DNA of 64,000 nt from an uncultured Psychroserpens sp. GTDB taxonomy: Bacteria > Bacteroidota > Bacteroidia > Flavobacteriales > Flavobacteriaceae. Where the stretch lies: NCBI RefSeq assembly GCF_947503375.1, contig NZ_CANNDQ010000005.1:186001-250000 (forward strand), read 5' to 3'. This document shows, piece after piece, positions 1 to 64,000 of this stretch. The stretch's first letter is position 1. Each line of letters begins with the position of its first letter. Below the pieces are notes generated by a model. It was not told where the DNA came from and did not search any database. It saw only the letters and a program-made list of their open reading frames with translations. A program made the translations under genes and the position numbers.

Positions 1-2208
1 CCGTTTTTGGCTTTATCACAAGACCAACTATCTGGAGAAATAAGAGAAGCCAATAATGAAGTTAGTAACATACCTTTAGCTGGCGCTAATGTGTTTTGGA
101 TTAATACGACTGTTGGTACAGTTACAGATATTAATGGAAAATTTACCATTCCATATCAGAAGAGTTACAAACAACTTATCATTAGTTATGTAGGCTACAA
201 AACAGATACAATTGATGTTACTGAACCTAAATATATAACTCATTATTTACAACCTACAAGTAAATTAGATGAAGTAACGGTTACTGCAAGAAAGCAAACC
301 ACTAGTAAATCGTTTTTAAATGCAGCTAATATAATTACAGTTAGCAGTGACGAATTACTAAAAGCAGCATGTTGTAATTTGTCTGAGAGTTTTGAAACTA
401 ACCCTTCTATTGATGTTAATTTCTCTGATGCGCTTACAGGGACTAGACAAATTAAAATGTTAGGGTTAACGAGTAAGTATATTTTAATTACAACAGAAAA
501 CATTCCCTCAATTCGTGGTGCTTCACAAGCATTTGGCTTGAGCTTTATACCTGGTACATGGGTAGAGAGCATTCAAATAACAAAAGGAGCTGGAAGTGTA
601 GTAAATGGTTTTGAAAGTATTGCAGGGCAAATAAATGCTGAGCTTCAAAAGCCAACAACCGATGATAAGTTTTTTGTAAATTTTTATGCTGCGAGTAATC
701 AACGTATGGAGTTGAACACTCATATCAATACAAAGGTGAGTAACAAATGGAGTACTGGTCTTTATATTCATGGTAATACACATCAAAGAAATCATGATGT
801 TAATGATGATGGCTTTTTAGACATGCCTTTGTACAATCAAATCAATGTGATGAATCGTTGGCAATATATCAACCCAGAAAAAGGATTGGTAAGTTTCATT
901 AATTTACGTTATTTAAATGATGCTAAACAAGCAGGACAAGTAGAGTTTGACCCTGATAGAGATCGAATGACAACAAATTTTTGGGGAAGTGAAATTGATA
1001 CTGAACGTTTTGAAATCACGACAAAATTAGGCTATGTTAATCCAGAAATCCCATGGCAAAGCTTAGGCTTACAGTTCGCATATAGCAATCATAATCAAAA
1101 TTCATATTATGGCTTGAATCAATATGACATTAGACATAATAGCGTGTATTCTAATCTAGTGTACAATTCTATTATAAGCGATTCTAGGCATAAAATAAAA
1201 ACTGGTGCTAGTTTTACCTATGATCATTATGACGAGCGCGCCATTGGAGTTAATTATGAACGAAGTGAACGATCGTTTGGCGGTTTTTTTGAATATGCTT
1301 ATGACGATTTAGACAAGTTAACTGTTACTGCTGGTTTACGTTTTGATACTCATAATCTATTTGGCGAATTCATGACGCCTCGTTTGCATGCAAGATATAC
1401 ACCTTGGGAAAAGTCGGCATTGCGCTTTTCTATAGGACGAGGGATTAGAAGCGCTAATATTTTTTCAGAGAATCAAAGTATGTTTGCAACTTCAAGACAG
1501 ATAAATATTTTAAATACCAATGGTAATATTTATGGGTTAGATCCTGAGGTTGCATGGAATTATGGTGTATCATATTTACAAGGATTCAATCTTTTTGGTA
1601 GAAAAGGAGATGTCACTTTAGATTATTACAGAACTAATTTTGAAAACCAAGTTGTGGTTGATTGGGAAAACCCTCAAGAAGTAAATTTTTATAATTTACA
1701 AGGTGACAGCTATGCGAATAGTTTTCAAATAGAAATGAATTATAATCTTTTTGAACGTTTTGATCTTAGAACAGCTTATAAATATTACGATGTGCAAACA
1801 CAATATTTAACCGGAAAGTTATCAAAACCACTAATCCCAAAACATCGTTTTTTTGCCAATGCTTCTTATGAAACTCATACAAATGAAAGCGAAAATTCAA
1901 AGTGGAAATTCGATGTAACATATAATTGGTTAAGTGAGCAGCGTTTTGCATCTACATCTAGCAACCCAGTAGAATTTAGATTACCAGAGGAATCTCCTAC
2001 AGTAGGGACACTAAATGCACAAGTGACAAAAGTATTTTCTCCTAAGTTTGAGATTTATATTGGAGGAGAGAATATTACCAATGTAAGACAAGAAGATCCA
2101 ATTTTAGGAGCAAATGATCCTTTTGGTTCAAATTTTGATACTACATTTGTATATGGTCCAATTTTTGGCAGTTTGTATTATGCTGGATTACGATATAAAA
2201 TAAAATAG
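1..2208 (+). CDS. TonB-dependent outer-membrane receptor, 5'-truncated by the window edge
   Basis: The reading frame is open from base 1, so the true start and most of the signal peptide lie outside the window; the TTG start at base 7 in the track is an artefact of the cut. What remains begins with the end of a signal peptide (PFLALSQ), then a CarboxypepD_reg-like beta-sandwich (about residues 8-90), a plug domain (about 95-210, with 'DEVTVTARK' at its start and 'QITKGAGSVVNGFESIAGQIN') and a long beta-barrel ending in an aromatic, strand-like C-terminus (YYAGLRYKIK). Such receptors import chelated metals or other large ligands using TonB energy. The next gene, 25 bases on, is an exported HMA metal-binding protein. 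From that pairing I infer a metal (perhaps copper) ligand, but the substrate is not shown by the sequence. Confidence 0.93.
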   Translation, partial: PFLALSQDQLSGEIREANNEVSNIPLAGANVFWINTTVGTVTDINGKFTIPYQKSYKQLIISYVGYKTDTIDVTEPKYITHYLQPTSKLDEVTVTARKQTTSKSFLNAANIITVSSDELLKAACCNLSESFETNPSIDVNFSDALTGTRQIKMLGLTSKYILITTENIPSIRGASQAFGLSFIPGTWVESIQITKGAGSVVNGFESIAGQINAELQKPTTDDKFFVNFYAASNQRMELNTHINTKVSNKWSTGLYIHGNTHQRNHDVNDDGFLDMPLYNQINVMNRWQYINPEKGLVSFINLRYLNDAKQAGQVEFDPDRDRMTTNFWGSEIDTERFEITTKLGYVNPEIPWQSLGLQFAYSNHNQNSYYGLNQYDIRHNSVYSNLVYNSIISDSRHKIKTGASFTYDHYDERAIGVNYERSERSFGGFFEYAYDDLDKLTVTAGLRFDTHNLFGEFMTPRLHARYTPWEKSALRFSIGRGIRSANIFSENQSMFATSRQINILNTNGNIYGLDPEVAWNYGVSYLQGFNLFGRKGDVTLDYYRTNFENQVVVDWENPQEVNFYNLQGDSYANSFQIEMNYNLFERFDLRTAYKYYDVQTQYLTGKLSKPLIPKHRFFANASYETHTNESENSKWKFDVTYNWLSEQRFASTSSNPVEFRLPEESPTVGTLNAQVTKVFSPKFEIYIGGENITNVRQEDPILGANDPFGSNFDTTFVYGPIFGSLYYAGLRYKIK

Positions 2209-2233
2209 ATATTATAGAATTAAATTAAGAAAC

Positions 2234-2587
2234 ATGAAAAATATAATTATGATTGCAATGGTATTGCTAACAACATTAACTTTTGCTCAAGACAAAAATG
2301 CAAAGGCTTCAATTGAAGTTGATGGCGTATGCTTGATGTGTAAAGAACGAATAGAGAAGGCTGCTATCAGAACAAAAGGTGTGAAATCTGCGATTTGGAA
2401 TGTAGAAACACATGAGCTTAAATTAATTTTTGATGAGCGAAAAACCAATTTAGATACAATAAGACAACATATTGCTGCTGTTGGGCATGATACTAAAGAG
2501 TTAAAAGCAACTGATGAAGCTTATAATACAGTTCACCCATGTTGTAAATACAGAGATAAAGAGGTTCAAGCAGACCACAAAAACTAG
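2234..2587 (+). CDS. Exported heavy-metal-associated (HMA) domain protein
   Basis: 117 residues. A signal peptide (MKNIIMIAMVLLTTLTFAQ) is followed by one HMA ferredoxin-like domain with the metal-binding pair CxxC in 'VCLMCKERIEKAA' and the usual Gly-Val turn ('TKGVKSAIWN'). A second possible ligand cluster, 'HPCCKY', sits near the C-terminus. HMA domains of this type bind Cu(I) or other soft metals and pass them between proteins; here the signal peptide puts it in the periplasm or outside. It follows the TonB receptor by 25 bases, almost certainly in the same transcript, and ends at a strong terminator. The metal is not determinable from sequence alone. Confidence 0.9.
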   Translation: MKNIIMIAMVLLTTLTFAQDKNAKASIEVDGVCLMCKERIEKAAIRTKGVKSAIWNVETHELKLIFDERKTNLDTIRQHIAAVGHDTKELKATDEAYNTVHPCCKYRDKEVQADHKN

Positions 2588-2616
2588 TGGTTTCTCACTA
2601 TAGTTATAAAGTTTTC

Positions 2617-2658
2617 AAAAAAAGTAATGCCACATCATCATGTGGCATTACTTTTTTT
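2617..2658. terminator. Bidirectional intrinsic terminator between convergent genes
   Basis: A perfect 12-bp stem (AGTAATGCCACA / TGTGGCATTACT) with a 6-base loop is flanked by an A-run on the left and a T-run on the right. It can therefore end transcription from both the HMA gene (plus) and the MG2 protein gene (minus). Confidence 0.9.
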
Positions 2659-2690
2659 ATGATATAGGAATTTGGTAATACTATTTACAA

Positions 2691-5111
2691 CTAATTATTA
2701 AGACTAGTGGTGTCTATTGTTTTTATTTGAGAAACAAAATTACCATCACTATCGTAACCTTCAATATAAAATTTTAATGTATCTGTATCTGTATCTATTA
2801 TTTTTAATAGTTGCGATTTGTTGTTATCTAAAAAGATGTTTGGAAACCAGCTAACTGCACCATAATGACTGAATAGCTTTGATCGGTAATTACTATATTT
2901 AGGAGTGTAAAAGTCTTTTGATTCAGAAAAACCAACTCTAGCTATACTTGCATGCGCAAAAGGTCTTGGTTTATTTTCTAAAAACCCTTTTAAGGGAGTT
3001 CTTCTTGAATATATTCTTATTACGCCATTGGCACCAGAAATACCAGAACCAAAACCTGATTTATCTATCATAATGCCTTCAATATCTGCTGTTGGAACGG
3101 TCAGCAGGAAATCAAAATCTGTTATTGGAGCACCATCGAAAAATACAAGAGGAGAATTATTTGCTTGAATAGTTAGAGGTACCATATTTTCAATTCTTAC
3201 ACCACGAGATTGTTGCTGACGAGTTACACGATATCCATTAGCGGAGATATAATCTAAAACTGTTGGAAATCTCGTTGCTTCACTTTGAGTAATTGTTACA
3301 TAATTGTCTTTTCCTGTAAGTCCATTGATCTTTAGACCTATGTCTTCAAACTTCTGTTCTTTAACTTTTGTTTTCACAAGAACTTGGTCTAGCTCAATAT
3401 CATCTTCATAGAAGAAATTTTTCAAATTAGTTTTATTAGAAACGGGAGTTTCTACTAATATTGAATTATTGGTTATTAAGTCTTCTTCAGCGATATAATC
3501 ATCAAAAGAATTCAATCTACAATTAACATATAAGTTAGGCTTTATTAGCTTTCCTTCTTTATCAAATGAAGAGATTCTAATAGTCTCACCTTTGATTGGA
3601 AAGAACTTTTCAACAGTAAATGTATGGTCATCCTTAACATCAATATTAGACCATCCAAAACCTTTGAGTTGAGGGTCTTGTAGTCTTAGTTTTTTAATAG
3701 TCTCATCTGAGTTTATTTTACCTTCAAGTGTAATACCATTTTCAAATTCGTAGAGACTTTGTGGAGGGTTATCAAATATATTGTTCCAATTATATCTGCT
3801 CCAACCTTGAGTAAGGAGAAGCACATCTAATTCGTATATTTTTTTATTATCAACATTAGTAAAATAATAGATTGGTTTTTCAATATGTCCTTTAACGTAA
3901 GGTTTTAAGTAATTGGCAGATAATATGTTGTGATCTGGATCGTAACTTAATGTAGACTCGGGTAAAACTGAAATACTAAGATTATTAAGTGCTTGATTAT
4001 TTACAGTAGATTTATTATTTACAGCATGAATTGAAAAATAAAGTGAATCGTTTTTAGTTTTAATCTTGCTTATAGCAAAATTGGTTTTAGAAGTATGTGT
4101 GCTCTTACTATTATAAATGATGCGTTCAACTATTGTATTGTTTTGCTCATCAAAAAGGGTTAAAATATTTATGCCTTTAAATAAATCAGACTTTGGAATA
4201 ACAAATAATTTTGTTTTTGAAGTTTCAAAAGAAAAAGGAATACTTCTTAAAAAACCATCTTTATGTAAAGCCAATCTGTAGGTTTTGTTTCCAATAGATT
4301 TAAGTGTTTTATCGTTGGTACTGATATTTACGAAAACCTTTTCAGTGTTAAGATTGTTTACATTTATTGTGATACCTTGATATTTGATGTCTGTAATAGG
4401 GTGGCTAATAATATTACCGTTCTCTAATTGAATCTCTGCATTATAATTCTTGCCTTGAGTAGGTGTAAACATGCATTTACCAATACCAAAGGAATTGCTT
4501 TTAAAAGTGGTCATTTCAGATTTAGAGTCGTCATATATGGTTCCATTAATTTGAACACCTTTTCCATTACTATCAATAATTTTAAATCCTAAAGAGTTGG
4601 CAACGTCATAAACTAGATGACCTCCTTCAGGTAAGAATTGAAAATCATAGGTGTTTTCAATAGTCTTAGGTTTTGTTTCGTTATAATCTTCAGCTATAAT
4701 TCTTATTTTTTGTACGAAAGCATCACTCTCTTTAAAATTTTTCATCCAATTGGTAGATGCTTTTATATAATAATCACCAGAGGTTAATGTAGAGTCTATT
4801 AAAATATTTCCACTAGCACCACTATTAACAGCTAGCCATAAATGGTTTTTTATAAGCTTTCCTTTGTCGTCATAAAGTCCAACATTAACATTGGTTGTGG
4901 CTTTAGATGGCAAGTTGTTATGTCTGTCATAAACATAAGCTTTAAACCAGATCTCTTCGCCTGAAATAAAGGTTGTTTTATTGAGATGCGTATAGATGGT
5001 TTCTCTAGGAAGCTCAAAATAGCTTTTGTATTGTTGCTCAATAGGTTTCTCTTCTTGAGAATATAAAAGTGTAAAGAAACAAAGAAAAGTGAGGAGTAAA
5101 CAATTTCTCAT
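2691..5111 (-). CDS. Exported MG2/TonB-plug-domain protein without a barrel
   Basis: 806 residues from the ATG at 5111; the track start is a TTG two codons upstream and is less likely. A signal peptide (MRNCLLLTFLCFFTLLYSQ) precedes an alpha-2-macroglobulin MG2-like segment ('YTHLNKTTFISGEEIWFKAYVYD', about residues 38-130) and further beta-sandwich repeats. Near the C-terminus (about 600-720) lies a stretch resembling a TonB-receptor plug ('PLVFFDGAPITDFDFL', 'GISGANGVIRIYSRR'), but no beta-barrel follows. Proteins of this layout are common and uncharacterised in Bacteroidota and are predicted at the outer membrane or cell surface. It is transcribed alone toward the terminator at 2617-2658. 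I cannot assign a substrate or partner. Confidence 0.85.
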   Translation of the reverse strand: MRNCLLLTFLCFFTLLYSQEEKPIEQQYKSYFELPRETIYTHLNKTTFISGEEIWFKAYVYDRHNNLPSKATTNVNVGLYDDKGKLIKNHLWLAVNSGASGNILIDSTLTSGDYYIKASTNWMKNFKESDAFVQKIRIIAEDYNETKPKTIENTYDFQFLPEGGHLVYDVANSLGFKIIDSNGKGVQINGTIYDDSKSEMTTFKSNSFGIGKCMFTPTQGKNYNAEIQLENGNIISHPITDIKYQGITINVNNLNTEKVFVNISTNDKTLKSIGNKTYRLALHKDGFLRSIPFSFETSKTKLFVIPKSDLFKGINILTLFDEQNNTIVERIIYNSKSTHTSKTNFAISKIKTKNDSLYFSIHAVNNKSTVNNQALNNLSISVLPESTLSYDPDHNILSANYLKPYVKGHIEKPIYYFTNVDNKKIYELDVLLLTQGWSRYNWNNIFDNPPQSLYEFENGITLEGKINSDETIKKLRLQDPQLKGFGWSNIDVKDDHTFTVEKFFPIKGETIRISSFDKEGKLIKPNLYVNCRLNSFDDYIAEEDLITNNSILVETPVSNKTNLKNFFYEDDIELDQVLVKTKVKEQKFEDIGLKINGLTGKDNYVTITQSEATRFPTVLDYISANGYRVTRQQQSRGVRIENMVPLTIQANNSPLVFFDGAPITDFDFLLTVPTADIEGIMIDKSGFGSGISGANGVIRIYSRRTPLKGFLENKPRPFAHASIARVGFSESKDFYTPKYSNYRSKLFSHYGAVSWFPNIFLDNNKSQLLKIIDTDTDTLKFYIEGYDSDGNFVSQIKTIDTTSLNN

Positions 5112-5258
5112 AGACAATGGTTTTTTATAAATTTAAGTAATATTGTCTAGGATATAAAAAAATAAAAGTTAATTGTTTTTTAATTATTTCCGATAATTTG
5201 TTTACTGTAAGCTACTTAAATACTTTGAAAGATAAAATGTTATATAGATTGAAGTTAA

Positions 5259-5293
5259 AAAAAAGAGACAACCTGTACAGATTGTCTCTTTTT
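5259..5293 (-). terminator. Intrinsic terminator of groES-groEL
   Basis: A 12-bp perfect stem (AAAAAGAGACAA / TTGTCTCTTTTT) with a 10-base loop lies 23 bases beyond the groEL stop codon. Read on the minus strand it ends in a T-run, so it serves groEL. Confidence 0.88.
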
Positions 5294-5315
5294 AAATAAT
5301 ACATGATAATTAGGA

Positions 5316-6965
<1,650 letters not shown>

Positions 6966-6969
6966 TTAA

Positions 6970-7245
6970 TTAAACAATTGCTAATATGTCACTTTCACGC
7001 ATAATAAGGTAATCTTTACCTTCAAGTTTTAATTCTGTACCAGAATACTTTCCATAAAGTACTGTGTCACCAGATTTTACAGTCATAGGTTCATCTTTAG
7101 TCCCTTTACCAACAGCGACAACTTTTCCTTTTTGAGGTTTTTCTTTGGCATTGTCTGGAATTATAATTCCTGAAGCTGTCTTGGTTTCAGCCTCTACAGG
7201 TTCAATTAGAACTCTGTCTGCTAATGGTTTAATGTTTAAGCTCAT
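6970..7245 (-). CDS. groS: Co-chaperonin GroES (Hsp10)
   Basis: 91 residues, typical length. GroES is the seven-subunit lid of the GroEL folding chamber. The start '[16 protein letters not shown]' and the segment '[22 protein letters not shown]', which contains the mobile loop that contacts GroEL, are diagnostic. It is the first gene of groES-groEL and is separated from upstream secG by a terminator and its own candidate promoter. Confidence 0.98.
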
Positions 7246-7278
7246 TGTTATGTAAATTTTTTGTTGTTTGTTTATGAT

Positions 7279-7294
7279 TAACGCTTTAGCGTTA
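7279..7294. promoter_or_regulatory. Palindrome in the groES leader (possible operator)
   Basis: TAACGCT-TT-AGCGTTA, 7-bp arms with a 2-base centre, lies between the candidate groES promoter and the groES start. It does not match CIRCE (TTAGCACTC-N9-GAGTGCTAA). It could be a repressor site or a short leader hairpin; neither role is shown. Confidence 0.45.
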
Positions 7295-7325
7295 TGCTAA
7301 AAATGTGCCAATAGATGATACATGA

Positions 7326-7353
7326 CAAAGTTTCAGTAATAAAAAAATGCCAA
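7326..7353 (-). promoter_or_regulatory. Candidate groES-groEL promoter
   Basis: On the minus strand TTG, 17 bases, then AAACTTTG: seven of eight positions fit the Bacteroidota -7 box TAnnTTTG, and the -33 TTG is present. The expected start of transcription is about 75 bases upstream of groES. The -33 box overlaps the secG terminator. Confidence 0.55.
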
Positions 7354-7374
7354 CTAATCTTAGTTGACATTTTT
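7341..7374 (-). terminator. Intrinsic terminator after secG
   Basis: A hairpin of AAATGCCAACTA and TAGTTGACATTT (one mismatch, 4-base loop) with a T-run on the minus strand lies 22 bases past the secG stop. It separates secG from groES. Confidence 0.7.
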
Positions 7375-7395
7375 AATAAGTTATTTATCTAATTC

Positions 7396-7749
7396 CTAGT
7401 TTATAGAGTCGCCTAGAGTTGCAGTATCATCTGAAGATGTATTTACTGGAGTTGCAGGAACGTTAGTTGATGTCTCGTCATTATTTATGATTTTAGATTC
7501 GGTTTGACCTCCAGCGCCAGGAATGGCAAAGTTTGAGGCAAGTATCAAAGCTAAAAGCAAAGTAGCTAATGCCCAAGTACTCTTATCTAAAAAGTCTGTT
7601 GTTTTTTTAACACCACCTAATTGCTGAGTGCCTCCGCCTCCAAAAGAAGATGACAACCCACCACCTTTAGGGTTTTGTACCATAACAACGACCACTAGCA
7701 AGAATGCTACTAGTACGATAAGTATTAAAAATATAGTAAACGTATTCAT
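7396..7749 (-). CDS. secG: Preprotein translocase subunit SecG
   Basis: 117 residues. SecG is the small accessory subunit of the SecYEG channel in the inner membrane. There are two transmembrane helices (about residues 3-24 and 58-76) joined by the family segment 'MVQNPKGGGLSSSFGGGG'. A Thr/Asn-rich hydrophilic tail follows. Its start codon overlaps the stop of the TPR gene by one base (TAATG), indicating translational coupling, and it is the last gene of the miaB-secG run. Confidence 0.95.
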   Translation of the reverse strand: MNTFTIFLILIVLVAFLLVVVVMVQNPKGGGLSSSFGGGGTQQLGGVKKTTDFLDKSTWALATLLLALILASNFAIPGAGGQTESKIINNDETSTNVPATPVNTSSDDTATLGDSIN

Positions 7750-8705
7750 TATTTCTGTGTATTATTTTCTTGTAATTGTTTAATCGCTTTAATTTGGTCT
7801 GCAAAGAAACCACTTTTTTCTGGATATTTCAAACTTAAAATTTTATAAGATTGAATTGCTTTTTCATAATTGTTTTGCTCAAGATAAATTCTAGCTAAAG
7901 TCTCGGTCATTAAACCATCATGCATAATTTTATCATCTGTGTCTACATTGATTTTTGGAGTATCTTTTGATGGAACAATTTTCGGGTTGCTTTCTAGGAA
8001 TTTGTCTATTAATTTAAACCTCTCATTAGTTGTACTGACTTTTTGTGATTCTAAAGTGCTGCTTTTTTCTTCTGGAACAACCGAACTGTCAGTTCTATCT
8101 ATAGGTTTAAAGCTCGTTATTTTTAACCATTCAGTGAAAGAATGTGTTTCTGAAGCATCAAATTCAAGTGGCTTTCCAATTTTTAATGTTACTTCAGGTG
8201 TTTGCTCAATATTTTTTGTGTCTATATCTAAAATAACCTGCTCTGGAGTGGTATCTTGAAGCGATAAAAAATTGGCAACGTCTTCAACTTTCACTTTTTG
8301 TTCGAAAAGATGCGGATCAAGAACGCCTTCAGTATTCTTTATGTGTTCTTTTAAAGCATCGTCTATAGTGACGCTTCTATTTACTGATATGTCATCAATA
8401 TCGTTAACAATAATGGTCTTGAGGTGCTCAGAGTTTTGTTTTATCAACTGTGATATTTCGTTTTGATTAAACGTCTTCGAGGTAATATAATCAAATAGAA
8501 TACTACGATCTGTAGTAAAGGCAGCTGTAGTTTTTAACTCTTGGTTGTACCTGTAACTTTCTTTGTTCTTTAAACCTTTCAAATAGAGTGCTCTTGCCGA
8601 TTGTGTATAAGGAAACTCAGTAATAAGTTCTTGTAAGCTATTGGTTTGGGCAACAGTTATATTCTGAGGGTTTTGAAGTATGTATGTGTAATCTGCTGTA
8701 TTCAA
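7749..8705 (-). CDS. Conserved TPR-containing protein of unknown function
   Basis: 318 residues, no signal peptide and no membrane segment. The N-terminal 60 residues ('LQELITEFPYTQSARALYLKGLKN') and the C-terminus ('ETLARIYLEQNNYEKAIQSYKILSLKYPEKSGFFADQIKAIKQL') look like tetratricopeptide repeats; the middle is acidic and probably disordered. The start is TTG: an in-frame ATG is absent until near the C-terminus, and the TTG lies 7 bases after the lptE stop. It overlaps secG by one base. The position between lptE and secG suggests an envelope or export role, but this is inference only. Confidence 0.85.
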   Translation of the reverse strand: MNTADYTYILQNPQNITVAQTNSLQELITEFPYTQSARALYLKGLKNKESYRYNQELKTTAAFTTDRSILFDYITSKTFNQNEISQLIKQNSEHLKTIIVNDIDDISVNRSVTIDDALKEHIKNTEGVLDPHLFEQKVKVEDVANFLSLQDTTPEQVILDIDTKNIEQTPEVTLKIGKPLEFDASETHSFTEWLKITSFKPIDRTDSSVVPEEKSSTLESQKVSTTNERFKLIDKFLESNPKIVPSKDTPKINVDTDDKIMHDGLMTETLARIYLEQNNYEKAIQSYKILSLKYPEKSGFFADQIKAIKQLQENNTQK

Positions 8706-8712
8706 AATTAAA

Positions 8713-9219
8713 TTACCATTTGGCTAGTGTTGCATTAAAAATATCTTGTGTTAAACGCTCAAATATCTCTTCATGAGCAGTATCTTTTTGTGCGCCTTGT
8801 AATAGAGCATTTCCACTATAATCGTAAAAAAAAGAGAAGCGTTGTTCAAACTCTTCGTCTGGTTCATTCTTATCATAGAATCTAACATTAACAGAAACTG
8901 TTAGTCTGTTTTGTGCTGCTGTACTATTAGCTTGAGCTGTTGTAGGAGAGATACGATAGTCTGTAATTTCACCTTCATACACTAGGTCGCCATTACTATT
9001 TGTTAGATTTAAATTGGTTTGATTAAGAATTAAATCCTGTAAGGCTAGTGTAAAATCTCTATCAAAACCAGGTTCTATTAAATTAGCCGAGTTTTGAAAA
9101 TAATTAACCTGAAAGGTTTCGATATTGTCTTTTATAGATGTTCCAGTAAATGAATATGGTCCGCAGCCATAGAATAATATTGGTAAACAAAATAAATATA
9201 GGTGTTTAAATAATCTCAT
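8713..9219 (-). CDS. lptE: LptE-family LPS-assembly lipoprotein
   Basis: 168 residues. LptE plugs the LptD barrel and helps deliver lipopolysaccharide to the outer leaflet. The N-terminus is a lipoprotein signal with Cys19 ('ILFYGCGPYSFTG'). The following 'SIKDNIETFQVNYFQNSANL' and the paired strands 'GEITDYRISPTTAQ' ... 'RLTVSVNVRFYDK' match the LptE fold seen in Bacteroidota. It overlaps the 63-residue gene upstream by one base and lies 7 bases from the TPR gene. lptD is not in the window. Confidence 0.85.
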   Translation of the reverse strand: MRLFKHLYLFCLPILFYGCGPYSFTGTSIKDNIETFQVNYFQNSANLIEPGFDRDFTLALQDLILNQTNLNLTNSNGDLVYEGEITDYRISPTTAQANSTAAQNRLTVSVNVRFYDKNEPDEEFEQRFSFFYDYSGNALLQGAQKDTAHEEIFERLTQDIFNATLAKW

Positions 9220-9410
9220 TAGTATGTATTTGGACGTTTCATTGTTATAAAAGCGTAAATCTTTCCTGCTTCAATCGTAAAAGACGTGGTAATCAAGCGA
9301 TAGCCTTGGTAATGTTTGTCGTTGATTAAATCTTCAGCCTCTTTTCTAATGGCTTCAGAACTGTTAGGTCCAAACGTCATTCTTAATCTAAATATTTCTA
9401 CTGCTTTCAT
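9219..9410 (-). CDS. Small conserved protein of unknown function
   Basis: 63 residues, no signal peptide. The sequence alternates a basic N-terminal strand ('VEIFRLRMTFGP'), a helix ('SEAIRKEAEDLINDKHYQ') and two strands ('YRLITTSFTIEAG', 'YAFITMKRP'), which suggests a small beta-alpha-beta fold. It is probably real because it sits snugly in the operon: 9 bases after the sigma54 activator and a TAATG overlap with lptE. I do not recognise the family. Confidence 0.75.
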   Translation of the reverse strand: MKAVEIFRLRMTFGPNSSEAIRKEAEDLINDKHYQGYRLITTSFTIEAGKIYAFITMKRPNTY

Positions 9411-9419
9411 AAACTTTTC

Positions 9420-10685
9420 TTAAAGATCGTATTGTTTGATTTTTCTATATAAAGTACGTTCACTAATGCCAAGTTCTGCAGCTGCTAATTTTCGTTTGCC
9501 ATTATGGCGCTCAAGTGATTTTTTTATCAACTCAAGCTCTTTGTCTTGTAAAGATAATGTTTCTTCTTCTTCAATCTCTTCAGCAAAATGGTATTTATCT
9601 TGAGAATTATCTTCTACAGTATCAATGCTTTTGCTTTCATCTGAAATAGGTAAGACCTCTAAATCTTCAATATTAGCTTCTATATGGTCATTGTCATTTG
9701 TGCCGTAAATTTTTTGAATAAGGTGCTCATTATCTTTTTGTACCTCATTTGCATTACCGCTTTTCATTAATTCCATAGTTAGCTTTTTGAGATCGTTAAG
9801 ATCATTTTTCATATCAAAAAGCACTTTATACAAAATCTCTCGTTCGTTACTAAAATCACTTTCAGTTTTTGATGTATTAATAACAGCAGGTAAATTATTC
9901 GAAGAACTTGGTAAATAACCTCTAAGGGTTTGAGCGCTTATTGTTCGGTTTTGTTCTAAGACCGAAATTTGCTCAGCAACATTTCGCAATTGCCTAATGT
10001 TTCCGTTCCAGCGGTGTTTTAATAAAATGGCTACAGCATCTTCAGTTAGCTTAATTGTTGGCATTTTGTATTTGAGCGCAAAATCGCTAGCAAATTTTCT
10101 AAATAAAAGATGGATATCTTCTTTACGCTCTCTTAGAGGCGGAATATTAATATCTATTGTGCTTAATCTGTAATACAAATCTTCACGAAACTTCTCCTTT
10201 TTTATAGCTTCAAACATGTTTACATTTGTAGCTGCGACAATTCGTACATTGGTTTTTTGTACTTTACTTGAACCCACTTTAATAAATTCGCCATTTTCTA
10301 ACACACGTAATAAGCGTACTTGTGTGGTTAATGGTAATTCTCCAACTTCATCTAAAAAAATGGTTCCGCCATCAGCTACTTCAAAGTAGCCAGAACGGGT
10401 TTGTGTTGCTCCAGTAAAGGCGCCTTTTTCGTGACCAAAAAGCTCGCTGTCTATTGTGCCTTCAGGAATGGCACCGCAATTTACAGCAATATATTTACCG
10501 TGTTTGCGGTGTGATAGTTGGTGTATGATCTTAGGAATACTTTCTTTGCCAACGCCACTTTCACCAGTAACCAATACTGAGATGTCTGTCGGTGACACCT
10601 GTATCGCTTTCTCGATAGCGCGATTTAGCTTGGCATCATTACCGATGATTCCGAAACGTTGTTTTATGGCTTGAATTGATTCCAT
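9420..10685 (-). CDS. Sigma54-interaction AAA+ activator with a Fis-type HTH
   Basis: 421 residues. It is a bacterial enhancer-binding protein that would remodel sigma54 RNA polymerase. The AAA+ domain starts almost at once (about residues 10-245) with Walker A 'GESGVGKES', the sigma54-contact loop 'GAFTGA', Walker B 'GGTIFLDEVGELP' and 'RWNGNIRQLRNVAEQ'. An acidic linker (about 300-380) leads to a Fis-type helix-turn-helix ('RKLAAAELGISERTLYRKIKQYDL'). There is no receiver, GAF or PAS sensor domain, so activity must be set by a partner or by expression level. It is co-transcribed with miaB upstream and lptE/secG downstream. Confidence 0.93.
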   Translation of the reverse strand: MESIQAIKQRFGIIGNDAKLNRAIEKAIQVSPTDISVLVTGESGVGKESIPKIIHQLSHRKHGKYIAVNCGAIPEGTIDSELFGHEKGAFTGATQTRSGYFEVADGGTIFLDEVGELPLTTQVRLLRVLENGEFIKVGSSKVQKTNVRIVAATNVNMFEAIKKEKFREDLYYRLSTIDINIPPLRERKEDIHLLFRKFASDFALKYKMPTIKLTEDAVAILLKHRWNGNIRQLRNVAEQISVLEQNRTISAQTLRGYLPSSSNNLPAVINTSKTESDFSNEREILYKVLFDMKNDLNDLKKLTMELMKSGNANEVQKDNEHLIQKIYGTNDNDHIEANIEDLEVLPISDESKSIDTVEDNSQDKYHFAEEIEEEETLSLQDKELELIKKSLERHNGKRKLAAAELGISERTLYRKIKQYDL

Positions 10686-10707
10686 AGTTATATCCTGCTA
10701 AGTGGTT

Positions 10708-12153
10708 TTAATTATTTTTTGAATAGCCAATAGCCTCACCAATGAGTGTTGCGCTGGTACAATCTTTTACATCTACATTAACTAAATCTCCAATATTGTA
10801 ATGTTCTTTAGGAAATACAGCAACTATATTTTGGGATGTTCTTCCAGACCATTGGTTATTAGATTTTTTTGATTCGCGTTCGATTAAAACTTCAACTGTT
10901 TTGTTAAGGTATTCTTTAGTTCGTATCTCACTATGTTCGCGTTGTAATTGAACAATTTCTGCCAAACGTCGCTTTTTAACTTCTTCAGGAACATCATCAT
11001 CCATTTTGCGTTCTGCCATGGTGCCTGGTCGTTCAGAATAGGTAAACATATAACCAAAATTATACTTCACATATTCCATGAGGCTCAAAGTATCTTGGTG
11101 GTCTTCTTCAGTTTCTGTTGGGAAACCAGCTATTAGATCTTGACTTATAGCACATTCAGGAAGAATTCGTCTAATATTATCAATGAGGTCAAAATATTCC
11201 TCTCTCGTATGTAAACGATTCATCTCTTTTAAAATTCTATTGCTTCCACTTTGAACAGGCAAATGAATGTGCTTACAAATATTATCAAATTTCGCCATGG
11301 TTTCAATTACATCCAAAGTCAGATCCTGAGGATTACTTGTAGAAAATCGAATACGCATTTTTGGTTGTGCTTTTGCGCATAATTCTAGTAATTGAGCAAA
11401 ATCAACAGCTGTTGCCTTCTGTAAATCGCTTGCTTTTTGAAAGTCCTTTTTGAGTCCACCACCATACCATAAATAACTATCAACATTCTGGCCTAAGAGT
11501 GTGATTTCCTTAAAACCTTTATTCCATAAGTTGTTTACTTCTTCGATGATACTTTGTGGATCTCTACTTCGTTCTCTTCCACGAGTAAAAGGGACTACAC
11601 AAAATGTGCACATATTATCACAACCACGAGTTATCGATACAAATGCAGTGACGCCATTACTATTTAATCGTACGGGAGAAATATCGCCATAAGTTTCTTC
11701 TTTTGAAAGAATAACATTAATAGCGTCACGACCTTCATCAACTTCTGCTAAAAGATTCGGTAAATCTTTATAGGCATCAGGTCCAACTACTAAATCAACA
11801 ATTTTTTCTTCTTCTAAAAATTTAGTTTTTAAACGTTCAGCCATACAGCCTAAAACGCCAACTTTCATTTTAGGGTTAATGCGTTTAACAGCATTGTATT
11901 TTTCAAGACGTTTTCTAACAGTTTGTTCTGCTTTATCTCTTATTGAGCATGTGTTAACTAAAACTAAATCTGCATCTTCTAACTTTTGAGTGGTATTAAA
12001 TCCTTGATCAGATAATATAGAAGCTACAATCTCGCTGTCACTAAAATTCATGGCGCAACCATAACTTTCTATAAAAAGCTTACGATTGTTACCATGTTTA
12101 GGTGTCAAAATTAGTGTTTCCCCTTGTTTATTTTCGTCTATTGTTTTTTCCAT
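10708..12153 (-). CDS. miaB: tRNA-2-methylthio-N6-isopentenyladenosine synthase MiaB
   Basis: 481 residues, usual length. MiaB is a radical-SAM enzyme that adds a methylthio group to i6A37 of tRNAs reading UNN codons. The N-terminal UPF0004 domain carries its cluster cysteines ('[12 protein letters not shown]', '[10 protein letters not shown]', 'GVLGCMAER'). The radical-SAM CxxxCxxC is '[20 protein letters not shown]', and a TRAM domain closes the protein ('[23 protein letters not shown]'). It is the first gene of the miaB-secG operon and has a good promoter upstream. Confidence 0.97.
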
Positions 12154-12213
12154 TTATATCTTCCCTTATTACGGTAATCCATTAAGGATGAGATTTAATA
12201 ATCAATTAGCATG

Positions 12214-12245
12214 CAAAGATATGATAATTTTAAAGATTATGACAA
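12214..12245 (-). promoter_or_regulatory. Promoter of the miaB-secG operon
   Basis: On the minus strand TTG, 21 bases, then TATCTTTG, an exact match to TAnnTTTG. Transcription would start about 55 bases before miaB. Confidence 0.7.
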
Positions 12246-12362
12246 AGTGGCAGAGTTGATTTTGATTTGAAAGCAATTTTTTTTACTTCCTTTGATAACT
12301 TAACCATCATTAGATTTTTTATGTTATTTGCAGAGATTCAACTTAAAATCCAAAATGCCAAA

Positions 12363-13079
12363 ATGTTAGATTTTGGTATTATTTTTAATCAAAGTATTGA
12401 GTTGTTCAAAAAGATATGGATTCAAGGGCTTGTAACAGTCTTGCTATCGGTAGCTTTAGCAATACCATTTATGATCATAGTATATCTGCCTCTTATTTTT
12501 TTAGGAGTTGTTGATGCAAGCAATCCTAGTATGATAGATACAGCTGCACCATTATTACTTTTGGTTTTTGTTTTAGCCTATTTAATTTTAATTATTGCAG
12601 TAGCTACTATAACTATTGCGCTTAAGGCTGCTTTGTATCGCATCATGTTTCAGTATGATATGAATGTTTTAGGAAAAGAAGATTATTTTTATTTTCTAAA
12701 AAAAACATACCTCTCTAAAACAATTTCTGTAGGATTGGCTTATATTGGAATTAGTGTATTAGCAACATTATTGTGTTTTTTCCCACTTATTTATGTCATG
12801 GTTCCTTTAAACTTATTAATTGTTATCTATGCATTTAATCCAGATTTTACATTATCTAATTTGATTAAGGTAAGTTTTGATCTTGGTAATAAAAAATGGT
12901 TTATAACATTTGGGTTAACTTTAGTAGCATCCTTTCTAGCAGAAATGGTAGGCTTCTTATTGTGTTTTATTGGTATTTTAGCTACGGTTTCGTTTGTTGG
13001 TATTCCGCTATATTTCATTTATAAAGAAGTTATTGGCTTTGATAATGCTGAAACACAACAGATAGAAGAAAATGTTTAA
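12363..13079 (+). CDS. Multi-pass membrane protein of unknown function
   Basis: 238 residues from the ATG at 12363. The track start (TTG, 12267) would add an unlikely 32-residue extension; another ATG lies at 12321. The chosen start gives 'MLDFGIIFNQSIELFKKIW', an amphipathic helix ahead of the first membrane segment. About five or six hydrophobic segments follow ('GLVTVLLSVALAIPFMIIVYL', 'LLLLVFVLAYLILIIAVATITIAL', 'FGLTLVASFLAEMVGFLLCFIGI' and others). No catalytic motif is visible. It is divergent from miaB and precedes a lipoprotein gene by 50 bases. Confidence 0.75.
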   Translation: MLDFGIIFNQSIELFKKIWIQGLVTVLLSVALAIPFMIIVYLPLIFLGVVDASNPSMIDTAAPLLLLVFVLAYLILIIAVATITIALKAALYRIMFQYDMNVLGKEDYFYFLKKTYLSKTISVGLAYIGISVLATLLCFFPLIYVMVPLNLLIVIYAFNPDFTLSNLIKVSFDLGNKKWFITFGLTLVASFLAEMVGFLLCFIGILATVSFVGIPLYFIYKEVIGFDNAETQQIEENV

Positions 13080-13129
13080 ACACAACGCAACCATTTGGAA
13101 GTTTAATCATCTTATTAAAAATATCATTC

Positions 13130-13570
13130 ATGAAATTGTCAAAAATTTATATTAGTTGTATCTGTTTTGCATTGTTGTTTATGAACACGCAATGTGATGA
13201 TGACGATATGGAAACTAGTAATTGTGGTCAACCTGTTGTTATAGATAATGTGTTTTATGAGTCTGCAACTTCAGGATTCTATGATCTTATGAGTTTTGAT
13301 ATTAATGATGATTGTTTGACAATTGAAGTGTCTTCCAGTGGGTGTAATGGAACATCATGGAGTATGGTACTTGTAGATTCTGGCGAAGTAGCAGAGTCGT
13401 CTCCTGAGCAGCGATTTTTAAAATTTGTTTTCACAAATGATGAGGCATGCTTGGCAGTATTCCAACAGAGCAGAGTGTTTGATCTTACATCTTTACGTGT
13501 TGATGGTTCAAACGAAGTCGTTCTAAATATTGAAGATTTCCCCGAAGCTATTAACTACGTGTATCCATAA
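13130..13570 (+). CDS. Small exported lipoprotein of unknown function
   Basis: 146 residues. A lipoprotein signal ends at Cys22 ('FMNTQCDDDDMETS'). The four aspartates right after the lipid cysteine resemble the acidic export signal that sends flavobacterial lipoproteins to the cell surface. The mature part is acidic and has three further cysteines, which could form disulfides. No known domain was recognised. A terminator follows 26 bases after the stop. Confidence 0.8.
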   Translation: MKLSKIYISCICFALLFMNTQCDDDDMETSNCGQPVVIDNVFYESATSGFYDLMSFDINDDCLTIEVSSSGCNGTSWSMVLVDSGEVAESSPEQRFLKFVFTNDEACLAVFQQSRVFDLTSLRVDGSNEVVLNIEDFPEAINYVYP

Positions 13571-13595
13571 CATTAAATTTAGAATAGAATGCATG

Positions 13596-13619
13596 GCCTG
13601 AAATTTTCAGGCTTTTTTT
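13596..13619 (+). terminator. Intrinsic terminator before topA
   Basis: GCCTGAAA / TTTCAGGC forms a tight hairpin followed by seven T residues. It ends transcription of the lipoprotein gene. Confidence 0.8.
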
Positions 13620-13696
13620 ATAGACGAACTTTATGATAATAAGGTTAAAATACTATTGAAATTTTTAAAAATTAGGAAGATAAATTTTTTTTCACA

Positions 13697-13704
13697 TACA
13701 TTTG
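13697..13704 (+). promoter_or_regulatory. -7 promoter box of topA
   Basis: TACATTTG, an exact TAnnTTTG match, lies 19 bases before the topA ATG. No good TTG is found at the expected -33 spacing; the closest fit is TTA 22 bases upstream. Confidence 0.55.
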
Positions 13705-13723
13705 TAGCCTGAAAAAATCAAAT

Positions 13724-16228
13724 ATGCCGAAGAATTTAGTCATTGTAGAGTCACCAGCAAAAGCCAAAACCATAGAGAAGTTTTTAGGAAAAGATTTCAA
13801 AGTAGAGTCAAGTTTTGGTCACATTGCAGACCTGCCTTCAAAAGAATTAGGAGTTGATGTAGATGGTGATTTTAAACCCAAATATCAGGTTTCAAAAGAT
13901 AAGAAAGATGTCGTTAAGAAGTTAAAGGATTTAGCCAAAAAAGCAGAAATGGTTTGGCTCGCTAGTGATGAAGATCGTGAAGGAGAAGCTATTGCGTGGC
14001 ATTTGGCTGAAACTTTAGGGCTAGATAAATCAAAAACCAAGCGTATAGTTTTTCATGAGATCACAAAATCTGCCATAAAAAAAGCTATTGAGAACCCAAG
14101 AGGTATAGATTACGATTTAGTTGACGCACAACAAGCTCGCCGCGTGTTAGACAGAATAGTAGGTTATGAGTTATCTCCAGTACTTTGGAGAAAAGTAAAA
14201 GGAGGTTTGTCTGCAGGTCGAGTCCAATCAGTATCAGTACGTTTGATAGTTGAACGAGAACGAGAAATTAATGAGTTCAATGCTGAAGCGTCTTTTAGAA
14301 TAGATGCTGAGTTTTCAAATGAGAACGGACAAACATTCAAGGCAAAACTTCCTAAGAATTTTTCGTCAAGAGAAGATGCTTACGGCTTTTTGGAGTCTAA
14401 TATTAACGCAAGCTTTAAAGTTTCAGATTTAGAAAAAAAACCAGCTAAGAAATCGCCAGCAGCACCATTTACAACATCTACAATGCAGCAAGAGGCTTCA
14501 AGAAAATTAGGATTTTCAGTAAGTAGAACAATGAGTAATGCGCAGCGGTTGTATGAAGCAGGACTTATTACTTACATGAGAACTGATAGTGTAAATCTAT
14601 CTGATGAAGCACGAAAAGGAGCGCAAGCTGCAATAGAAAGCGCTTACGGTTCAGAGTTTAGTAAACCTAGAAATTATAAGGGTAAATCTAAAGGGGCTCA
14701 AGAAGCGCATGAGGCAATACGCCCTACAGATTTTTCTAGACATTCTGTTAACGTAGAGCGAGACCAAGCACGTTTATACGATTTGATTTGGAAGCGCGCT
14801 ATAGCTTCACAAATGAGTGAAGCAAAATTAGAGCGAACCAATATTAAAATTAGTGCCTCTACTCATAGCAACACTTTCACTGCTAGTGGAGAAGTAATTA
14901 CTTTTGAAGGTTTTTTAAAAGTTTACCTTGAAGGTACTGATGACGAAGATACAGAACAAGAAGGAATGTTGCCTGCTATGCAAATAGATGAAGTTTTGTT
15001 GAATAATTACATCACAGCTACACAACGCTTTTCAAGACCTCCTTACAGATATACCGAAGCTTCTTTGGTTAAGAAGTTAGAAGAGTTAGGTATTGGTCGT
15101 CCTTCTACCTATGCACCAACAATTTCAACGATTCAAAATAGAAATTATATAGAAAAAGGTTCTAACGAAGGCGTTGAAAGAGATTACGTCCAGTTAATAC
15201 TTCAAAATAGTGGAATCAAAGATCATACGCTTACAGAAAAAGTTAACAGTGATAAAGGTAAATTGATACCAACAGATATTGGTATGATCGTAACAGATTT
15301 TTTGGTCAATCACTTCGGAAGTATTTTAGACTATAATTTTACAGCTAAAGTTGAAGCCGATTTTGACGAAATTGCTGAAGGTAAAGAAGATTGGACTAAA
15401 ATGATGAAAGATTTTTATAAAAGCTTTCATCCAAAAGTTGAAGATGTAGCTGCCAATGCCGAACGTGAATCAGGAGAGCGAATTCTTGGTACAGACCCTA
15501 AAACAGGTAAGCAGGTAAGTGTAAGGTTAGGTAAATTTGGACCAATGGTACAAATAGGAACTGTTGATGATGAGGAAAAGCCTCAGTTCGCAAGTCTTTC
15601 CCCTGACCAACAATTAACAACCATTACTTATGAAGAAGCAATGGAATTGTTTAAATTGCCAAAGCAATTAGGCACTTATGAAGGGGAAGTAATTGAAGTT
15701 AATAACGGTCGTTTCGGACCATATGTTAAATTTGGAAAAAAATTCGTATCACTTCCAGCCGGAACAAACCCAATTGACGTAGAAATGAACCAAGCTATTG
15801 AACTCATAAAAGAGAAGCAAAAAGCAGATGCTCCTATATATATGTATCAGGATTTACCTGTTCAAAAAGGGAAAGGACGATTTGGACCATTCATTAAATG
15901 GAACAACATGTTTATCAACGTCAATAAAAAATACGATTGGGACAATTTGTCTGATACAGATATTGTAGAATTGATTGAAGATAAAATTCAGAAAGAAAAA
16001 GATAAGTTGATTCATCATTGGGAAGATGAAGGTATTCGTATTGAGAAAGCTAGATGGGGAAGACATCATATTATTAAAGGGAAAGTAAAAGTTGAGTTGC
16101 CAAAGACTGTTGATGTTTCTGATATGACTTTAGAGGAAGCTCAAGCTGAAATAGAAAAGAAGGCGCCAAAGAAAAAAGCGACAACCAAAAAAAGAACCAC
16201 CAAAAAGAAAACTACTACTAAAAAATAA
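13724..16228 (+). CDS. topA: DNA topoisomerase I (type IA)
   Basis: 834 residues. It relaxes negative supercoils by cutting and resealing one strand. The N-terminal Toprim domain has 'VIVESPAKAKTIEKFLG' and the acidic 'ASDEDREGEAIAWH'; the active-site tyrosine is in 'GLITYMRTDSVNLS'. The C-terminal part carries repeated 'GRFGPYVKFG'-type modules (three copies) instead of cysteine zinc fingers and ends in a Lys/Thr-rich tail ('KKKATTKKRTTKKKTTTKK') that probably binds DNA. The downstream arginase-fold gene begins 6 bases after the stop, so they share a transcript. Confidence 0.98.
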   Translation: MPKNLVIVESPAKAKTIEKFLGKDFKVESSFGHIADLPSKELGVDVDGDFKPKYQVSKDKKDVVKKLKDLAKKAEMVWLASDEDREGEAIAWHLAETLGLDKSKTKRIVFHEITKSAIKKAIENPRGIDYDLVDAQQARRVLDRIVGYELSPVLWRKVKGGLSAGRVQSVSVRLIVEREREINEFNAEASFRIDAEFSNENGQTFKAKLPKNFSSREDAYGFLESNINASFKVSDLEKKPAKKSPAAPFTTSTMQQEASRKLGFSVSRTMSNAQRLYEAGLITYMRTDSVNLSDEARKGAQAAIESAYGSEFSKPRNYKGKSKGAQEAHEAIRPTDFSRHSVNVERDQARLYDLIWKRAIASQMSEAKLERTNIKISASTHSNTFTASGEVITFEGFLKVYLEGTDDEDTEQEGMLPAMQIDEVLLNNYITATQRFSRPPYRYTEASLVKKLEELGIGRPSTYAPTISTIQNRNYIEKGSNEGVERDYVQLILQNSGIKDHTLTEKVNSDKGKLIPTDIGMIVTDFLVNHFGSILDYNFTAKVEADFDEIAEGKEDWTKMMKDFYKSFHPKVEDVAANAERESGERILGTDPKTGKQVSVRLGKFGPMVQIGTVDDEEKPQFASLSPDQQLTTITYEEAMELFKLPKQLGTYEGEVIEVNNGRFGPYVKFGKKFVSLPAGTNPIDVEMNQAIELIKEKQKADAPIYMYQDLPVQKGKGRFGPFIKWNNMFINVNKKYDWDNLSDTDIVELIEDKIQKEKDKLIHHWEDEGIRIEKARWGRHHIIKGKVKVELPKTVDVSDMTLEEAQAEIEKKAPKKKATTKKRTTKKKTTTKK

Positions 16229-16234
16229 ATTTTA

Positions 16235-17401
16235 ATGAATTTTAATTTTTTGTCTCCTGTCTCAGATTCAGTATTAGCTCATAACGAGCTATTGTCTGAA
16301 CAAGCGCTTGGCAAAAGAATAAGAATTCACTCTACACAACATGGCATACCTGACCTTGATGGTGTTAAATTAGCTATACTAGGCGTAAAAGAAAATAGGA
16401 ATGATGTTAATTATATGGGAGAAGAACTTAGTTTTGATACCATAAGAACATCCTTGTATTCTCTGTTTCCTGGAAATTGGTATACTACAATAGCAGATTT
16501 GGGAGATATTCCAGCAGGTGCTTCAACAGAAGACACTTATTATGCAGTACGTACGCTAATTTCAGTTTTAATTGAAAACAGAGTAATACCAATTATACTT
16601 GGTGGAAGCCAAGATATTACCTATGCTAATTATCGTGCTTATGATACCATGGCTCCAATGGTCAATATTGTCAATGTAGATAGTAATTTTGATCTTGGAG
16701 ACGCATCGGTTGAAATGAAGAATAATAGCTTTTTGGGTAAAATTATATTAGAGCAACCATACAATCTATTCAATTACTCTGCAATTGGATATCAAACCTA
16801 TTTTAATTCTCAAGAAGAAATTGACTTGATGGAGAAGTTGTATTTTGAGGCATACAGATTAGGAGAGATTACGCATAATATTAATATGGTTGAACCTGTA
16901 ATGCGTGATGCTCATATTGTTACTATGGATTTAAAGTCTGTACGAGCAGCAGAAGTTGGTGCTAAGCAAAAATATTCACCAAACGGATTTGACGGGAAAG
17001 AGATTTGTACAATTTCAAGGTATGCTGGCATTAGTAATAAAGTATCTTCTTTTGGTATTTATGAGTATAAAACTACCAACGAGTTAGAAGCAACACCAAT
17101 GTTAATTTCGCAAATGATATGGTATTTCATTGAAGGAGTCAATTGTCGAGTAGAGGATGACGATTTTAATAATGAAGATAATTACCAAAAGTATAATGTT
17201 TTAATAGAAGATGAGGAGTTGATTTTCTATAAAAGTATTAAAACGGGACGTTGGTGGATTGAAATACCTTTTTTACCAAATGTTAATAATAAATTAAAAA
17301 AGCACACGTTATTACCTTGCACGCATGAAGATTATATTGAAGCAAGCCATGGTAAGATACCAGAAAGATGGTATAAAGCGTATAAAAAGAACAGTTTTTA
17401 G
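16235..17401 (+). CDS. Arginase/formiminoglutamase-fold protein lacking the metal ligands
   Basis: 388 residues. The central part (about 60-330) follows the ureohydrolase fold, and database labels for such proteins are usually 'formimidoylglutamase'. The metal-binding motifs are broken. The GGDHS-type motif reads 'GGSQD' (His to Gln), DAHxD reads 'DSNFD' (His to Asn), and the DxDxxDP motif reads 'MDLKSVRAAE' (second Asp to Lys). A dimanganese centre is therefore unlikely. It lies 6 bases after topA and just upstream of gldK. I infer a non-catalytic structural or binding role, possibly tied to the T9SS by position only. Confidence 0.8.
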   Translation: MNFNFLSPVSDSVLAHNELLSEQALGKRIRIHSTQHGIPDLDGVKLAILGVKENRNDVNYMGEELSFDTIRTSLYSLFPGNWYTTIADLGDIPAGASTEDTYYAVRTLISVLIENRVIPIILGGSQDITYANYRAYDTMAPMVNIVNVDSNFDLGDASVEMKNNSFLGKIILEQPYNLFNYSAIGYQTYFNSQEEIDLMEKLYFEAYRLGEITHNINMVEPVMRDAHIVTMDLKSVRAAEVGAKQKYSPNGFDGKEICTISRYAGISNKVSSFGIYEYKTTNELEATPMLISQMIWYFIEGVNCRVEDDDFNNEDNYQKYNVLIEDEELIFYKSIKTGRWWIEIPFLPNVNNKLKKHTLLPCTHEDYIEASHGKIPERWYKAYKKNSF

Positions 17402-17421
17402 TATATTCATGGTCTAAAATT

Positions 17422-17457
17422 TTAACATTGTTTTAATCGATGAAATGTTAAGTTTTT
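17422..17457 (+). terminator. Probable terminator after the arginase-fold gene
   Basis: TTAACATT / AATGTTAA arms with a 14-base loop are followed by a short T-run. It is AT-rich and weaker than the other terminators in the window. Confidence 0.4.
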
Positions 17458-17488
17458 AGGATAAAGTGTCAAAAAACTTAAAAAAAAA

Positions 17489-17519
17489 TTGTTTTTTACA
17501 AAATATATGGATATGTTTA
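17489..17519 (+). promoter_or_regulatory. Candidate gldKLMN promoter
   Basis: TTG, 20 bases, then TATGTTTA: seven of eight positions match TAnnTTTG. It lies 57 bases upstream of gldK in an otherwise empty 175-base gap. Confidence 0.55.
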
Positions 17520-17576
17520 CTGCCTTAAAAAAATTAAGTATACAATTACAACTAAATAATTTAACCTCGAGTTTCT

Positions 17577-18947
17577 ATGAATATTAAGAAGTTTGCTTTA
17601 TTAACCGCTGTTTTAGCTCTATTGGTCAGTTGTGGCTCTGGTGACAGAGGAGAACTGGTTGGAGTTAGAGGAAAGAAATGGCATCCAGAAAAACCATATG
17701 GTATGACACTTGTTCCTGGAGGAGCATTTATTATGGGTAAATCTGATGATGACCTTGCAGGTGTGCAGGACGCACCTACACGTACAGTTACTGTAAGAGC
17801 GTTTTACATGGATGAAACTGAAATTACAAATAGTGAATACCGCGAGTTTGTATATTGGGTTCGAGATTCTATCTTAAGAACTAAACTTGCCATTTTAGCC
17901 GATGAAATTGGTGAAACTCCAGGAAGTGGAGGTATTGGAGAGTTTGCGTTCAATGATGCTGATCCAGAAAACATGTCTGTGTATGAAAAATACATGTATG
18001 ATAACTATAGTGGTCTAGGACCAACTGGTTATGAAGGTAGGAAACTAAATCGCGAAGTTGATTTAATTTTTGATACCGCAGATTATCCAGATGAATATTA
18101 CGCAGAAGTGATGGATACTATGTATCTTCCAATTGAAGAATCATACAACGGTCAACGCACTTGGGATGTAACTAAATTTAAGTTTCAGTACCAGTATATG
18201 GATATCCAAAAAGCTGCTAAAGATCGTAATTTAAGACGTAGAGATGTTATTATCACTGAAGAGATTGAAGTGTATCCTGACACTACGGCTTGGATTAGAG
18301 ATTTTTCTTACTCGTATAATGAGCCAATGCACAACGATTACTTCTGGCACGATGCTTATGGAGATTACCCAGTTGTAGGTGTATCTTGGAAACAAGCAAA
18401 TGCATTTTGTCAATGGAGAACATTGAAAAAGAATATCTATCAAAAAGAAAAAGGAAGACAATTTGTTAATAAGTTTAGATTGCCTTCTGAAGCAGAATGG
18501 GAATATGCAGCAAGAGGAGGTCTTCAAGGAGCTACATTCCCTTGGGGCGGACCGTATGCTAAAAATGACAGAGGTTGTTTTATGGCCAACTTTAAACCTT
18601 TAAGAGGTGATTATGCTGCAGATCAAGCACTCTACACTGTAGAAGCTGATGCTTATGAGCCAAATGATTTTGATTTATATAACATGGCTGGTAATGTTTC
18701 AGAGTGGGTGCAAGGCTCTTATGATCCAGCATCTTATGAATATTCAGCTTCATTCAACCCAACCGTGAATGATCCAGATAACGAACGTAAAGTCGTTCGT
18801 GGAGGTTCATGGAAAGATGTTGCGTATTTCTTACAAGTTAGCTCAAGGGATTATGAGTATGCAGATTCAGCAAGAAGTTACATAGGTTTTAGAACTGTTC
18901 AAGATTATATGGGAACAGAAGTAACACAAAACGCAGCAACTAACTAA
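17577..18947 (+). CDS. gldK: GldK, T9SS/gliding ring lipoprotein
   Basis: 456 residues. GldK with GldN forms the periplasmic ring tied to the outer membrane in the type IX secretion system. It starts with a lipoprotein signal (Cys19 in 'LALLVSCGSGD') and carries an FGE-sulfatase-like C-type lectin fold. Marks of that fold are 'GMTLVPGGAFIMGKS', 'MDETEITNSEYREFVYW', 'RLPSEAEWEYAARGG' and 'VVRGGSWKD...SRDYEYADSARSYIGFRTV'. It is first in the gldKLMN operon and has its own promoter. Confidence 0.97.
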   Translation: MNIKKFALLTAVLALLVSCGSGDRGELVGVRGKKWHPEKPYGMTLVPGGAFIMGKSDDDLAGVQDAPTRTVTVRAFYMDETEITNSEYREFVYWVRDSILRTKLAILADEIGETPGSGGIGEFAFNDADPENMSVYEKYMYDNYSGLGPTGYEGRKLNREVDLIFDTADYPDEYYAEVMDTMYLPIEESYNGQRTWDVTKFKFQYQYMDIQKAAKDRNLRRRDVIITEEIEVYPDTTAWIRDFSYSYNEPMHNDYFWHDAYGDYPVVGVSWKQANAFCQWRTLKKNIYQKEKGRQFVNKFRLPSEAEWEYAARGGLQGATFPWGGPYAKNDRGCFMANFKPLRGDYAADQALYTVEADAYEPNDFDLYNMAGNVSEWVQGSYDPASYEYSASFNPTVNDPDNERKVVRGGSWKDVAYFLQVSSRDYEYADSARSYIGFRTVQDYMGTEVTQNAATN

Positions 18948-19019
18948 TTAAAACAATTAACTAAACTAAATATTTAATCTACTTAAGTATTCAACTACTT
19001 AAAACTAAAAACAAAAATT

Positions 19020-19652
19020 ATGGCACAGAAAGGAAACATCACAATCACAAACATGGTCTACGGATTAGGAGCGGCAATCGTAATTGTTGGGGCTTTATTT
19101 AAAATCCAGCACTGGCCTTATGGTTCTGAAATTTTAACCGTAGGTATGATTGTAGAGGCCTTGGTATTTACATATTCAGCTTTTGAAAGACAACAATCAG
19201 AATTAGATTGGTCATTAGTATATCCTGAATTAGCAGGAGGGATGACTTCAACTAAGAAGAAAAAAGAAGAGCCTAAGGACGCAGAAGGATTATTATCTAA
19301 AAAATTAGATAACCTCTTAAAAGAAGCAAAAATTGACGGTGAGTTAATGGCAAGTCTTGGAGATAGTATTAAAAACTTTGAAGGTGCAGCGAAAGGAATC
19401 AGTCCTACAGTTGACGCTATGAATGCACAAAAGAAATACAGTGAAGAAATGTCTTTAGCTGCAGCTCAAATGGAATCGTTAAATAGCCTTTACAAAGTTC
19501 AAATGGAAAGTGCTAATCGTCAAGCAGCTATTAATGAGGAAGCTGTTGAAAATGCAACTAAGTTAAAAGAACAAATGCAATCTCTAGCATCTAACCTTTC
19601 ATCATTAAATGGTGTTTATGGTGGCATGTTATCTGCAATGAACAAAAACTAA
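19020..19652 (+). CDS. gldL: GldL, inner-membrane motor subunit of T9SS/gliding
   Basis: 210 residues. GldL and GldM form a proton-driven rotary motor. Two transmembrane helices occupy about residues 12-30 and 36-56 ('GLGAAIVIVGALFKIQHW', 'TVGMIVEALVFTYSAFE'). Within or beside them are a Tyr, a Lys, a His and a Glu of the kind known to be required in the F. johnsoniae protein. The remaining cytoplasmic part is a long helix/coiled coil. It lies 72 bases after gldK and 51 bases before gldM. Confidence 0.97.
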   Translation: MAQKGNITITNMVYGLGAAIVIVGALFKIQHWPYGSEILTVGMIVEALVFTYSAFERQQSELDWSLVYPELAGGMTSTKKKKEEPKDAEGLLSKKLDNLLKEAKIDGELMASLGDSIKNFEGAAKGISPTVDAMNAQKKYSEEMSLAAAQMESLNSLYKVQMESANRQAAINEEAVENATKLKEQMQSLASNLSSLNGVYGGMLSAMNKN

Positions 19653-19703
19653 TTAGTTTTTTGAACTATAAGTATATTATTAACGACTAAAAACTAATTA
19701 AAA

Positions 19704-21266
19704 ATGGCAGGAGGAAAATTATCTGCAAGACAGAAAATGATTAACTTGATGTACTTGGTCTTCATCGCGATGATGGCTATGAATATGTCAAAAGAAGTAC
19801 TATCCGCTTTTGGTTTGATGGAAGCAAAGTTTGCTGATTCAAACGCATTAACTAGTGAGCGAAATGAAGCATTACTAGCCGATCTTGATAAAAAATCTGA
19901 AGAAAAGCCTGAAGATTTCATGATTCCAGCAGCTAAAGCAAAAGAAGTTAGTGCGGCATCAGATAAATTTTATAGATATATCGAAACTTTAAAGAATGAC
20001 CTTCTTAAGCAAGGCGACTATAAAATTGACCCTGAAACCGGTAAATTACCTTTCGAGGCAATGGATAAAACAGATATCCTTGATGAAGCATGGTTTACAG
20101 GTGATAGAATGACCAAAAAAGGTCAGGAAGTTATGTCTAAAATAGAAGAGTATAAATCTGAAATTAGAAGAATACTAGGAAAGGATATAAAAGCTCAAAA
20201 AGTTTTAGCAAATTTTGACAAAACGTTCAGTACTGAAAAAGTAGAAAATAAAGACGGTAAGAAGATAGACTGGTTAGATTACCATTTCAAAGGATTCCCA
20301 GCTATTGCTTCTTTTACTAAGTTAACAGCATTCCAAAACGATGTTGAGGTAACTGAGGCTAACATTATTAACTACTATTTAGGTAATGTTTTAACTGATG
20401 CAGTATCTTTAGATAAGTATAAAGCTATCATTTTAGCTGATAAGTCAGCATTTTTCGCAGGTGAAAAATTCCAAGGAAGAGTAGTGATTGGTAAATATGC
20501 AAAAGTGCCACCAACAGGATTAAGCATTGGAGGTCAAGCTATTGATTTAAATGAGGCGATTGACTCTACTGGAGCTGCGCGTTTAGATTTTAACGTTGGT
20601 GGTGTAGGTGAACATGAAATCGATGGTACATTTACTTTTATGGAAGATGGAAAGCCATTAGAGATCCCTATCAAAGGTAACTATGTAGTAGTACCAAGAC
20701 CAAATTCAGCAACTATTTCTGCAGACAAGATGAATGTAGTGTATCGTGGAGTTGTAAATCCAATGACCATATCGTTTGCCGGTGTACCAGACAATAAAGT
20801 TTCTGCTACTGGAGCTGGTTTGAAAAAAGGTTCTGGAATGGGTAAATATACTATGGTGCCAACATCTGGAAGAGAAGTAACTATTAATGTAACAGCAACA
20901 TTAGATGACGGTTCTAAAGTAAGTGATAAAGCTATATTTAGAATTAAAGATATTCCTAAACCAACAGGTAAACTTAATGGACAGAGTGAAGGTAAACTTC
21001 CTAGAAATAATGTAGAAATTGGTAAAGTAGAATCAGTATTAGAAGATTTCGATTTTGACTTACCATTAACTGTAACAAGCTTCAAAATTAAAGTACCAGG
21101 ACAACCATCTGTAACCTGTTCTGGAAACAGATTGAATGGAACAGCTAAAGGTGCTTTACGTAAAGCGAAGCGAGGAGCTGCAATTCAAATCTTTGATATC
21201 AAGGCTAGAAGTAATGGTCCAATTATCAAACCAGCAACTCCAGTTGTTATCGAGTTATCTAATTAA
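19704..21266 (+). CDS. gldM: GldM, periplasm-spanning motor subunit of T9SS/gliding
   Basis: 520 residues. A single N-terminal transmembrane helix ('MINLMYLVFIAMMAMNMS', about 12-30) inserts in the GldL ring. A helical first domain (to about 220) is followed by three beta-rich domains that reach across the periplasm to GldK/GldN. Length and start 'MAGGKLSARQKMINLMYLVFIAMMA' are characteristic. Third gene of the operon. Confidence 0.98.
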   Translation: MAGGKLSARQKMINLMYLVFIAMMAMNMSKEVLSAFGLMEAKFADSNALTSERNEALLADLDKKSEEKPEDFMIPAAKAKEVSAASDKFYRYIETLKNDLLKQGDYKIDPETGKLPFEAMDKTDILDEAWFTGDRMTKKGQEVMSKIEEYKSEIRRILGKDIKAQKVLANFDKTFSTEKVENKDGKKIDWLDYHFKGFPAIASFTKLTAFQNDVEVTEANIINYYLGNVLTDAVSLDKYKAIILADKSAFFAGEKFQGRVVIGKYAKVPPTGLSIGGQAIDLNEAIDSTGAARLDFNVGGVGEHEIDGTFTFMEDGKPLEIPIKGNYVVVPRPNSATISADKMNVVYRGVVNPMTISFAGVPDNKVSATGAGLKKGSGMGKYTMVPTSGREVTINVTATLDDGSKVSDKAIFRIKDIPKPTGKLNGQSEGKLPRNNVEIGKVESVLEDFDFDLPLTVTSFKIKVPGQPSVTCSGNRLNGTAKGALRKAKRGAAIQIFDIKARSNGPIIKPATPVVIELSN

Positions 21267-21307
21267 CCTATTGTTATAGAATAACCCAAATTTAAAAATT
21301 AAAGACG

Positions 21308-22207
21308 ATGAATTATAAATTTTTATTATCAATAATTGCCACTATTAGTATTACATCTAGTATACATTCTCAGGCAAATATTTTAAATGCGCAAACACCA
21401 CAAGAAATTGGTGTTAAAACCGAAGCACAGTTGGCGCTTGATAATGACAAGCCTTTGGAGTATGGCTATGTTGATGATAGAGACATACTGTTCTCTAAAA
21501 TGACTTGGGAAAAAGTTGTTTTAGATGAGCGTGTTAACTTTCCGTTATATTTCCCTGTTGACACTAATAATATTGGCAAGGAAAGACGCTCGCTTTATCA
21601 TACATTGATTAAAGCTGTCAAAGATGGAAAAATCACAAATGTTTATAATGATTCTTACTTTACTGAGAAAAGAACAATGAAGGAGCTTAAAGACATCACA
21701 ACTAAGGTTGATACTTTAGATATTGGTTATGACCAATTAAATGCTGATGGTTATGTAGATCCTGAGTATATCACAACGAGAAATATAGAAGCATTTGATA
21801 TTAGTGCATATTTAGTAAAAGGGCTTTGGTACTTTGACAAGCGTCATGGCGAACTCAAATATAGAGTATTAGGTATTGCACCAGCTGCACCAGATATTAA
21901 CTTTATCGATTCTAATGATGAAGCTAATAGAGTGCCTAATGCATTATTTTGGGTATTTTTCCCAGAAGCAAGAGAAGTGCTTCACCAAGCTAAAGCATTT
22001 AATAATAAAAATAGTGCTATGCCATTATCATTTGACCATTTGTTAAACTCAAGACGTTTTAATGGGTACATGTATAAAGAAGAAAACGTATATGGAGATC
22101 GTGAAGTCAAAGAATATGTTGCAGATAACGCTTTGATGCAATTGCTTGAGTCTGATCGTATTAAGGATAAAATACGCAACTTTGAACAAGATATGTGGTC
22201 TTACTAA
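21308..22207 (+). CDS. gldN: GldN, T9SS ring protein
   Basis: 299 residues with a signal peptide (cleavage near 'SIHSQANIL'). GldN joins GldK in the ring that couples the motor to the outer-membrane translocon. Family features include 'YGYVDDRDILFSKMTWEKVVLDERVNFPLYFP' and 'DALFWVFFPEAREVLHQ'-like segments, here 'NALFWVFFPEAREVLHQ'. It lies 41 bases after gldM and ends the operon; a strong terminator follows 16 bases later. Confidence 0.97.
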   Translation: MNYKFLLSIIATISITSSIHSQANILNAQTPQEIGVKTEAQLALDNDKPLEYGYVDDRDILFSKMTWEKVVLDERVNFPLYFPVDTNNIGKERRSLYHTLIKAVKDGKITNVYNDSYFTEKRTMKELKDITTKVDTLDIGYDQLNADGYVDPEYITTRNIEAFDISAYLVKGLWYFDKRHGELKYRVLGIAPAAPDINFIDSNDEANRVPNALFWVFFPEAREVLHQAKAFNNKNSAMPLSFDHLLNSRRFNGYMYKEENVYGDREVKEYVADNALMQLLESDRIKDKIRNFEQDMWSY

Positions 22208-22223
22208 GTAAAGAAACCCTTAT

Positions 22224-22256
22224 AAAAACGCTCACTAAAACTAGTGAGCGTTTTTT
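22224..22256 (+). terminator. Strong terminator of gldKLMN
   Basis: A perfect 14-bp stem (AAAAACGCTCACTA / TAGTGAGCGTTTTT) with a 4-base loop ends in a T-run. The GTG that the ORF track proposes as start of the next gene lies inside this stem and is thereby ruled out. Confidence 0.95.
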
Positions 22257-22276
22257 ATTTACATTATTTTAGAACT

Positions 22277-23326
22277 ATGAAAACCATAGATTATATCGTT
22301 GTAGGATGTGGACTAGCAGGAATTGCATTCTGTGAAAAATTAAGAGCAAACCAAAAGTCTTTTATTGTTTTCGATAATGCCTCTCAATTATCTTCAAGAG
22401 TAGCAGCAGGATTATATAATCCGGTAATCTTAAAACGATTTACAAAGGTTTGGGACGCAAAATCACAGTTAGAGATTGCAATACCATTTTATACAGAACT
22501 TGAAAAACTTTTAAAGATAAAACTTAACTATAGGTTACCAATCTATAGAAAATTTACTTCTATTGAAGAACAAAACAATTGGTTTTTAGCCTCCGAAAAA
22601 CCGGTCTTGAGAGATTTTTTATCTACAGAACTTATAAAAAATTCAAATGCATTTATAACTGCAGATTTTGGTTTTGGAAAAGTATTGCATTCAGGAAGAA
22701 TAAATACATCAAGACTAGTAAATGCTTACAATTCATATTTAGATAGCGAGGGTCAACTCAAGAAAGACTCTTTTAAATATGATTTATTAAACATAGAATC
22801 TGGCATCATTCAATATAAAAATATCATAGCTAAGCATGTAGTTTTTGCAGAAGGTTATGGGCTATCTAGAAATCCATTTTTTAATTATTTACCATTAAAT
22901 GGTACAAAAGGAGAAATGCTAACAATAAAAGCACCAAAATTAAGAATAAACTTTATTTTAAAGTCTTCAGTATTTATTGTTCCCTTAGGTAATGATCTTT
23001 ATTGGGTTGGTTCAACTTATGAATGGGAAGACAAAACGCACCAAATTACAGAAAAAGCAAAAGAAGAGCTAGTTTTAAAATTAAAAACTATTATCAGTTG
23101 TAAGTTTCAAGTTGTTGAACAAGTCGCAGGTATACGACCTACAACTAAAGATAGAAGACCTTTAATAGGAACGCATCCACGCTATAATAACATTCATGTT
23201 TTAAATGGTTTAGGAACAAGAGGTGTTATGCTTTCGCCATATGTAGCAGACCAGCTTTTCAATCATATAAATAAGTTAAACCGATTAGATTCGGAAATTG
23301 ATATCAAACGGTATCAACAAGATTAA
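22277..23326 (+). CDS. FAD-dependent oxidoreductase (DAO family)
   Basis: 349 residues from the ATG at 22277; the track start at 22244 is within the gldN terminator. The N-terminal Rossmann FAD motif is 'IDYIVVGCGLAGIAFCEKL'. The C-terminal FAD-contact region is 'AGIRPTTKDRRPLIGTHP' and 'LNGLGTRGVMLSPYVADQL', as in glycine/D-amino-acid oxidase relatives and the MnmC oxidase domain. No membrane segment. The substrate cannot be told from sequence. It overlaps the convergent DUF983 gene by 4 bases. Confidence 0.88.
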   Translation: MKTIDYIVVGCGLAGIAFCEKLRANQKSFIVFDNASQLSSRVAAGLYNPVILKRFTKVWDAKSQLEIAIPFYTELEKLLKIKLNYRLPIYRKFTSIEEQNNWFLASEKPVLRDFLSTELIKNSNAFITADFGFGKVLHSGRINTSRLVNAYNSYLDSEGQLKKDSFKYDLLNIESGIIQYKNIIAKHVVFAEGYGLSRNPFFNYLPLNGTKGEMLTIKAPKLRINFILKSSVFIVPLGNDLYWVGSTYEWEDKTHQITEKAKEELVLKLKTIISCKFQVVEQVAGIRPTTKDRRPLIGTHPRYNNIHVLNGLGTRGVMLSPYVADQLFNHINKLNRLDSEIDIKRYQQD

Positions 23327-23715
23327 GAACTTCTATTTTTATTAACTAATGTCTTGTCATAGTTCATAAAAAGATTGATCCAAATATTTCTTGAAAGACG
23401 CATTATAATTGGACCAAATACTATAGTTGTAATCACGATTGCTATAAAAGCTGTAAAGAGTGAGGATCTTAAAAAGAGATAACTAATTATAAAAGTGGCT
23501 ACAGCAAAGGCAATGCCAACACCATAGCTAACATACATCGAACCATAAAAAAAGGAAGGTTCCATTCTATAAGTAGTGTTACAGTAAGAACACTTTTTGT
23601 TTATTTTTAAAACATCGCTCAATATATAAGGATTCTTTGTTTCGTACATTGATTCTTGCTGGCATTTTGGACATGTTCCAGTAAAAATACTATATACTTT
23701 AGTGCCTTTTAGCAT
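23323..23715 (-). CDS. DUF983 membrane protein with a zinc-ribbon start
   Basis: 130 residues. The N-terminal part carries two CxxC pairs ('GTCPKCQQES', 'KKCSYCNTTYR') likely to hold zinc. Two transmembrane helices follow (about 58-80 and 84-105: 'VGIAFAVATFIISYLFL', 'SLFTAFIAIVITTIVFGPIIM'). The layout is that of DUF983; its function is unknown. It is divergent from the ABC-F gene and convergent with the FAD oxidoreductase. Confidence 0.88.
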   Translation of the reverse strand: MLKGTKVYSIFTGTCPKCQQESMYETKNPYILSDVLKINKKCSYCNTTYRMEPSFFYGSMYVSYGVGIAFAVATFIISYLFLRSSLFTAFIAIVITTIVFGPIIMRLSRNIWINLFMNYDKTLVNKNRSS

Positions 23716-23729
23716 GACTTAAAATTGTT

Positions 23730-23737
23730 TACTTTTG
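23730..23737 (+). promoter_or_regulatory. -7 box, candidate ABC-F promoter
   Basis: TACTTTTG fits TAnnTTTG exactly, about 90 bases upstream of the ABC-F ATG. No TTG stands at -33, so support is partial. A second, nearer but imperfect box (AATATTTG) ends 8 bases before the ATG. Confidence 0.35.
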
Positions 23738-23827
23738 TTGCTTTTACTAAAAGTAAAATTAGTTTATTTACGACTAATATTACTAACATTTATAATGTTT
23801 ATTGTAATTGTAATATTTGAAAAAACT

Positions 23828-25735
23828 ATGCTTAACATTCATAATTTATCTATCTCATTTCAAGGCGAATACTTATTCGAAGACATTACTTTTAAGTTAA
23901 GTCCAGGTGATCGAATTGGTTTGATAGGAAAAAACGGTGCTGGTAAATCGACCATGCTTAAAATTCTTTCAAAAGAATTAGAACCCGATTCTGGGCAAAT
24001 TGCTGCAGATAAAAATTTGAGCTTTGGTTTTCTTAAGCAAGATATAGATTTTGTTTTTGGTAGGACTGTTTTAGAAGAATCATATGAGGCTTTTGAAGAA
24101 ATTAAAAAGCTAGAAACTCAAATGGAGCATGTCAATGAGCAATTAGCCGAACGAACCGATTATGAAAGTGAAACCTACAATCAATTAATGATAGATTTAA
24201 ACGATGTACAACATCAATATGAAATAATTGGTGGATACAACTATCAAGGTGAAACCGAAAAAATACTACAGGGCTTAGGTTTTAAAAGAGATGATTTTAA
24301 TAAATTGACCGACACATTTTCTGGTGGTTGGCGTATGCGTATTGAATTGGCTAAATTACTTCTTCAAAACAATGATATATTATTATTAGATGAGCCAACC
24401 AACCATTTGGACATAGAATCTATAATTTGGTTAGAGAGTTTTTTAAAAAGTTATTCAGGAGCTGTAGTTATCGTTTCTCATGATAAAATGTTTTTAGATA
24501 ATGTTACAAATCGTACTATAGAGATTTCCTTAGGAAGAATCTATGATTACCCAAAACCGTATTCAAAATTTTTGGTATTACGTGAAGAGATAAAAACACA
24601 GCAATTAGCTTCTCAAAAAAATCAGAAAAAGCAAATAGAACAAACTGAAAAACTCATTGAGAAATTTAGAGCAAAAGCCAGTAAAGCTACAATGGCTCAG
24701 TCACTTATAAAAAAATTAGACAGGATGGAGCGCATTGAAGTTGACGAAGATGACAATAGTGTTATGACATTGAATTTCCCTGTTTCAGTAACACCAGGAA
24801 AAGTAGTTGTTGAAGCCCATAACATATCGAAAAGTTATGATGATAACCATGTACTATCCAATATTGATTTAATGATAGAGCGAGATAGTAAGACTGCTTT
24901 TGTAGGTCAGAATGGTCAAGGGAAATCAACATTAGCAAAGATTATTGTTGGTGAGCTCAAACATAGCGGAAATTTAAAACTAGGTCATAATGTACAAATA
25001 GGCTATTTTGCTCAAAACCAAGCTGAATATCTTGATGGAAGCAAAACTGTTTTGGATACCATGATTGATGCTGCAAATGAATCGAATAGAAGTAAAGTTC
25101 GTGACATCTTAGGGTCATTTTTGTTTCGAGGCGAAGAGGTAGAAAAATATGTTAGAGTACTTTCTGGTGGTGAACGAAACCGATTGGCTTTAGCTAAATT
25201 GATGCTTCAGCCATTAAATGTCTTGGTGATGGATGAGCCTACGAATCATTTAGATATTAAGTCTAAAAATGTTTTAAAAGAAGCCTTAAAAAAGTTTGAA
25301 GGGACTTTAGTTTTAGTTTCTCACGATAGAGATTTTCTACAAGGTTTGGCAAATGTAGTATATGAGTTTAAAGATCAAAAGATAAAAGAATATTTGGGTG
25401 ATATTGATTTTTATTTAGAACAAAGAAATGTAGAGAATTTAAGAGAAGTAGAACGAAGAACAGTAGTAAAAGAATCACCAAGATCAAGTAACAAGCAGTC
25501 ATACCAAGATCAAAAAAAGATTAAGTCACTTAATAATAAATTAAGTAATGTAGAATCTAAAATTAGTCAATTGGAGAAGGAAATAAAGACCCATGACATA
25601 GAATTAGCAACTAATTACGATGCTACTGTTGCAGATGTTAGTTTTTTTGATAATTATCAAGCAAAAAAACAACAACTTAAAAAGCTTATGAAAGATTGGG
25701 AAACGATACAATTACAGCTAGAAGAGCTTTGTTGA
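23828..25735 (+). CDS. ABC-F family ATPase (ribosome-associated type)
   Basis: 635 residues from the ATG at 23828. The track start (TTG at 23735) adds 31 hydrophobic residues that no ABC-F protein has. Two ATP-binding cassettes are present. The first has Walker A 'GLIGKNGAGKSTM', signature 'FSGGWRMR' and 'LLLDEPTNHLD'. The second has 'AFVGQNGQGKSTL', 'LSGGERNRLALAKL' and 'LVMDEPTNHLD'. Between them is the linker rich in Lys/Gln ('QKNQKKQIEQTEKLIEKFRAKASKA') that reaches the ribosomal tRNA site in this family. A C-terminal coiled coil (about 560-635) resembles the Uup type. No transmembrane part, so it is not a transporter. Confidence 0.95.
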   Translation: MLNIHNLSISFQGEYLFEDITFKLSPGDRIGLIGKNGAGKSTMLKILSKELEPDSGQIAADKNLSFGFLKQDIDFVFGRTVLEESYEAFEEIKKLETQMEHVNEQLAERTDYESETYNQLMIDLNDVQHQYEIIGGYNYQGETEKILQGLGFKRDDFNKLTDTFSGGWRMRIELAKLLLQNNDILLLDEPTNHLDIESIIWLESFLKSYSGAVVIVSHDKMFLDNVTNRTIEISLGRIYDYPKPYSKFLVLREEIKTQQLASQKNQKKQIEQTEKLIEKFRAKASKATMAQSLIKKLDRMERIEVDEDDNSVMTLNFPVSVTPGKVVVEAHNISKSYDDNHVLSNIDLMIERDSKTAFVGQNGQGKSTLAKIIVGELKHSGNLKLGHNVQIGYFAQNQAEYLDGSKTVLDTMIDAANESNRSKVRDILGSFLFRGEEVEKYVRVLSGGERNRLALAKLMLQPLNVLVMDEPTNHLDIKSKNVLKEALKKFEGTLVLVSHDRDFLQGLANVVYEFKDQKIKEYLGDIDFYLEQRNVENLREVERRTVVKESPRSSNKQSYQDQKKIKSLNNKLSNVESKISQLEKEIKTHDIELATNYDATVADVSFFDNYQAKKQQLKKLMKDWETIQLQLEELC

Positions 25736-25752
25736 TTAACTAAAATTAAGTT

Positions 25753-25935
25753 GTGGAAGAACACTTTTTTCAATGTCCATATTGTTGGGAAACCATTTCA
25801 ATGTTAATAGATATTTCACAAATAAAGCAGTCTTATATTGAAGATTGTGAGGTGTGTTGTAACCCAATTCAATTACATATAACCACAGAGAATCAAGAAA
25901 TTATCAATTTCCTAGCCCAAAACATAGAGCAGTAG
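25753..25935 (+). CDS. CPXCG-type cysteine-rich small protein
   Basis: 60 residues, GTG start 17 bases after the ABC-F stop. It has two cysteine pairs ('FQCPYCWETISM' and 'DCEVCCNPIQLHI'), a small zinc-ribbon-like fold of the CPXCG family (here CPYCW). Function unknown. It is probably co-transcribed with the ABC-F gene. Confidence 0.8.
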   Translation: MEEHFFQCPYCWETISMLIDISQIKQSYIEDCEVCCNPIQLHITTENQEIINFLAQNIEQ

Positions 25936-26078
25936 TAATATTTTAAGTATTTGATTTTCAATTATTTATATTTTTTTTCGATAAACAACATTGCATTTCA
26001 TCGAAAAAAGTTCGCATATTATCGGTATTTTGTTATTTTCGTTATAGTAAATATGCTCCCTCGCAAAAATCTACTTTT

Positions 26079-26984
26079 ATGAAAACCGCTAAAATTACAT
26101 TATTACTATGTTTGGTAACATTGGTTGCTTTTGCCAATGTATCTTCAAAAGAAAAACAAGCTCTTATAGCTTTACACAATGCTACGAATGGTTCTACTTG
26201 GGCTACAACTTGGGATTTGTCCGATCCAGTTGATAGTTGGTATGGTGTTACGGTAAGAGATGAAAAAGTTGTAGCTTTAAATTTAGAGTTCAATAATTTG
26301 GAGGGTCAACTACCTGAAGCAATTGGCGACTTGATACACCTTCAAGAAATGAACTTTTTTAGAAATAACATTTCTGGAGCTATTCCTAATTCAATTGGAA
26401 ACTTGAAAGCTTTAACAAAAATCAATATCGCATTTAACAAATTAAGTGGTGAATTACCAACAAGCCTTGGCGAATTATCATCTTTAAAGACCTTACAATT
26501 ATTTATGAATACAATTGAAGGCTCAATCCCAGCTTCTATAGGACAATTATCTCAGTTGCAAACATTAGAATTATATAGCAATAATTTAACAGGAAGTTTG
26601 CCTTCTACACTAGGAGAGTTATATAATTTGAAAGAATTATTGGTAAGTAGTAATAAGCTCACAGGAAAATTGCCATCAACAATAGGAGACTTAAAAAACT
26701 TAAAAATTTTAAGTGTGTTTGATAATAACCTATTAGGTATAGTACCTAGTTCAGTTTCTAATTTAACAAACTTAGAAGAATTAGTTTTAGCAAATAATGC
26801 ATTTTATGGTAATCTGCCATCTGATCTGGCAAACTTATCTAACTTAAAAGTTTTGATGTTAGGAAACAATGGTTTTAAAGGTGAATTAGTAGGATTGGAA
26901 GCTAAGTTTCCAAAACTGCAACAATTCGATTTTGTAAATACTAATGAAAGAGGTACAATTGCTACTCTAGATACAGAAGACTAG
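26079..26984 (+). CDS. Exported plant-type leucine-rich-repeat protein
   Basis: 301 residues. A signal peptide (MKTAKITLLLCLVTLVAFA) precedes an N-terminal cap ('KQALIALHNATNGSTWATTWD' ... 'DSWYGVTV') like the LRRNT cap of plant receptor kinases. About eight 24-residue repeats of the plant-specific form LxxLxxLxLxxNxLxGxIPxxIGxL follow ('NNISGAIPNSIGNLKAL', 'NNLTGSLPSTLGELYNL'). It lacks a T9SS C-terminal sorting domain and a membrane anchor, so it is likely periplasmic or released. A ligand-binding role is expected for the fold; the partner is unknown. It ends at a terminator and is a single-gene unit. Confidence 0.92.
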   Translation: MKTAKITLLLCLVTLVAFANVSSKEKQALIALHNATNGSTWATTWDLSDPVDSWYGVTVRDEKVVALNLEFNNLEGQLPEAIGDLIHLQEMNFFRNNISGAIPNSIGNLKALTKINIAFNKLSGELPTSLGELSSLKTLQLFMNTIEGSIPASIGQLSQLQTLELYSNNLTGSLPSTLGELYNLKELLVSSNKLTGKLPSTIGDLKNLKILSVFDNNLLGIVPSSVSNLTNLEELVLANNAFYGNLPSDLANLSNLKVLMLGNNGFKGELVGLEAKFPKLQQFDFVNTNERGTIATLDTED

Positions 26985-27010
26985 TTATTTTTATAGTTTT
27001 GTTTTTATCG

Positions 27011-27043
27011 AACTCCTTTCATTTAGATGTTAGGAGTTTTTTT
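27011..27043 (+). terminator. Terminator of the LRR gene
   Basis: AACTCCT / AGGAGTT with a 14-base loop is followed by a T-run. It lies just upstream of the tRNA promoter. Confidence 0.65.
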
Positions 27044-27054
27044 ATCTATTATGT

Positions 27055-27084
27055 TTGTAGAAATCAAAAAGCGTTGTATATTTG
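27055..27084 (+). promoter_or_regulatory. Promoter of the initiator tRNA gene
   Basis: TTG, 19 bases, TATATTTG: a perfect Bacteroidota promoter (TTG-N19-TAnnTTTG). The -7 box ends 11 bases before the tRNA 5' end. It is the clearest promoter in the window. Confidence 0.85.
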
Positions 27085-27095
27085 CAGTCCAATAT

Positions 27096-27168
<73 letters not shown>

Positions 27169-27191
27169 CTAAATATAAATTATTTTAAATC

Positions 27192-27222
27192 AACGGTTTA
27201 GTTCACGCTAAGCCGTTTTTTT
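27192..27222 (+). terminator. Terminator of the tRNA gene
   Basis: AACGGTTTAG / CTAAGCCGTT (one G-T pair) with a 6-base loop and a T-run lies 23 bases after the tRNA. Confidence 0.85.
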
Positions 27223-27312
27223 ATGAAAACTATTTATGATTTAGTTACCTTAGAAGTTCAAAATGAACACGATTTGGAACACGAACCTGACCACGTCAAA
27301 CCATTTTTATAA
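27223..27312 (+). CDS. Possible 29-residue ORF right after the tRNA terminator
   Basis: ATG to TAA encodes 29 residues, acidic and His-rich at the end ('QNEHDLEHEPDHVKPFL'). It is below the ORF-track cut-off. No promoter or ribosome-binding site is evident, and the start abuts the terminator T-run. It could be a remnant, a micro-protein or chance. Kept only because the composition looks peptide-like. Confidence 0.2.
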   Translation: MKTIYDLVTLEVQNEHDLEHEPDHVKPFL

Positions 27313-27635
27313 GCAAAAATTTAAGATATCTATAATGACTTATCAAAGCTTTGGTAGGTTTGCTCTACAAAATAAATTAATGAATTTTGTGAGCTAAACC
27401 TTTTTCTTTTGTGAGTTATCTTTATTCGAGATAGAATTAATTGAAAGAGTTTCTATTGTATTCAATATAACATGTAATTCAACATACACAGATACAAAAA
27501 TATCGTGATAATTTTAGATAAAATGTTTAATCATATTTGCTGTAAGTGTTATGAAATGGATTACGATTTGTATATATAGCGTCAACCTACAAGACCAATT
27601 ACAACTAATTTTGTAACATCAAATAAGCCAAAATC
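27313..27635. other. Non-coding stretch between the tRNA unit and the 246-residue ORF
   Basis: About 320 AT-rich bases. The only signal I see is TAATTTTG at 27606-27613, an exact -7 box 22 bases before the next ATG, but without a TTG at -33. No duplicate of the tRNA 3' end and no integrase remnant is visible. Confidence 0.5.
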
Positions 27636-28376
27636 ATGTTTAAACATTTTTGCCTACAATTATTTATGCTGTTTACTGTATCTCTATTCGGTCAGGAAAT
27701 TACTTTTCAAAAGAATACAAGTTATGCTGCTCGAAAATTAAAATTGATACAAAAACTGAATGCAAGTGGTGATAGCCTGATCTTAGAAAGTGAGAAAAAG
27801 CAAATACGACAAGTAGACATTCTAAACGATACCTATTTAGAAAGTATAGATGTTAATAGTAACGCAGGAAAAATCAATCTTAAAAAATTACCTTTAGGTA
27901 ATTATGTGGTACAAGCTAACTTAGGAAGGCATTGGATTGTGATGTACTTAGAGAAAAAAGAACCAATTAATGCTAGTTTAACCGAAACTAAAGTTAATGA
28001 AAGTAAAGACGAAAACGTAATTAAAAACGCGGTCATTCTTGAAGACAACCCGAATGAGGTTCGCTTCAAAGAAAACACCCTTTACTGGGTTGTTTATGAA
28101 AGTAATTCGCCATTTTCTTCGAATAAAACTATGGGTTTGAAATATTTTGATGAGATACAAGATTTGATTTCTAAAATTAAATTGGAGTTAAAATCTGAAG
28201 TTGGACAATACAATAAGTTGTTTGTTTATGAAATCTATAACAGAAAAAAGTTTATGAAAAGGCAGCTTAGAAACCGTAAATATTATAAGTCAAAAAAATC
28301 AAAATTCTTTAACGTTTCTCCTATATATACCTCAGAGGAGAAAGAGGACATAATTAAGAATTCAAATAAAACTTGA
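27636..28376 (+). CDS. Exported protein of unknown function
   Basis: 246 residues. A signal peptide (MFKHFCLQLFMLFTVSLFGQ) leads to a short beta-rich region ending in 'GKINLKKLPLGNYVVQANLGRHWIVMYLEK', which resembles the terminal 'xLPxGxYxV' strand pair found in Bacteroidota secreted modules. The C-terminal half is Lys/Arg-rich ('NRKKFMKRQLRNRKYYKSKKSK'). No known catalytic motif. It stands alone, upstream of a membrane regulator with which it may be functionally linked; that link is inference from proximity. Confidence 0.7.
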   Translation: MFKHFCLQLFMLFTVSLFGQEITFQKNTSYAARKLKLIQKLNASGDSLILESEKKQIRQVDILNDTYLESIDVNSNAGKINLKKLPLGNYVVQANLGRHWIVMYLEKKEPINASLTETKVNESKDENVIKNAVILEDNPNEVRFKENTLYWVVYESNSPFSSNKTMGLKYFDEIQDLISKIKLELKSEVGQYNKLFVYEIYNRKKFMKRQLRNRKYYKSKKSKFFNVSPIYTSEEKEDIIKNSNKT

Positions 28377-28403
28377 TATACAATTAAGGTATCGTCTTAA
28401 ATA

Positions 28404-28431
28404 ATAGTATTTTTAGTTAGAAAAATACTAT
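28404..28431. repeat. Perfect AT-rich inverted repeat
   Basis: ATAGTATTTTT / AAAAATACTAT, 11-bp arms with a 6-base loop, 27 bases after the 246-residue ORF. It would form a hairpin, but no T-run follows, so it is only a possible terminator. Confidence 0.5.
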
Positions 28432-28566
28432 AGAACACATTTCTCTTTTTCTTTTATGAACATAACGTCCTAAGCTACGATTTATTCTAATTAATGCAAT
28501 TCAGACTTTACATTGCTATGAAAAGTTTAACTTTATATCCTGAATAACAAATTGCATCAAGCAGAT

Positions 28567-30225
28567 ATGAAGTTTTTTTATTGCTTAGTTTTCTTTTTTG
28601 TCACATTCTTTTCTTCTTCTCAAAAACAGATTGATAGTCTTAAAGCAGTTCTTGAATTTACAGAGCCTAAGTCTACCACTTATATCGACCTATTGAATGA
28701 AATAGGTTATAGTTATTGGATAGTAGACTCAAATGCGTCTTTAGACTATGGCAACAAAGCTTTAATGTTGTCAGATAGTTTGAATTATTTAGAAGGCAAG
28801 GCTAGAGCTAGTCGTGTGATTGGCGTGGCATTTTGGACCAGAGGCAATTATACAGCATCTTTTAAAGCTTTGAATAGCGCCCTTAAGCAATACAAGACCC
28901 TAAACAGTTTAGAAGAAGTTGCTAATTGCACATTAAACATAGGTATGCTATATGCTGCATTACATGAAGAAGATAAAGCTTTGGAGATGTATCAAGATGC
29001 AATAGATCAATTTACAGCTCTCGATCTAAAATCTAGAATTGCCACTACTTTTACTAAAATTGCCACAATTTATATTGATCAAGATAGATTGTATGAAGCA
29101 AAAGATTATTTAACAAATGCTTTGAAAATGCACGATCAAGCTAACTTTACTTATGGTATTGGTGAGGTACATAATAGGCTAGGGCAATTATATATTAAAC
29201 TCAATGAAAAAGAGCAAGCCTATTACCATATTGAGCAATCCATTATGAAAAGCAGAGCAGTTCATGATACTGATGGAATGATCAATAACCTTATTCAATA
29301 TGGTAAATTACTCCTACTAGATAAGAAGTTTGACGTATCTCAACAACATTTGGAATTAGCAATTTCTAGAGCAAAAAAGAACAATTTGAAACGATACGAA
29401 TTGGAATCTTATAAAATACTTAAAGATCTAAAACTAAAAGCGAATAAACCTGAAGAGGCATTAGTATACTATGATAAATATATTGCTTTAAAAGACAGTG
29501 TTTTTAATTCTGAAAAAACTATGCGCATTGCCACAATTGAGTTCGAAAATGAATTAGATAATAAAGAAAAAGAATTAGCATTACTTCAAGAAAAGAAAAA
29601 GACAGACGACATCATTAAATGGGGTTTGATTATTGGTGTTTTGTGTTTTATGTTTATAGCCACTCTTTACCTTATGAATTTAAAAAAGCGTATTTCTCAA
29701 AGACGTGAGTTACAGACCACCAAGGAGGAGTATAATAAGGCCGAATTAGAGAATGCCAAGTTCAAGCAACAAGAGTTAAAACAGAAATTAGATTTTAGAA
29801 ATAAAGAGCTAACGTCTTATACGTTGAATTTTGTTCAAAAAAGTGAGTTATTCCAAGACTTAAAAGAAAAAATAGAACTGCTCAAATCAGCAACACCTAA
29901 AACACAACAGTCCATTATAAACGAGCTTAGCCGAATAATTAAACAGCACATTAATATTGATAGAGATTGGGAAGACTTTAAACGCTATTTTGAAGATGTT
30001 CATACAGATTTCATTAAAGAACTGAAGTCTAGGCATCCAGATTTAAGTGCTAATGATATGCGTATATGTACATTAACAAGGTTAAATCTTAATATCAAAG
30101 AAACAGCCTCTGTACTAGGAATTACACCAGAGAGTGTTAAAACGGCTCGTTATAGACTTAGAAAAAAACTCAATCTCGATGCTAATCAAGAACTTTTGAG
30201 TTATTTTTTAAGTTTAGAAAACTAA
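28567..30225 (+). CDS. Membrane-tethered TPR regulator with C-terminal HTH
   Basis: 552 residues from the ATG at 28567; the track's TTG start only adds 'MHQAD' before the signal peptide. Order of parts: signal peptide (ending 'FFSSSQ'), about six TPR repeats in the periplasm (residues 30-310), one transmembrane helix ('WGLIIGVLCFMFIATLYLM', about 355-375), a cytoplasmic coiled coil, and a LuxR-like helix-turn-helix ('LSANDMRICTLTRLNLNIKETASVLGITPESVKTARYRLRKKL'). This matches a family of Bacteroidota one-component regulators that sense outside and act on DNA inside. Target genes are unknown; the neighbours up- and downstream are candidates. Confidence 0.87.
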   Translation: MKFFYCLVFFFVTFFSSSQKQIDSLKAVLEFTEPKSTTYIDLLNEIGYSYWIVDSNASLDYGNKALMLSDSLNYLEGKARASRVIGVAFWTRGNYTASFKALNSALKQYKTLNSLEEVANCTLNIGMLYAALHEEDKALEMYQDAIDQFTALDLKSRIATTFTKIATIYIDQDRLYEAKDYLTNALKMHDQANFTYGIGEVHNRLGQLYIKLNEKEQAYYHIEQSIMKSRAVHDTDGMINNLIQYGKLLLLDKKFDVSQQHLELAISRAKKNNLKRYELESYKILKDLKLKANKPEEALVYYDKYIALKDSVFNSEKTMRIATIEFENELDNKEKELALLQEKKKTDDIIKWGLIIGVLCFMFIATLYLMNLKKRISQRRELQTTKEEYNKAELENAKFKQQELKQKLDFRNKELTSYTLNFVQKSELFQDLKEKIELLKSATPKTQQSIINELSRIIKQHINIDRDWEDFKRYFEDVHTDFIKELKSRHPDLSANDMRICTLTRLNLNIKETASVLGITPESVKTARYRLRKKLNLDANQELLSYFLSLEN

Positions 30226-30355
30226 AAACTAAAATTATTTTCCTTTTTTAAGTATTACTTTTCTTAAATCTTGTTTTATTTAATCACCTGATATTCAGTA
30301 ATTTTTTAATGAATGTCTACCTAATGTTTACTCTTTTTTAAGTGAAAAATCAAAA

Positions 30356-30390
30356 TGGTCTATCTAAAATACTTTGGTAGACCACTTTTT
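30356..30390 (+). terminator. Weak hairpin/terminator after the TPR regulator
   Basis: TGGTCTA / TAGACCA arms with a 15-base loop are followed by C and five T residues, about 130 bases beyond the stop. Confidence 0.4.
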
Positions 30391-30428
30391 GTATACCTAC
30401 ATTTTTTTTAGTGCTAAAGTATCCCATT

Positions 30429-30436
30429 TAGATTTG
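30429..30436 (+). promoter_or_regulatory. -7 box upstream of the hydroxylase gene
   Basis: TAGATTTG matches TAnnTTTG exactly, 80 bases before the ATG at 30517. The -33 element is weak (TTT or TTA instead of TTG). Confidence 0.45.
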
Positions 30437-30516
30437 CACTATCATCAAAAATCAAAAACCGAACAGTATAAGGTGTTTAAAAATCAAAAAAATACAATCA
30501 TCTAAAATCTATTAAA

Positions 30517-31287
30517 ATGAAAGATATAATTATGAACTTGCCTAGTCCGTTAGAGATTATTACAGATCCAATATCTATTGTGATTTTAATCATGTATGCT
30601 TTTATTATGCTTTGGGAGGCGCTTTTTCCTGCTAAAGTACTTCCCCAAGTTAAGTATTGGAAGTTGAAAGGGTTTATAGCTTTTACGATATTCTTTTTTT
30701 TATCAACTTATTTTCCACTCATTTGGGATGCGTATTTAATCCATTTTCAAATTTTTGATCTATCCATTTTAGGAACTTATACAGGTGCTTTTGTAGCTTT
30801 AATTATCTATGAGTTGGGGGTTTATGTTTGGCACAGGATGATGCATCGAAGTAATTATTTGTGGAGAGTGTTTCATCAAATGCATCATAGTGCAGAACGC
30901 TTAGATGCCTATGGCGCTTTTTATTTTAGTCTAATGGATATGATAGGCTTCACATTACTTGGTAGTTTATGTTTAGTAGTTATAGCTGGTTTCACAGTTG
31001 AAGCCACAACACTATTTATTCTTATCACAACATTTTTAGCCATTTTTCAACATAGCAATATTAAAACACCAAAATGGATTGGTTATATCATCCAAAGACC
31101 TGAGTCGCATTCAGTTCATCACGGGAAAGGAACACATGCTTATAACTATTCTGATCTCTCTTTCATTGATATGATTTTTGGGACTTTTAAAAATCCAACA
31201 CATTTTTATAAGGAAACAGGTTTCTACAATGGTGCCTCAAACAAAGTAATAGAGATGTTTTTATTTAAAGACATATCTCAAAAATAA
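30517..31287 (+). CDS. Sterol desaturase / fatty-acid hydroxylase family membrane enzyme
   Basis: 256 residues. The three histidine clusters of the non-haem di-iron membrane hydroxylases are present: 'HRMMH', 'HQMHHS' and 'HSVHH'. There are several hydrophobic helices before and between them. The family hydroxylates or desaturates lipids (sterols, carotenoids, fatty acids) with O2; which lipid is used here cannot be told. It stands alone, 291 bases after the TPR regulator, with a -7 box in between. No terminator was found after it. Confidence 0.93.
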   Translation: MKDIIMNLPSPLEIITDPISIVILIMYAFIMLWEALFPAKVLPQVKYWKLKGFIAFTIFFFLSTYFPLIWDAYLIHFQIFDLSILGTYTGAFVALIIYELGVYVWHRMMHRSNYLWRVFHQMHHSAERLDAYGAFYFSLMDMIGFTLLGSLCLVVIAGFTVEATTLFILITTFLAIFQHSNIKTPKWIGYIIQRPESHSVHHGKGTHAYNYSDLSFIDMIFGTFKNPTHFYKETGFYNGASNKVIEMFLFKDISQK

Positions 31288-31549
31288 TAATTGTAAAATG
31301 TATGACCAGCCATAAGCTTATTAGAACTTCAATATGTAACGCTATAACTCGCAGTGAAAACAAAAAAAATGACTTGATATATCTGTGCGTATCTTATTAA
31401 CTACTGGATTTTTATGTTTAGTTAGAGGCTTAAAGCACAATAAAATGGGATGGAATTGCACGAGAGCTAAATTAAAAATTGAATATCTAAAATTTTAATA
31501 ATCATATAATCTAAAACAATATCATTAATCAAAAATTAAATCTTTAATC

Positions 31550-32095
31550 ATGAAAACAATCAAATTTATCATTTTAACAAGTATAGTCCTATTATCGTGT
31601 TCTTGTAGTAGTGACGATGATGACTTTACAGAACCAAGTCTACAGACTGTTCAGTTGAATATCATCGGAAGAGGAATTTCAGTTGCCCAAGAAAAGAACA
31701 TCATTCATCCACAAACTGGAGAAGAGCGTGCAGCATTTTGCTTTCTTATGAACCTCATAGATTCTGAAACAGGTGAAGTGATTGGCACATTGGAAGATTG
31801 TGATACTGGCACGACTGAACTTGAAGACGGATCATTGATTTCTCAAATAACAACGGTATTCAATTTTACAGGTAGAGGCACAATCACTTCAGAAAGTATA
31901 GTATTACAAGAGCCTACCGGGAACGGATTCTTTACTACGAGTTTTATACCTACAGAAAACAATATCATTGATGGCACCTTTGAATTTGAAGGTGTGCGAG
32001 GTAAATCAACTCTAAACGGAGAAATCGATTTAAACCAATTTGATGACAATATCATCATTTTCAATTGTGAATTCAAACTAGAATTAACCTATTAA
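31550..32095 (+). CDS. Surface-type lipoprotein of unknown function (beta-barrel-like)
   Basis: 181 residues. A lipoprotein signal ('VLLSCSCSSDDDDF') has four aspartates shortly after the cysteines, matching the S-D-D-D export signal for flavobacterial surface lipoproteins. The mature part is beta-rich. 'TTVFNFTGRGTITSESIVLQ' and 'DGTFEFEGVRGKSTLNGEI' resemble the allene-oxide-cyclase/dirigent barrel pattern, but this is a weak similarity by eye. It is followed 20 bases later by a second lipoprotein, so the two form a pair. Confidence 0.75.
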   Translation: MKTIKFIILTSIVLLSCSCSSDDDDFTEPSLQTVQLNIIGRGISVAQEKNIIHPQTGEERAAFCFLMNLIDSETGEVIGTLEDCDTGTTELEDGSLISQITTVFNFTGRGTITSESIVLQEPTGNGFFTTSFIPTENNIIDGTFEFEGVRGKSTLNGEIDLNQFDDNIIIFNCEFKLELTY

Positions 32096-32114
32096 CCGTT
32101 AAAATATAAAAATC

Positions 32115-32603
32115 ATGAGATATTCATTATGTATTATATTCTGTATTTCAATTATAAGCATTTCTATATGTTCTTGTAGTAAAAATGATGATGATATTGT
32201 TGAAGAGCAGCTTGTAGCCGAACCGACTTTTGAAGAATTATTAGTGGAATTTAGTCCTTGGTCATTTACAAATTATGAGGTGCTAGAAATTGTATCAACC
32301 ACAAATGAAAATATCACAGCTGATGATATAAATAATTATACTTCAGAATTGCTAGCTGGATTTATTATGGAGTTCACCGAAGATGGCGTGGTAATACTCA
32401 ATCATCCAATTTCTGGTGAGATTACAAGAACATGGACTCTTTTTGAGGAGGATATCATTTTTGATATCGATTCAAACACACCACAAATATGGCAAAATAT
32501 TCAAGTTGAAGAAGGTCGCTTTAGTATAGAAACTCAATTATTCTCAATTTTTGAACAAACCTTTGAAATCGTTGAGCACTATGGACAATTGAATTTTGAA
32601 TAA
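32115..32603 (+). CDS. Lipoprotein, lipocalin-like
   Basis: 162 residues with a lipoprotein signal ('ISICSCSKNDDDIVEE') and an acidic stretch after the cysteine, as in its neighbour. The segment 'FSPWSFTNYEVLEI' and 'FTEDGVVILNHPISGEITRTWTLFEEDIIF' is typical of small lipocalin-like lipoproteins, which carry a Trp in the first strand. Function unknown. It ends the two-gene unit at a hairpin. Confidence 0.72.
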   Translation: MRYSLCIIFCISIISISICSCSKNDDDIVEEQLVAEPTFEELLVEFSPWSFTNYEVLEIVSTTNENITADDINNYTSELLAGFIMEFTEDGVVILNHPISGEITRTWTLFEEDIIFDIDSNTPQIWQNIQVEEGRFSIETQLFSIFEQTFEIVEHYGQLNFE

Positions 32604-32635
32604 TAACATGTTGGGGAATAGTTAATTATTCAATT

Positions 32636-32677
32636 AAAGCCTATTTAGATCGTTCAAAATAGGCTTTATTATTTTTT
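32636..32677 (+). terminator. Hairpin after the lipoprotein pair
   Basis: AAAGCCTATTT / AAATAGGCTTT, an 11-bp perfect stem with a 10-base loop, is followed by a T-rich run (TATTATTTTTT). It could also serve the convergent transglutaminase gene. Confidence 0.7.
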
Positions 32678-32766
32678 GTACAAAAAGAAGTACTCAATAA
32701 TAAGGCTAACCACGAAAAATTACAATGTCTATTTATTTAGTTTTAAATATGAATTGATAAAAATAG

Positions 32767-33786
32767 TCAACCTTTCACTTTAAAAGTGTAAGTAGAAATC
32801 AGGTCGTCACCTATTAACAGATGTACATCATAAAAGCCAGTTTCTTCAAATCGATATTCCAGTGTTAGAGATTTGCCTTTAATTACCGTAGAGGTAGGTT
32901 TGGTTTTTCGATCTCTAAAACCGTTGTCAATTTTCAAGCTAACCTGGTCTGTTGAGATGGGTTTTAAGAGTTGATATTTAAAAATGACTTTTTCATTTCT
33001 CGTAATAATGTTATGCATCTTTTTTGGAGCACTATGTGTACTTAAGTTCTTGTAGGCTTTTCCATAAATAACAGGCGCTTCAATGAATTCATTAAATGTA
33101 GGTCTCTGATGCTCTTCTAAAAGAAACCATTTTTCATCAATTGGATGGTGGTTTACGGCAAATAGTTGAGGGTCTGCCAGAAAAAAGCCATCATTATATT
33201 GAAACTTAAATTGGAAGGTTTTAGGATTTGGAATACCACTAGCCCAAGTAGGATCGCAGAGATACCATTTGTCGTTTAGCTGTACAGCATTCCAAGAATG
33301 GTTTGGATTATTAAGTCTATCAATGTTTATTGTACTTGTTCTACCAAACCCGTGAACAATTTCGCAATTAATATTTGCTAACCGCGAAAGTTCTTTTACC
33401 AGATAGGCATAGCCAGTGCAAATGGTTTTTTCGTGCTTTAAAAGTTTACGAAACAAAACTTTGTTAAAGCGAGTGTTCCAGTCATTAAGTTTTGCGCTGT
33501 CGTTTTGAAATTTTTGTCGTTTTCTACTATTTTTTAAATATAAGCTATAATCATTTTCGATATTTCCACAAACCCACATATATATGGCTCTAAATTGCTC
33601 CACATCTGTTGTTAGATTTGAAGTCAATTTATGTGATAAATAAGGTAAATTACTTGCGTCATCAGTTTTGCAAGCCAACGCAATGCTATCTGCTTTTTTG
33701 AAATTGATAGCTCCAAAATCAGAGATTTGAGCATTAGATTGGCATGCAAAGATGACTACTATCAGATATGTAATTATTTTCGGCAA
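32767..33786 (-). CDS. Exported transglutaminase-like (cysteine protease fold) protein
   Basis: 339 residues. The start is TTG: a stop lies four codons upstream in frame and no early ATG exists, while the TTG gives a proper signal peptide ('IITYLIVVIFACQSNAQ'). The transglutaminase-core triad is visible: Cys in 'KTICTGYAYLVKELS', His in 'NPNHSWNAVQLNDKWYLCDPTW' and Asp in the same stretch. The family includes peptidases and cross-linking enzymes. A beta-rich C-terminal domain (about 240-339) follows. It is 17 bases downstream of the CarboxypepD_reg gene, in one transcript. Confidence 0.85.
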   Translation of the reverse strand: MPKIITYLIVVIFACQSNAQISDFGAINFKKADSIALACKTDDASNLPYLSHKLTSNLTTDVEQFRAIYMWVCGNIENDYSLYLKNSRKRQKFQNDSAKLNDWNTRFNKVLFRKLLKHEKTICTGYAYLVKELSRLANINCEIVHGFGRTSTINIDRLNNPNHSWNAVQLNDKWYLCDPTWASGIPNPKTFQFKFQYNDGFFLADPQLFAVNHHPIDEKWFLLEEHQRPTFNEFIEAPVIYGKAYKNLSTHSAPKKMHNIITRNEKVIFKYQLLKPISTDQVSLKIDNGFRDRKTKPTSTVIKGKSLTLEYRFEETGFYDVHLLIGDDLISTYTFKVKG

Positions 33787-33803
33787 GACCTGAGTTTAGA
33801 AAC

Positions 33804-34289
33804 TTAACGCTTTGATTTGTAAGGTGTATCAGCGTTAACAGCTCCCATGATTTCTATAAGATCTGTAGTTAAAACTAAGTTGATAAATGTTGTGTTTTCT
33901 TCAATTTTAACTTCTTGTGTTTCATACCCTAAGTAACTAAAAACAAGAATGTCTCCAGGTGTTAATGCTTTAGGGAAGATGAATGCACCATCCTTATCTG
34001 TTGAAGTACCTACTTTAGTGCCTTTGAGTGTAATATTAGCGCCTAAAATTGGTCCAGAATCATCGCTCACCATGCCTTTAACTGTGGTTTCTTTAGAAGC
34101 AGATGCGCCAGCTTGCGCATATAAGTTATTAGAAACTAAAGCACCCATAAAAAAGATGCTAATTAAGATAAGCGTTCTTTTAAGCCCTGTTATCATTAGT
34201 TTTTTAGGTAAACTATTGGTGGTTAGGTCATTTTTTTTAGCTCTGTTAAAGCCAAATTCTCTCTTTGTAATTGTTAACTGTGTTTTCAT
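33804..34289 (-). CDS. Stand-alone CarboxypepD_reg-like protein
   Basis: 161 residues. A hydrophobic helix (about 36-58, 'LILISIFFMGALVSNNLYAQ') is preceded by a 35-residue basic stretch; an alternative ATG at 34196 would give a normal signal peptide ('MITGLKRTLILIS'). The rest is one CarboxypepD_reg-like domain ('VKGMVSDDSGPILGANITLKG', 'DGAFIFPKALTPGDILVFSYLGYETQEV'), the same module found at the N-terminus of SusC-type receptors, but here with no plug or barrel. It is the first gene of the pair with the transglutaminase-like protein. Confidence 0.83.
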   Translation of the reverse strand: MKTQLTITKREFGFNRAKKNDLTTNSLPKKLMITGLKRTLILISIFFMGALVSNNLYAQAGASASKETTVKGMVSDDSGPILGANITLKGTKVGTSTDKDGAFIFPKALTPGDILVFSYLGYETQEVKIEENTTFINLVLTTDLIEIMGAVNADTPYKSKR

Positions 34290-34574
34290 AATTTTAATAA
34301 TTTTATTAAATCTAGTGTTTGTATCTAAAAGTTACAACTCGTGTTGAGTTATGACAACGATCTAATGAGTAAAAAGCATATTTTGTTTAGTTAAAACAAC
34401 ATAAAGAATTAAAATAGCAAATTTTATATCTAATACATTATTAATTTATCTAAAGCTATTTTTTACAAATTAAAGATAGCAAATTGTTATGAAACCAATT
34501 GAAAGTTAGATGCTAATTAACATTAATAACATCTATCTTTTCTTAATACGTTTAATGTAAATATCTTTACTTTG

Positions 34575-35717
34575 TCAATAACGCATTGGAATTGATATTT
34601 TGGTTTCTACACCTTGAGCATCATTGATGTTGTTCATTGACATCGAAAAATTTCCAGAGCCGTAAATGGTCTCTAATCTGCTGAAAATATTTTTTATACC
34701 AATACCATCGCTATATTTTAAAAGGCTATCAAATGTTTGTTCTAGATATTTTCCATTATTTCTTATTATTAAATTCAATCGCTCTTTTGTTTCGAAAAGA
34801 TGAATTGAGATTGTTAAATTTTTGATCTCATAAGAGTATCCATGCTTTATTGAATTTTCAATAATTGATTGAATCATCAAATTTGGGATCAATACCTCAT
34901 TGAGGGCTTCATCTATTTGCTTTTTGATTATTAAATCTTCAGAAAACCGAGTTAAAATCAAATCTATGTATCTCTCTAATATTGACAATTCTAGCTTGAG
35001 CGGAATTAAATTTTCAGTCTTTATTTTAATAATATCACGTAATAAGCTACTAAGGTTAGCAATTTTTTGTTGGGCTTGGCCAGCATCAATATCTATTAAA
35101 GCAGAAATGTTATTCAATGTATTAAAAATAAAATGAGGGTCTAATTGCGATTTCAATAAAGACATTTTTACTTGAGTTAATTGCGATTTTAACTCAGATT
35201 GCTGTGATTTATAAGTGCTCAGATTTTTAAAGTAGTTATATAAATAGATGATACTTAGTAAAGAGAAATACACTAAAAAGTTATCTGGAGATACTAATAT
35301 AATCCTGTAAATGATATAATGAGAAACGTTCTCAATTATAGGTAAATTATTAGTTGCTAGTAGGAACAAATAAGAAATATAACTAATAAAAACACCTATT
35401 AAAATCGAAAGGACAACGTGAAACAAGAGCTGTATGATGACATGTATTTTGTAAAATCGAAATAATTTAATGAGTTTGACAACTAGATACATGAAGGTTA
35501 AAACGACGAGCCAATCAATAATGTAGACTTCTATCAAGAATGTAGGTAATTGTAATTCTGGGTTTTTGTAATGGCGCACTTTATTAATAAAAAGCGCATT
35601 AAAAACAGAAAATATTTCAAAAAGTGTGTAATATACTATTATGATGATTGCCAGTGTTTTATCAATTTCTACCTTGACAAAATTTGGATTATTGATGTTT
35701 TTGAAAATAGCGTTCAC
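34575..35717 (-). CDS. LytS/YehU-type sensor histidine kinase
   Basis: 380 residues, GTG start one base after the response-regulator stop. Four transmembrane helices (about 25-175) precede a coiled coil and the His_kinase domain. The phospho-acceptor is in 'LKSQLDPHFIFNTLNNISALI'; the ATP-binding part has 'LIPNLMIQSIIENSIKHGY' and 'DGIGIKNIFSRLETIYG'. No extracellular sensor domain, so the membrane part itself or a partner must sense the signal. It is paired with the LytTR regulator. Confidence 0.92.
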   Translation of the reverse strand: MNAIFKNINNPNFVKVEIDKTLAIIIIVYYTLFEIFSVFNALFINKVRHYKNPELQLPTFLIEVYIIDWLVVLTFMYLVVKLIKLFRFYKIHVIIQLLFHVVLSILIGVFISYISYLFLLATNNLPIIENVSHYIIYRIILVSPDNFLVYFSLLSIIYLYNYFKNLSTYKSQQSELKSQLTQVKMSLLKSQLDPHFIFNTLNNISALIDIDAGQAQQKIANLSSLLRDIIKIKTENLIPLKLELSILERYIDLILTRFSEDLIIKKQIDEALNEVLIPNLMIQSIIENSIKHGYSYEIKNLTISIHLFETKERLNLIIRNNGKYLEQTFDSLLKYSDGIGIKNIFSRLETIYGSGNFSMSMNNINDAQGVETKISIPMRY

Positions 35718-35718
35718 C

Positions 35719-36501
35719 TTATTTAAGTCTTAATCTGGTTTTCACAGTTTTTCGATAGGATCTTCCTACTCTAAATAATTTTCCATCTTTCATTTTTATA
35801 TCAAAATCGGTGTGATTTGAGTGAATAATTTCCAAGATGAATTCGATGTTGATAATTACAGACCTATGAATTCTCATAAATAAGTCTTTATTTAAAGATG
35901 TAAGCAAATTGTTCAAAGAGTCTCTAACGACAATCTTCTTGTCTTCAGTAATAATTTCAGGATAACTTCCAGAGGCTAACACATATTTTATAGAAGATTG
36001 ATCAATGAAGTTAACTTTATTGCCAGTTCTAACAGGAAACTTCTTCGAAAATAGATCATTCCCATGATCATGTGAAACCTTTGAGACATAGTCTATCATT
36101 TCATTAATCTTATAACCTATATTAGAATGCTCTTGGCTTTTATAAAATGAGATGGCTTTATTAACCGAGTTATAGAACCTAGAATTTTCAAAGGGTTTCA
36201 GTAAATAATCTATTGCAAAAATATCAAATGCTTTAATTGCAAATTCATCATAGGCTGTAACAAAAATTACTAAAGGACTTTGTTCTGAATCAATATTTTT
36301 CATTACATCAAAACCATTCATGTCTTTCATTTCAATATCCAAAAAAACCAAATCAGGATTAAGATTGTTTATAGATGTAATTGCATCTTGCCCATTTTGA
36401 CATTCACCAATGATTTCTACGTCTTCAACTCTACTAAGCAAACTTATGATTCGTTTTCTCGCCAATAATTCATCATCAATCACTAAAACAGTCATTTTCA
36501 T
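35719..36501 (-). CDS. LytTR-family response regulator
   Basis: 260 residues. The receiver domain (about 3-120) has the acidic pair 'VIDDE', the phospho-acceptor in 'LVFLDIEMKDMNGFDV' and the conserved Lys in 'YLLKPF'. A LytTR DNA-binding domain (about 155-260) contains 'YVLASGSYPEIIT' and 'MRIHRSVIINIEFI'. It would bind direct-repeat sites. Divergent from the SusC operon across a 454-base gap, it is the obvious candidate regulator of that operon. The partner kinase follows at once. Confidence 0.93.
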   Translation of the reverse strand: MKMTVLVIDDELLARKRIISLLSRVEDVEIIGECQNGQDAITSINNLNPDLVFLDIEMKDMNGFDVMKNIDSEQSPLVIFVTAYDEFAIKAFDIFAIDYLLKPFENSRFYNSVNKAISFYKSQEHSNIGYKINEMIDYVSKVSHDHGNDLFSKKFPVRTGNKVNFIDQSSIKYVLASGSYPEIITEDKKIVVRDSLNNLLTSLNKDLFMRIHRSVIINIEFILEIIHSNHTDFDIKMKDGKLFRVGRSYRKTVKTRLRLK

Positions 36502-36955
36502 AGTTTAAATCTAGGTTTGTTGTGTTAAAAATATAGAATAACTATTAGTTTTCTTTTATAATTTTATAGTATTTAAAACAAAATAATGCCTTTTAAAATA
36601 TAATTAATGTCGTTAAAAACATTTTTAATACGATTCAAAATCTTTTTATTTTAACATCACTAGCAATAAATTAAGAAAAGTTTAAGATTTCAGTGTTTTA
36701 ACATTTTTTCAAAACATTATTGTGCTGTTAAAAACAATATTCATACACTCTAGTACATATGCAATTTTACTAGACCTATATTCATATACATTAGCTTTTA
36801 ATAAACATATAAAGGGTTCATTGAAAGAAATTACAAGTCTTCATAAATTTTAAGCTTTGATTTCATATTTAACATTCTGAATTAGCCTTCACATCAATTA
36901 AATAACTCTTGAACCCTTTTATATGATGCTAACAACTAACTAAAATATTCAATGT
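36502..36955. other. 454-base divergent intergenic region (response regulator / SusC)
   Basis: Very AT-rich, no ORF. It holds two exact copies of GTTAAAAACA (36612-36621, 36727-36736), a near-copy in reverse (TGTTTTAAC at 36694-36702), and the long inverted repeat described separately. The best -7 candidate on the plus strand is AAGCTTTG at 36852-36859 (one mismatch, no TTG at -33). Because it separates a regulator from a SusC operon, it is where operators are expected. Confidence 0.5.
36806..36925. repeat. Distant inverted repeat upstream of susC
   Basis: CATATAAAGGGTTCA (36806-36820) and TGAACCCTTTTATATG (36910-36925) are inverted copies differing by one inserted base, separated by 89 bases. 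The second arm ends 30 bases before the SusC ATG. It could be a pair of operator sites or a long-range leader stem. Confidence 0.6.
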
Positions 36956-39900
36956 ATGAGAAAATTTTGCATTTTTCTTTGTGCCTTATTATTAAACGCA
37001 AGTTTATTACAAGCACAAGAGAAGACTATTTCTGGTAATGTGACTGATGAGGCAGGTCTACCGCTTCCTGGTGTTAACATTATTGTTAAAGGAACTTCAA
37101 ACGGAACCCAATCAGATTTTGACGGAAACTATTCTATCAAAACAAATGTGGGTGAAGTTTTGGTATTTTCTTTTGTAGGTTTAAAAACTCAAGAGATTAC
37201 CGTTGGAGCTTCCAATACTGTAAATGTATCTATGCTAGAAGATGCTGAATCACTAGATGAGGTCATTGTAACAGCGCAAGGAATCAAAAGAGAGAAAAAA
37301 GCATTAGGTTATGCTGTAACCACTCTTGAATCTGACGCTGTAGAGAGTAGACCTGAAGCAGATATTGCCAGAGTTTTAAGCGGTAAAGTTGCTGGTGTAA
37401 ATGTAGTAGGAACAGGTGGTATAGCTGGTAGTGGTACCAACATTACTATTAGGGGTAACGTTTCTATTACAGGTAACAACCAACCTTTATTTGTAGTTAA
37501 TGGTGTACCATTTAATACAAGTACAAATGCTGAGAGTAATGTGTCTACTGGTAATGGTTCTGTTTCTGCATCAAGTAGATTTTTAGATCTCGATCCAAAT
37601 AATATTGAAAGCATGAGTGTTCTTAAAGGACTTAGTGCAACTGTATTATATGGTGATGCTGGTAGAAATGGTGTGATTTTAATTACAACAAAAACAGGTT
37701 CTAGTAGTGAAGTGAGCAAAGGTTTTGAGATAACATTCAGTCAAGCTTTATTCACAAATGAAATAGCTGGATTACCAGATTATCAAAATACATATGGTCA
37801 AGGAAGTAATAACAATGCAAATGTGACATTTGTTGGAAATTGGGGAAGTAGGTTCGATTCTAACATTATAGTACCTCACCATTATAACTTACCAAGATTA
37901 GCAGCTTCATTTCCTGAGTTTCAAGGTGTCAATGTACTTTATCAGCCTTATGAGAATAATGTAAAAGACTTTTTTAGAAAAGGGATAGGTACTACGACTT
38001 CAATAAACGTAGCAAAGTCAAGCGAAAATGTGTCTTTCAATGCTAACTTTGGACATACTGATGAAGACGGTTTTGTGCCTGGAAACAATATAAAAAGAAC
38101 AAATTTTGGTATTGGAGGTTCTGTAAAATTAAGTAATAAGTTTAGAGTTAATGCATCATTCAATTTCTCTACTAGTGATTTTACTACGCCACCAATTGCT
38201 GCCGACTTAGGTACAGGTAATTTTTCAGTTTTTCAAAGAACATTATTTCTTCCAAGAAATTTTGATTTGCAAGGCTTACCATTTCAAGATCCAATAACTG
38301 GAGCTAGTGTACATTATAGAACAGACTCTGAAAACCCTAGATGGTTAGTTGCAAATTCTCAAGAGTCAATTAACGTAAATCGTTTTTACAATTCATTAAG
38401 TACCATCTATGATTTTAGCGATCATGTTTCTTTGACCTATAGAGTTGGGTTTGATACCTACACAGAACGACAACAATTCTATGTAAATAAAGGAGGAACT
38501 AATAGTTTTATATCTCAAGTAGGATTTTTAAAAACGACTTCTGGTACCAATACCATTTGGGATCATAGTGTGATTTTAGGGATTAATAATATCAAGCTAA
38601 CTGAAAAGATCAATTTGAATTCTACTGTAGGTGTTAATACAAATTCAGAATCATATGATAAGTTTGGTGTTGCTAGTACTGGGCAGGTTGTGTTTGATTT
38701 TATCGATCACAATAATTTTGCTACACAAAGTAACCAAGACCCTTTAGGAGGAGAGTTAGATTTTAAACAAGTTGAAAATACCATTGGTTTGTATGGCCAA
38801 TTCGAATTTGATTATTCAAATTTTTTATATCTAAGTTTAGCGGCTAGAAACGATTGGTCATCTACTATAGAGCAAGATAACAGATCACTTTTTTATCCAA
38901 GTGCCTCTTTATCGTTTATTCCAACGTCGGCTTTTGAAGGTTTATCTTCAGATGCCATAAATTTCTTAAAAGTAAGATTTGGTTATGGTACTTCAGCGGG
39001 TTTTCCTAGCCCATACAATACTCGACCAACATTGGCGTTAGGTACAGCAGCATACACAGGAACTAACGGTTCGGTAAATGTAAACTCTAGTGGAGGTTTA
39101 GCAACTGGAACAGATGTGTTTCCAAATGCAGACTTAAAAGCCGAGTTACATAAGGAGTTTGAGTTAGGTATTGAAGCAAGGTTATGGAAAAATAGAATAA
39201 GCTTAGAAACCAGTGTATTCAGAAGAAATTCTGAAGATCAAATTCTGCAAAAAGCGTTAGACCCATCTACAGGATTTGATGCGACATTTATCAATGCCGG
39301 TGAAATTGAAACTGAAGGTATTGAAATAGCTTTAGGAATCTCTCCATTTAAAGGAAATGATGGTTTTCAATGGGATTCTAATTTCATTTTTACTGCTACA
39401 GAGAATGTTGTTAAGGACCTACCAGGAGGTGATGATGTTTTTATTTCTGGATTTTCTAATAACGGTAACTATGCTATCGAGGGTCAGCCTTTGGGTGTTA
39501 TAAAAGGAAATTTTGCAGTTAGAGATGATGAAGGTAATTATCTAATTGATCCAACTACTGGAAATATAATCGATAGTGATGTATTAGGTATAGAAAATGG
39601 AGTTGTCGGTGATCCAAATCCAGATTGGAAGTTAACAAATATCAATACGTTCTCTTATAAAGGTTGGACCTTATCTGCTCAAATTGAATATACGCACGGA
39701 GGCGATATATCGTCAAGTACCATTACGTCATTACTTCGTCGAGGAGTGACAACAGATACTGATGATAGAGAAGGAACATTTATCATCCCTGGAGTTCTGG
39801 CAAATCCAAACACAGGAGAACCTTTATTAGATGCTAACGGAAATAAAATACCTAATAATATCCAACAAGGTGCTAATGAAGCCTATTTCTTAAATTTTGT

Positions 39901-40183
39901 TGATCCAACAGGTCAAGGAATTTATGATGCTTCAGTATTTCGACTAAGAGAGATTTCTTTGACCTATGCTTTACCAGCTAAGTTTCTAGAAAAAACGCCT
40001 TTTGGATCACTATCATTTACACTGTTAGGACAAAACATGTTCTATTGGGCGCCTAATGTTCCTGAAGGAACCAATTTTGATCCAGAAACAGTAAGTACTG
40101 GAGTGGGTAATGGCGCTGGCTTAGATTTTTTAACAGCACCATCATCTAGGAAGTATGGATTTAATATAAAAGCTACATTTTAA
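36956..40183 (+). CDS. SusC/RagA-family TonB-linked outer-membrane transporter
   Basis: 1075 residues. A signal peptide (ending 'LLQAQ') is followed by a CarboxypepD_reg-like domain ('ISGNVTDEAGLPLPGVNIIVKG', about 22-110), a plug domain ('DEVIVTAQGIKREKKALGYAVTTL' through 'VLKGLSATVLYGDAGRNGVILITTK') and a large barrel with the terminal strand 'YGFNIKATF'. SusC proteins import oligosaccharides, peptides or other large nutrients with the SusD lid. It is first in a three-gene operon with the SusD gene 11 bases on. No glycoside hydrolase, sulfatase or peptidase is encoded in the operon, so the substrate is open. Confidence 0.96.
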   Translation: MRKFCIFLCALLLNASLLQAQEKTISGNVTDEAGLPLPGVNIIVKGTSNGTQSDFDGNYSIKTNVGEVLVFSFVGLKTQEITVGASNTVNVSMLEDAESLDEVIVTAQGIKREKKALGYAVTTLESDAVESRPEADIARVLSGKVAGVNVVGTGGIAGSGTNITIRGNVSITGNNQPLFVVNGVPFNTSTNAESNVSTGNGSVSASSRFLDLDPNNIESMSVLKGLSATVLYGDAGRNGVILITTKTGSSSEVSKGFEITFSQALFTNEIAGLPDYQNTYGQGSNNNANVTFVGNWGSRFDSNIIVPHHYNLPRLAASFPEFQGVNVLYQPYENNVKDFFRKGIGTTTSINVAKSSENVSFNANFGHTDEDGFVPGNNIKRTNFGIGGSVKLSNKFRVNASFNFSTSDFTTPPIAADLGTGNFSVFQRTLFLPRNFDLQGLPFQDPITGASVHYRTDSENPRWLVANSQESINVNRFYNSLSTIYDFSDHVSLTYRVGFDTYTERQQFYVNKGGTNSFISQVGFLKTTSGTNTIWDHSVILGINNIKLTEKINLNSTVGVNTNSESYDKFGVASTGQVVFDFIDHNNFATQSNQDPLGGELDFKQVENTIGLYGQFEFDYSNFLYLSLAARNDWSSTIEQDNRSLFYPSASLSFIPTSAFEGLSSDAINFLKVRFGYGTSAGFPSPYNTRPTLALGTAAYTGTNGSVNVNSSGGLATGTDVFPNADLKAELHKEFELGIEARLWKNRISLETSVFRRNSEDQILQKALDPSTGFDATFINAGEIETEGIEIALGISPFKGNDGFQWDSNFIFTATENVVKDLPGGDDVFISGFSNNGNYAIEGQPLGVIKGNFAVRDDEGNYLIDPTTGNIIDSDVLGIENGVVGDPNPDWKLTNINTFSYKGWTLSAQIEYTHGGDISSSTITSLLRRGVTTDTDDREGTFIIPGVLANPNTGEPLLDANGNKIPNNIQQGANEAYFLNFVDPTGQGIYDASVFRLREISLTYALPAKFLEKTPFGSLSFTLLGQNMFYWAPNVPEGTNFDPETVSTGVGNGAGLDFLTAPSSRKYGFNIKATF

Positions 40184-40194
40184 TATAGAATAGT

Positions 40195-41811
40195 ATGAAA
40201 ACATTTGAAGATAAATTTAAAATAGCAGCCATATTACTAGTATTTATGGCATTGAGTTGTGAAACAACAAATCTTGAACAATTAAACGATCCAAGTAGTT
40301 TAACAGTAGACAGTGCCGACCCTGATTTGTTACTGAACAATGCTCAACTACAATTTGTTGATGCTATAGCTTACAATGAAGCCAATGAAGATGGTATCAA
40401 TAGAAGAGCTTCTGAGTTGGCACGTATGCAACATTTGTTTGGAGCTTATACAAGTCCGAATACACTAAGCTCAACATCCATTGATCGATTGTGGACTAGG
40501 ATGTATCGAGAAGCATTGCAAGATATTAATGTATTAATTCCCATAGCCCAAGATCGAGGTCTACAAGGTCATATTGGAGTAGCAAAAATCATTCAAGCTT
40601 ATGCTTTAGTAACGATGGTTGATACGTTTGGCGATATTCCATTTACAGATGCTTTACAAGGTAATAATAATCCTAATCCTTCGGTTGATGATGGACAATT
40701 CGTTTACGATGCTATGTTTGAAACCTTAGACGAAGCCATCGAGGCGCTAAGTGCTCCAGATATTCTAATGCCTAACGATTTGTTTTATAATGGTGATGCA
40801 GAAAAATGGATCAAAGCAGCAAGAACGTTAAAATTTAAAATGTATGCGCAAATGCGTTTAATTGGAAACTTTAATACCGAAATTAATACGTTAATTTCTC
40901 AAGGATTGATTGATAGTTCTAGTGAAGATTTTCAATTTCAATATTCTACTACAGCAAGTTCAACAGGAGAAAGTAGACATCCAAATTTTGCGCTATGTTA
41001 CGACGCAGATGGCGTAGATGATTATATGAACAATTATTACATGTTCCTTTTAAAGGATGATAAAGGGTTTAATGATCCAAGATTGCGTTACTACTTTTAT
41101 AGACAAGTAGAAGCACCACCAGTTGGTGATGAGCTAATGTGTGAAGGTGATCCAGGATTTAATTTCTGTTATATTGGTGACTTTTATTGGGGACGAGATC
41201 ATGGCGATGACGATGGTGTTCCTGCAGATATGTTGAAACGTACAGCATATGGCCTTTATCCAGTTGGAGGTGCTTTTGATGCAGATAATTTTACTTCTGT
41301 AACACCATCTTCGGGCGCTGGTGGTGCTGGTATATTCCCTTTCATGTTATCTTCTTATGTTAAATTCTTACAGGCCGAATCAGCATTAATGGCTGGTACA
41401 ACAGGTAATCCGCGTACTTTGTTCGAAGAAGGTGTAAGAGCCTCAATGTCTAAAGTATTGAACTTCTATCCAGGACAAGTAGATCCAGCTTTTGCAGCAA
41501 CTCAAGCTGATGTTGATAATTATGTTGATTTTGTTTTAGCACAATATGATGCAGCTGCTGGTAACGAAGCAAAACTGGATGTAATAATGAAAGAATATTA
41601 CATAGCGCTTTGGGGTAATGGAATTGAAGCTTGGAACAACTACAGACGTACAAGTTATCCAAGTGATATTGAACCGTCTGTAGTGGTAGCTGGTAATTTT
41701 CCGAGAACATTTATGTATCCTGCAATTGTTGTGAATACAAATTCTAGCATAAGTCAAAAACAAGTAACAGAAAGAGTGTTTTGGGATGCAAATCCTGATG
41801 TACTTGAATAA
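40195..41811 (+). CDS. SusD/RagB-family surface lipoprotein (SusD-like_2)
   Basis: 538 residues. Lipoprotein signal with Cys22 ('FMALSCETTNLEQLNDPSS'). The helical TPR-like scaffold and the family segments 'YGDIPF'-type (here 'MVDTFGDIPFTDAL'), 'DEAIEALSA' and 'KWIKAARTLKFKMYAQMRL' identify it; it forms the hinged lid on SusC that binds substrate at the surface. The gene is 11 bases after susC and 11 bases before the third lipoprotein. Confidence 0.95.
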   Translation: MKTFEDKFKIAAILLVFMALSCETTNLEQLNDPSSLTVDSADPDLLLNNAQLQFVDAIAYNEANEDGINRRASELARMQHLFGAYTSPNTLSSTSIDRLWTRMYREALQDINVLIPIAQDRGLQGHIGVAKIIQAYALVTMVDTFGDIPFTDALQGNNNPNPSVDDGQFVYDAMFETLDEAIEALSAPDILMPNDLFYNGDAEKWIKAARTLKFKMYAQMRLIGNFNTEINTLISQGLIDSSSEDFQFQYSTTASSTGESRHPNFALCYDADGVDDYMNNYYMFLLKDDKGFNDPRLRYYFYRQVEAPPVGDELMCEGDPGFNFCYIGDFYWGRDHGDDDGVPADMLKRTAYGLYPVGGAFDADNFTSVTPSSGAGGAGIFPFMLSSYVKFLQAESALMAGTTGNPRTLFEEGVRASMSKVLNFYPGQVDPAFAATQADVDNYVDFVLAQYDAAAGNEAKLDVIMKEYYIALWGNGIEAWNNYRRTSYPSDIEPSVVVAGNFPRTFMYPAIVVNTNSSISQKQVTERVFWDANPDVLE

Positions 41812-41822
41812 AAAAAGTAATT

Positions 41823-42701
41823 ATGAAAACTGTAAAACAAATTTTTAAGATAAAACGACTAGCATTCTTAATGTTAATCTTAGTTTCCGTAGCTTCAATT
41901 TCATGTGAGGATGAAGATAAAAATCCACTTAACGATATATTAGCCGACTCAGGTGGTTTTGTTAGGTTTGCTACACCATTTCCAACTGTAGTAAATGTAA
42001 GTGATTTATCTGAAGTTCCAGGAGTTGTTATAAATAATGTGTTGGAAGCTCCAGATGGTAATGTTGTTAGCTACAGAATGGAAGCTTCGGCTATGGTTGC
42101 AGGAACTACATATGGACCATTACCATATGGAGAAGAAATTACGTCATTTCCAACTCCTATTACTATCACAATAGTAGATTTAGCTGACTTTTTCGGGTTT
42201 GACGTAAATACTATTGGGTTTGGAGATACCTTCAGTTTTACTGGAACTGCTGTTAACGATAGAGGCATAGTGTATACCTCTGAAGATTTAGATTTTGATG
42301 ATGAAACGGGAACGCGTAGCGGTGGAAACAATACAGATGATCTAATTGATGAGATTGGTTATAGAGATGCCTTTGAATTTGGTTTTGCTATACCTTGTCC
42401 GCCACTTGATAACCCAACAGTTGGAGATTGGACTATAGATATGACAGATCTTTACGGAGATGGTTGGGATGGTGCTTTTGTTACAGTTAGTATTGATGGT
42501 ACAGAAACTGATTATGAAATTGTTGATGGAGATTCTGCAATTCATGTATTCAACGTGCCGAGTGGTACAAGTGTGTTAAGAATATCCTACACTAGCGGAA
42601 GTTGGGAAGAAGAACATATTTATTCCATTATAAATCCAGATGGTGTAGTATTTGGACCTTTTGGCCCAGAACCTGGCATGTGTCCAGAAATAGGTATATA
42701 G
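41823..42701 (+). CDS. SusE-position surface lipoprotein with a C-terminal GDGWDG module
   Basis: 292 residues. Lipoprotein signal with Cys28 ('VSVASISCEDEDKNPL') and acidic residues right after it, so surface display is likely. The first half (about 35-160) is beta-rich. The second half (about 195-292) is a compact module with 'MTDLYGDGWDGAFVTVSIDGTE', an acidic Asp/Gly loop that looks like a calcium-binding element and is common in secreted proteins of marine Bacteroidota. By position it would be the extra binding lipoprotein (SusE-like) of the operon, and it is the last gene before a terminator. Confidence 0.8.
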   Translation: MKTVKQIFKIKRLAFLMLILVSVASISCEDEDKNPLNDILADSGGFVRFATPFPTVVNVSDLSEVPGVVINNVLEAPDGNVVSYRMEASAMVAGTTYGPLPYGEEITSFPTPITITIVDLADFFGFDVNTIGFGDTFSFTGTAVNDRGIVYTSEDLDFDDETGTRSGGNNTDDLIDEIGYRDAFEFGFAIPCPPLDNPTVGDWTIDMTDLYGDGWDGAFVTVSIDGTETDYEIVDGDSAIHVFNVPSGTSVLRISYTSGSWEEEHIYSIINPDGVVFGPFGPEPGMCPEIGI

Positions 42702-42733
42702 TTAATTGATTGATTAATTTTTTACTTTGAGTG

Positions 42734-42764
42734 AGACGTCTTCTAAAAGAAGACGTCTTTTTTT
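42734..42764 (+). terminator. Strong terminator of the SusCD operon
   Basis: A perfect 11-bp stem (AGACGTCTTCT / AGAAGACGTCT) with an AAA loop and a T-run lies 32 bases after the lipoprotein stop. Confidence 0.93.
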
Positions 42765-42787
42765 ATAAGGAATGTTATCAATTTAAT

Positions 42788-43672
42788 TTAAAAAAATAGA
42801 TGGCTTGTGTTGCTTTTTAAATCAAGTTTATAAATATTAAGTTGATTACTCTTGTTTGTAACTAAGAATAACTCTCTTTTATTACCCTTTTCATAATTTT
42901 CGATACTGAAGACCCTTTCTTCAAATTTTTTGTGAATTTTATAGTCTAATCCATCTAATTGTATCGAACATATAAGTGAATGCGTGTCTTCTTTTGATAA
43001 AAAATATATTCTAGACTCATTTTTATTTGTAATTGGATGTGAGCTATAGCTTTTATTTTTTGTTAATTGTTTTTGATTTCTACCATCAATATCCATAATA
43101 AAAATCTCATGAAATCCATTTCTGTTAGATGAGAATATTACTCGATTTGATTGCTTTAAATATGTTGGAGAGATATCGTCTCCCTTAGTGTTAGTGATGT
43201 TCTTTTCAATATTGGTTGTAAGATCCAGTTTGACAATTTCTCGATCTCCATTTTTTAGAGTCGAATACATAATATCATTGTTAGATAGCCATTCAGCAGC
43301 TACAGGTACTGGTGTATGTGTTTTTATAATAGGTTTTGATGTGTTATTCTTTAAATCATAAATGGTGATTGTCCAATTGAAATCCAATAACTCACAGAAT
43401 ATAATTTTGGAACCATCAGGAGACCAATTAGGAAAATGTTTTGCAGAATTTGACTTTGTTAATTGCTTAGGATTCGAATACGTTTCGTTATATATAAATA
43501 GTTGAGACCAATTATTTACTTGAGATACAAATACCATATTTTCATGTTTTGCATCCCATGATGGTCCTACGGTAATTACTTTTGGAAGTGATAAACGATT
43601 GTATAATACAATAATGATTGTAAGTAAAATAACAGCTATGGTTGAGAAAATAAAAAGCTTTTTATTGCGCAT
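42788..43672 (-). CDS. Membrane-anchored TolB-like beta-propeller protein
   Basis: 294 residues. An N-terminal helix ('LFIFSTIAVILLTIIIVLYN', about 5-25) has no clear cleavage site, so it probably remains as an anchor. PD40/WD40-like blades follow: 'FPNWSPDGSKIIFCE', 'AAEWLSNNDIMYST', 'DISPTYLKQSNRVIFSSNRNG' and 'IFIMDIDGRNQKQLTKN'. Such propellers bind proteins or ligands in the periplasm. It is convergent with the SusCD operon and preceded by a terminator that separates it from dinB-like and other genes. Confidence 0.85.
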   Translation of the reverse strand: MRNKKLFIFSTIAVILLTIIIVLYNRLSLPKVITVGPSWDAKHENMVFVSQVNNWSQLFIYNETYSNPKQLTKSNSAKHFPNWSPDGSKIIFCELLDFNWTITIYDLKNNTSKPIIKTHTPVPVAAEWLSNNDIMYSTLKNGDREIVKLDLTTNIEKNITNTKGDDISPTYLKQSNRVIFSSNRNGFHEIFIMDIDGRNQKQLTKNKSYSSHPITNKNESRIYFLSKEDTHSLICSIQLDGLDYKIHKKFEERVFSIENYEKGNKRELFLVTNKSNQLNIYKLDLKSNTSHLFF

Positions 43673-43690
43673 AATTTAATAGGCTAATTT

Positions 43691-43728
43691 AAAACCATTT
43701 GACTCTCAACAAGGAGAGCCAAATGGTT
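43691..43728 (-). terminator. Terminator of the YCII/SMP-30/NTF2/DinB-side genes
   Basis: AACCATTTGACTCTC / GAGAGCCAAATGGTT (one A-C mismatch) with a 6-base loop; on the minus strand it runs into TTTT. It is 30 bases past the DinB-like stop. Confidence 0.7.
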
Positions 43729-43758
43729 TACAGAAACTACATCTTTTAATGAAAAAAA

Positions 43759-44349
43759 CTACAACTCTTTTATCTCACTGATGAGTTCTTTGATTTGCAT
43801 TAAGTGTCTATATGAATGTGCACCTACAACTAAAAAATGCTGTGTTACATCTGCTTCTCCATATAAATAAGGTGCAAATAAATGTCTAAGGTTAGATTCA
43901 GACTCCGTTAAGATCTTTACCATCTTTGCTCTAGTTGCTTTGATTTCAGATAAGAAATCCTCTTTTGTCTTTTTTGCATTTTCTTCTTTAGGATGAAAGG
44001 GTTTAGGTGTGTTTACAGCATTGGTTCTATCGGTTACTTTTGCAATGATAATGGCATCTTCAGAACTCAAATCTTTTTTTAGATCAAGTTCATTACCATC
44101 AATTGTTTTTTGAATTTTCATTAATAATGCAGGTTCTACCGATGATAAATGCTCTAAACAGTTTAACACGGTCCATCCTCCATCTTTAGGTTTGTAGTTC
44201 AATTCTACTTCAGTTAAAGAATTAACGGTTAGTTCGATCTCTTCTAAAGATCTATTCAATAGGTCTAAAGCTAATTTTCTTTCATTATCGATTTGTGAAA
44301 AACCTATGGAAGAACTTAATGTCATAAATAATAAAATAATTGCTTTCAT
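43759..44349 (-). CDS. Exported DinB-superfamily protein
   Basis: 196 residues. A signal peptide (MKAIILLFMTLSSSIGFSQ) precedes a four-helix DinB_2-like domain. The likely metal-binding histidines are in 'NCLEHLSSVEPAL' and 'VGAHSYRHLMQIKEL' (His-x3-His). DinB proteins are mostly cytoplasmic thiol-dependent metalloenzymes, so an exported copy is unusual though known in Bacteroidota. Its substrate is unknown. It lies 4 bases after the NTF2-like gene. Confidence 0.85.
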   Translation of the reverse strand: MKAIILLFMTLSSSIGFSQIDNERKLALDLLNRSLEEIELTVNSLTEVELNYKPKDGGWTVLNCLEHLSSVEPALLMKIQKTIDGNELDLKKDLSSEDAIIIAKVTDRTNAVNTPKPFHPKEENAKKTKEDFLSEIKATRAKMVKILTESESNLRHLFAPYLYGEADVTQHFLVVGAHSYRHLMQIKELISEIKEL

Positions 44350-44353
44350 GTTT

Positions 44354-44698
44354 TTATTCGTTTGGTATTACTGTTATTTTTGATATTTGGTTATAGAGGT
44401 CAAATTCAATAATATCTATAGCTTGCACTGCAGTATTATTTTTGTCCTTTGAATTAGCGTAAGTAAAATCTATCAATACCTTATTGCTTTTAGGAGAAGT
44501 ATAAATGCCATTTGTTGTGAATTCAAGTGACTTGATCATTTCAAGCGATTGAAGAAAGAATGGTTTTGCTTCAGCAGGTTCATTTGTTCCATATTGAACT
44601 GTACAGTTTGCTGATAAACAAGAAAAAACTACATCTAGTTCTCCTTTATGAAAGGCGTCGAAATATTTTTTAGCAATATCTTTTTTGGTTTCAGTCAT
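44354..44698 (-). CDS. NTF2/SnoaL-like small protein
   Basis: 114 residues, no signal peptide. The pattern 'KKDIAKKYFDAFHKGELDVVFSCLSANCTVQYG' (helix, then the cone-shaped sheet) and 'IDIIEFDLYNQISKITVI' is the NTF2-like fold used by SnoaL-type cyclases, isomerases and ligand binders. No specific catalytic residues can be assigned. It is 30 bases downstream of the SMP-30-like gene and 4 bases upstream of the DinB gene. Confidence 0.82.
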   Translation of the reverse strand: MTETKKDIAKKYFDAFHKGELDVVFSCLSANCTVQYGTNEPAEAKPFFLQSLEMIKSLEFTTNGIYTSPKSNKVLIDFTYANSKDKNNTAVQAIDIIEFDLYNQISKITVIPNE

Positions 44699-44728
44699 GT
44701 CGTTTTTTATAAATACTATTGTTTTTTA

Positions 44729-45919
44729 CTATCTAACTGCACCAGGTATTCCAAGCTCTAGTTTCATGAGGCTTGGTTGAAAATTTTCAGTAAAAAATGG
44801 AAAAGCAGCATTAGTAATGTATAGATTGTATCTGTCTAATCCTCTTGTACCAAATATTGCTGCTGTAGGACCGTCAAGACCATCTTCTTCAGATAATAAT
44901 ATGGTTTTAGTACCATCAGGATAGATTTTTTCAACAGTATTGAAAGGGTCTGTAGTACCAATAATATTACCCAGAGCATCAATTGCAAAATCATCAAAAA
45001 AAGTATTGTCTGAAACAATTCTTAAAGCTCCAGAGTTGCTATTATTATCGAGTGTTATTGCAAGCAATAAGCCCTGATTTGGGTTTGAAACATAAAACTC
45101 ACCATTATAATATTGTATACCATTAGGTCCAGGAGCCATAACGCCAGGGTTTATTAATTTCAACAATGGATCATCGGCCCATATCTCTGGAGTGCCGCCA
45201 TCTTTTGAAACACGCCATATTTTCCCGTCAAAGCCAGAATCTGCTATGTAAAGCATGTTGTCTTTTAATGAAATGCCATTTGGAACAGCATTAAGCGGAA
45301 GTAAACCAATTAGTGTAGCAACTCCTGTTGGGCTTACTTTCCATACACCTCTATTTGATGGCTCTGAAGCATTCACATTAACATAAATATTATCATCATT
45401 GTCAACAGCAATAGCACCTAGTAAGCCTGTAAAAGCACCAGGTATGAAATCTCCAATAGGTAGTAATGTTATTAACGTTCGGTTTCCAGCTGGATCAATT
45501 TTTATAAGCTCGCCAGAAAGGGCCATACTAATTATGAAATTACCTTGACTATCAATAGCTACACTTTCAGGGTTATCAGGAGTTTGCGGATTAAAATTGT
45601 ATAATATTTCTGGTGTGCCTACATAGTCTTGTAAGCAATTGATAACGTTTGTAGGAAACCCATAAAAACAGCTTAAAAAACCAGGTACTCTAAAACGGTT
45701 AGCATTTGTGTTTATAGTAGTTTTGCTACTTTTTTTTATGTCATTTTCAGTAAAATGAAAATTTCCTTTCTTGTCATCAAGCGTGTTAATTTCTATTCGG
45801 TTTTCGTATACAGAAATGTTGTAGCTATTATTTTCTGTATTACTATCTTCTATTTGATTTTTTTCACAAGATTGGAGAGTAATTGTAATTAATAGTAATG
45901 GGAGAATAATTTTTTTCAT
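44729..45919 (-). CDS. SMP-30/gluconolactonase-like beta-propeller lipoprotein
   Basis: 396 residues from the ATG at 45919; the longer track start places 11 residues before a normal lipoprotein signal ('MKKIILPLLLITITLQSCEKN', Cys18). A six-blade NHL/SMP-30-like propeller follows from about residue 100. Its blades include 'PESVAIDSQGNFIISMALSGELIKIDPAG', 'GAIAVDNDDNIYVNV', 'NGISLKDNMLYIADSGFDGKIWRVS' and 'DDFAIDALGNIIGTTD'. Relatives are lactonases or binding proteins. Metal ligands could not be assigned by eye. Confidence 0.85.
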   Translation of the reverse strand: MKKIILPLLLITITLQSCEKNQIEDSNTENNSYNISVYENRIEINTLDDKKGNFHFTENDIKKSSKTTINTNANRFRVPGFLSCFYGFPTNVINCLQDYVGTPEILYNFNPQTPDNPESVAIDSQGNFIISMALSGELIKIDPAGNRTLITLLPIGDFIPGAFTGLLGAIAVDNDDNIYVNVNASEPSNRGVWKVSPTGVATLIGLLPLNAVPNGISLKDNMLYIADSGFDGKIWRVSKDGGTPEIWADDPLLKLINPGVMAPGPNGIQYYNGEFYVSNPNQGLLLAITLDNNSNSGALRIVSDNTFFDDFAIDALGNIIGTTDPFNTVEKIYPDGTKTILLSEEDGLDGPTAAIFGTRGLDRYNLYITNAAFPFFTENFQPSLMKLELGIPGAVR

Positions 45920-46027
45920 TTTTAAAATAGTTTGGTTGTATTTTAAAAACAATCAGTAGTTCTCTCTGGGGACAATTTTTTATATAATTTTTTACAGTTG
46001 TGATATTTTTATATAATAGTGTCGTTC

Positions 46028-46363
46028 CTATTCGTTTGTATACATTGGTCGAATTGATATTGGTAATTCTTCGCTCAATGGGCATTGCTTCGCTAAAAAT
46101 GTTGCTTCTTCAATATCTTTGGCCCGAATAAGGATGTAGCCACCAACAATTTCTTTAGATTCTAAATAGGGACCATCGGTTAATACGGTCTCTCTATTCA
46201 ATAAAACATTGCCTGAATTAGCTAATCGCTGACCTTTTATGTATTGATTAGATTTTAATAGCGTATCTACCCAGTTTTCATATTTTTTTAGATGTTCTTT
46301 TAAAGCTGATGGAGACTCATCTTTATAGCCTTTTCCGTGAATTAATAATAAAAATTCTTGCAT
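46028..46363 (-). CDS. YCII/DGPF-domain protein
   Basis: 111 residues from the ATG at 46363 ('MQEFLLLIHGKGYKDESPSALKEHLKKYENWVDTL'). The track start 34 codons upstream is rejected because a -7 promoter box lies between. The ferredoxin-like YCII fold and the 'DGPYLESKEIVGGYILIRAKDIEEA' segment (DGPF motif) are clear. Members are often encoded next to ECF sigma factors or take part in small-molecule chemistry; no sigma factor is encoded here. Function unknown. Confidence 0.85.
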   Translation of the reverse strand: MQEFLLLIHGKGYKDESPSALKEHLKKYENWVDTLLKSNQYIKGQRLANSGNVLLNRETVLTDGPYLESKEIVGGYILIRAKDIEEATFLAKQCPLSEELPISIRPMYTNE

Positions 46364-46386
46364 TTTATAGTGTATAGGTTGATACT

Positions 46387-46394
46387 CAAAAATA
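46387..46394 (-). promoter_or_regulatory. -7 box of the YCII gene
   Basis: CAAAAATA on the plus strand is TATTTTTG on the minus strand, an exact TAnnTTTG, 23 bases upstream of the ATG at 46363. No TTG sits at -33. Confidence 0.45.
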
Positions 46395-46541
46395 GCCATT
46401 GAAACCCACATTATATATGCTTTTAACAAGTCTTTAAGAGTAAAGGAGTACACTTTCATTTTCAACTAATCGGCAGGTGCTTTGTAACCTTTTTTTGAGC
46501 TATGTCGTCAAAAAAGGAAATCAATTAAAAAACGGTTAGAA

Positions 46542-48398
46542 ATGAAATTAATCAAAACTTGCATGATCATATTATGTGTTTTAATAGTTGCAAATATTAC
46601 AGCACAAGAAACTAATAAAACATACGAATTAACGTCAGAATTTAAAACAATCACTTCTGAAAAAGGAGAAGCTATTACGCTAGAATCTGGGATGCTCAGC
46701 GTACCTGAAGCTAGAAACAGTGATGAAAATAGAACTATTTCTATAGCCTATTATAGGTTAACATCACAATCAAAAACAAAAAGAGCGCCTATTTTTATTT
46801 TAGCGGGAGGGCCTGGAAGTTCGTATCTAAACTCTATACACAAGGAAAATTTTTTCAATGAAGTAACATTCTATAGTAATTTTACTGATGTGATCTTATT
46901 TGATCAAAGAGGAGTAGGTAATTCTGTACCTAATTTAATGTGTGATGAAAAAAAAAGGATTCCATTACAAGATGAGTTAACAATTAATAACTTAAAAGAA
47001 GTACTAAGTAAATTTGCTGCTGAATGTCAAGATTACTGGGTTAACCAAGGCGTAAACCTGTCGGCTTATAATACCGATGAAAGTGCTTCAGATATTAACG
47101 ACTTGAGAAAAGCCTTGGGCTATGAAAAGATCATGCTTGTTGGTGGGAGTTATGGGTCTCATTTAGGGCTACATACCATTAGAAAATTTCCAAAAACTAT
47201 TGAAAAAGCTATGTTTCATGGTATTGAAGGGCCAGATCACACTTGGGATATCCCATCGCAAACATTAAATACATTAAAACGTATTGCTGAAACTATTGAA
47301 GCTTCATCTTACTATGAAGGTAAAATACCTGAAGGTGGACTCATTAATGCATTACAATCAGTTATTAAAAAAGTAGAAGAAAACCCACAATTGGTGACAC
47401 TAAGTAAAGGAGATCAAACACTAGATGTTATCGTTAATGAAATGATTGTTAAAAGAGTAGCTACATACAAAGCAGGTAGGCGAGGTGATCCCTTGCTATG
47501 GCCAGATTTAATTTTAGATATGTACAATGGAGATTTTACATTTCCAGCGAAGGCAGCCGTAGGTATGCATAGAATATCAGGACTTAACGCTATGAAGTTT
47601 GCAATGGATTTTTCATCGGGAATTAGTGATAAAAGAAAACTCAAAATAAAAAATGACAATGCTACCAAAGTTTTAGGAAATATCAATTCTGATTATACCA
47701 TGCAAGAAGAAACTTGGAAAGTAAGCGATCTAGGTAAATCATTTAGAACAAATATAAAAACAGATATACCAATTTTGATTATTCATGGTAATTGGGATAC
47801 TTCAACACCAATTGAAAACGCTTATGATATTATGCCTACTTTAACCAATGGACGTTTAATTGAAGTTGAAACAGGAACACATAACGTACTTTATGAATGC
47901 TATAGGTTAGTGCCCGATTTTTCTAAAATGATTGCTAATTACATAACTGGTAATCAGGTAAATTTTCCTAAGACTATCAAATTACCAAAAATCCAATTTC
48001 CTCAGGTGGTATCTCAAGCCCAAGAAAGTCTTTGGGATGCCTGTAAATCTGGTGATGTTGAAAAAGTGAAGTTAGCAATATCTGAAGGCGCCAATGTAAA
48101 TGCTTTAGATACGAGAGCTAGCAGGTCTGGTAGAAATCCACTCAATTGGGCAGCTTATTATGGCCATGCAGCTATTGTAGAGTTATTAATTGCCAATAAA
48201 GCAGATGTCAATGGACAAAATTTAACAGGTTTCACAGCACTGCATCATGCTGTTGAAAATAATAAGTTAGAAATGGTGCAGTTACTTTTAAGTTTAGGTG
48301 CAGAAATTAATAAAGAAAATAAGAGAGGAAAGAAACCAATAGATATTGCTATTCATAATAACAATAATACCATAATAAAGGTTTTAAAAGACCATTAA
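46542..48398 (+). CDS. Exported alpha/beta-hydrolase (peptidase-like) fused to ankyrin repeats
   Basis: 618 residues. A signal peptide (MKLIKTCMIILCVLIVANITAQ) leads to an alpha/beta-hydrolase of the proline-iminopeptidase/tripeptidyl-aminopeptidase type. Its oxyanion motif is 'FILAGGPGSS', the nucleophile elbow 'LVGGSYGSHLGL', the acid in 'IIHGNWDTSTPIENA' and the His in 'ETGTHNVLYECYR'. From about residue 500 there are about three ankyrin repeats ('LWDACKSGDVEKVKLAISEGANVN', 'NPLNWAAYYGHAAIVELLIANKADVN', 'TALHHAVENNKLEMVQLLLSLGAEIN'). The catalytic set is intact, so it is probably active outside the cytoplasm. The fusion is rare to my knowledge. Single-gene unit. Confidence 0.9.
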   Translation: MKLIKTCMIILCVLIVANITAQETNKTYELTSEFKTITSEKGEAITLESGMLSVPEARNSDENRTISIAYYRLTSQSKTKRAPIFILAGGPGSSYLNSIHKENFFNEVTFYSNFTDVILFDQRGVGNSVPNLMCDEKKRIPLQDELTINNLKEVLSKFAAECQDYWVNQGVNLSAYNTDESASDINDLRKALGYEKIMLVGGSYGSHLGLHTIRKFPKTIEKAMFHGIEGPDHTWDIPSQTLNTLKRIAETIEASSYYEGKIPEGGLINALQSVIKKVEENPQLVTLSKGDQTLDVIVNEMIVKRVATYKAGRRGDPLLWPDLILDMYNGDFTFPAKAAVGMHRISGLNAMKFAMDFSSGISDKRKLKIKNDNATKVLGNINSDYTMQEETWKVSDLGKSFRTNIKTDIPILIIHGNWDTSTPIENAYDIMPTLTNGRLIEVETGTHNVLYECYRLVPDFSKMIANYITGNQVNFPKTIKLPKIQFPQVVSQAQESLWDACKSGDVEKVKLAISEGANVNALDTRASRSGRNPLNWAAYYGHAAIVELLIANKADVNGQNLTGFTALHHAVENNKLEMVQLLLSLGAEINKENKRGKKPIDIAIHNNNNTIIKVLKDH

Positions 48399-48435
48399 AA
48401 GAATACTAATATTTAAGCAAAAACTATAGAATACT

Positions 48436-48443
48436 TATTTTTG
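48436..48443 (+). promoter_or_regulatory. -7 box of the TrmH-family gene (leaderless arrangement)
   Basis: TATTTTTG matches TAnnTTTG exactly and ends 5 bases before the ATG, so the mRNA would begin at or next to the start codon. The -33 element is weak. Confidence 0.5.
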
Positions 48444-48448
48444 AAGTT

Positions 48449-48907
48449 ATGACAGATAATTTCAAGAACGAATTCTTTGGAATAGGTATTCAAAATGGAA
48501 AAACACCTGAAAATTTGGGTGTCCTCTGGCGTTCTGCGCAGAATATGGGCGCAAGTTTCATTTTCACAATAGGAAACCGTTATGCAAAGCAAGCATGTGA
48601 TACACATAATGCAGTGAAATCCATGCCTTATTTTCATTATGAAAACTTTGATGCATTTTTTGAGAATTTGCCCAAAGGCGCTCGACTAGTAGGTGTAGAA
48701 TTAACAAATACGGCTGAAGATTTAGAAACATTTCACCATCCCAGACGATGCGTATATCTATTAGGAGCTGAAGATCATGGCTTATCAAAACAAGCGATTG
48801 AAAAGAGTCACTTTTTAATAAAATTCAAATCTCAATTAAGCTTGAATGTTTCTGTTGCTGGAAGTATTGTGATGTATGATAGAGGAATAAACAAATCAAG
48901 GTCGTAA
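48449..48907 (+). CDS. TrmH/SpoU-family RNA 2'-O-methyltransferase
   Basis: 152 residues, the minimal SPOUT domain. It would methylate a ribose in tRNA or rRNA using AdoMet bound in a trefoil knot. The three motifs are visible: 'IGIQNGKTPENLGVLWRSAQNMGA', 'CVYLLGAEDHGLSKQAI' and 'LSLNVSVAGSIVMYDR'. There is no N-terminal RNA-binding domain, so the target RNA cannot be named. The -7 box of era overlaps its stop codon. Confidence 0.92.
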   Translation: MTDNFKNEFFGIGIQNGKTPENLGVLWRSAQNMGASFIFTIGNRYAKQACDTHNAVKSMPYFHYENFDAFFENLPKGARLVGVELTNTAEDLETFHHPRRCVYLLGAEDHGLSKQAIEKSHFLIKFKSQLSLNVSVAGSIVMYDRGINKSRS

Positions 48908-48912
48908 CTTTG
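48905..48912 (+). promoter_or_regulatory. -7 box of era, overlapping the trmH-like stop codon
   Basis: TAACTTTG, an exact TAnnTTTG, begins with the TAA stop of the upstream gene and ends 22 bases before the era ATG. No TTG at -33. Confidence 0.45.
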
Positions 48913-48934
48913 CCATCTACTTTAAAAGTATATT

Positions 48935-49819
48935 ATGAGTCATAAAGCAGGTTTTGTAAATATTATAGGCAATCCAAATGTTGGTAAATCAACACTTATG
49001 AATGCATTTATAGGTGAAAAATTATCAATAATAACATCTAAAGCTCAAACCACCAGACATCGTATCTTAGGTATCGTAAATGGTGATGATTTTCAAGTGA
49101 TTTTAAGTGATACACCTGGAATTATAAAGCCTGCTTATGAGTTGCAAGAGTCAATGATGGATTTTGTTAAATCTGCTTTTGAAGATGCAGATGTGCTTAT
49201 CTATATGGTAGAGATTGGCGAAAAAGAACTAAAAGACGAAGCTTTTTTTAATAAAATTAAAAATTCAAAGATTCCTGTGCTTTTATTACTGAATAAAATT
49301 GATAATTCAAATCAAGAACAACTTGAAGAGCAAGCGCAATTATGGCAAAGCAAAGTGCCCAATGCCGAGTTTTTTCCAATTTCTGCTCTAAAAGGATTTA
49401 ATATTCAGAATGTCTTTAATAGAATTATAGAATTACTACCAGAGTCGCCACCATTTTATCCAAAAGATCAGTTAACAGACAAACCTGAACGGTTCTTTGT
49501 AAATGAAGCTATTAGAGAAAAAATATTGTTGCATTATAAAAAAGAAATCCCTTATGCTGTTGAGGTAAACACCGAAGAGTTTTTTGAAGAAGAAAATATT
49601 ATTAGAATGCGATCAGTTATAATGGTAGAACGTGATACGCAAAAAGGAATAATAATAGGCCATAAAGGTTCTGCATTAAAGCGTGTTGGTGTTGAAGCGA
49701 GAAAAGATTTAGAAAAATTCTTTGGCAAGCAAGTACACCTGGAGTTGTATGTAAAAGTCAATAAGAATTGGAGAAATAATCAAAGACAGCTGAAACGCTT
49801 TGGTTACAATCAGAAGTAA
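48935..49819 (+). CDS. era: GTPase Era
   Basis: 294 residues. Era binds the 3' end of 16S rRNA and is needed for small-subunit maturation. The G domain has G1 'GNPNVGKSTLMNAF', G3 'DTPG' and G4 'LNKID'. The C-terminal KH domain has 'GIIIGHKGSALKRVGVEARKDLEKFFGKQVHLELYVKV'. It is full length and follows the TrmH-family gene by 27 bases. Confidence 0.98.
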   Translation: MSHKAGFVNIIGNPNVGKSTLMNAFIGEKLSIITSKAQTTRHRILGIVNGDDFQVILSDTPGIIKPAYELQESMMDFVKSAFEDADVLIYMVEIGEKELKDEAFFNKIKNSKIPVLLLLNKIDNSNQEQLEEQAQLWQSKVPNAEFFPISALKGFNIQNVFNRIIELLPESPPFYPKDQLTDKPERFFVNEAIREKILLHYKKEIPYAVEVNTEEFFEEENIIRMRSVIMVERDTQKGIIIGHKGSALKRVGVEARKDLEKFFGKQVHLELYVKVNKNWRNNQRQLKRFGYNQK

Positions 49820-49922
49820 TTAGTAATGTATAATTTTTTCTAATTAACCTTAAATTGAATTTGTATTTCAATGATACGGTTTAACCAATTAAACCGAACA
49901 AGTAGGTCATTTAAAAAAAACA

Positions 49923-50435
49923 TTATTTTATTTTTTCAGAGGCTTTTTTTAATACAGAATTCATAAAGTTATAAAGATGATGCATTTCATCTTTACTTGA
50001 GACACGACCTAAACGACCTGCAAAATACAAAGCAAACCATATTACGATCATTAAAAGCATTAATCCAATCTGTAACGCATAGGATGATTTTAAAGACCAA
50101 TTTGAATAGGCCCAAACTACACTAGCAATAAAAAATCCTGCAACAACAAAGTGTAAGAACATAAATAGAGTCCAAATGGTAGGATTTGGTCCAAACAAAC
50201 CGTATAATTTTGACGTATTTTTTTCGGTTGTATTAATTTCTAAATGCAACTGAGGAGACCAAAAATGTTGTTTGTGCTTAGGAAGTTTTATAAAAACATG
50301 ATCATCAATTCTTGTAATTACGTAGTCTTTTTGTTCATCTTTAGCTATTTCAAAAGCGGTTAATAGCATTTGGCTAGAGGTATTAAACTCCATTTGAAAT
50401 CGCGGGCGTAAAACAATATCGTTTGTTGTAGACAT
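49923..50435 (-). CDS. Two-helix membrane protein between era and der
   Basis: 170 residues. A soluble N-terminal part (about 1-80, beta-rich, 'YVITRIDDHVFIKLPKHKQHFWSPQLHLEI') precedes two transmembrane helices ('TLFMFLHFVVAGFFIASVVWAY' and 'ALQIGLMLLMIVIWFALYFAG') and a short cytoplasmic tail. Homologues in Flavobacteriia are sometimes labelled 'GTP-binding protein', apparently by neighbourhood; no G motif is present. It is convergent with era and divergent from der. Function unknown. Confidence 0.82.
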   Translation of the reverse strand: MSTTNDIVLRPRFQMEFNTSSQMLLTAFEIAKDEQKDYVITRIDDHVFIKLPKHKQHFWSPQLHLEINTTEKNTSKLYGLFGPNPTIWTLFMFLHFVVAGFFIASVVWAYSNWSLKSSYALQIGLMLLMIVIWFALYFAGRLGRVSSKDEMHHLYNFMNSVLKKASEKIK

Positions 50436-50506
50436 GATAATTTGATTGTAATTGAAAGTACTAAATTTTATTCATATAGCGAATACATTTAATCTTTGCC
50501 GTAAAA

Positions 50507-50539
50507 TTGATCTTGCATCAGACATATTTCTTATTTTTG
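50507..50539 (+). promoter_or_regulatory. Promoter of der
   Basis: TTG at 50507, 22 bases, then TATTTTTG, an exact -7 box; a second TTG at 50513 would give a 16-base spacer. The -7 box ends 29 bases before the ATG. Confidence 0.65.
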
Positions 50540-50568
50540 CAGACTATTCCAAAGGAAATTAAATAATT

Positions 50569-51876
50569 ATGAGCAATATCGTCGCCATAGTAGGTCGCCC
50601 AAATGTAGGTAAATCTACTTTTTTTAATCGCTTGATTCAACGTAGAGAAGCTATTGTTGATGCGGTAAGTGGTGTCACAAGAGACAGGCACTACGGAAAA
50701 AGTGATTGGAATGGTAAAGAGTTTTCATTAATTGATACTGGAGGTTACGTCAAAGGAAGCGACGATATTTTTGAAGCTGAAATTGATAAACAAGTAGAAT
50801 TAGCCATAGAAGAAGCCGATGCAATCATCTTTATGGTTGATGTCGAAACGGGCGTAACAGGAATGGATGAAGATGTTGCACGACTTTTGCGTAAAGTTGA
50901 TAAACCTGTTTTTCTAGCGGTCAATAAAGTTGACAATAGTAAACGTGCTGAAGATGCAGTAGAATTCTATTCATTAGGTTTAGGTGAGTATTATACCATA
51001 GCCAGTATAAATGGAAGTGGAACAGGAGATCTTTTAGACGCTTTAGTTGCTGCACTACCTGAAAAAGAGGAGGTAGAAGAAAAAGAAGAATTGCCGCGTT
51101 TTGCTGTAGTTGGTCGTCCTAATGCAGGAAAATCATCATTCATTAATGCACTTATTGGTGAAGATCGTTATATCGTTACAGATATTGCAGGTACAACTAG
51201 AGATTCTATCGATACTAAATACAATCGCTTTGGTTTTGAATTTAACTTAGTCGATACAGCAGGAATACGACGTAAATCTAAAGTTAAAGAAGATCTTGAA
51301 TTCTATTCTGTGATGCGTAGTGTAAGAGCCATAGAACATTGTGACGTCTGTCTTTTAGTTTTGGATGCTACAAGAGGGTTCGACGGACAAGTCCAAAACA
51401 TCTTCTGGTTAGCAGAACGTAATCGTAAAGGTATTGTGATTCTAGTTAATAAATGGGATTTGGTTGAAAAAGATACTATGACCACTCGAGATTTCGAGAA
51501 AAAAATCAGAAAAGAAATAGAACCTTTTACAGATGTTCCAATTATTTTTATTTCTGTACTGAATAAGCAACGTATCTTCAAAGCTATTGAGACTGCAGTT
51601 GAAGTTTACGAGAATAGAACTAAAAAAATTAAAACGAGCAAACTCAACGAAGTCTTACTCCCTATTATTGAAAATTATCCACCTCCAGCTTATAAGGGCA
51701 AGTTCGTAAAGATCAAGTATATTATGCAACTACCAACGCCACAACCACAGTTTGCATTCTTCTGTAATTTACCGCAATATGTTAGAGAACCATATAAGCG
51801 TTATTTAGAAAATCAATTGAGAGACCACTTCAATTTTAACGGTGTACCAATAAGTGTATACATGCGTAAAAAATAA
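50569..51876 (+). CDS. der: GTPase Der (EngA)
   Basis: 435 residues. Der has two tandem G domains and a KH-like C-terminus and acts in large-subunit ribosome assembly. First domain: '[15 protein letters not shown]', 'DTGGY', 'VNKVD'. Second: '[15 protein letters not shown]', '[11 protein letters not shown]', '[10 protein letters not shown]'. The KH-like end is '[16 protein letters not shown]'. Full length and transcribed from its own promoter. Confidence 0.98.
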
Positions 51877-52022
51877 GTCCTATTTCAGATTCTGAAAACA
51901 AACGACACTTAAGAAAAATTTGTGTTAATTCTGCTTAGTAAAAGCTGATTGTCTTTCTTCAATATAATTACTTATTTACTTTATTTAAAATAGTAGAATA
52001 ACAAGTAATTAGTAAATTGTTT

Positions 52023-52084
52023 TTTACAAAAAGTAAAGTAAAATTGACTTTTTGTAAATTTTTATATACATTTGTAAAGTAAAA
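52023..52084 (+). promoter_or_regulatory. Promoter with operator-like repeats for the membrane protein/Xre pair
   Basis: TTG (52044-52046), 20 bases, TACATTTG (52067-52074): a full promoter. Around it lie a perfect 12-bp inverted repeat, TTTACAAAAAGT (52023-52034) and ACTTTTTGTAAA (52047-52058), whose right arm sits in the promoter spacer. An 11-base direct repeat GTAAAGTAAAA occurs at 52033-52043 and 52074-52084. Occupation of these sites would block polymerase, so autoregulation by the Xre protein encoded downstream is likely. Confidence 0.65.
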
Positions 52085-52101
52085 CAAGAAAAATAGTTCT
52101 T

Positions 52102-52575
52102 ATGAATAGTAATTACCTGCTACCAAACAAATACAAGATTCCTGGGTGGATTTTATTGACTCTAGGCTTAGTTTTGGGAGTTTATCTTAGTTTTTCAGAT
52201 TTTGAATCTGATATTCTTAAAACCAAAGTCTTAGCAATTTTCTCTGGAGACCTGCATGTATTTAACGTAAGTACAGCTGCTAAAAACTCATTCTTTAAAA
52301 TAATTGAGAATAGTGTTATGGACGAGATCTCTGCTCTAGCAATAATTATTGGAGGCTTATTCGTTGGGTTTTCAAAAGAAAAAGTTGAAGATGAATTTAT
52401 ATACAAATTGCGAAAAGACTCATTAGTATGGGCTATAATCTTTAATTATGTCATTTTAGCGTTAACCGTTATCTTTATTTACAATTTTTCATTTTTTAAT
52501 ATTCTAGTCTATAACATGTTTACACCATTGTTGTTTTTTATTATTCGTTTCAATTTTTTAAAAGCCAAAGCTTAA
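52102..52575 (+). CDS. Four-helix membrane protein paired with an Xre regulator
   Basis: 157 residues with about four transmembrane helices ('GWILLTLGLVLGVYLSF', 'ISALAIIIGGLFVGFS', 'LVWAIIFNYVILALTVIFIYNF', 'ILVYNMFTPLLFFIIRF'). A soluble loop of about 50 residues lies between the first two. It starts 28 bases after the -7 box and is separated from the regulator gene by one base, so the two are co-expressed. Similar membrane-protein/small-HTH pairs are widespread; the role of the membrane partner is unknown, and control of the regulator's activity is possible. Confidence 0.82.
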   Translation: MNSNYLLPNKYKIPGWILLTLGLVLGVYLSFSDFESDILKTKVLAIFSGDLHVFNVSTAAKNSFFKIIENSVMDEISALAIIIGGLFVGFSKEKVEDEFIYKLRKDSLVWAIIFNYVILALTVIFIYNFSFFNILVYNMFTPLLFFIIRFNFLKAKA

Positions 52576-52576
52576 T

Positions 52577-52777
52577 ATGAAAAACAACATAAAAATAGAA
52601 CGAGCCAGACACAATATGACGCAAGCAGATTTAGCAGATAAGATAGGTGTGAGTAGACAATCTATTAATGCCATTGAAAAAGGAAAGTACATACCATCTA
52701 CTTTATTAGCTATTAAAATTGCAAAATTATTCCAATTGTCAGTTGAAGATTTATTTTTTCTTGAAGAAGGAGAATAA
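52577..52777 (+). CDS. Small Xre-family HTH regulator
   Basis: 66 residues, essentially one HTH_3 domain: 'IKIERARHNMTQADLADKIGVSRQSINAIEKGKYIPSTLLAIKIAKLF'. It would bind DNA as a dimer at inverted repeats. The repeats at its own promoter are the obvious target. No sensor domain. It follows the membrane protein by one base. Confidence 0.92.
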   Translation: MKNNIKIERARHNMTQADLADKIGVSRQSINAIEKGKYIPSTLLAIKIAKLFQLSVEDLFFLEEGE

Positions 52778-52852
52778 TAAGAAAATTCACACGAAAATCA
52801 TATCCCACTCGTTTAAAATACATAACTAATCCAGCATCAATTAATTAATCAC

Positions 52853-55633
52853 ATGAAGCCATACTTCATTTTACTAGCATTTCTATGCAGTTTATTAACG
52901 TATTCACAAAACAAATTTTTCAAAATTACTGGAGTTGTTGTAGCTAAAGATAACAAAGAGCCTTTAGAATCTGCAACTGTATATCTTGAACGTGTTAAGG
53001 ATAGCACATTAGTGACTTACACTATTACAGATAAAAATGGAGCATTTCAAATTGATAGCGAAACCTATGAGGATAAATTAAATTTATATGTGGATTATAT
53101 TGGTTATCAAACGTATTACAAGCAAGTAAGTATAGACAAATTAGGAATAGATTTAAAGACTATAGAATTAGGCATAGGAAATAGATTGGACGAAGTTGTC
53201 ATCACATCCAGAGCACCAATAACTATAAAAAAGGATACACTTGAGTTTAACGTTAAATCGTTTAAAACTAAGAAAGACGCTAATGTTGAAGATCTTTTGA
53301 AATTACTACCAGGTATTGAGGTTGATGAAGACGGAAAGATTAAAGTCAATGGTAAAGATGTCAGTAATATTCTTGTAAACGGAAAACCATTTTTTGGAGA
53401 TGATCCAACGATCACTACTCGTAACTTGACTAAAGATATTATTGAGAAAGTTCAAATAACAGATACCAAATCAAAATCTGAAGCTTTTACTGGTGAAGAA
53501 GGTGATCAAGAAAGTAAAACGATTAATTTAACTATTAAAGAAGAAAATAATAAAGGTGCCTTTGGCAGATTAGCTGCTGGTGGTGGTACTGATGAACGTT
53601 ATGAGTTTGCTGGTATGGTGAACGTTTTTAACAATGATAGGCGAGTTAGTGTTTTAGCAGGTGGAAACAATACTAATTCTCCAGGATTCAGTTTTGGTGA
53701 AATACAAAAAATGTTTGGTGGTGGTTATAGCATGCGTATGAATAGAAATGGTTCATTTTCAATTGATGGTCGTTCATTCGGTGGAGGAGAAGGTATAACA
53801 ACATCTCAAAACTTAGGTGCTAATTATACAGATGTTCTTAGTAAGCAGGTAGATGTGAATGCTGATTATTTTTATTCGGGAAGTGACTCTGAGAATGAAA
53901 CCCTTACTCAGCGAGAAAATATTTTACCAGATTCACGATTTTTTACAGATTCTAAATCGAAGTCAACTAACGAGAGCCAAAATCACAGTGCTAACTTAGG
54001 TTTTGACGTAGAAATAGATTCAACTTTCCTAATAAATATAAATCCATCATTTAGATGGTCTACTAGCAACACCTCATATTCGCAAGACGAAAGTACACGT
54101 GATGTAGGTAATAATTTAACCAATCAGTCTACAGTTGGTTCTTTTGTAGAAACCGATGCTAGAAATTTTAGTAGTGACATTAACTTAACTAAGCGTTTTG
54201 GTTCTAATGGTAGGTTTCTTAAGTTTCAGTTATTTAACGAACATAACGCGAATGATTCGGATGATTTATTAACATCAGAAACCAATTTTTTCAGTTCAAC
54301 GGATGAAGATATTATTAGAGATCAATTAACCACATCAAAAACAAAGACCAGTATTTTTAGACCTACTGCAACTTATAGAATTCCTATTTTAGCTAAAGAG
54401 CTGTTTTTTGATATACAATATGGTTTTAGAGATGAAAAACGAACCAATCTAAGAAGTACATTTGATCGCAATGCAAATACCAATACGTTCGATGATTTTA
54501 ACCTTGATTTAAGTACTGATTTTGAGTACATTAATAAGGAACATGAACCTTCAGTAAAGTTAACTTATAGAAAAGAGAAATGGTCTACTAGTTTTACTAC
54601 ACGTTATGTAATTAGAACCTTAGAAAATAAAGACTTTCTAAGACCAGAACTGAATTTAAAACGTGATTTTAATGCCATAGAATTGCGATCTTATTTTAGT
54701 TATAGATTTAGCGAAAATTCATCATTATACTCTGGGTATTCATTAAATAACATACCTCCAAATTTAAATCAATTACAACCTTTTCAAGATGTATCAAACC
54801 CTTTAAATACCATTACAGGTAATCCTAATTTAGAGCCAACAAACAGGCATCGCATTTATCTAGGTTATAACGCGTTTAATTTTCAGAAAAAAACAGGGGT
54901 TTACAGTTACGCAAGTATTAATTTTATAGAAAATCAAGTTGTAGCACGAACGATAGTTAATCCAGAAACGTTAAAGCGAACAACTACTTATGCCAATGTA
55001 GATGGTGGATATGATGTTTATGGAAATATAAACTACAGTAGATCGATCAAAGTCGATTCACTTAAAACAATTAAATATGACGTTAGCCTTACTGCTAACA
55101 TAAACAGAAATATAAATTTTAATAATGATGTGGAATATCAAAGTAATGTTACATCATTTACACCGAGTCTAGGCTTGCGATTTATTTTAAAGGATGTCAT
55201 CGAGTTTCGACCACGATATCGATTAGCTTTTACTAGAAATACTTATGATATAGATACTTTTGAAGATGTAGATTTTTTGAGACATGATTTGAATTTAAAT
55301 TTTATAACATTTGTTCCTAAACGTTTTGAATGGACCAACACTGTAGATTTTAGCTATAATCCAAACGTCGCAGAAGGGTTTCAAAAAAGTGTCTGGTTTT
55401 GGAATTCTACATTAGCTTATTCTATGTTGAAAGATAAGGCATTACTTACATTAAAAGTGTATGATCTTCTGAATCAAAATAACAATGCGAGACGAATAGC
55501 AACACAAAACTACATTCAAGATTCTCAGAGTATTGTATTGCAGCAATATTTTATGTTGAGTTTCAGTTGGAAATTTAATAGTTTGGGATCAAAAGGCGAA
55601 ACACGTGATAGTGGTATTTTCTTTCTTGATTAG
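52853..55633 (+). CDS. Outer-membrane beta-barrel receptor-like protein (CarboxypepD_reg/plug/barrel)
   Basis: 926 residues. A signal peptide (MKPYFILLAFLCSLLTYSQ) is followed by a CarboxypepD_reg-like domain (about 22-100), a plug-like region ('RLDEVVITSRAPITIKKDTLEFNVKSF', 'LLKLLPGIEVDEDGKIKVNGKDVSNILVNGKPFF') and an outer_membrane_beta_barrel_3-type barrel. The 'LLKLLPGIEV..GKIKVNGK' block is typical of this sub-family, usually annotated TonB-dependent receptor though many members lack a clear TonB box. Substrate unknown. It begins 76 bases after the Xre gene; whether it is under the same control is not clear. Confidence 0.9.
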   Translation: MKPYFILLAFLCSLLTYSQNKFFKITGVVVAKDNKEPLESATVYLERVKDSTLVTYTITDKNGAFQIDSETYEDKLNLYVDYIGYQTYYKQVSIDKLGIDLKTIELGIGNRLDEVVITSRAPITIKKDTLEFNVKSFKTKKDANVEDLLKLLPGIEVDEDGKIKVNGKDVSNILVNGKPFFGDDPTITTRNLTKDIIEKVQITDTKSKSEAFTGEEGDQESKTINLTIKEENNKGAFGRLAAGGGTDERYEFAGMVNVFNNDRRVSVLAGGNNTNSPGFSFGEIQKMFGGGYSMRMNRNGSFSIDGRSFGGGEGITTSQNLGANYTDVLSKQVDVNADYFYSGSDSENETLTQRENILPDSRFFTDSKSKSTNESQNHSANLGFDVEIDSTFLININPSFRWSTSNTSYSQDESTRDVGNNLTNQSTVGSFVETDARNFSSDINLTKRFGSNGRFLKFQLFNEHNANDSDDLLTSETNFFSSTDEDIIRDQLTTSKTKTSIFRPTATYRIPILAKELFFDIQYGFRDEKRTNLRSTFDRNANTNTFDDFNLDLSTDFEYINKEHEPSVKLTYRKEKWSTSFTTRYVIRTLENKDFLRPELNLKRDFNAIELRSYFSYRFSENSSLYSGYSLNNIPPNLNQLQPFQDVSNPLNTITGNPNLEPTNRHRIYLGYNAFNFQKKTGVYSYASINFIENQVVARTIVNPETLKRTTTYANVDGGYDVYGNINYSRSIKVDSLKTIKYDVSLTANINRNINFNNDVEYQSNVTSFTPSLGLRFILKDVIEFRPRYRLAFTRNTYDIDTFEDVDFLRHDLNLNFITFVPKRFEWTNTVDFSYNPNVAEGFQKSVWFWNSTLAYSMLKDKALLTLKVYDLLNQNNNARRIATQNYIQDSQSIVLQQYFMLSFSWKFNSLGSKGETRDSGIFFLD

Positions 55634-55637
55634 TATT

Positions 55638-56459
55638 TTACCAGCTGCCTCCCGCGCCACCACCAGAGAATCCTCCTCCTCCTCCAAAGCCTCCAAAACC
55701 ACCTGAAGAGCTGCCACCAAAACCACCACTTCCAAAGCCTCCCGAGCCACGACTATAACTACCACGCCCCATATTGCTTAAAATAATAGCATCAAGAATA
55801 TCAAATCCGCCAGATTTTCTACCGCCTTTCCCGCCTTTACCACCACGTCTGTTCTTAGAAATAGCTATAAGAAAGATGATAAAGATAATAAACATGAAAA
55901 ATAAGATCCCGATAGGGAATGAGTGATCATTACTGTGTTGTGGTTTACCTTGGTATGCACCAGCTAAAACTTCAAAAATTGCATCAGTACCTTTGTTTAA
56001 ACCTTCATAATAATCTCCTTTTTTAAATTCTGGAACAATCACATTTCTTATAAGTTCACCAGTAATTCCTGCAGTAAGTCTATCTTCAACACCGTAACCT
56101 GGCGATATCCATATTTTACGATCATCTTTAGCCAGTAATACAAAAACACCATTATCTTCTTTAGCTTGACCAATTTCCCATTTATGTGCCCATTTTGGAG
56201 TTAACAAACCTATATTTTCTCCTTTAGTTGTTGGAATTATGACGACTAAAATTTCAGTTGAGGTGCTGTCATTGTAATTTTTTAGCTTATCATATAAAAA
56301 CTTATATTCAGTTTGAGATAATGTTTCAGTGCTATCAATAACAGGTGGAATAAATTTAGGTTTATTCGGAATGTTATATTGTGCATATGATATTGTTGTA
56401 CCTATAAAAAGTAAGACTAAAGCTAATACAAAATCAAATCCTATTTTATAGTATTTCAT
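55638..56459 (-). CDS. Membrane TPM-domain protein with Gly/Ser-rich tail (YgcG type)
   Basis: 273 residues from the ATG at 56459, which gives a clean signal peptide ('MKYYKIGFDFVLALVLLFIGTTISYAQ'); ATGs at 56489 and 56537 are alternatives, the last overlapping the upstream gene. A TPM domain (about 35-170: 'LSQTEYKFLYDKLKNYNDSTSTEILVVII', 'GVEDRLTAGITGELIRNVIVPEF') is periplasmic. A transmembrane helix ('GILFFMFIIFIIFLIAIS') follows, then a low-complexity Gly/Ser/Phe-rich tail ending 'GGGAGGSW', the usual end of this family. It is last in the LemA-TPM-TPM group and ends 4 bases from the convergent barrel gene. Members are linked to membrane or photosystem protein maintenance; the role here is unknown. 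Confidence 0.87.
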   Translation of the reverse strand: MKYYKIGFDFVLALVLLFIGTTISYAQYNIPNKPKFIPPVIDSTETLSQTEYKFLYDKLKNYNDSTSTEILVVIIPTTKGENIGLLTPKWAHKWEIGQAKEDNGVFVLLAKDDRKIWISPGYGVEDRLTAGITGELIRNVIVPEFKKGDYYEGLNKGTDAIFEVLAGAYQGKPQHSNDHSFPIGILFFMFIIFIIFLIAISKNRRGGKGGKGGRKSGGFDILDAIILSNMGRGSYSRGSGGFGSGGFGGSSSGGFGGFGGGGGFSGGGAGGSW

Positions 56460-56493
56460 GGATCTCTTATGATGTAACAAAAATTGCATACTA

Positions 56494-56931
56494 TTATCCT
56501 TTAGAAATGTGATCAGGCAATTCATTTGTATCTCCATGAAGCCATGGAAAGTGTTGCTCTAGTTGCTTACCCGCTTTCAAGACACCTTCTATCAGCCCTT
56601 CTTTAAAATGACCATCTTTAAAGTGAGATTGGATAGTATTTTTTGTAGTGTTCCAAAAGTCGTTTGGAACAATATTATTAATGCCTTTATCACCATAGAT
56701 TACAAAAGTTCTATCCTCTACAGCGACATAAATCAATACTCCATTTTGTAGTTTGGTGTTGTCCATTTTGAGGTAATGAAAAACTTCCATCGCGCGCTCA
56801 AAAGGATCAATAGAAACTGTTTTTTCTATATGTATTCTAATTTCGCCAGATGTATTCCTTTCAGCAGATCGAATAGCTTCAATTATTTCTTTTTCTTCTT
56901 CAGCAGTGAGAAAGTCCTCTATTTTAGACAT
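56494..56931 (-). CDS. Soluble TPM-domain protein
   Basis: 145 residues, no signal peptide. 'FLTAEEEKEIIEAIRSAERNTSGEIRIHIE', 'LQNGVLIYVAVEDRTFVIYGDKGINNIVPNDFW' and 'FKEGLIEGVLKAGKQLEQHFPW' define a TPM (TLP18.3/Psb32/MOLO-1) domain. It lies 2 bases after the lemA stop, with the membrane TPM gene next. Its lack of an export signal suggests a cytosolic or membrane-face partner of the exported TPM protein. Confidence 0.88.
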   Translation of the reverse strand: MSKIEDFLTAEEEKEIIEAIRSAERNTSGEIRIHIEKTVSIDPFERAMEVFHYLKMDNTKLQNGVLIYVAVEDRTFVIYGDKGINNIVPNDFWNTTKNTIQSHFKDGHFKEGLIEGVLKAGKQLEQHFPWLHGDTNELPDHISKG

Positions 56932-56933
56932 AT

Positions 56934-57536
56934 CTAATTATTGAAGTCAAATTCTACATCTACAGGTTTTTCTGCACCAGTTTCAGCATCAAAGTATGGC
57001 TTACTATCAAAACCAAAAACTCCAGCTAATAAAGAATTAGGAAACTCTTTTACATGAATATTATATGGTTTAATGGCTTCGTTATAGCGTGTTCTCGCTG
57101 TTTGAATAGTATTCTCAGTGCTAGTCAGTTCATCTTGAAGCTTTAGGAAATTCTGATTTGCTTTTAATTCAGGATATCGCTCAACAGTGACTAATAGCCT
57201 TGATAAAGCACTGCTCAAACCGCCTTGCGCTTCATTAAATTGTTTTAATTGTTCTGGTGTTATATTTGAAGGGTCGATCGTCGTTTTAGTCGCTTTTGAA
57301 CGTGCTTCAATAACATCGGTCAGTGTATTACGCTCAAAGTCTGCTGCACCTTTTACTGTTTTAACCAAGTTACCAATTAAATCGTTTCTTCTTTGATATG
57401 AAGTTTGAACATTACCCCATGCCTCATTTACATTCTCATTAAGTTGTACAGCAGTATTATTAAATCCTTTTGCCCATGAGTAACCACCTATTATAATAAT
57501 TGCAATTATAATTGCAGGAACTAACCATTTTTTCAT
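56934..57536 (-). CDS. LemA family protein
   Basis: 200 residues. One N-terminal transmembrane helix ('WLVPAIIIAIIIIGGYSWAKGF') anchors a helical LemA domain ('NENVNEAWGNVQTSYQRRNDLIGNLVKTVKGAADFE', 'NQNFLKLQDELTSTENTIQTARTRYNEAIKPYN'). LemA proteins are widespread and poorly understood; they occur beside TPM proteins as here. First of the three-gene group, 13 bases downstream of the MerR gene. Confidence 0.95.
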   Translation of the reverse strand: MKKWLVPAIIIAIIIIGGYSWAKGFNNTAVQLNENVNEAWGNVQTSYQRRNDLIGNLVKTVKGAADFERNTLTDVIEARSKATKTTIDPSNITPEQLKQFNEAQGGLSSALSRLLVTVERYPELKANQNFLKLQDELTSTENTIQTARTRYNEAIKPYNIHVKEFPNSLLAGVFGFDSKPYFDAETGAEKPVDVEFDFNN

Positions 57537-57549
57537 GATATTATAGTTT

Positions 57550-57879
57550 TTAAAGTTGTGTTTTAATTTTAATAAGCTGTGCTTTAATCCCTTCTAATTT
57601 AGAGATAATTTCAAACGTATTAAGCGTTTGCTGTTTGTTTTCTTTTAAATGTGTTTTAGCGCCTTCTAGAGTGAACCCTCGCTCTTTGACGAGATGATAA
57701 ATAAATTGTAAGTTTTTGATGTCCTCAGGAGTGAATTTACGATTCCCTTTTGCATTTTTCTTAGGTTTTATGACATCAAATTCTTTTTCCCAAAAACGTA
57801 TTAAAGAGGTATTAACACCAAATGCTTTGGCAACTTCACCAATACCATAATATCTTTTTTCGGGTAAGTCTAAATGCAT
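57550..57879 (-). CDS. MerR-family transcriptional regulator
   Basis: 109 residues. The MerR winged HTH is 'RYYGIGEVAKAFGVNTSLIRFWEKEFDVIKPKKNAKGNRKFTPEDIKNLQFIYHLVKERGFTLEGAK'. The coiled-coil C-terminus has no cysteine or effector domain, so it resembles the short MerR proteins near cell-envelope genes in Bacteroidota. It overlaps the M23 peptidase gene by one base, indicating coupling, and is followed by lemA after 13 bases. Confidence 0.93.
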   Translation of the reverse strand: MHLDLPEKRYYGIGEVAKAFGVNTSLIRFWEKEFDVIKPKKNAKGNRKFTPEDIKNLQFIYHLVKERGFTLEGAKTHLKENKQQTLNTFEIISKLEGIKAQLIKIKTQL

Positions 57880-58850
57880 TAGTCTAGTGATTGGTTTTCT
57901 AATGAAGCTTTCTCCAATAATCTTGCATATTCATCAGCAGAAAGGTTGCCATAGTAAAAATTAATAGGATTGATACGTTCATCATCTTTAAATACTTCAT
58001 AATGTAAATGAGGTGCCTCAGAACGTCCTGTACTTCCAACATAACCTATCAAATCACCTCGTTTAACCCTTTGGTTTGATCGCACATTATACTTATATAA
58101 ATGTGCATATAGTGAAAGATAGCCATATCCATGGTCTATTCTAATATGTTTTCCATAACCAGAAGCATTGTTATCAGCTCTTGTTACGATGCCATCTCCT
58201 GTAGCATATACTGGAGTGCCACGAGGTGCAGTGAAATCCATTCCAAAATGAAACTTTCTGACTTTAGTAAAAGGATCTGTTCTGTAGCCATAACCAGAAG
58301 CCATGTGCTTTAAGTCTTCGTTTTTAACAGGTTGAATAGCTGGTATTGATGATAAGAATTTTTCTTTGTCTTCAGCTAGGATAGCAATTTCGTCTAAAGA
58401 TTTTGATTGCACCACAATTGCTTTTTGCAAGCGATCTAAGCGCTTATTGCTTTCTATGATTAGTTCTGAGTTATCAAAACCCTCGTATTTTTTATATCTA
58501 TTAATACCACCAAAACCTGCTCTTCGCTGTTCGATAGGAATCGGGTTTGCTTCAAAATATAATCGATATATGGCATTGTCACGCTCTTCGACGCTTTCTA
58601 AAGCGGCAAAAGCATTATCAACACGCTTATTGAGTAATTTGTATTGTAATTCTAAGTTGGTAAGTTCTCTTTTTAGAGCACGTTCTCTAGGTGACTCAAT
58701 ATATTGGCTCGCTAAAAAAACAAATAAAAAACCAAACAAAGCTGATGCTAATATAAACAGCATAGCAAACTTTATAGTAGTTCTTTTTTTACGCTCTATC
58801 TTTCGGTAAGAAAGCGTTTCAGAATCGTAATAATATTTTACTTTAGCCAT
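57879..58850 (-). CDS. M23-family peptidoglycan endopeptidase, membrane anchored
   Basis: 323 residues. A transmembrane helix ('FAMLFILASALFGFLFVFLASQYI', about 28-50) is followed by a coiled coil and the LytM/M23 domain with zinc ligands in 'KFHFGMDFTAPRGTPVYATGDGIV' (HxxxD) and 'SEAPHLHYEVFKDD' (HxH). All ligands are present, so it should be active on peptide cross-links of peptidoglycan. It overlaps the MerR gene and is divergent from alaS. Confidence 0.93.
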   Translation of the reverse strand: MAKVKYYYDSETLSYRKIERKKRTTIKFAMLFILASALFGFLFVFLASQYIESPRERALKRELTNLELQYKLLNKRVDNAFAALESVEERDNAIYRLYFEANPIPIEQRRAGFGGINRYKKYEGFDNSELIIESNKRLDRLQKAIVVQSKSLDEIAILAEDKEKFLSSIPAIQPVKNEDLKHMASGYGYRTDPFTKVRKFHFGMDFTAPRGTPVYATGDGIVTRADNNASGYGKHIRIDHGYGYLSLYAHLYKYNVRSNQRVKRGDLIGYVGSTGRSEAPHLHYEVFKDDERINPINFYYGNLSADEYARLLEKASLENQSLD

Positions 58851-58860
58851 ATCTTAAAAA

Positions 58861-58887
58861 GTTCTATTTTTGCAAGAATAATAGAAC
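58861..58887. promoter_or_regulatory. Inverted repeat in the M23 leader
   Basis: GTTCTATT-N11-AATAGAAC (perfect 8-bp arms) lies between the M23 -7 box and the M23 start codon. It could be an operator for the MerR protein encoded in the same operon, or a leader hairpin. Confidence 0.4.
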
Positions 58888-58893
58888 GAAACA

Positions 58894-58901
58894 CAAATAT
58901 A
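58894..58901 (-). promoter_or_regulatory. -7 box of the M23-MerR(-lemA) unit
   Basis: CAAATATA on the plus strand is TATATTTG on the minus strand, an exact match, 44 bases upstream of the M23 start. No TTG at -33. Confidence 0.5.
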
Positions 58902-58905
58902 TAAA

Positions 58906-58938
58906 TTGTTTCACACTTTGATGTTATCTTAACTTTTG
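58906..58938 (+). promoter_or_regulatory. Candidate alaS promoter
   Basis: TTG, 22 bases, AACTTTTG (one mismatch to TAnnTTTG), 64 bases before the alaS ATG. Confidence 0.45.
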
Positions 58939-59002
58939 TTTTAGACCCAATCGTTAAAATAAGCATTGTAATTATATAATAAACAAGCATTTAACAACCA
59001 TT

Positions 59003-61618
59003 ATGACGTCTCAAGATATTCGACAAACGTTTTTAGATTTTTTTAAACAAAAGCAGCACAATATAGTGCCATCTGCACCTATAGTTTTGAAAGACGATCC
59101 TACCTTGATGTTTGTTAATTCTGGAATGGCACCTTTTAAGGAATATTTTCTTGGGAATGCACAACCTAAGAATAATCGCCTTGCTGATACACAAAAATGC
59201 TTACGAGTTTCTGGTAAACATAATGATCTAGAAGAAGTGGGTTATGATACCTATCATCATACACTTTTTGAAATGTTGGGTAACTGGAGTTTTGGTAATT
59301 ATTTTAAAAAAGAAGCTATAGCATGGGCTTGGGAGTTACTTACCGAAGTTTATGGCATTGATAAAGAAGTACTGTACGTTACGGTTTTTGAAGGGAGTGA
59401 TGATAAAGATAACCTTCCTATGGATAAAGAGGCTTATAACTTTTGGAAAGAGTTGGTTCCTAAAGATCGTATTCTCATGGGAGATAAAAATGATAATTTC
59501 TGGGAAATGGGAGACCAAGGTCCTTGTGGACCATGTAGCGAAATACATGTTGATATTCGATCTGATGAAGAAAAAGCCAAAGTTGATGGCAAAACATTGG
59601 TAAATATGGATCATCCTCAAGTAGTTGAGATATGGAACCTTGTCTTCATGCAATACAATCGAAAAGCAAATGGTAGTTTAGAGAATTTACCTGATAAACA
59701 CATCGATACAGGTATGGGATTTGAACGTTTGTGTATGGTTTTACAGGGTGTTCAGTCAAACTACGATACTGATGTATTCACCCCTTTAATTAGAGAAATT
59801 GAAACCATAACCAACAGTGCTTATGGAAAACAAGAAAAGATCGATATTGCAATTCGTGTGATCTCAGATCACGTTCGTGCTGTTGCTTTCTCTATTGCAG
59901 ACGGACAGTTACCAAGTAATACAGGTGCTGGTTACGTAATTCGCCGAATTTTGCGTAGGGCTGTTCGTTATGGATTTACATTTTTAGATAAGAAAGAACC
60001 TTTTATCTATAGACTAGTTGATGTACTTGTGAAAAAAATGGGGAATGCATTCCCAGAGTTAAAAGAGCAGCGTCAGCTTGTAGAAAATGTAATTAAAGAA
60101 GAAGAAACCTCTTTCTTAAGAACTCTGGACCAAGGTTTGGTATTACTTGACCGTATTATTGAGAATGCTGAAACAAAAGAAATTTCTGGAGCTAAAGTAT
60201 TTGAATTAAAAGATACTTATGGTTTTCCTGAAGATTTAACTGAATTAATTCTTAGAGAGCGCGGTTTTGAATATAATAAAGATGAGTTCCAGAAACGTCT
60301 AGACGATCGAAAAGGAGATGGAAGAAGTGCAACTGCAATACAATTTGACGATTGGACCATCTTATTGGAAGATGAAGAGCAAGAATTTATTGGTTACGAT
60401 ACTTTAGAAGCTCAGGTTAAAATAGCTAGATACCGTAAAGTAACATCTAAAAAGGATGGAGAAATGTATCAATTGGTATTTAATATAACACCTTTTTACG
60501 CCGAAGGTGGTGGTCAAGTAGGAGATAAAGGTTATTTAGAAGACGCACATGGAGATGTGATATACATCATTGATACCAAACGTGAAAATAATGTTTCAAT
60601 TCATTTTGCAAAAAACTTACCAAAGCACTTAAACGAAACGTTCACTGCTTCCGTTGATGCAAAACAACGCTACAGAACCGAATGTAATCATACAGCAACG
60701 CATTTATTACATCAAGCACTTCGCGAGATTTTAGGAACTCATGTTGAACAAAAAGGTTCAGCTGTACACTCTAAATATTTGCGTTTTGACTTTTCTCATT
60801 TTGCTAAGATGACAGTTGAAGAACTAAGGGAAGTTGAAAATTTCGTTAATAGACGAATCGATGGTAAATTGCCATTGCAAGAACAGCGTAACATACCTAT
60901 GCAACAAGCTATTGATGAAGGAGCCATAGCCTTATTTGGTGAGAAATATGGAGATACAGTTCGTGCCGTTCGTTTTGGCCAATCAATTGAATTATGTGGT
61001 GGTACTCATGTCAAGAACACTGGAGATATCTGGCATTTTAAAATTGTATCAGAAGGCGCTGTAGCTGCTGGTATTAGACGTATTGAAGCAATAACTAGTG
61101 ATGCAGTTAAAGATTTCTATTTCGAAAACAATAGAGCGTATTTTGAAATGAAAGATTTACTTAATAATGCTAAAGAACCAGTTAAAGCACTCCATAACCT
61201 TCAAGATGAAAATGCTAAGCTAAAAAAAGAAATAGAGAGCTTGTTAAAAGAGAAAGCCAAGAGTATAAAAAGCGATTTGAAGAATGAGATCACAGAAATA
61301 AATGGCGTTCAATTTCTAGCTAAGCAATTAGATTTAGATGCGTCAGGTATCAAGGATTTATGTTTTGAGTTGGGTAGCCAATTTGATAATCTGTTTTTGC
61401 TTTTTGGAGCAGAACACAACGGAAAAGCGATCTTATCATGTTACATTTCTAAAGAACTTGTTGCTAATAAAGATTTAAATGCAGGCAATATCGTTAGAGA
61501 GCTTGGGAAGTATATTCAAGGTGGTGGAGGTGGTCAACCATTTTTTGCCACAGCTGGAGGTAAAAAACCGCAAGGAATCAATGATGCTTTACAAGCTGTA
61601 AAAGCATATATACAATAA
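59003..61618 (+). CDS. alaS: Alanine-tRNA ligase
   Basis: 871 residues, full length. It charges tRNA-Ala and edits mischarged Ser/Gly. Class II catalytic core (about 1-250: '[23 protein letters not shown]', '[15 protein letters not shown]'), then the editing domain with zinc ligands '[16 protein letters not shown]' and '[17 protein letters not shown]', then a coiled coil and a DHHA1 domain ('[20 protein letters not shown]'). It is followed by the Mpl-like gene 22 bases later. Confidence 0.99.
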
Positions 61619-61640
61619 GAATCGTCAAAATATCAACTGG

Positions 61641-62996
61641 ATGAACGTACATTTCATAGCCATAGGAGGCGCAGCAATGCATAATTTAGCCATTGCATTG
61701 CATAATAAAGGGTATCATGTTAGTGGAAGTGATGATACGATATTTGATCCTTCAAAATCTAGATTAGAAGCAAAGGGATTACTACCCGAAAACTTTGGCT
61801 GGTTTCCAGAAAAGATTACGACATCTCTTGATGCAATTGTATTGGGTATGCATGCTAAAGCTGATAATCCAGAGTTGTTAAAAGCTCAAAAACTAGGGTT
61901 AAAAATTTATAGCTATCCAGAATTTCTATACGAACAATCAAAGTATAAAACCCGAGTTGTTATTGGTGGTAGCCACGGTAAAACAACTATCACATCAATG
62001 ATTTTACACGTAATGCACTATCATGATAGAGATGTTGACTATATGGTTGGTGCCCAGCTTGAAGGCTTCGATGTGATGGTGAAACTTACTGAGGATAATG
62101 ACTTTATTGTTTTAGAAGGTGATGAATATTTAAGCTCACCAATAGATAGGCGACCAAAATTTCACTTATATAAGCCTAATATTGCTTTACTGAGTGGTAT
62201 TGCTTGGGATCATATCAATGTGTTTCCCACATATGACAATTATGTAGAACAATTTTCAATATTTGTTGATAGTATTACCAATGGCGGAAGCATTAATTAC
62301 AATGAAGAAGATCTTGAGGTGAAACGCGTAGTTGAAGCAAGCGAAAATACCATTCGAAAATTAGCTTATCACACACCTGCCTATCGAGTTGAAAACGGAC
62401 AAACGTTATTAGAAACTCCTGAAGGTGATTTACCTATAGAGGTTTTTGGCAAACACAACCTTAATAACCTTGCCGGAGCCAAATGGATTTGTCAGCACAT
62501 GGGCATTGATGAGGATGATTTCTATGAAGCCATATCAACATTTAAAGGCGCAAGTAAACGTTTAGAGAAAATTGCAGAGAATTCTAAAAGTGTTGCCTAT
62601 AAAGATTTTGCGCACTCTCCTAGTAAAGTACAAGCAACAACAAAAGCAGTGAAAGAACAATATGAAACTAGAACTCTAGTAGCCTGTCTTGAACTGCATA
62701 CCTATAGTAGTTTGAATGCTGAGTTTTTAAAAGAGTATAAAGGTGCTCTCGATGCTGCAGATGTTGCTGTAGTATTTTATTCACCACATGCAGTCGAGAT
62801 TAAAAAATTAGAAGAAGTAACACATGAACAAATAGCAGCTGCATTTGAGCATGATGACTTGATCATCTATACCAATCCTGAAGATTTTAAACAGTTCTTG
62901 TTTTCTGAAAATTTTAACGATAAGGCACTACTGCTCATGAGTTCTGGTAACTATGGTGGTTTAAACTTTGATGAAGTAAAACAATTGATAAACTAG
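61641..62996 (+). CDS. mpl: Mur ligase, Mpl-type peptidoglycan recycling enzyme
   Basis: 451 residues. The N-terminal MurC-like nucleotide-binding part ('HFIAIGGAAMHNLAIALHNKGYHVSGSDD') precedes the ATP loop 'VVIGGSHGKTTITSMILH', the carbamoyl/Mg region 'VLEGDEYLSS' and the C-terminal domain 'YKDFAHSPSKVQATTKAV'. Mpl joins recovered murein tripeptide to UDP-MurNAc. MurC is the close alternative; the short length and the MHNLAIAL/DEYLSS signatures favour Mpl, but the distinction by eye is moderate. It overlaps the PaiB-like gene by 4 bases. Confidence 0.82.
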   Translation: MNVHFIAIGGAAMHNLAIALHNKGYHVSGSDDTIFDPSKSRLEAKGLLPENFGWFPEKITTSLDAIVLGMHAKADNPELLKAQKLGLKIYSYPEFLYEQSKYKTRVVIGGSHGKTTITSMILHVMHYHDRDVDYMVGAQLEGFDVMVKLTEDNDFIVLEGDEYLSSPIDRRPKFHLYKPNIALLSGIAWDHINVFPTYDNYVEQFSIFVDSITNGGSINYNEEDLEVKRVVEASENTIRKLAYHTPAYRVENGQTLLETPEGDLPIEVFGKHNLNNLAGAKWICQHMGIDEDDFYEAISTFKGASKRLEKIAENSKSVAYKDFAHSPSKVQATTKAVKEQYETRTLVACLELHTYSSLNAEFLKEYKGALDAADVAVVFYSPHAVEIKKLEEVTHEQIAAAFEHDDLIIYTNPEDFKQFLFSENFNDKALLLMSSGNYGGLNFDEVKQLIN

Positions 62997-63586
62997 ATAA
63001 ATACTTTATCTAAAAACTGTTTGATACTTTCTTGATTTGCTTGTATCAATTGAGTCCTTGCTGCCTTGGTGTCGCTTGGTTTTTTATCTTGAGATAATTT
63101 AAACTTACCCTCCCAATTAGTAATGGAGATTTCAAACATTTTTATATAGTTTAAATTTCTATTAAGTCTTGGATTGTCTGGTTCTAAGATATATTTATGA
63201 TCTGGAGCCTCTAAGAATTCAGTCATTGTAATTAGTGATTGTTTTAAAGCCGCATTACTCTCAATAGCTTGAACTGTTCCTTTTAAATGCACTTTAATAT
63301 AATTCCACGTTGGCAATTGTGTGGTACCGTAAACACTTGGTGAGATGTAACATTGTGGACCAGAAAAAATAACAGTCACTTCCTTATTACCTTTCAATAG
63401 TTTTGCTTGAGGGTTGTAAATATCTATATGACCTATAAGTTTTTCGTTTTCAAAGATCAAAGGTAAATGTGTTACTAAAGGCTCATTTTTATCTACTGAG
63501 ATGAGTGTTGCTAATGGATAAGCCTTTATAACTTCTATAAGATGATCTTGGTTGTCGTCTAGATGATACTTTGGTGGATAATTCAA
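62993..63586 (-). CDS. PaiB-like FMN-binding regulator family protein
   Basis: 197 residues. The split-barrel FMN-binding fold of PaiB is seen in 'YPLATLISVDKNEPLVTHLPLIF', 'LIGHIDIYNPQAKLL' and 'VTVIFSGPQCYISPSVYGTTQLPTWNYIKVHLKGTV'. The start is TTG: no ATG exists in the upstream open frame, and the family's usual first residues (MYxPK) correspond to 'MNYPPK'. In Bacillus, PaiB represses protease and sporulation genes; here the role is unproved. Convergent with mpl. Confidence 0.85.
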   Translation of the reverse strand: MNYPPKYHLDDNQDHLIEVIKAYPLATLISVDKNEPLVTHLPLIFENEKLIGHIDIYNPQAKLLKGNKEVTVIFSGPQCYISPSVYGTTQLPTWNYIKVHLKGTVQAIESNAALKQSLITMTEFLEAPDHKYILEPDNPRLNRNLNYIKMFEISITNWEGKFKLSQDKKPSDTKAARTQLIQANQESIKQFLDKVFI

Positions 63587-63628
63587 AACTACAATTCGTG
63601 TATTACAAGGTTTAATCGTCTAAATTTA

Positions 63629-63659
63629 TTGCACCTGAAAGTTACAATATATATCTTTA
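63629..63659 (+). promoter_or_regulatory. Candidate radC promoter (leaderless arrangement)
   Basis: TTG, 20 bases, TATCTTTA (one mismatch to TAnnTTTG). The -7 box ends 4 bases before the ATG, so the transcript would start at the first codon. Confidence 0.5.
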
Positions 63660-63663
63660 TCTC

Positions 63664-64000
63664 ATGCACGATAAAACAGCTTCGTTTTCAATAAAGAATT
63701 GGTCACAAGATGACCAACCACGTGAAAAGCTCAGAGACAAAGGCAGGCTTACTTTGAGTGATGCCGAATTGATTGCGATCTTAATTGGTTCAGGTCATCG
63801 AAATGAAAGTGCTGTGGCATTAAGTAAACGTATTTTGGCTACCGTTGATAACAATCTCAACGAATTAGGTAAGTTGTCTTTAAATCAATTGATGGCATTC
63901 AAAGGTATTGGCGAAGCCAAAGCGATTTCAATTACAGCTGCTTTAGAACTAGGGCGAAGACGCAGAAGTGAAGGAGTACTAGAGAAAAATAAAATCACCT
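63664..64000 (+). CDS. radC: RadC-family protein, 3'-truncated by the window edge
   Basis: The first 112 residues are visible, from ATG at 63664 to the window end. 'SIKNWSQDDQPREKLRDKGRLTLSDAELIAILIGSG' and 'LNQLMAFKGIGEAKAISITAALELGRRRR' are the UPF0758/RadC N-terminal helix-hairpin-helix region. The metal-dependent JAB/MPN-like domain would lie beyond the window. The ORF is absent from the supplied track because it has no stop. The DNA-repair role of RadC is disputed; the protein is best named by family. Confidence 0.92.
   Translation, partial: MHDKTASFSIKNWSQDDQPREKLRDKGRLTLSDAELIAILIGSGHRNESAVALSKRILATVDNNLNELGKLSLNQLMAFKGIGEAKAISITAALELGRRRRSEGVLEKNKIT

Follow-up and report, generated by a model that had tools for sequence, protein, structure and literature searches.

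The gene lying between topA and gldK in the window (the whole stretch of 64,000 nucleotides analysed here), which we call ARGL, probably encodes a ureohydrolase-superfamily pseudoenzyme of the cytoplasm, derived from a HutG-type formimidoylglutamase, that has lost the MnB half of its metal centre, has gained a C-terminal module and works by binding. In the same explanation, taken jointly and at the same strength, topA-ARGL-porP-gldKLMN is an inherited Bacteroidia cluster. The observations on which this reading is built are the fold (as modelled), the ligand losses, the monophyly and conservation of the family, the gene architecture and the presence of the C-terminal module.

A ureohydrolase fold with an altered metal site

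The gene and its surroundings in the window are as follows.

13724..16228, + strand: topA (DNA topoisomerase I), with 6 bp between its stop codon and the start of ARGL
16235..17401, + strand: ARGL (pseudo-ureohydrolase gene), an intact open reading frame of 388 aa with an ATG start
16601..16615, + strand: GGSQD motif, residues 123-127, with Gln126 at the first His ligand (MnA)
16679..16693, + strand: DSNFD motif, residues 149-153, with Asn151 replacing the second His ligand (MnB); D149 and D153 are kept
16925..16939, + strand: MDLKS motif, residues 231-235, with Lys234 replacing the second Asp (MnB); D232 is kept
17141..17398, + strand: conserved C-terminal extension, approximately residues 303-388 (about 85 aa), beyond the Pfam Arginase match
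17402..17576, + strand: intergenic gap of 175 bp between ARGL and gldK
17489-17518, + strand: promoter-like TTG-N20-TATGTTT in this gap, a consensus match only
17577..18947, + strand: gldK (type IX secretion system, T9SS, ring lipoprotein PorK/GldK), exceeding its NCBIfam cut-off
19020..19652, + strand: gldL (T9SS motor protein), by NCBIfam
19704..21266, + strand: gldM (T9SS motor protein), by NCBIfam
21308..22207, + strand: gldN (T9SS ring subunit), by NCBIfam

The placement between topA and gldK proposed in an earlier, sequence-only reading of this DNA is therefore correct, with gldL, gldM and gldN following gldK. ARGL is predicted to be cytoplasmic, as it has neither a signal peptide nor a transmembrane stretch. 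It is under purifying selection: its per-site difference from its nearest relative is 0.15 at nonsynonymous sites and 0.75 at synonymous sites, the latter being near saturation.

The ureohydrolase fold suggested in that reading, which had named structure prediction as a check, was recovered by profile and by model. The Pfam Arginase family (PF00491) matches residues 47-297 (E=2e-13), AlphaFold2 modelled the full protein with a pLDDT of 85.9 and a pTM of 0.90, and Foldseek returned ureohydrolases for this model with E down to 2.7e-16 and a query TM of about 0.6. The best of these matches were metformin hydrolase chains, and HutG and agmatinases were also found. As modelled, ARGL has the three-layer alpha/beta arginase fold by which members of the superfamily are recognised.

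The metal site itself is altered. A catalytic ureohydrolase carries six dimanganese ligands (H, D/H/D, D/D), and three of the six are replaced in ARGL when it is aligned to intact Bacteroidota HutG proteins (GGGHD / DAHFD / DLDGF) and to the agmatinase of the host genome (GGEHS / DAHAD / DLDVFD): Gln126 and Asn151 stand in place of the two His ligands, and Lys234 in place of the second Asp of DxD. D149, D153 and D232 are retained in the same alignment. The three altered motifs, and the loss of two histidines and one aspartate, are thus as they had been claimed from the sequence. In arginase numbering, what ARGL retains are MnA and bridging residues; the ligands lost family-wide, His126 and Asp234, are those specific to MnB.

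An alignment of 77 family members, made up of the protein from the window and 76 from public genome records, shows the same picture. Q126 is kept in 71/77, D127 in 77/77, D149 in 75/77, D153 in 71/77 and D232 in 77/77; position 151, that of the second His, is hypervariable, and position 234 is Ser in 63 of the 77. The MnB His and the second Asp of DxD are replaced throughout the family sample. Judged from these sequences, the site is a conserved alteration and not a random loss; chance or local decay does not suffice to explain a pattern that recurs class-wide in a gene under purifying selection. There is variation in detail between families, which are designated here by code. Most copies in families f4 and f8 keep the first His (GGSHD) and with it the full MnA quartet (GGSHD, DxxxD and the first Asp of DxD), with MnB gone. 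As a separate observation, most copies in loci L044-L062 (f4, f8 and f9) have the complete MnA set and lack the MnB ligands, and are candidates for a mononuclear site. In family f2, D149, D153 and D232 are all replaced and the gene persists.

The C-terminal extension has the consensus F...KS..T.RWW...PC..DY..A...P.RW. No Pfam family matched it, and a search of the modelled module (moderate confidence, pLDDT 79, pTM 0.64) for similar folds in the PDB gave no match, the best E being 0.92. Short homologues of 277-278 aa in family f5 are without the N-terminal half, and so without the two metal motifs it carries, and have kept the C-terminal half.

L069:8454-9284: short f5 homologue, convergent with murF and adjoining gldJ and porP
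L070:7996-8829: short f5 homologue, in the same setting

Family identity and the formimidoylglutamase label

A family match was found in 276 of 295 sampled Bacteroidia genomes, a few weak matches among these perhaps being paralogues. Outside Bacteroidia the best matches are HutG-like, with E-values of 1.9e-21 or weaker. In the tree the family is a single clade (support 100/99), set on a long stem among HutG-like proteins. Its rate of evolution is close to the slow rate of TopA, the mean distances in 27 intact clusters being 0.61 for the family and 0.58 for TopA.

ARGL nevertheless falls far below the cut-off of the hutG equivalog model (NCBIfam TIGR01227), scoring 53.9 bits against the 229 required; other members of the family score 61-92 bits, and true Bacteroidota HutG proteins 261 and 285. 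The host genome has two further arginase-fold genes, one for an agmatinase above its cut-off, the other an intact HutG-like gene whose product has all six ligands. The latter gene lies two genes from hutI (itself above cut-off), at a locus other than that of ARGL, whose neighbours are topA and gldKLMN and not genes of histidine utilisation. Since the host thus has other, intact genes for both a HutG-like protein (beside hutI) and an agmatinase, formimidoylglutamase is very probably the wrong label for ARGL, as had been suspected from its motifs.

HutG (TIGR01227; 3m1r, 1xfk, 4mxr) is the nearest known protein by profile and tree, and ARGL shares with it the ureohydrolase fold and the GG.xD and SDA-type motif context. 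Unlike HutG, ARGL has its H, H and D ligands replaced, carries the C-terminal extension and is found in no hut operon. Agmatinase SpeB and arginase (3pzl, 1wog, 3rla) have the fold in common with ARGL, but possess the intact GGDHS / DAHxD / DxDxxD motifs and the catalytic centre that it lacks. Metal-free pseudoenzymes of the arginase family are already a known kind (PMC11271267); what is new and notable in ARGL is its class-wide breadth together with the new C-terminal module.

Linkage to topA and to the T9SS genes

In the Flavobacteriaceae-type genomes of the same family that were examined (that of the window included), ARGL lies between topA and gldK. Across the class, both hits were listed for 91 genomes, and in 73 of these, representing 26 families, ARGL immediately precedes gldK or porP-gldK and lies on the same strand; the selection of these 91 favours the best-scoring GldK hits, and short contigs make the linkage counts lower bounds. 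The gap to gldK in this sample is either 0.1-0.3 kb or 1.2-1.5 kb, the longer gap holding porP in the loci inspected. Among Bacteroidales-type genomes (the order sample), gldL lies within 5 kb of ARGL in 56 of 103, again a lower bound where contigs are short. Linkage to T9SS genes thus extends to about half or more of the genomes, and the absence of such linkage from most genomes, which the sequence-only reading had named as evidence against its proposal, was not what we found.

The coupling of ARGL to topA is, however, tighter than that to gldK. Between topA and ARGL the median gap is 25 bp, and gaps of 0-10 bp are frequent (6 bp in the window), whereas between ARGL and porP or gldK the gap is never less than 70 bp and its median is about 142-146 bp. 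Where the cluster is broken, topA has remained the neighbour of ARGL in 20 loci, T9SS genes in 2. In a further 54 loci, about a third of those inspected, ARGL is linked to neither. With 6 bp separating the topA stop codon from ARGL in the window, the two genes probably form one transcript, a suggestion drawn from spacing only; the gldKLMN operon probably has its own promoter. A divergent block of genes for an LptE-like protein, a sigma-54 activator and MiaB (window 8713-12153, - strand) is kept beside topA in many loci, and the ancestral cluster was therefore larger than topA-gldK.

Some relocated copies of ARGL also have gliding genes as neighbours. They adjoin murF-gldJ-porP in the f5 loci, and lie near gldH in four f4 genomes:

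L049:6034-6543: GldH lipoprotein gene within the 18-kb locus of a relocated ARGL, with the same cluster in L051, L054 and L056

These two relocations are suggestive, but few. Overall, the linkage of ARGL to T9SS genes is real but confounded, and is much weaker evidence than its appearance suggests. The earlier hint that ARGL might be a structural part or regulator of the T9SS thus stands only in part. Conserved proximity was confirmed, but a structural role is unsupported, since the coupling to topA is tighter, a promoter-sized gap precedes the T9SS genes and about a third of loci are unlinked.

The distribution of ARGL follows that of the T9SS imperfectly. Among high-quality class genomes, ARGL is present in about 238 of 245 GldM-positive and in 2 of 8 GldM-negative genomes. 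In the order sample the figures are 103 of 137 GldL-positive against 0 of 12 GldL-negative genomes, with a nominal Fisher p of 2.5e-7 that ignores relatedness. At least 2 of these 12, the MAGs G682 and G630, look like cases of missing contigs, because GldJ matches were found in both and SprA in G630. Many genomes of the order sample have two to four GldL matches, some of which may represent paralogous GldL/GldM sets and some one split gene.

Exceptions occur in both directions, and ARGL is not a core T9SS gene in the sense of being present wherever the system is and absent where it is not. The T9SS-positive families f10, f11, f98, f107 and f66 are without ARGL, and the f10 genomes still gave no match when searched again with a profile that included the short f5 forms. 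Conversely, genome G518 (99% complete) keeps an intact ARGL with a GldK match only at the weak level of a paralogue (4.5e-27) and with no GldL, GldM or SprA match. Thus the synteny check across the class that had been suggested confirmed linkage to gldK in 26 families, but also revealed a genome that keeps ARGL with no GldK-level, GldL, GldM or SprA match, and T9SS-positive lineages without ARGL. A relative of G518 in the same genus (G002, a single contig, family f3) has gldK and gldM and no SprA match, possibly reflecting decay of the T9SS within one genus, with ARGL kept in both.

Two further signals were considered and rejected as evidence for a T9SS role. ARGL is present in 2 of 24 GldJ-negative and in about 101 of 113 GldJ-positive genomes of the order sample. 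On the GldKLM tree, however, all but two of the GldJ-negative genomes fall in a single clade within a larger one already without ARGL, and none of the 3 independent pairs is in agreement; the co-absence is thus essentially one event in which ARGL was lost before GldJ, and was not counted. Rate covariation with gldKLMN in a mirror-tree analysis (partial r 0.3-0.7) is uninformative because values of similar size were obtained for miaB and the sigma-54 activator. No paper linking formimidoylglutamase, the arginase family or topA to gldK or the T9SS was found among the open-access papers searched.

Possible roles of ARGL

One possible role, which we hold tentatively, is that of a cytoplasmic protein regulating, or accessory to, the T9SS and gliding motor. 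ARGL would then tune the assembly or activity of the motor, perhaps via a ligand in the old active-site pocket, with its C-terminal module docking on the machine, most simply on the GldL tail. The position of the gene upstream of gldK, its proximity to gldL, the co-occurrence with GldM and GldL and the relocations beside other gliding genes all speak for such a role, and the cytoplasmic domain of GldL already binds a cytoplasmic regulator, PorX (PMC10951265). PorX and ARGL would both be cytoplasmic proteins tied to the same motor, a possible functional analogy only (PMC10951265): the fold of PorX, with CheY-like and PglZ domains, is unrelated to that of ARGL, and PorX is not encoded beside gldK here. 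Against this role stand the T9SS-bearing families that lack ARGL, genome G518, the behaviour of broken clusters, the probable missing contigs among GldL-negative genomes, the single clade behind the GldJ co-absence and a covariation with gld genes no stronger than that of miaB or the sigma-54 activator. The more specific proposal that a former enzyme of histidine degradation was recruited throughout Bacteroidia as a dedicated regulator or adaptor of the rotary motor, its new C-terminal module binding the motor and its remodelled site perhaps sensing a ligand, is doubtful. A close functional tie to topA would account for the tight spacing and for a linkage that lasts even where gldKLMN has moved away. 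That ARGL serves TopA or chromosome topology, its T9SS neighbourhood being incidental, is nonetheless quite unlikely, given that copies in f3, f4, f8 and f9 are linked to neither topA nor T9SS genes and that topA is a universal housekeeping gene while ARGL can be lost; there is also no known reason at the level of the fold.

Two other alternatives concern chemistry. Conservation of D149, D153, D232, D127 and Q/H126 in most of the family, and the full MnA quartet of most f4 and f8 copies, in which the MnB ligands alone are lost, would suit an enzyme with a changed, mononuclear site of MnA-type ligands acting on an unnamed substrate. The gene persists, however, where f2 replaces three of these aspartates and where the short f5 forms dispense with the N-terminal motifs, and such an enzyme appears unlikely as a description of the family. 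ARGL might also pair, as a metal-free subunit, with an active ureohydrolase. Metformin hydrolase offers a precedent in MetCaCb (PMC11271267), and the metformin hydrolase subunit MetCb / MfmB (8x3g, 8ryi, 8snf) resembles ARGL in belonging to the ureohydrolase superfamily without a functional dimetal centre; metformin hydrolase chains are also among the best Foldseek matches. MetCb, however, pairs with an active MetCa of the same gene cluster. No active ureohydrolase adjoins ARGL in the loci inspected, sequence identity to MetCb is about 15%, and the new C-terminal extension would have to be accommodated. We therefore consider a partner subunit very unlikely.

The reading of ARGL as a binding pseudoenzyme overlaps with that of a T9SS regulator, which would also be a binding pseudoenzyme. 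ARGL would descend from a HutG-type formimidoylglutamase by a single event near the root of Bacteroidia, losing the His of DAHxD and the second Asp of DxD and so the MnB half of the dimanganese centre, keeping a remodelled pocket (Q/H126, D127, D149, D153 and D232) and gaining the C-terminal module. We infer that hydrolase activity is absent and that ARGL most likely acts by binding instead of by dimanganese hydrolysis, with the fold as its scaffold. A mononuclear metal site or other chemistry still deserves consideration, because MnA-type ligands are conserved in most branches. The C-terminal half with its extension is probably the working part of the protein and its functional surface, because it is kept where derived lineages drop the N-terminal half with the metal motifs. 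The gene would be expressed together with topA, next to a gldKLMN operon that is probably promoted separately, and the cytoplasmic tail of GldL would be the first candidate for a binding partner.

A slowly evolving, nearly class-wide gene thus carries the name of an enzyme that it very probably is not, and its annotation should not serve to infer histidine catabolism. If ARGL does regulate the motor, it would add to the T9SS and gliding a cytoplasmic component that screens have left unnamed, as far as the searched open-access literature goes. If it does not, ARGL would be a core Bacteroidia gene of unassigned function with a new C-terminal module.
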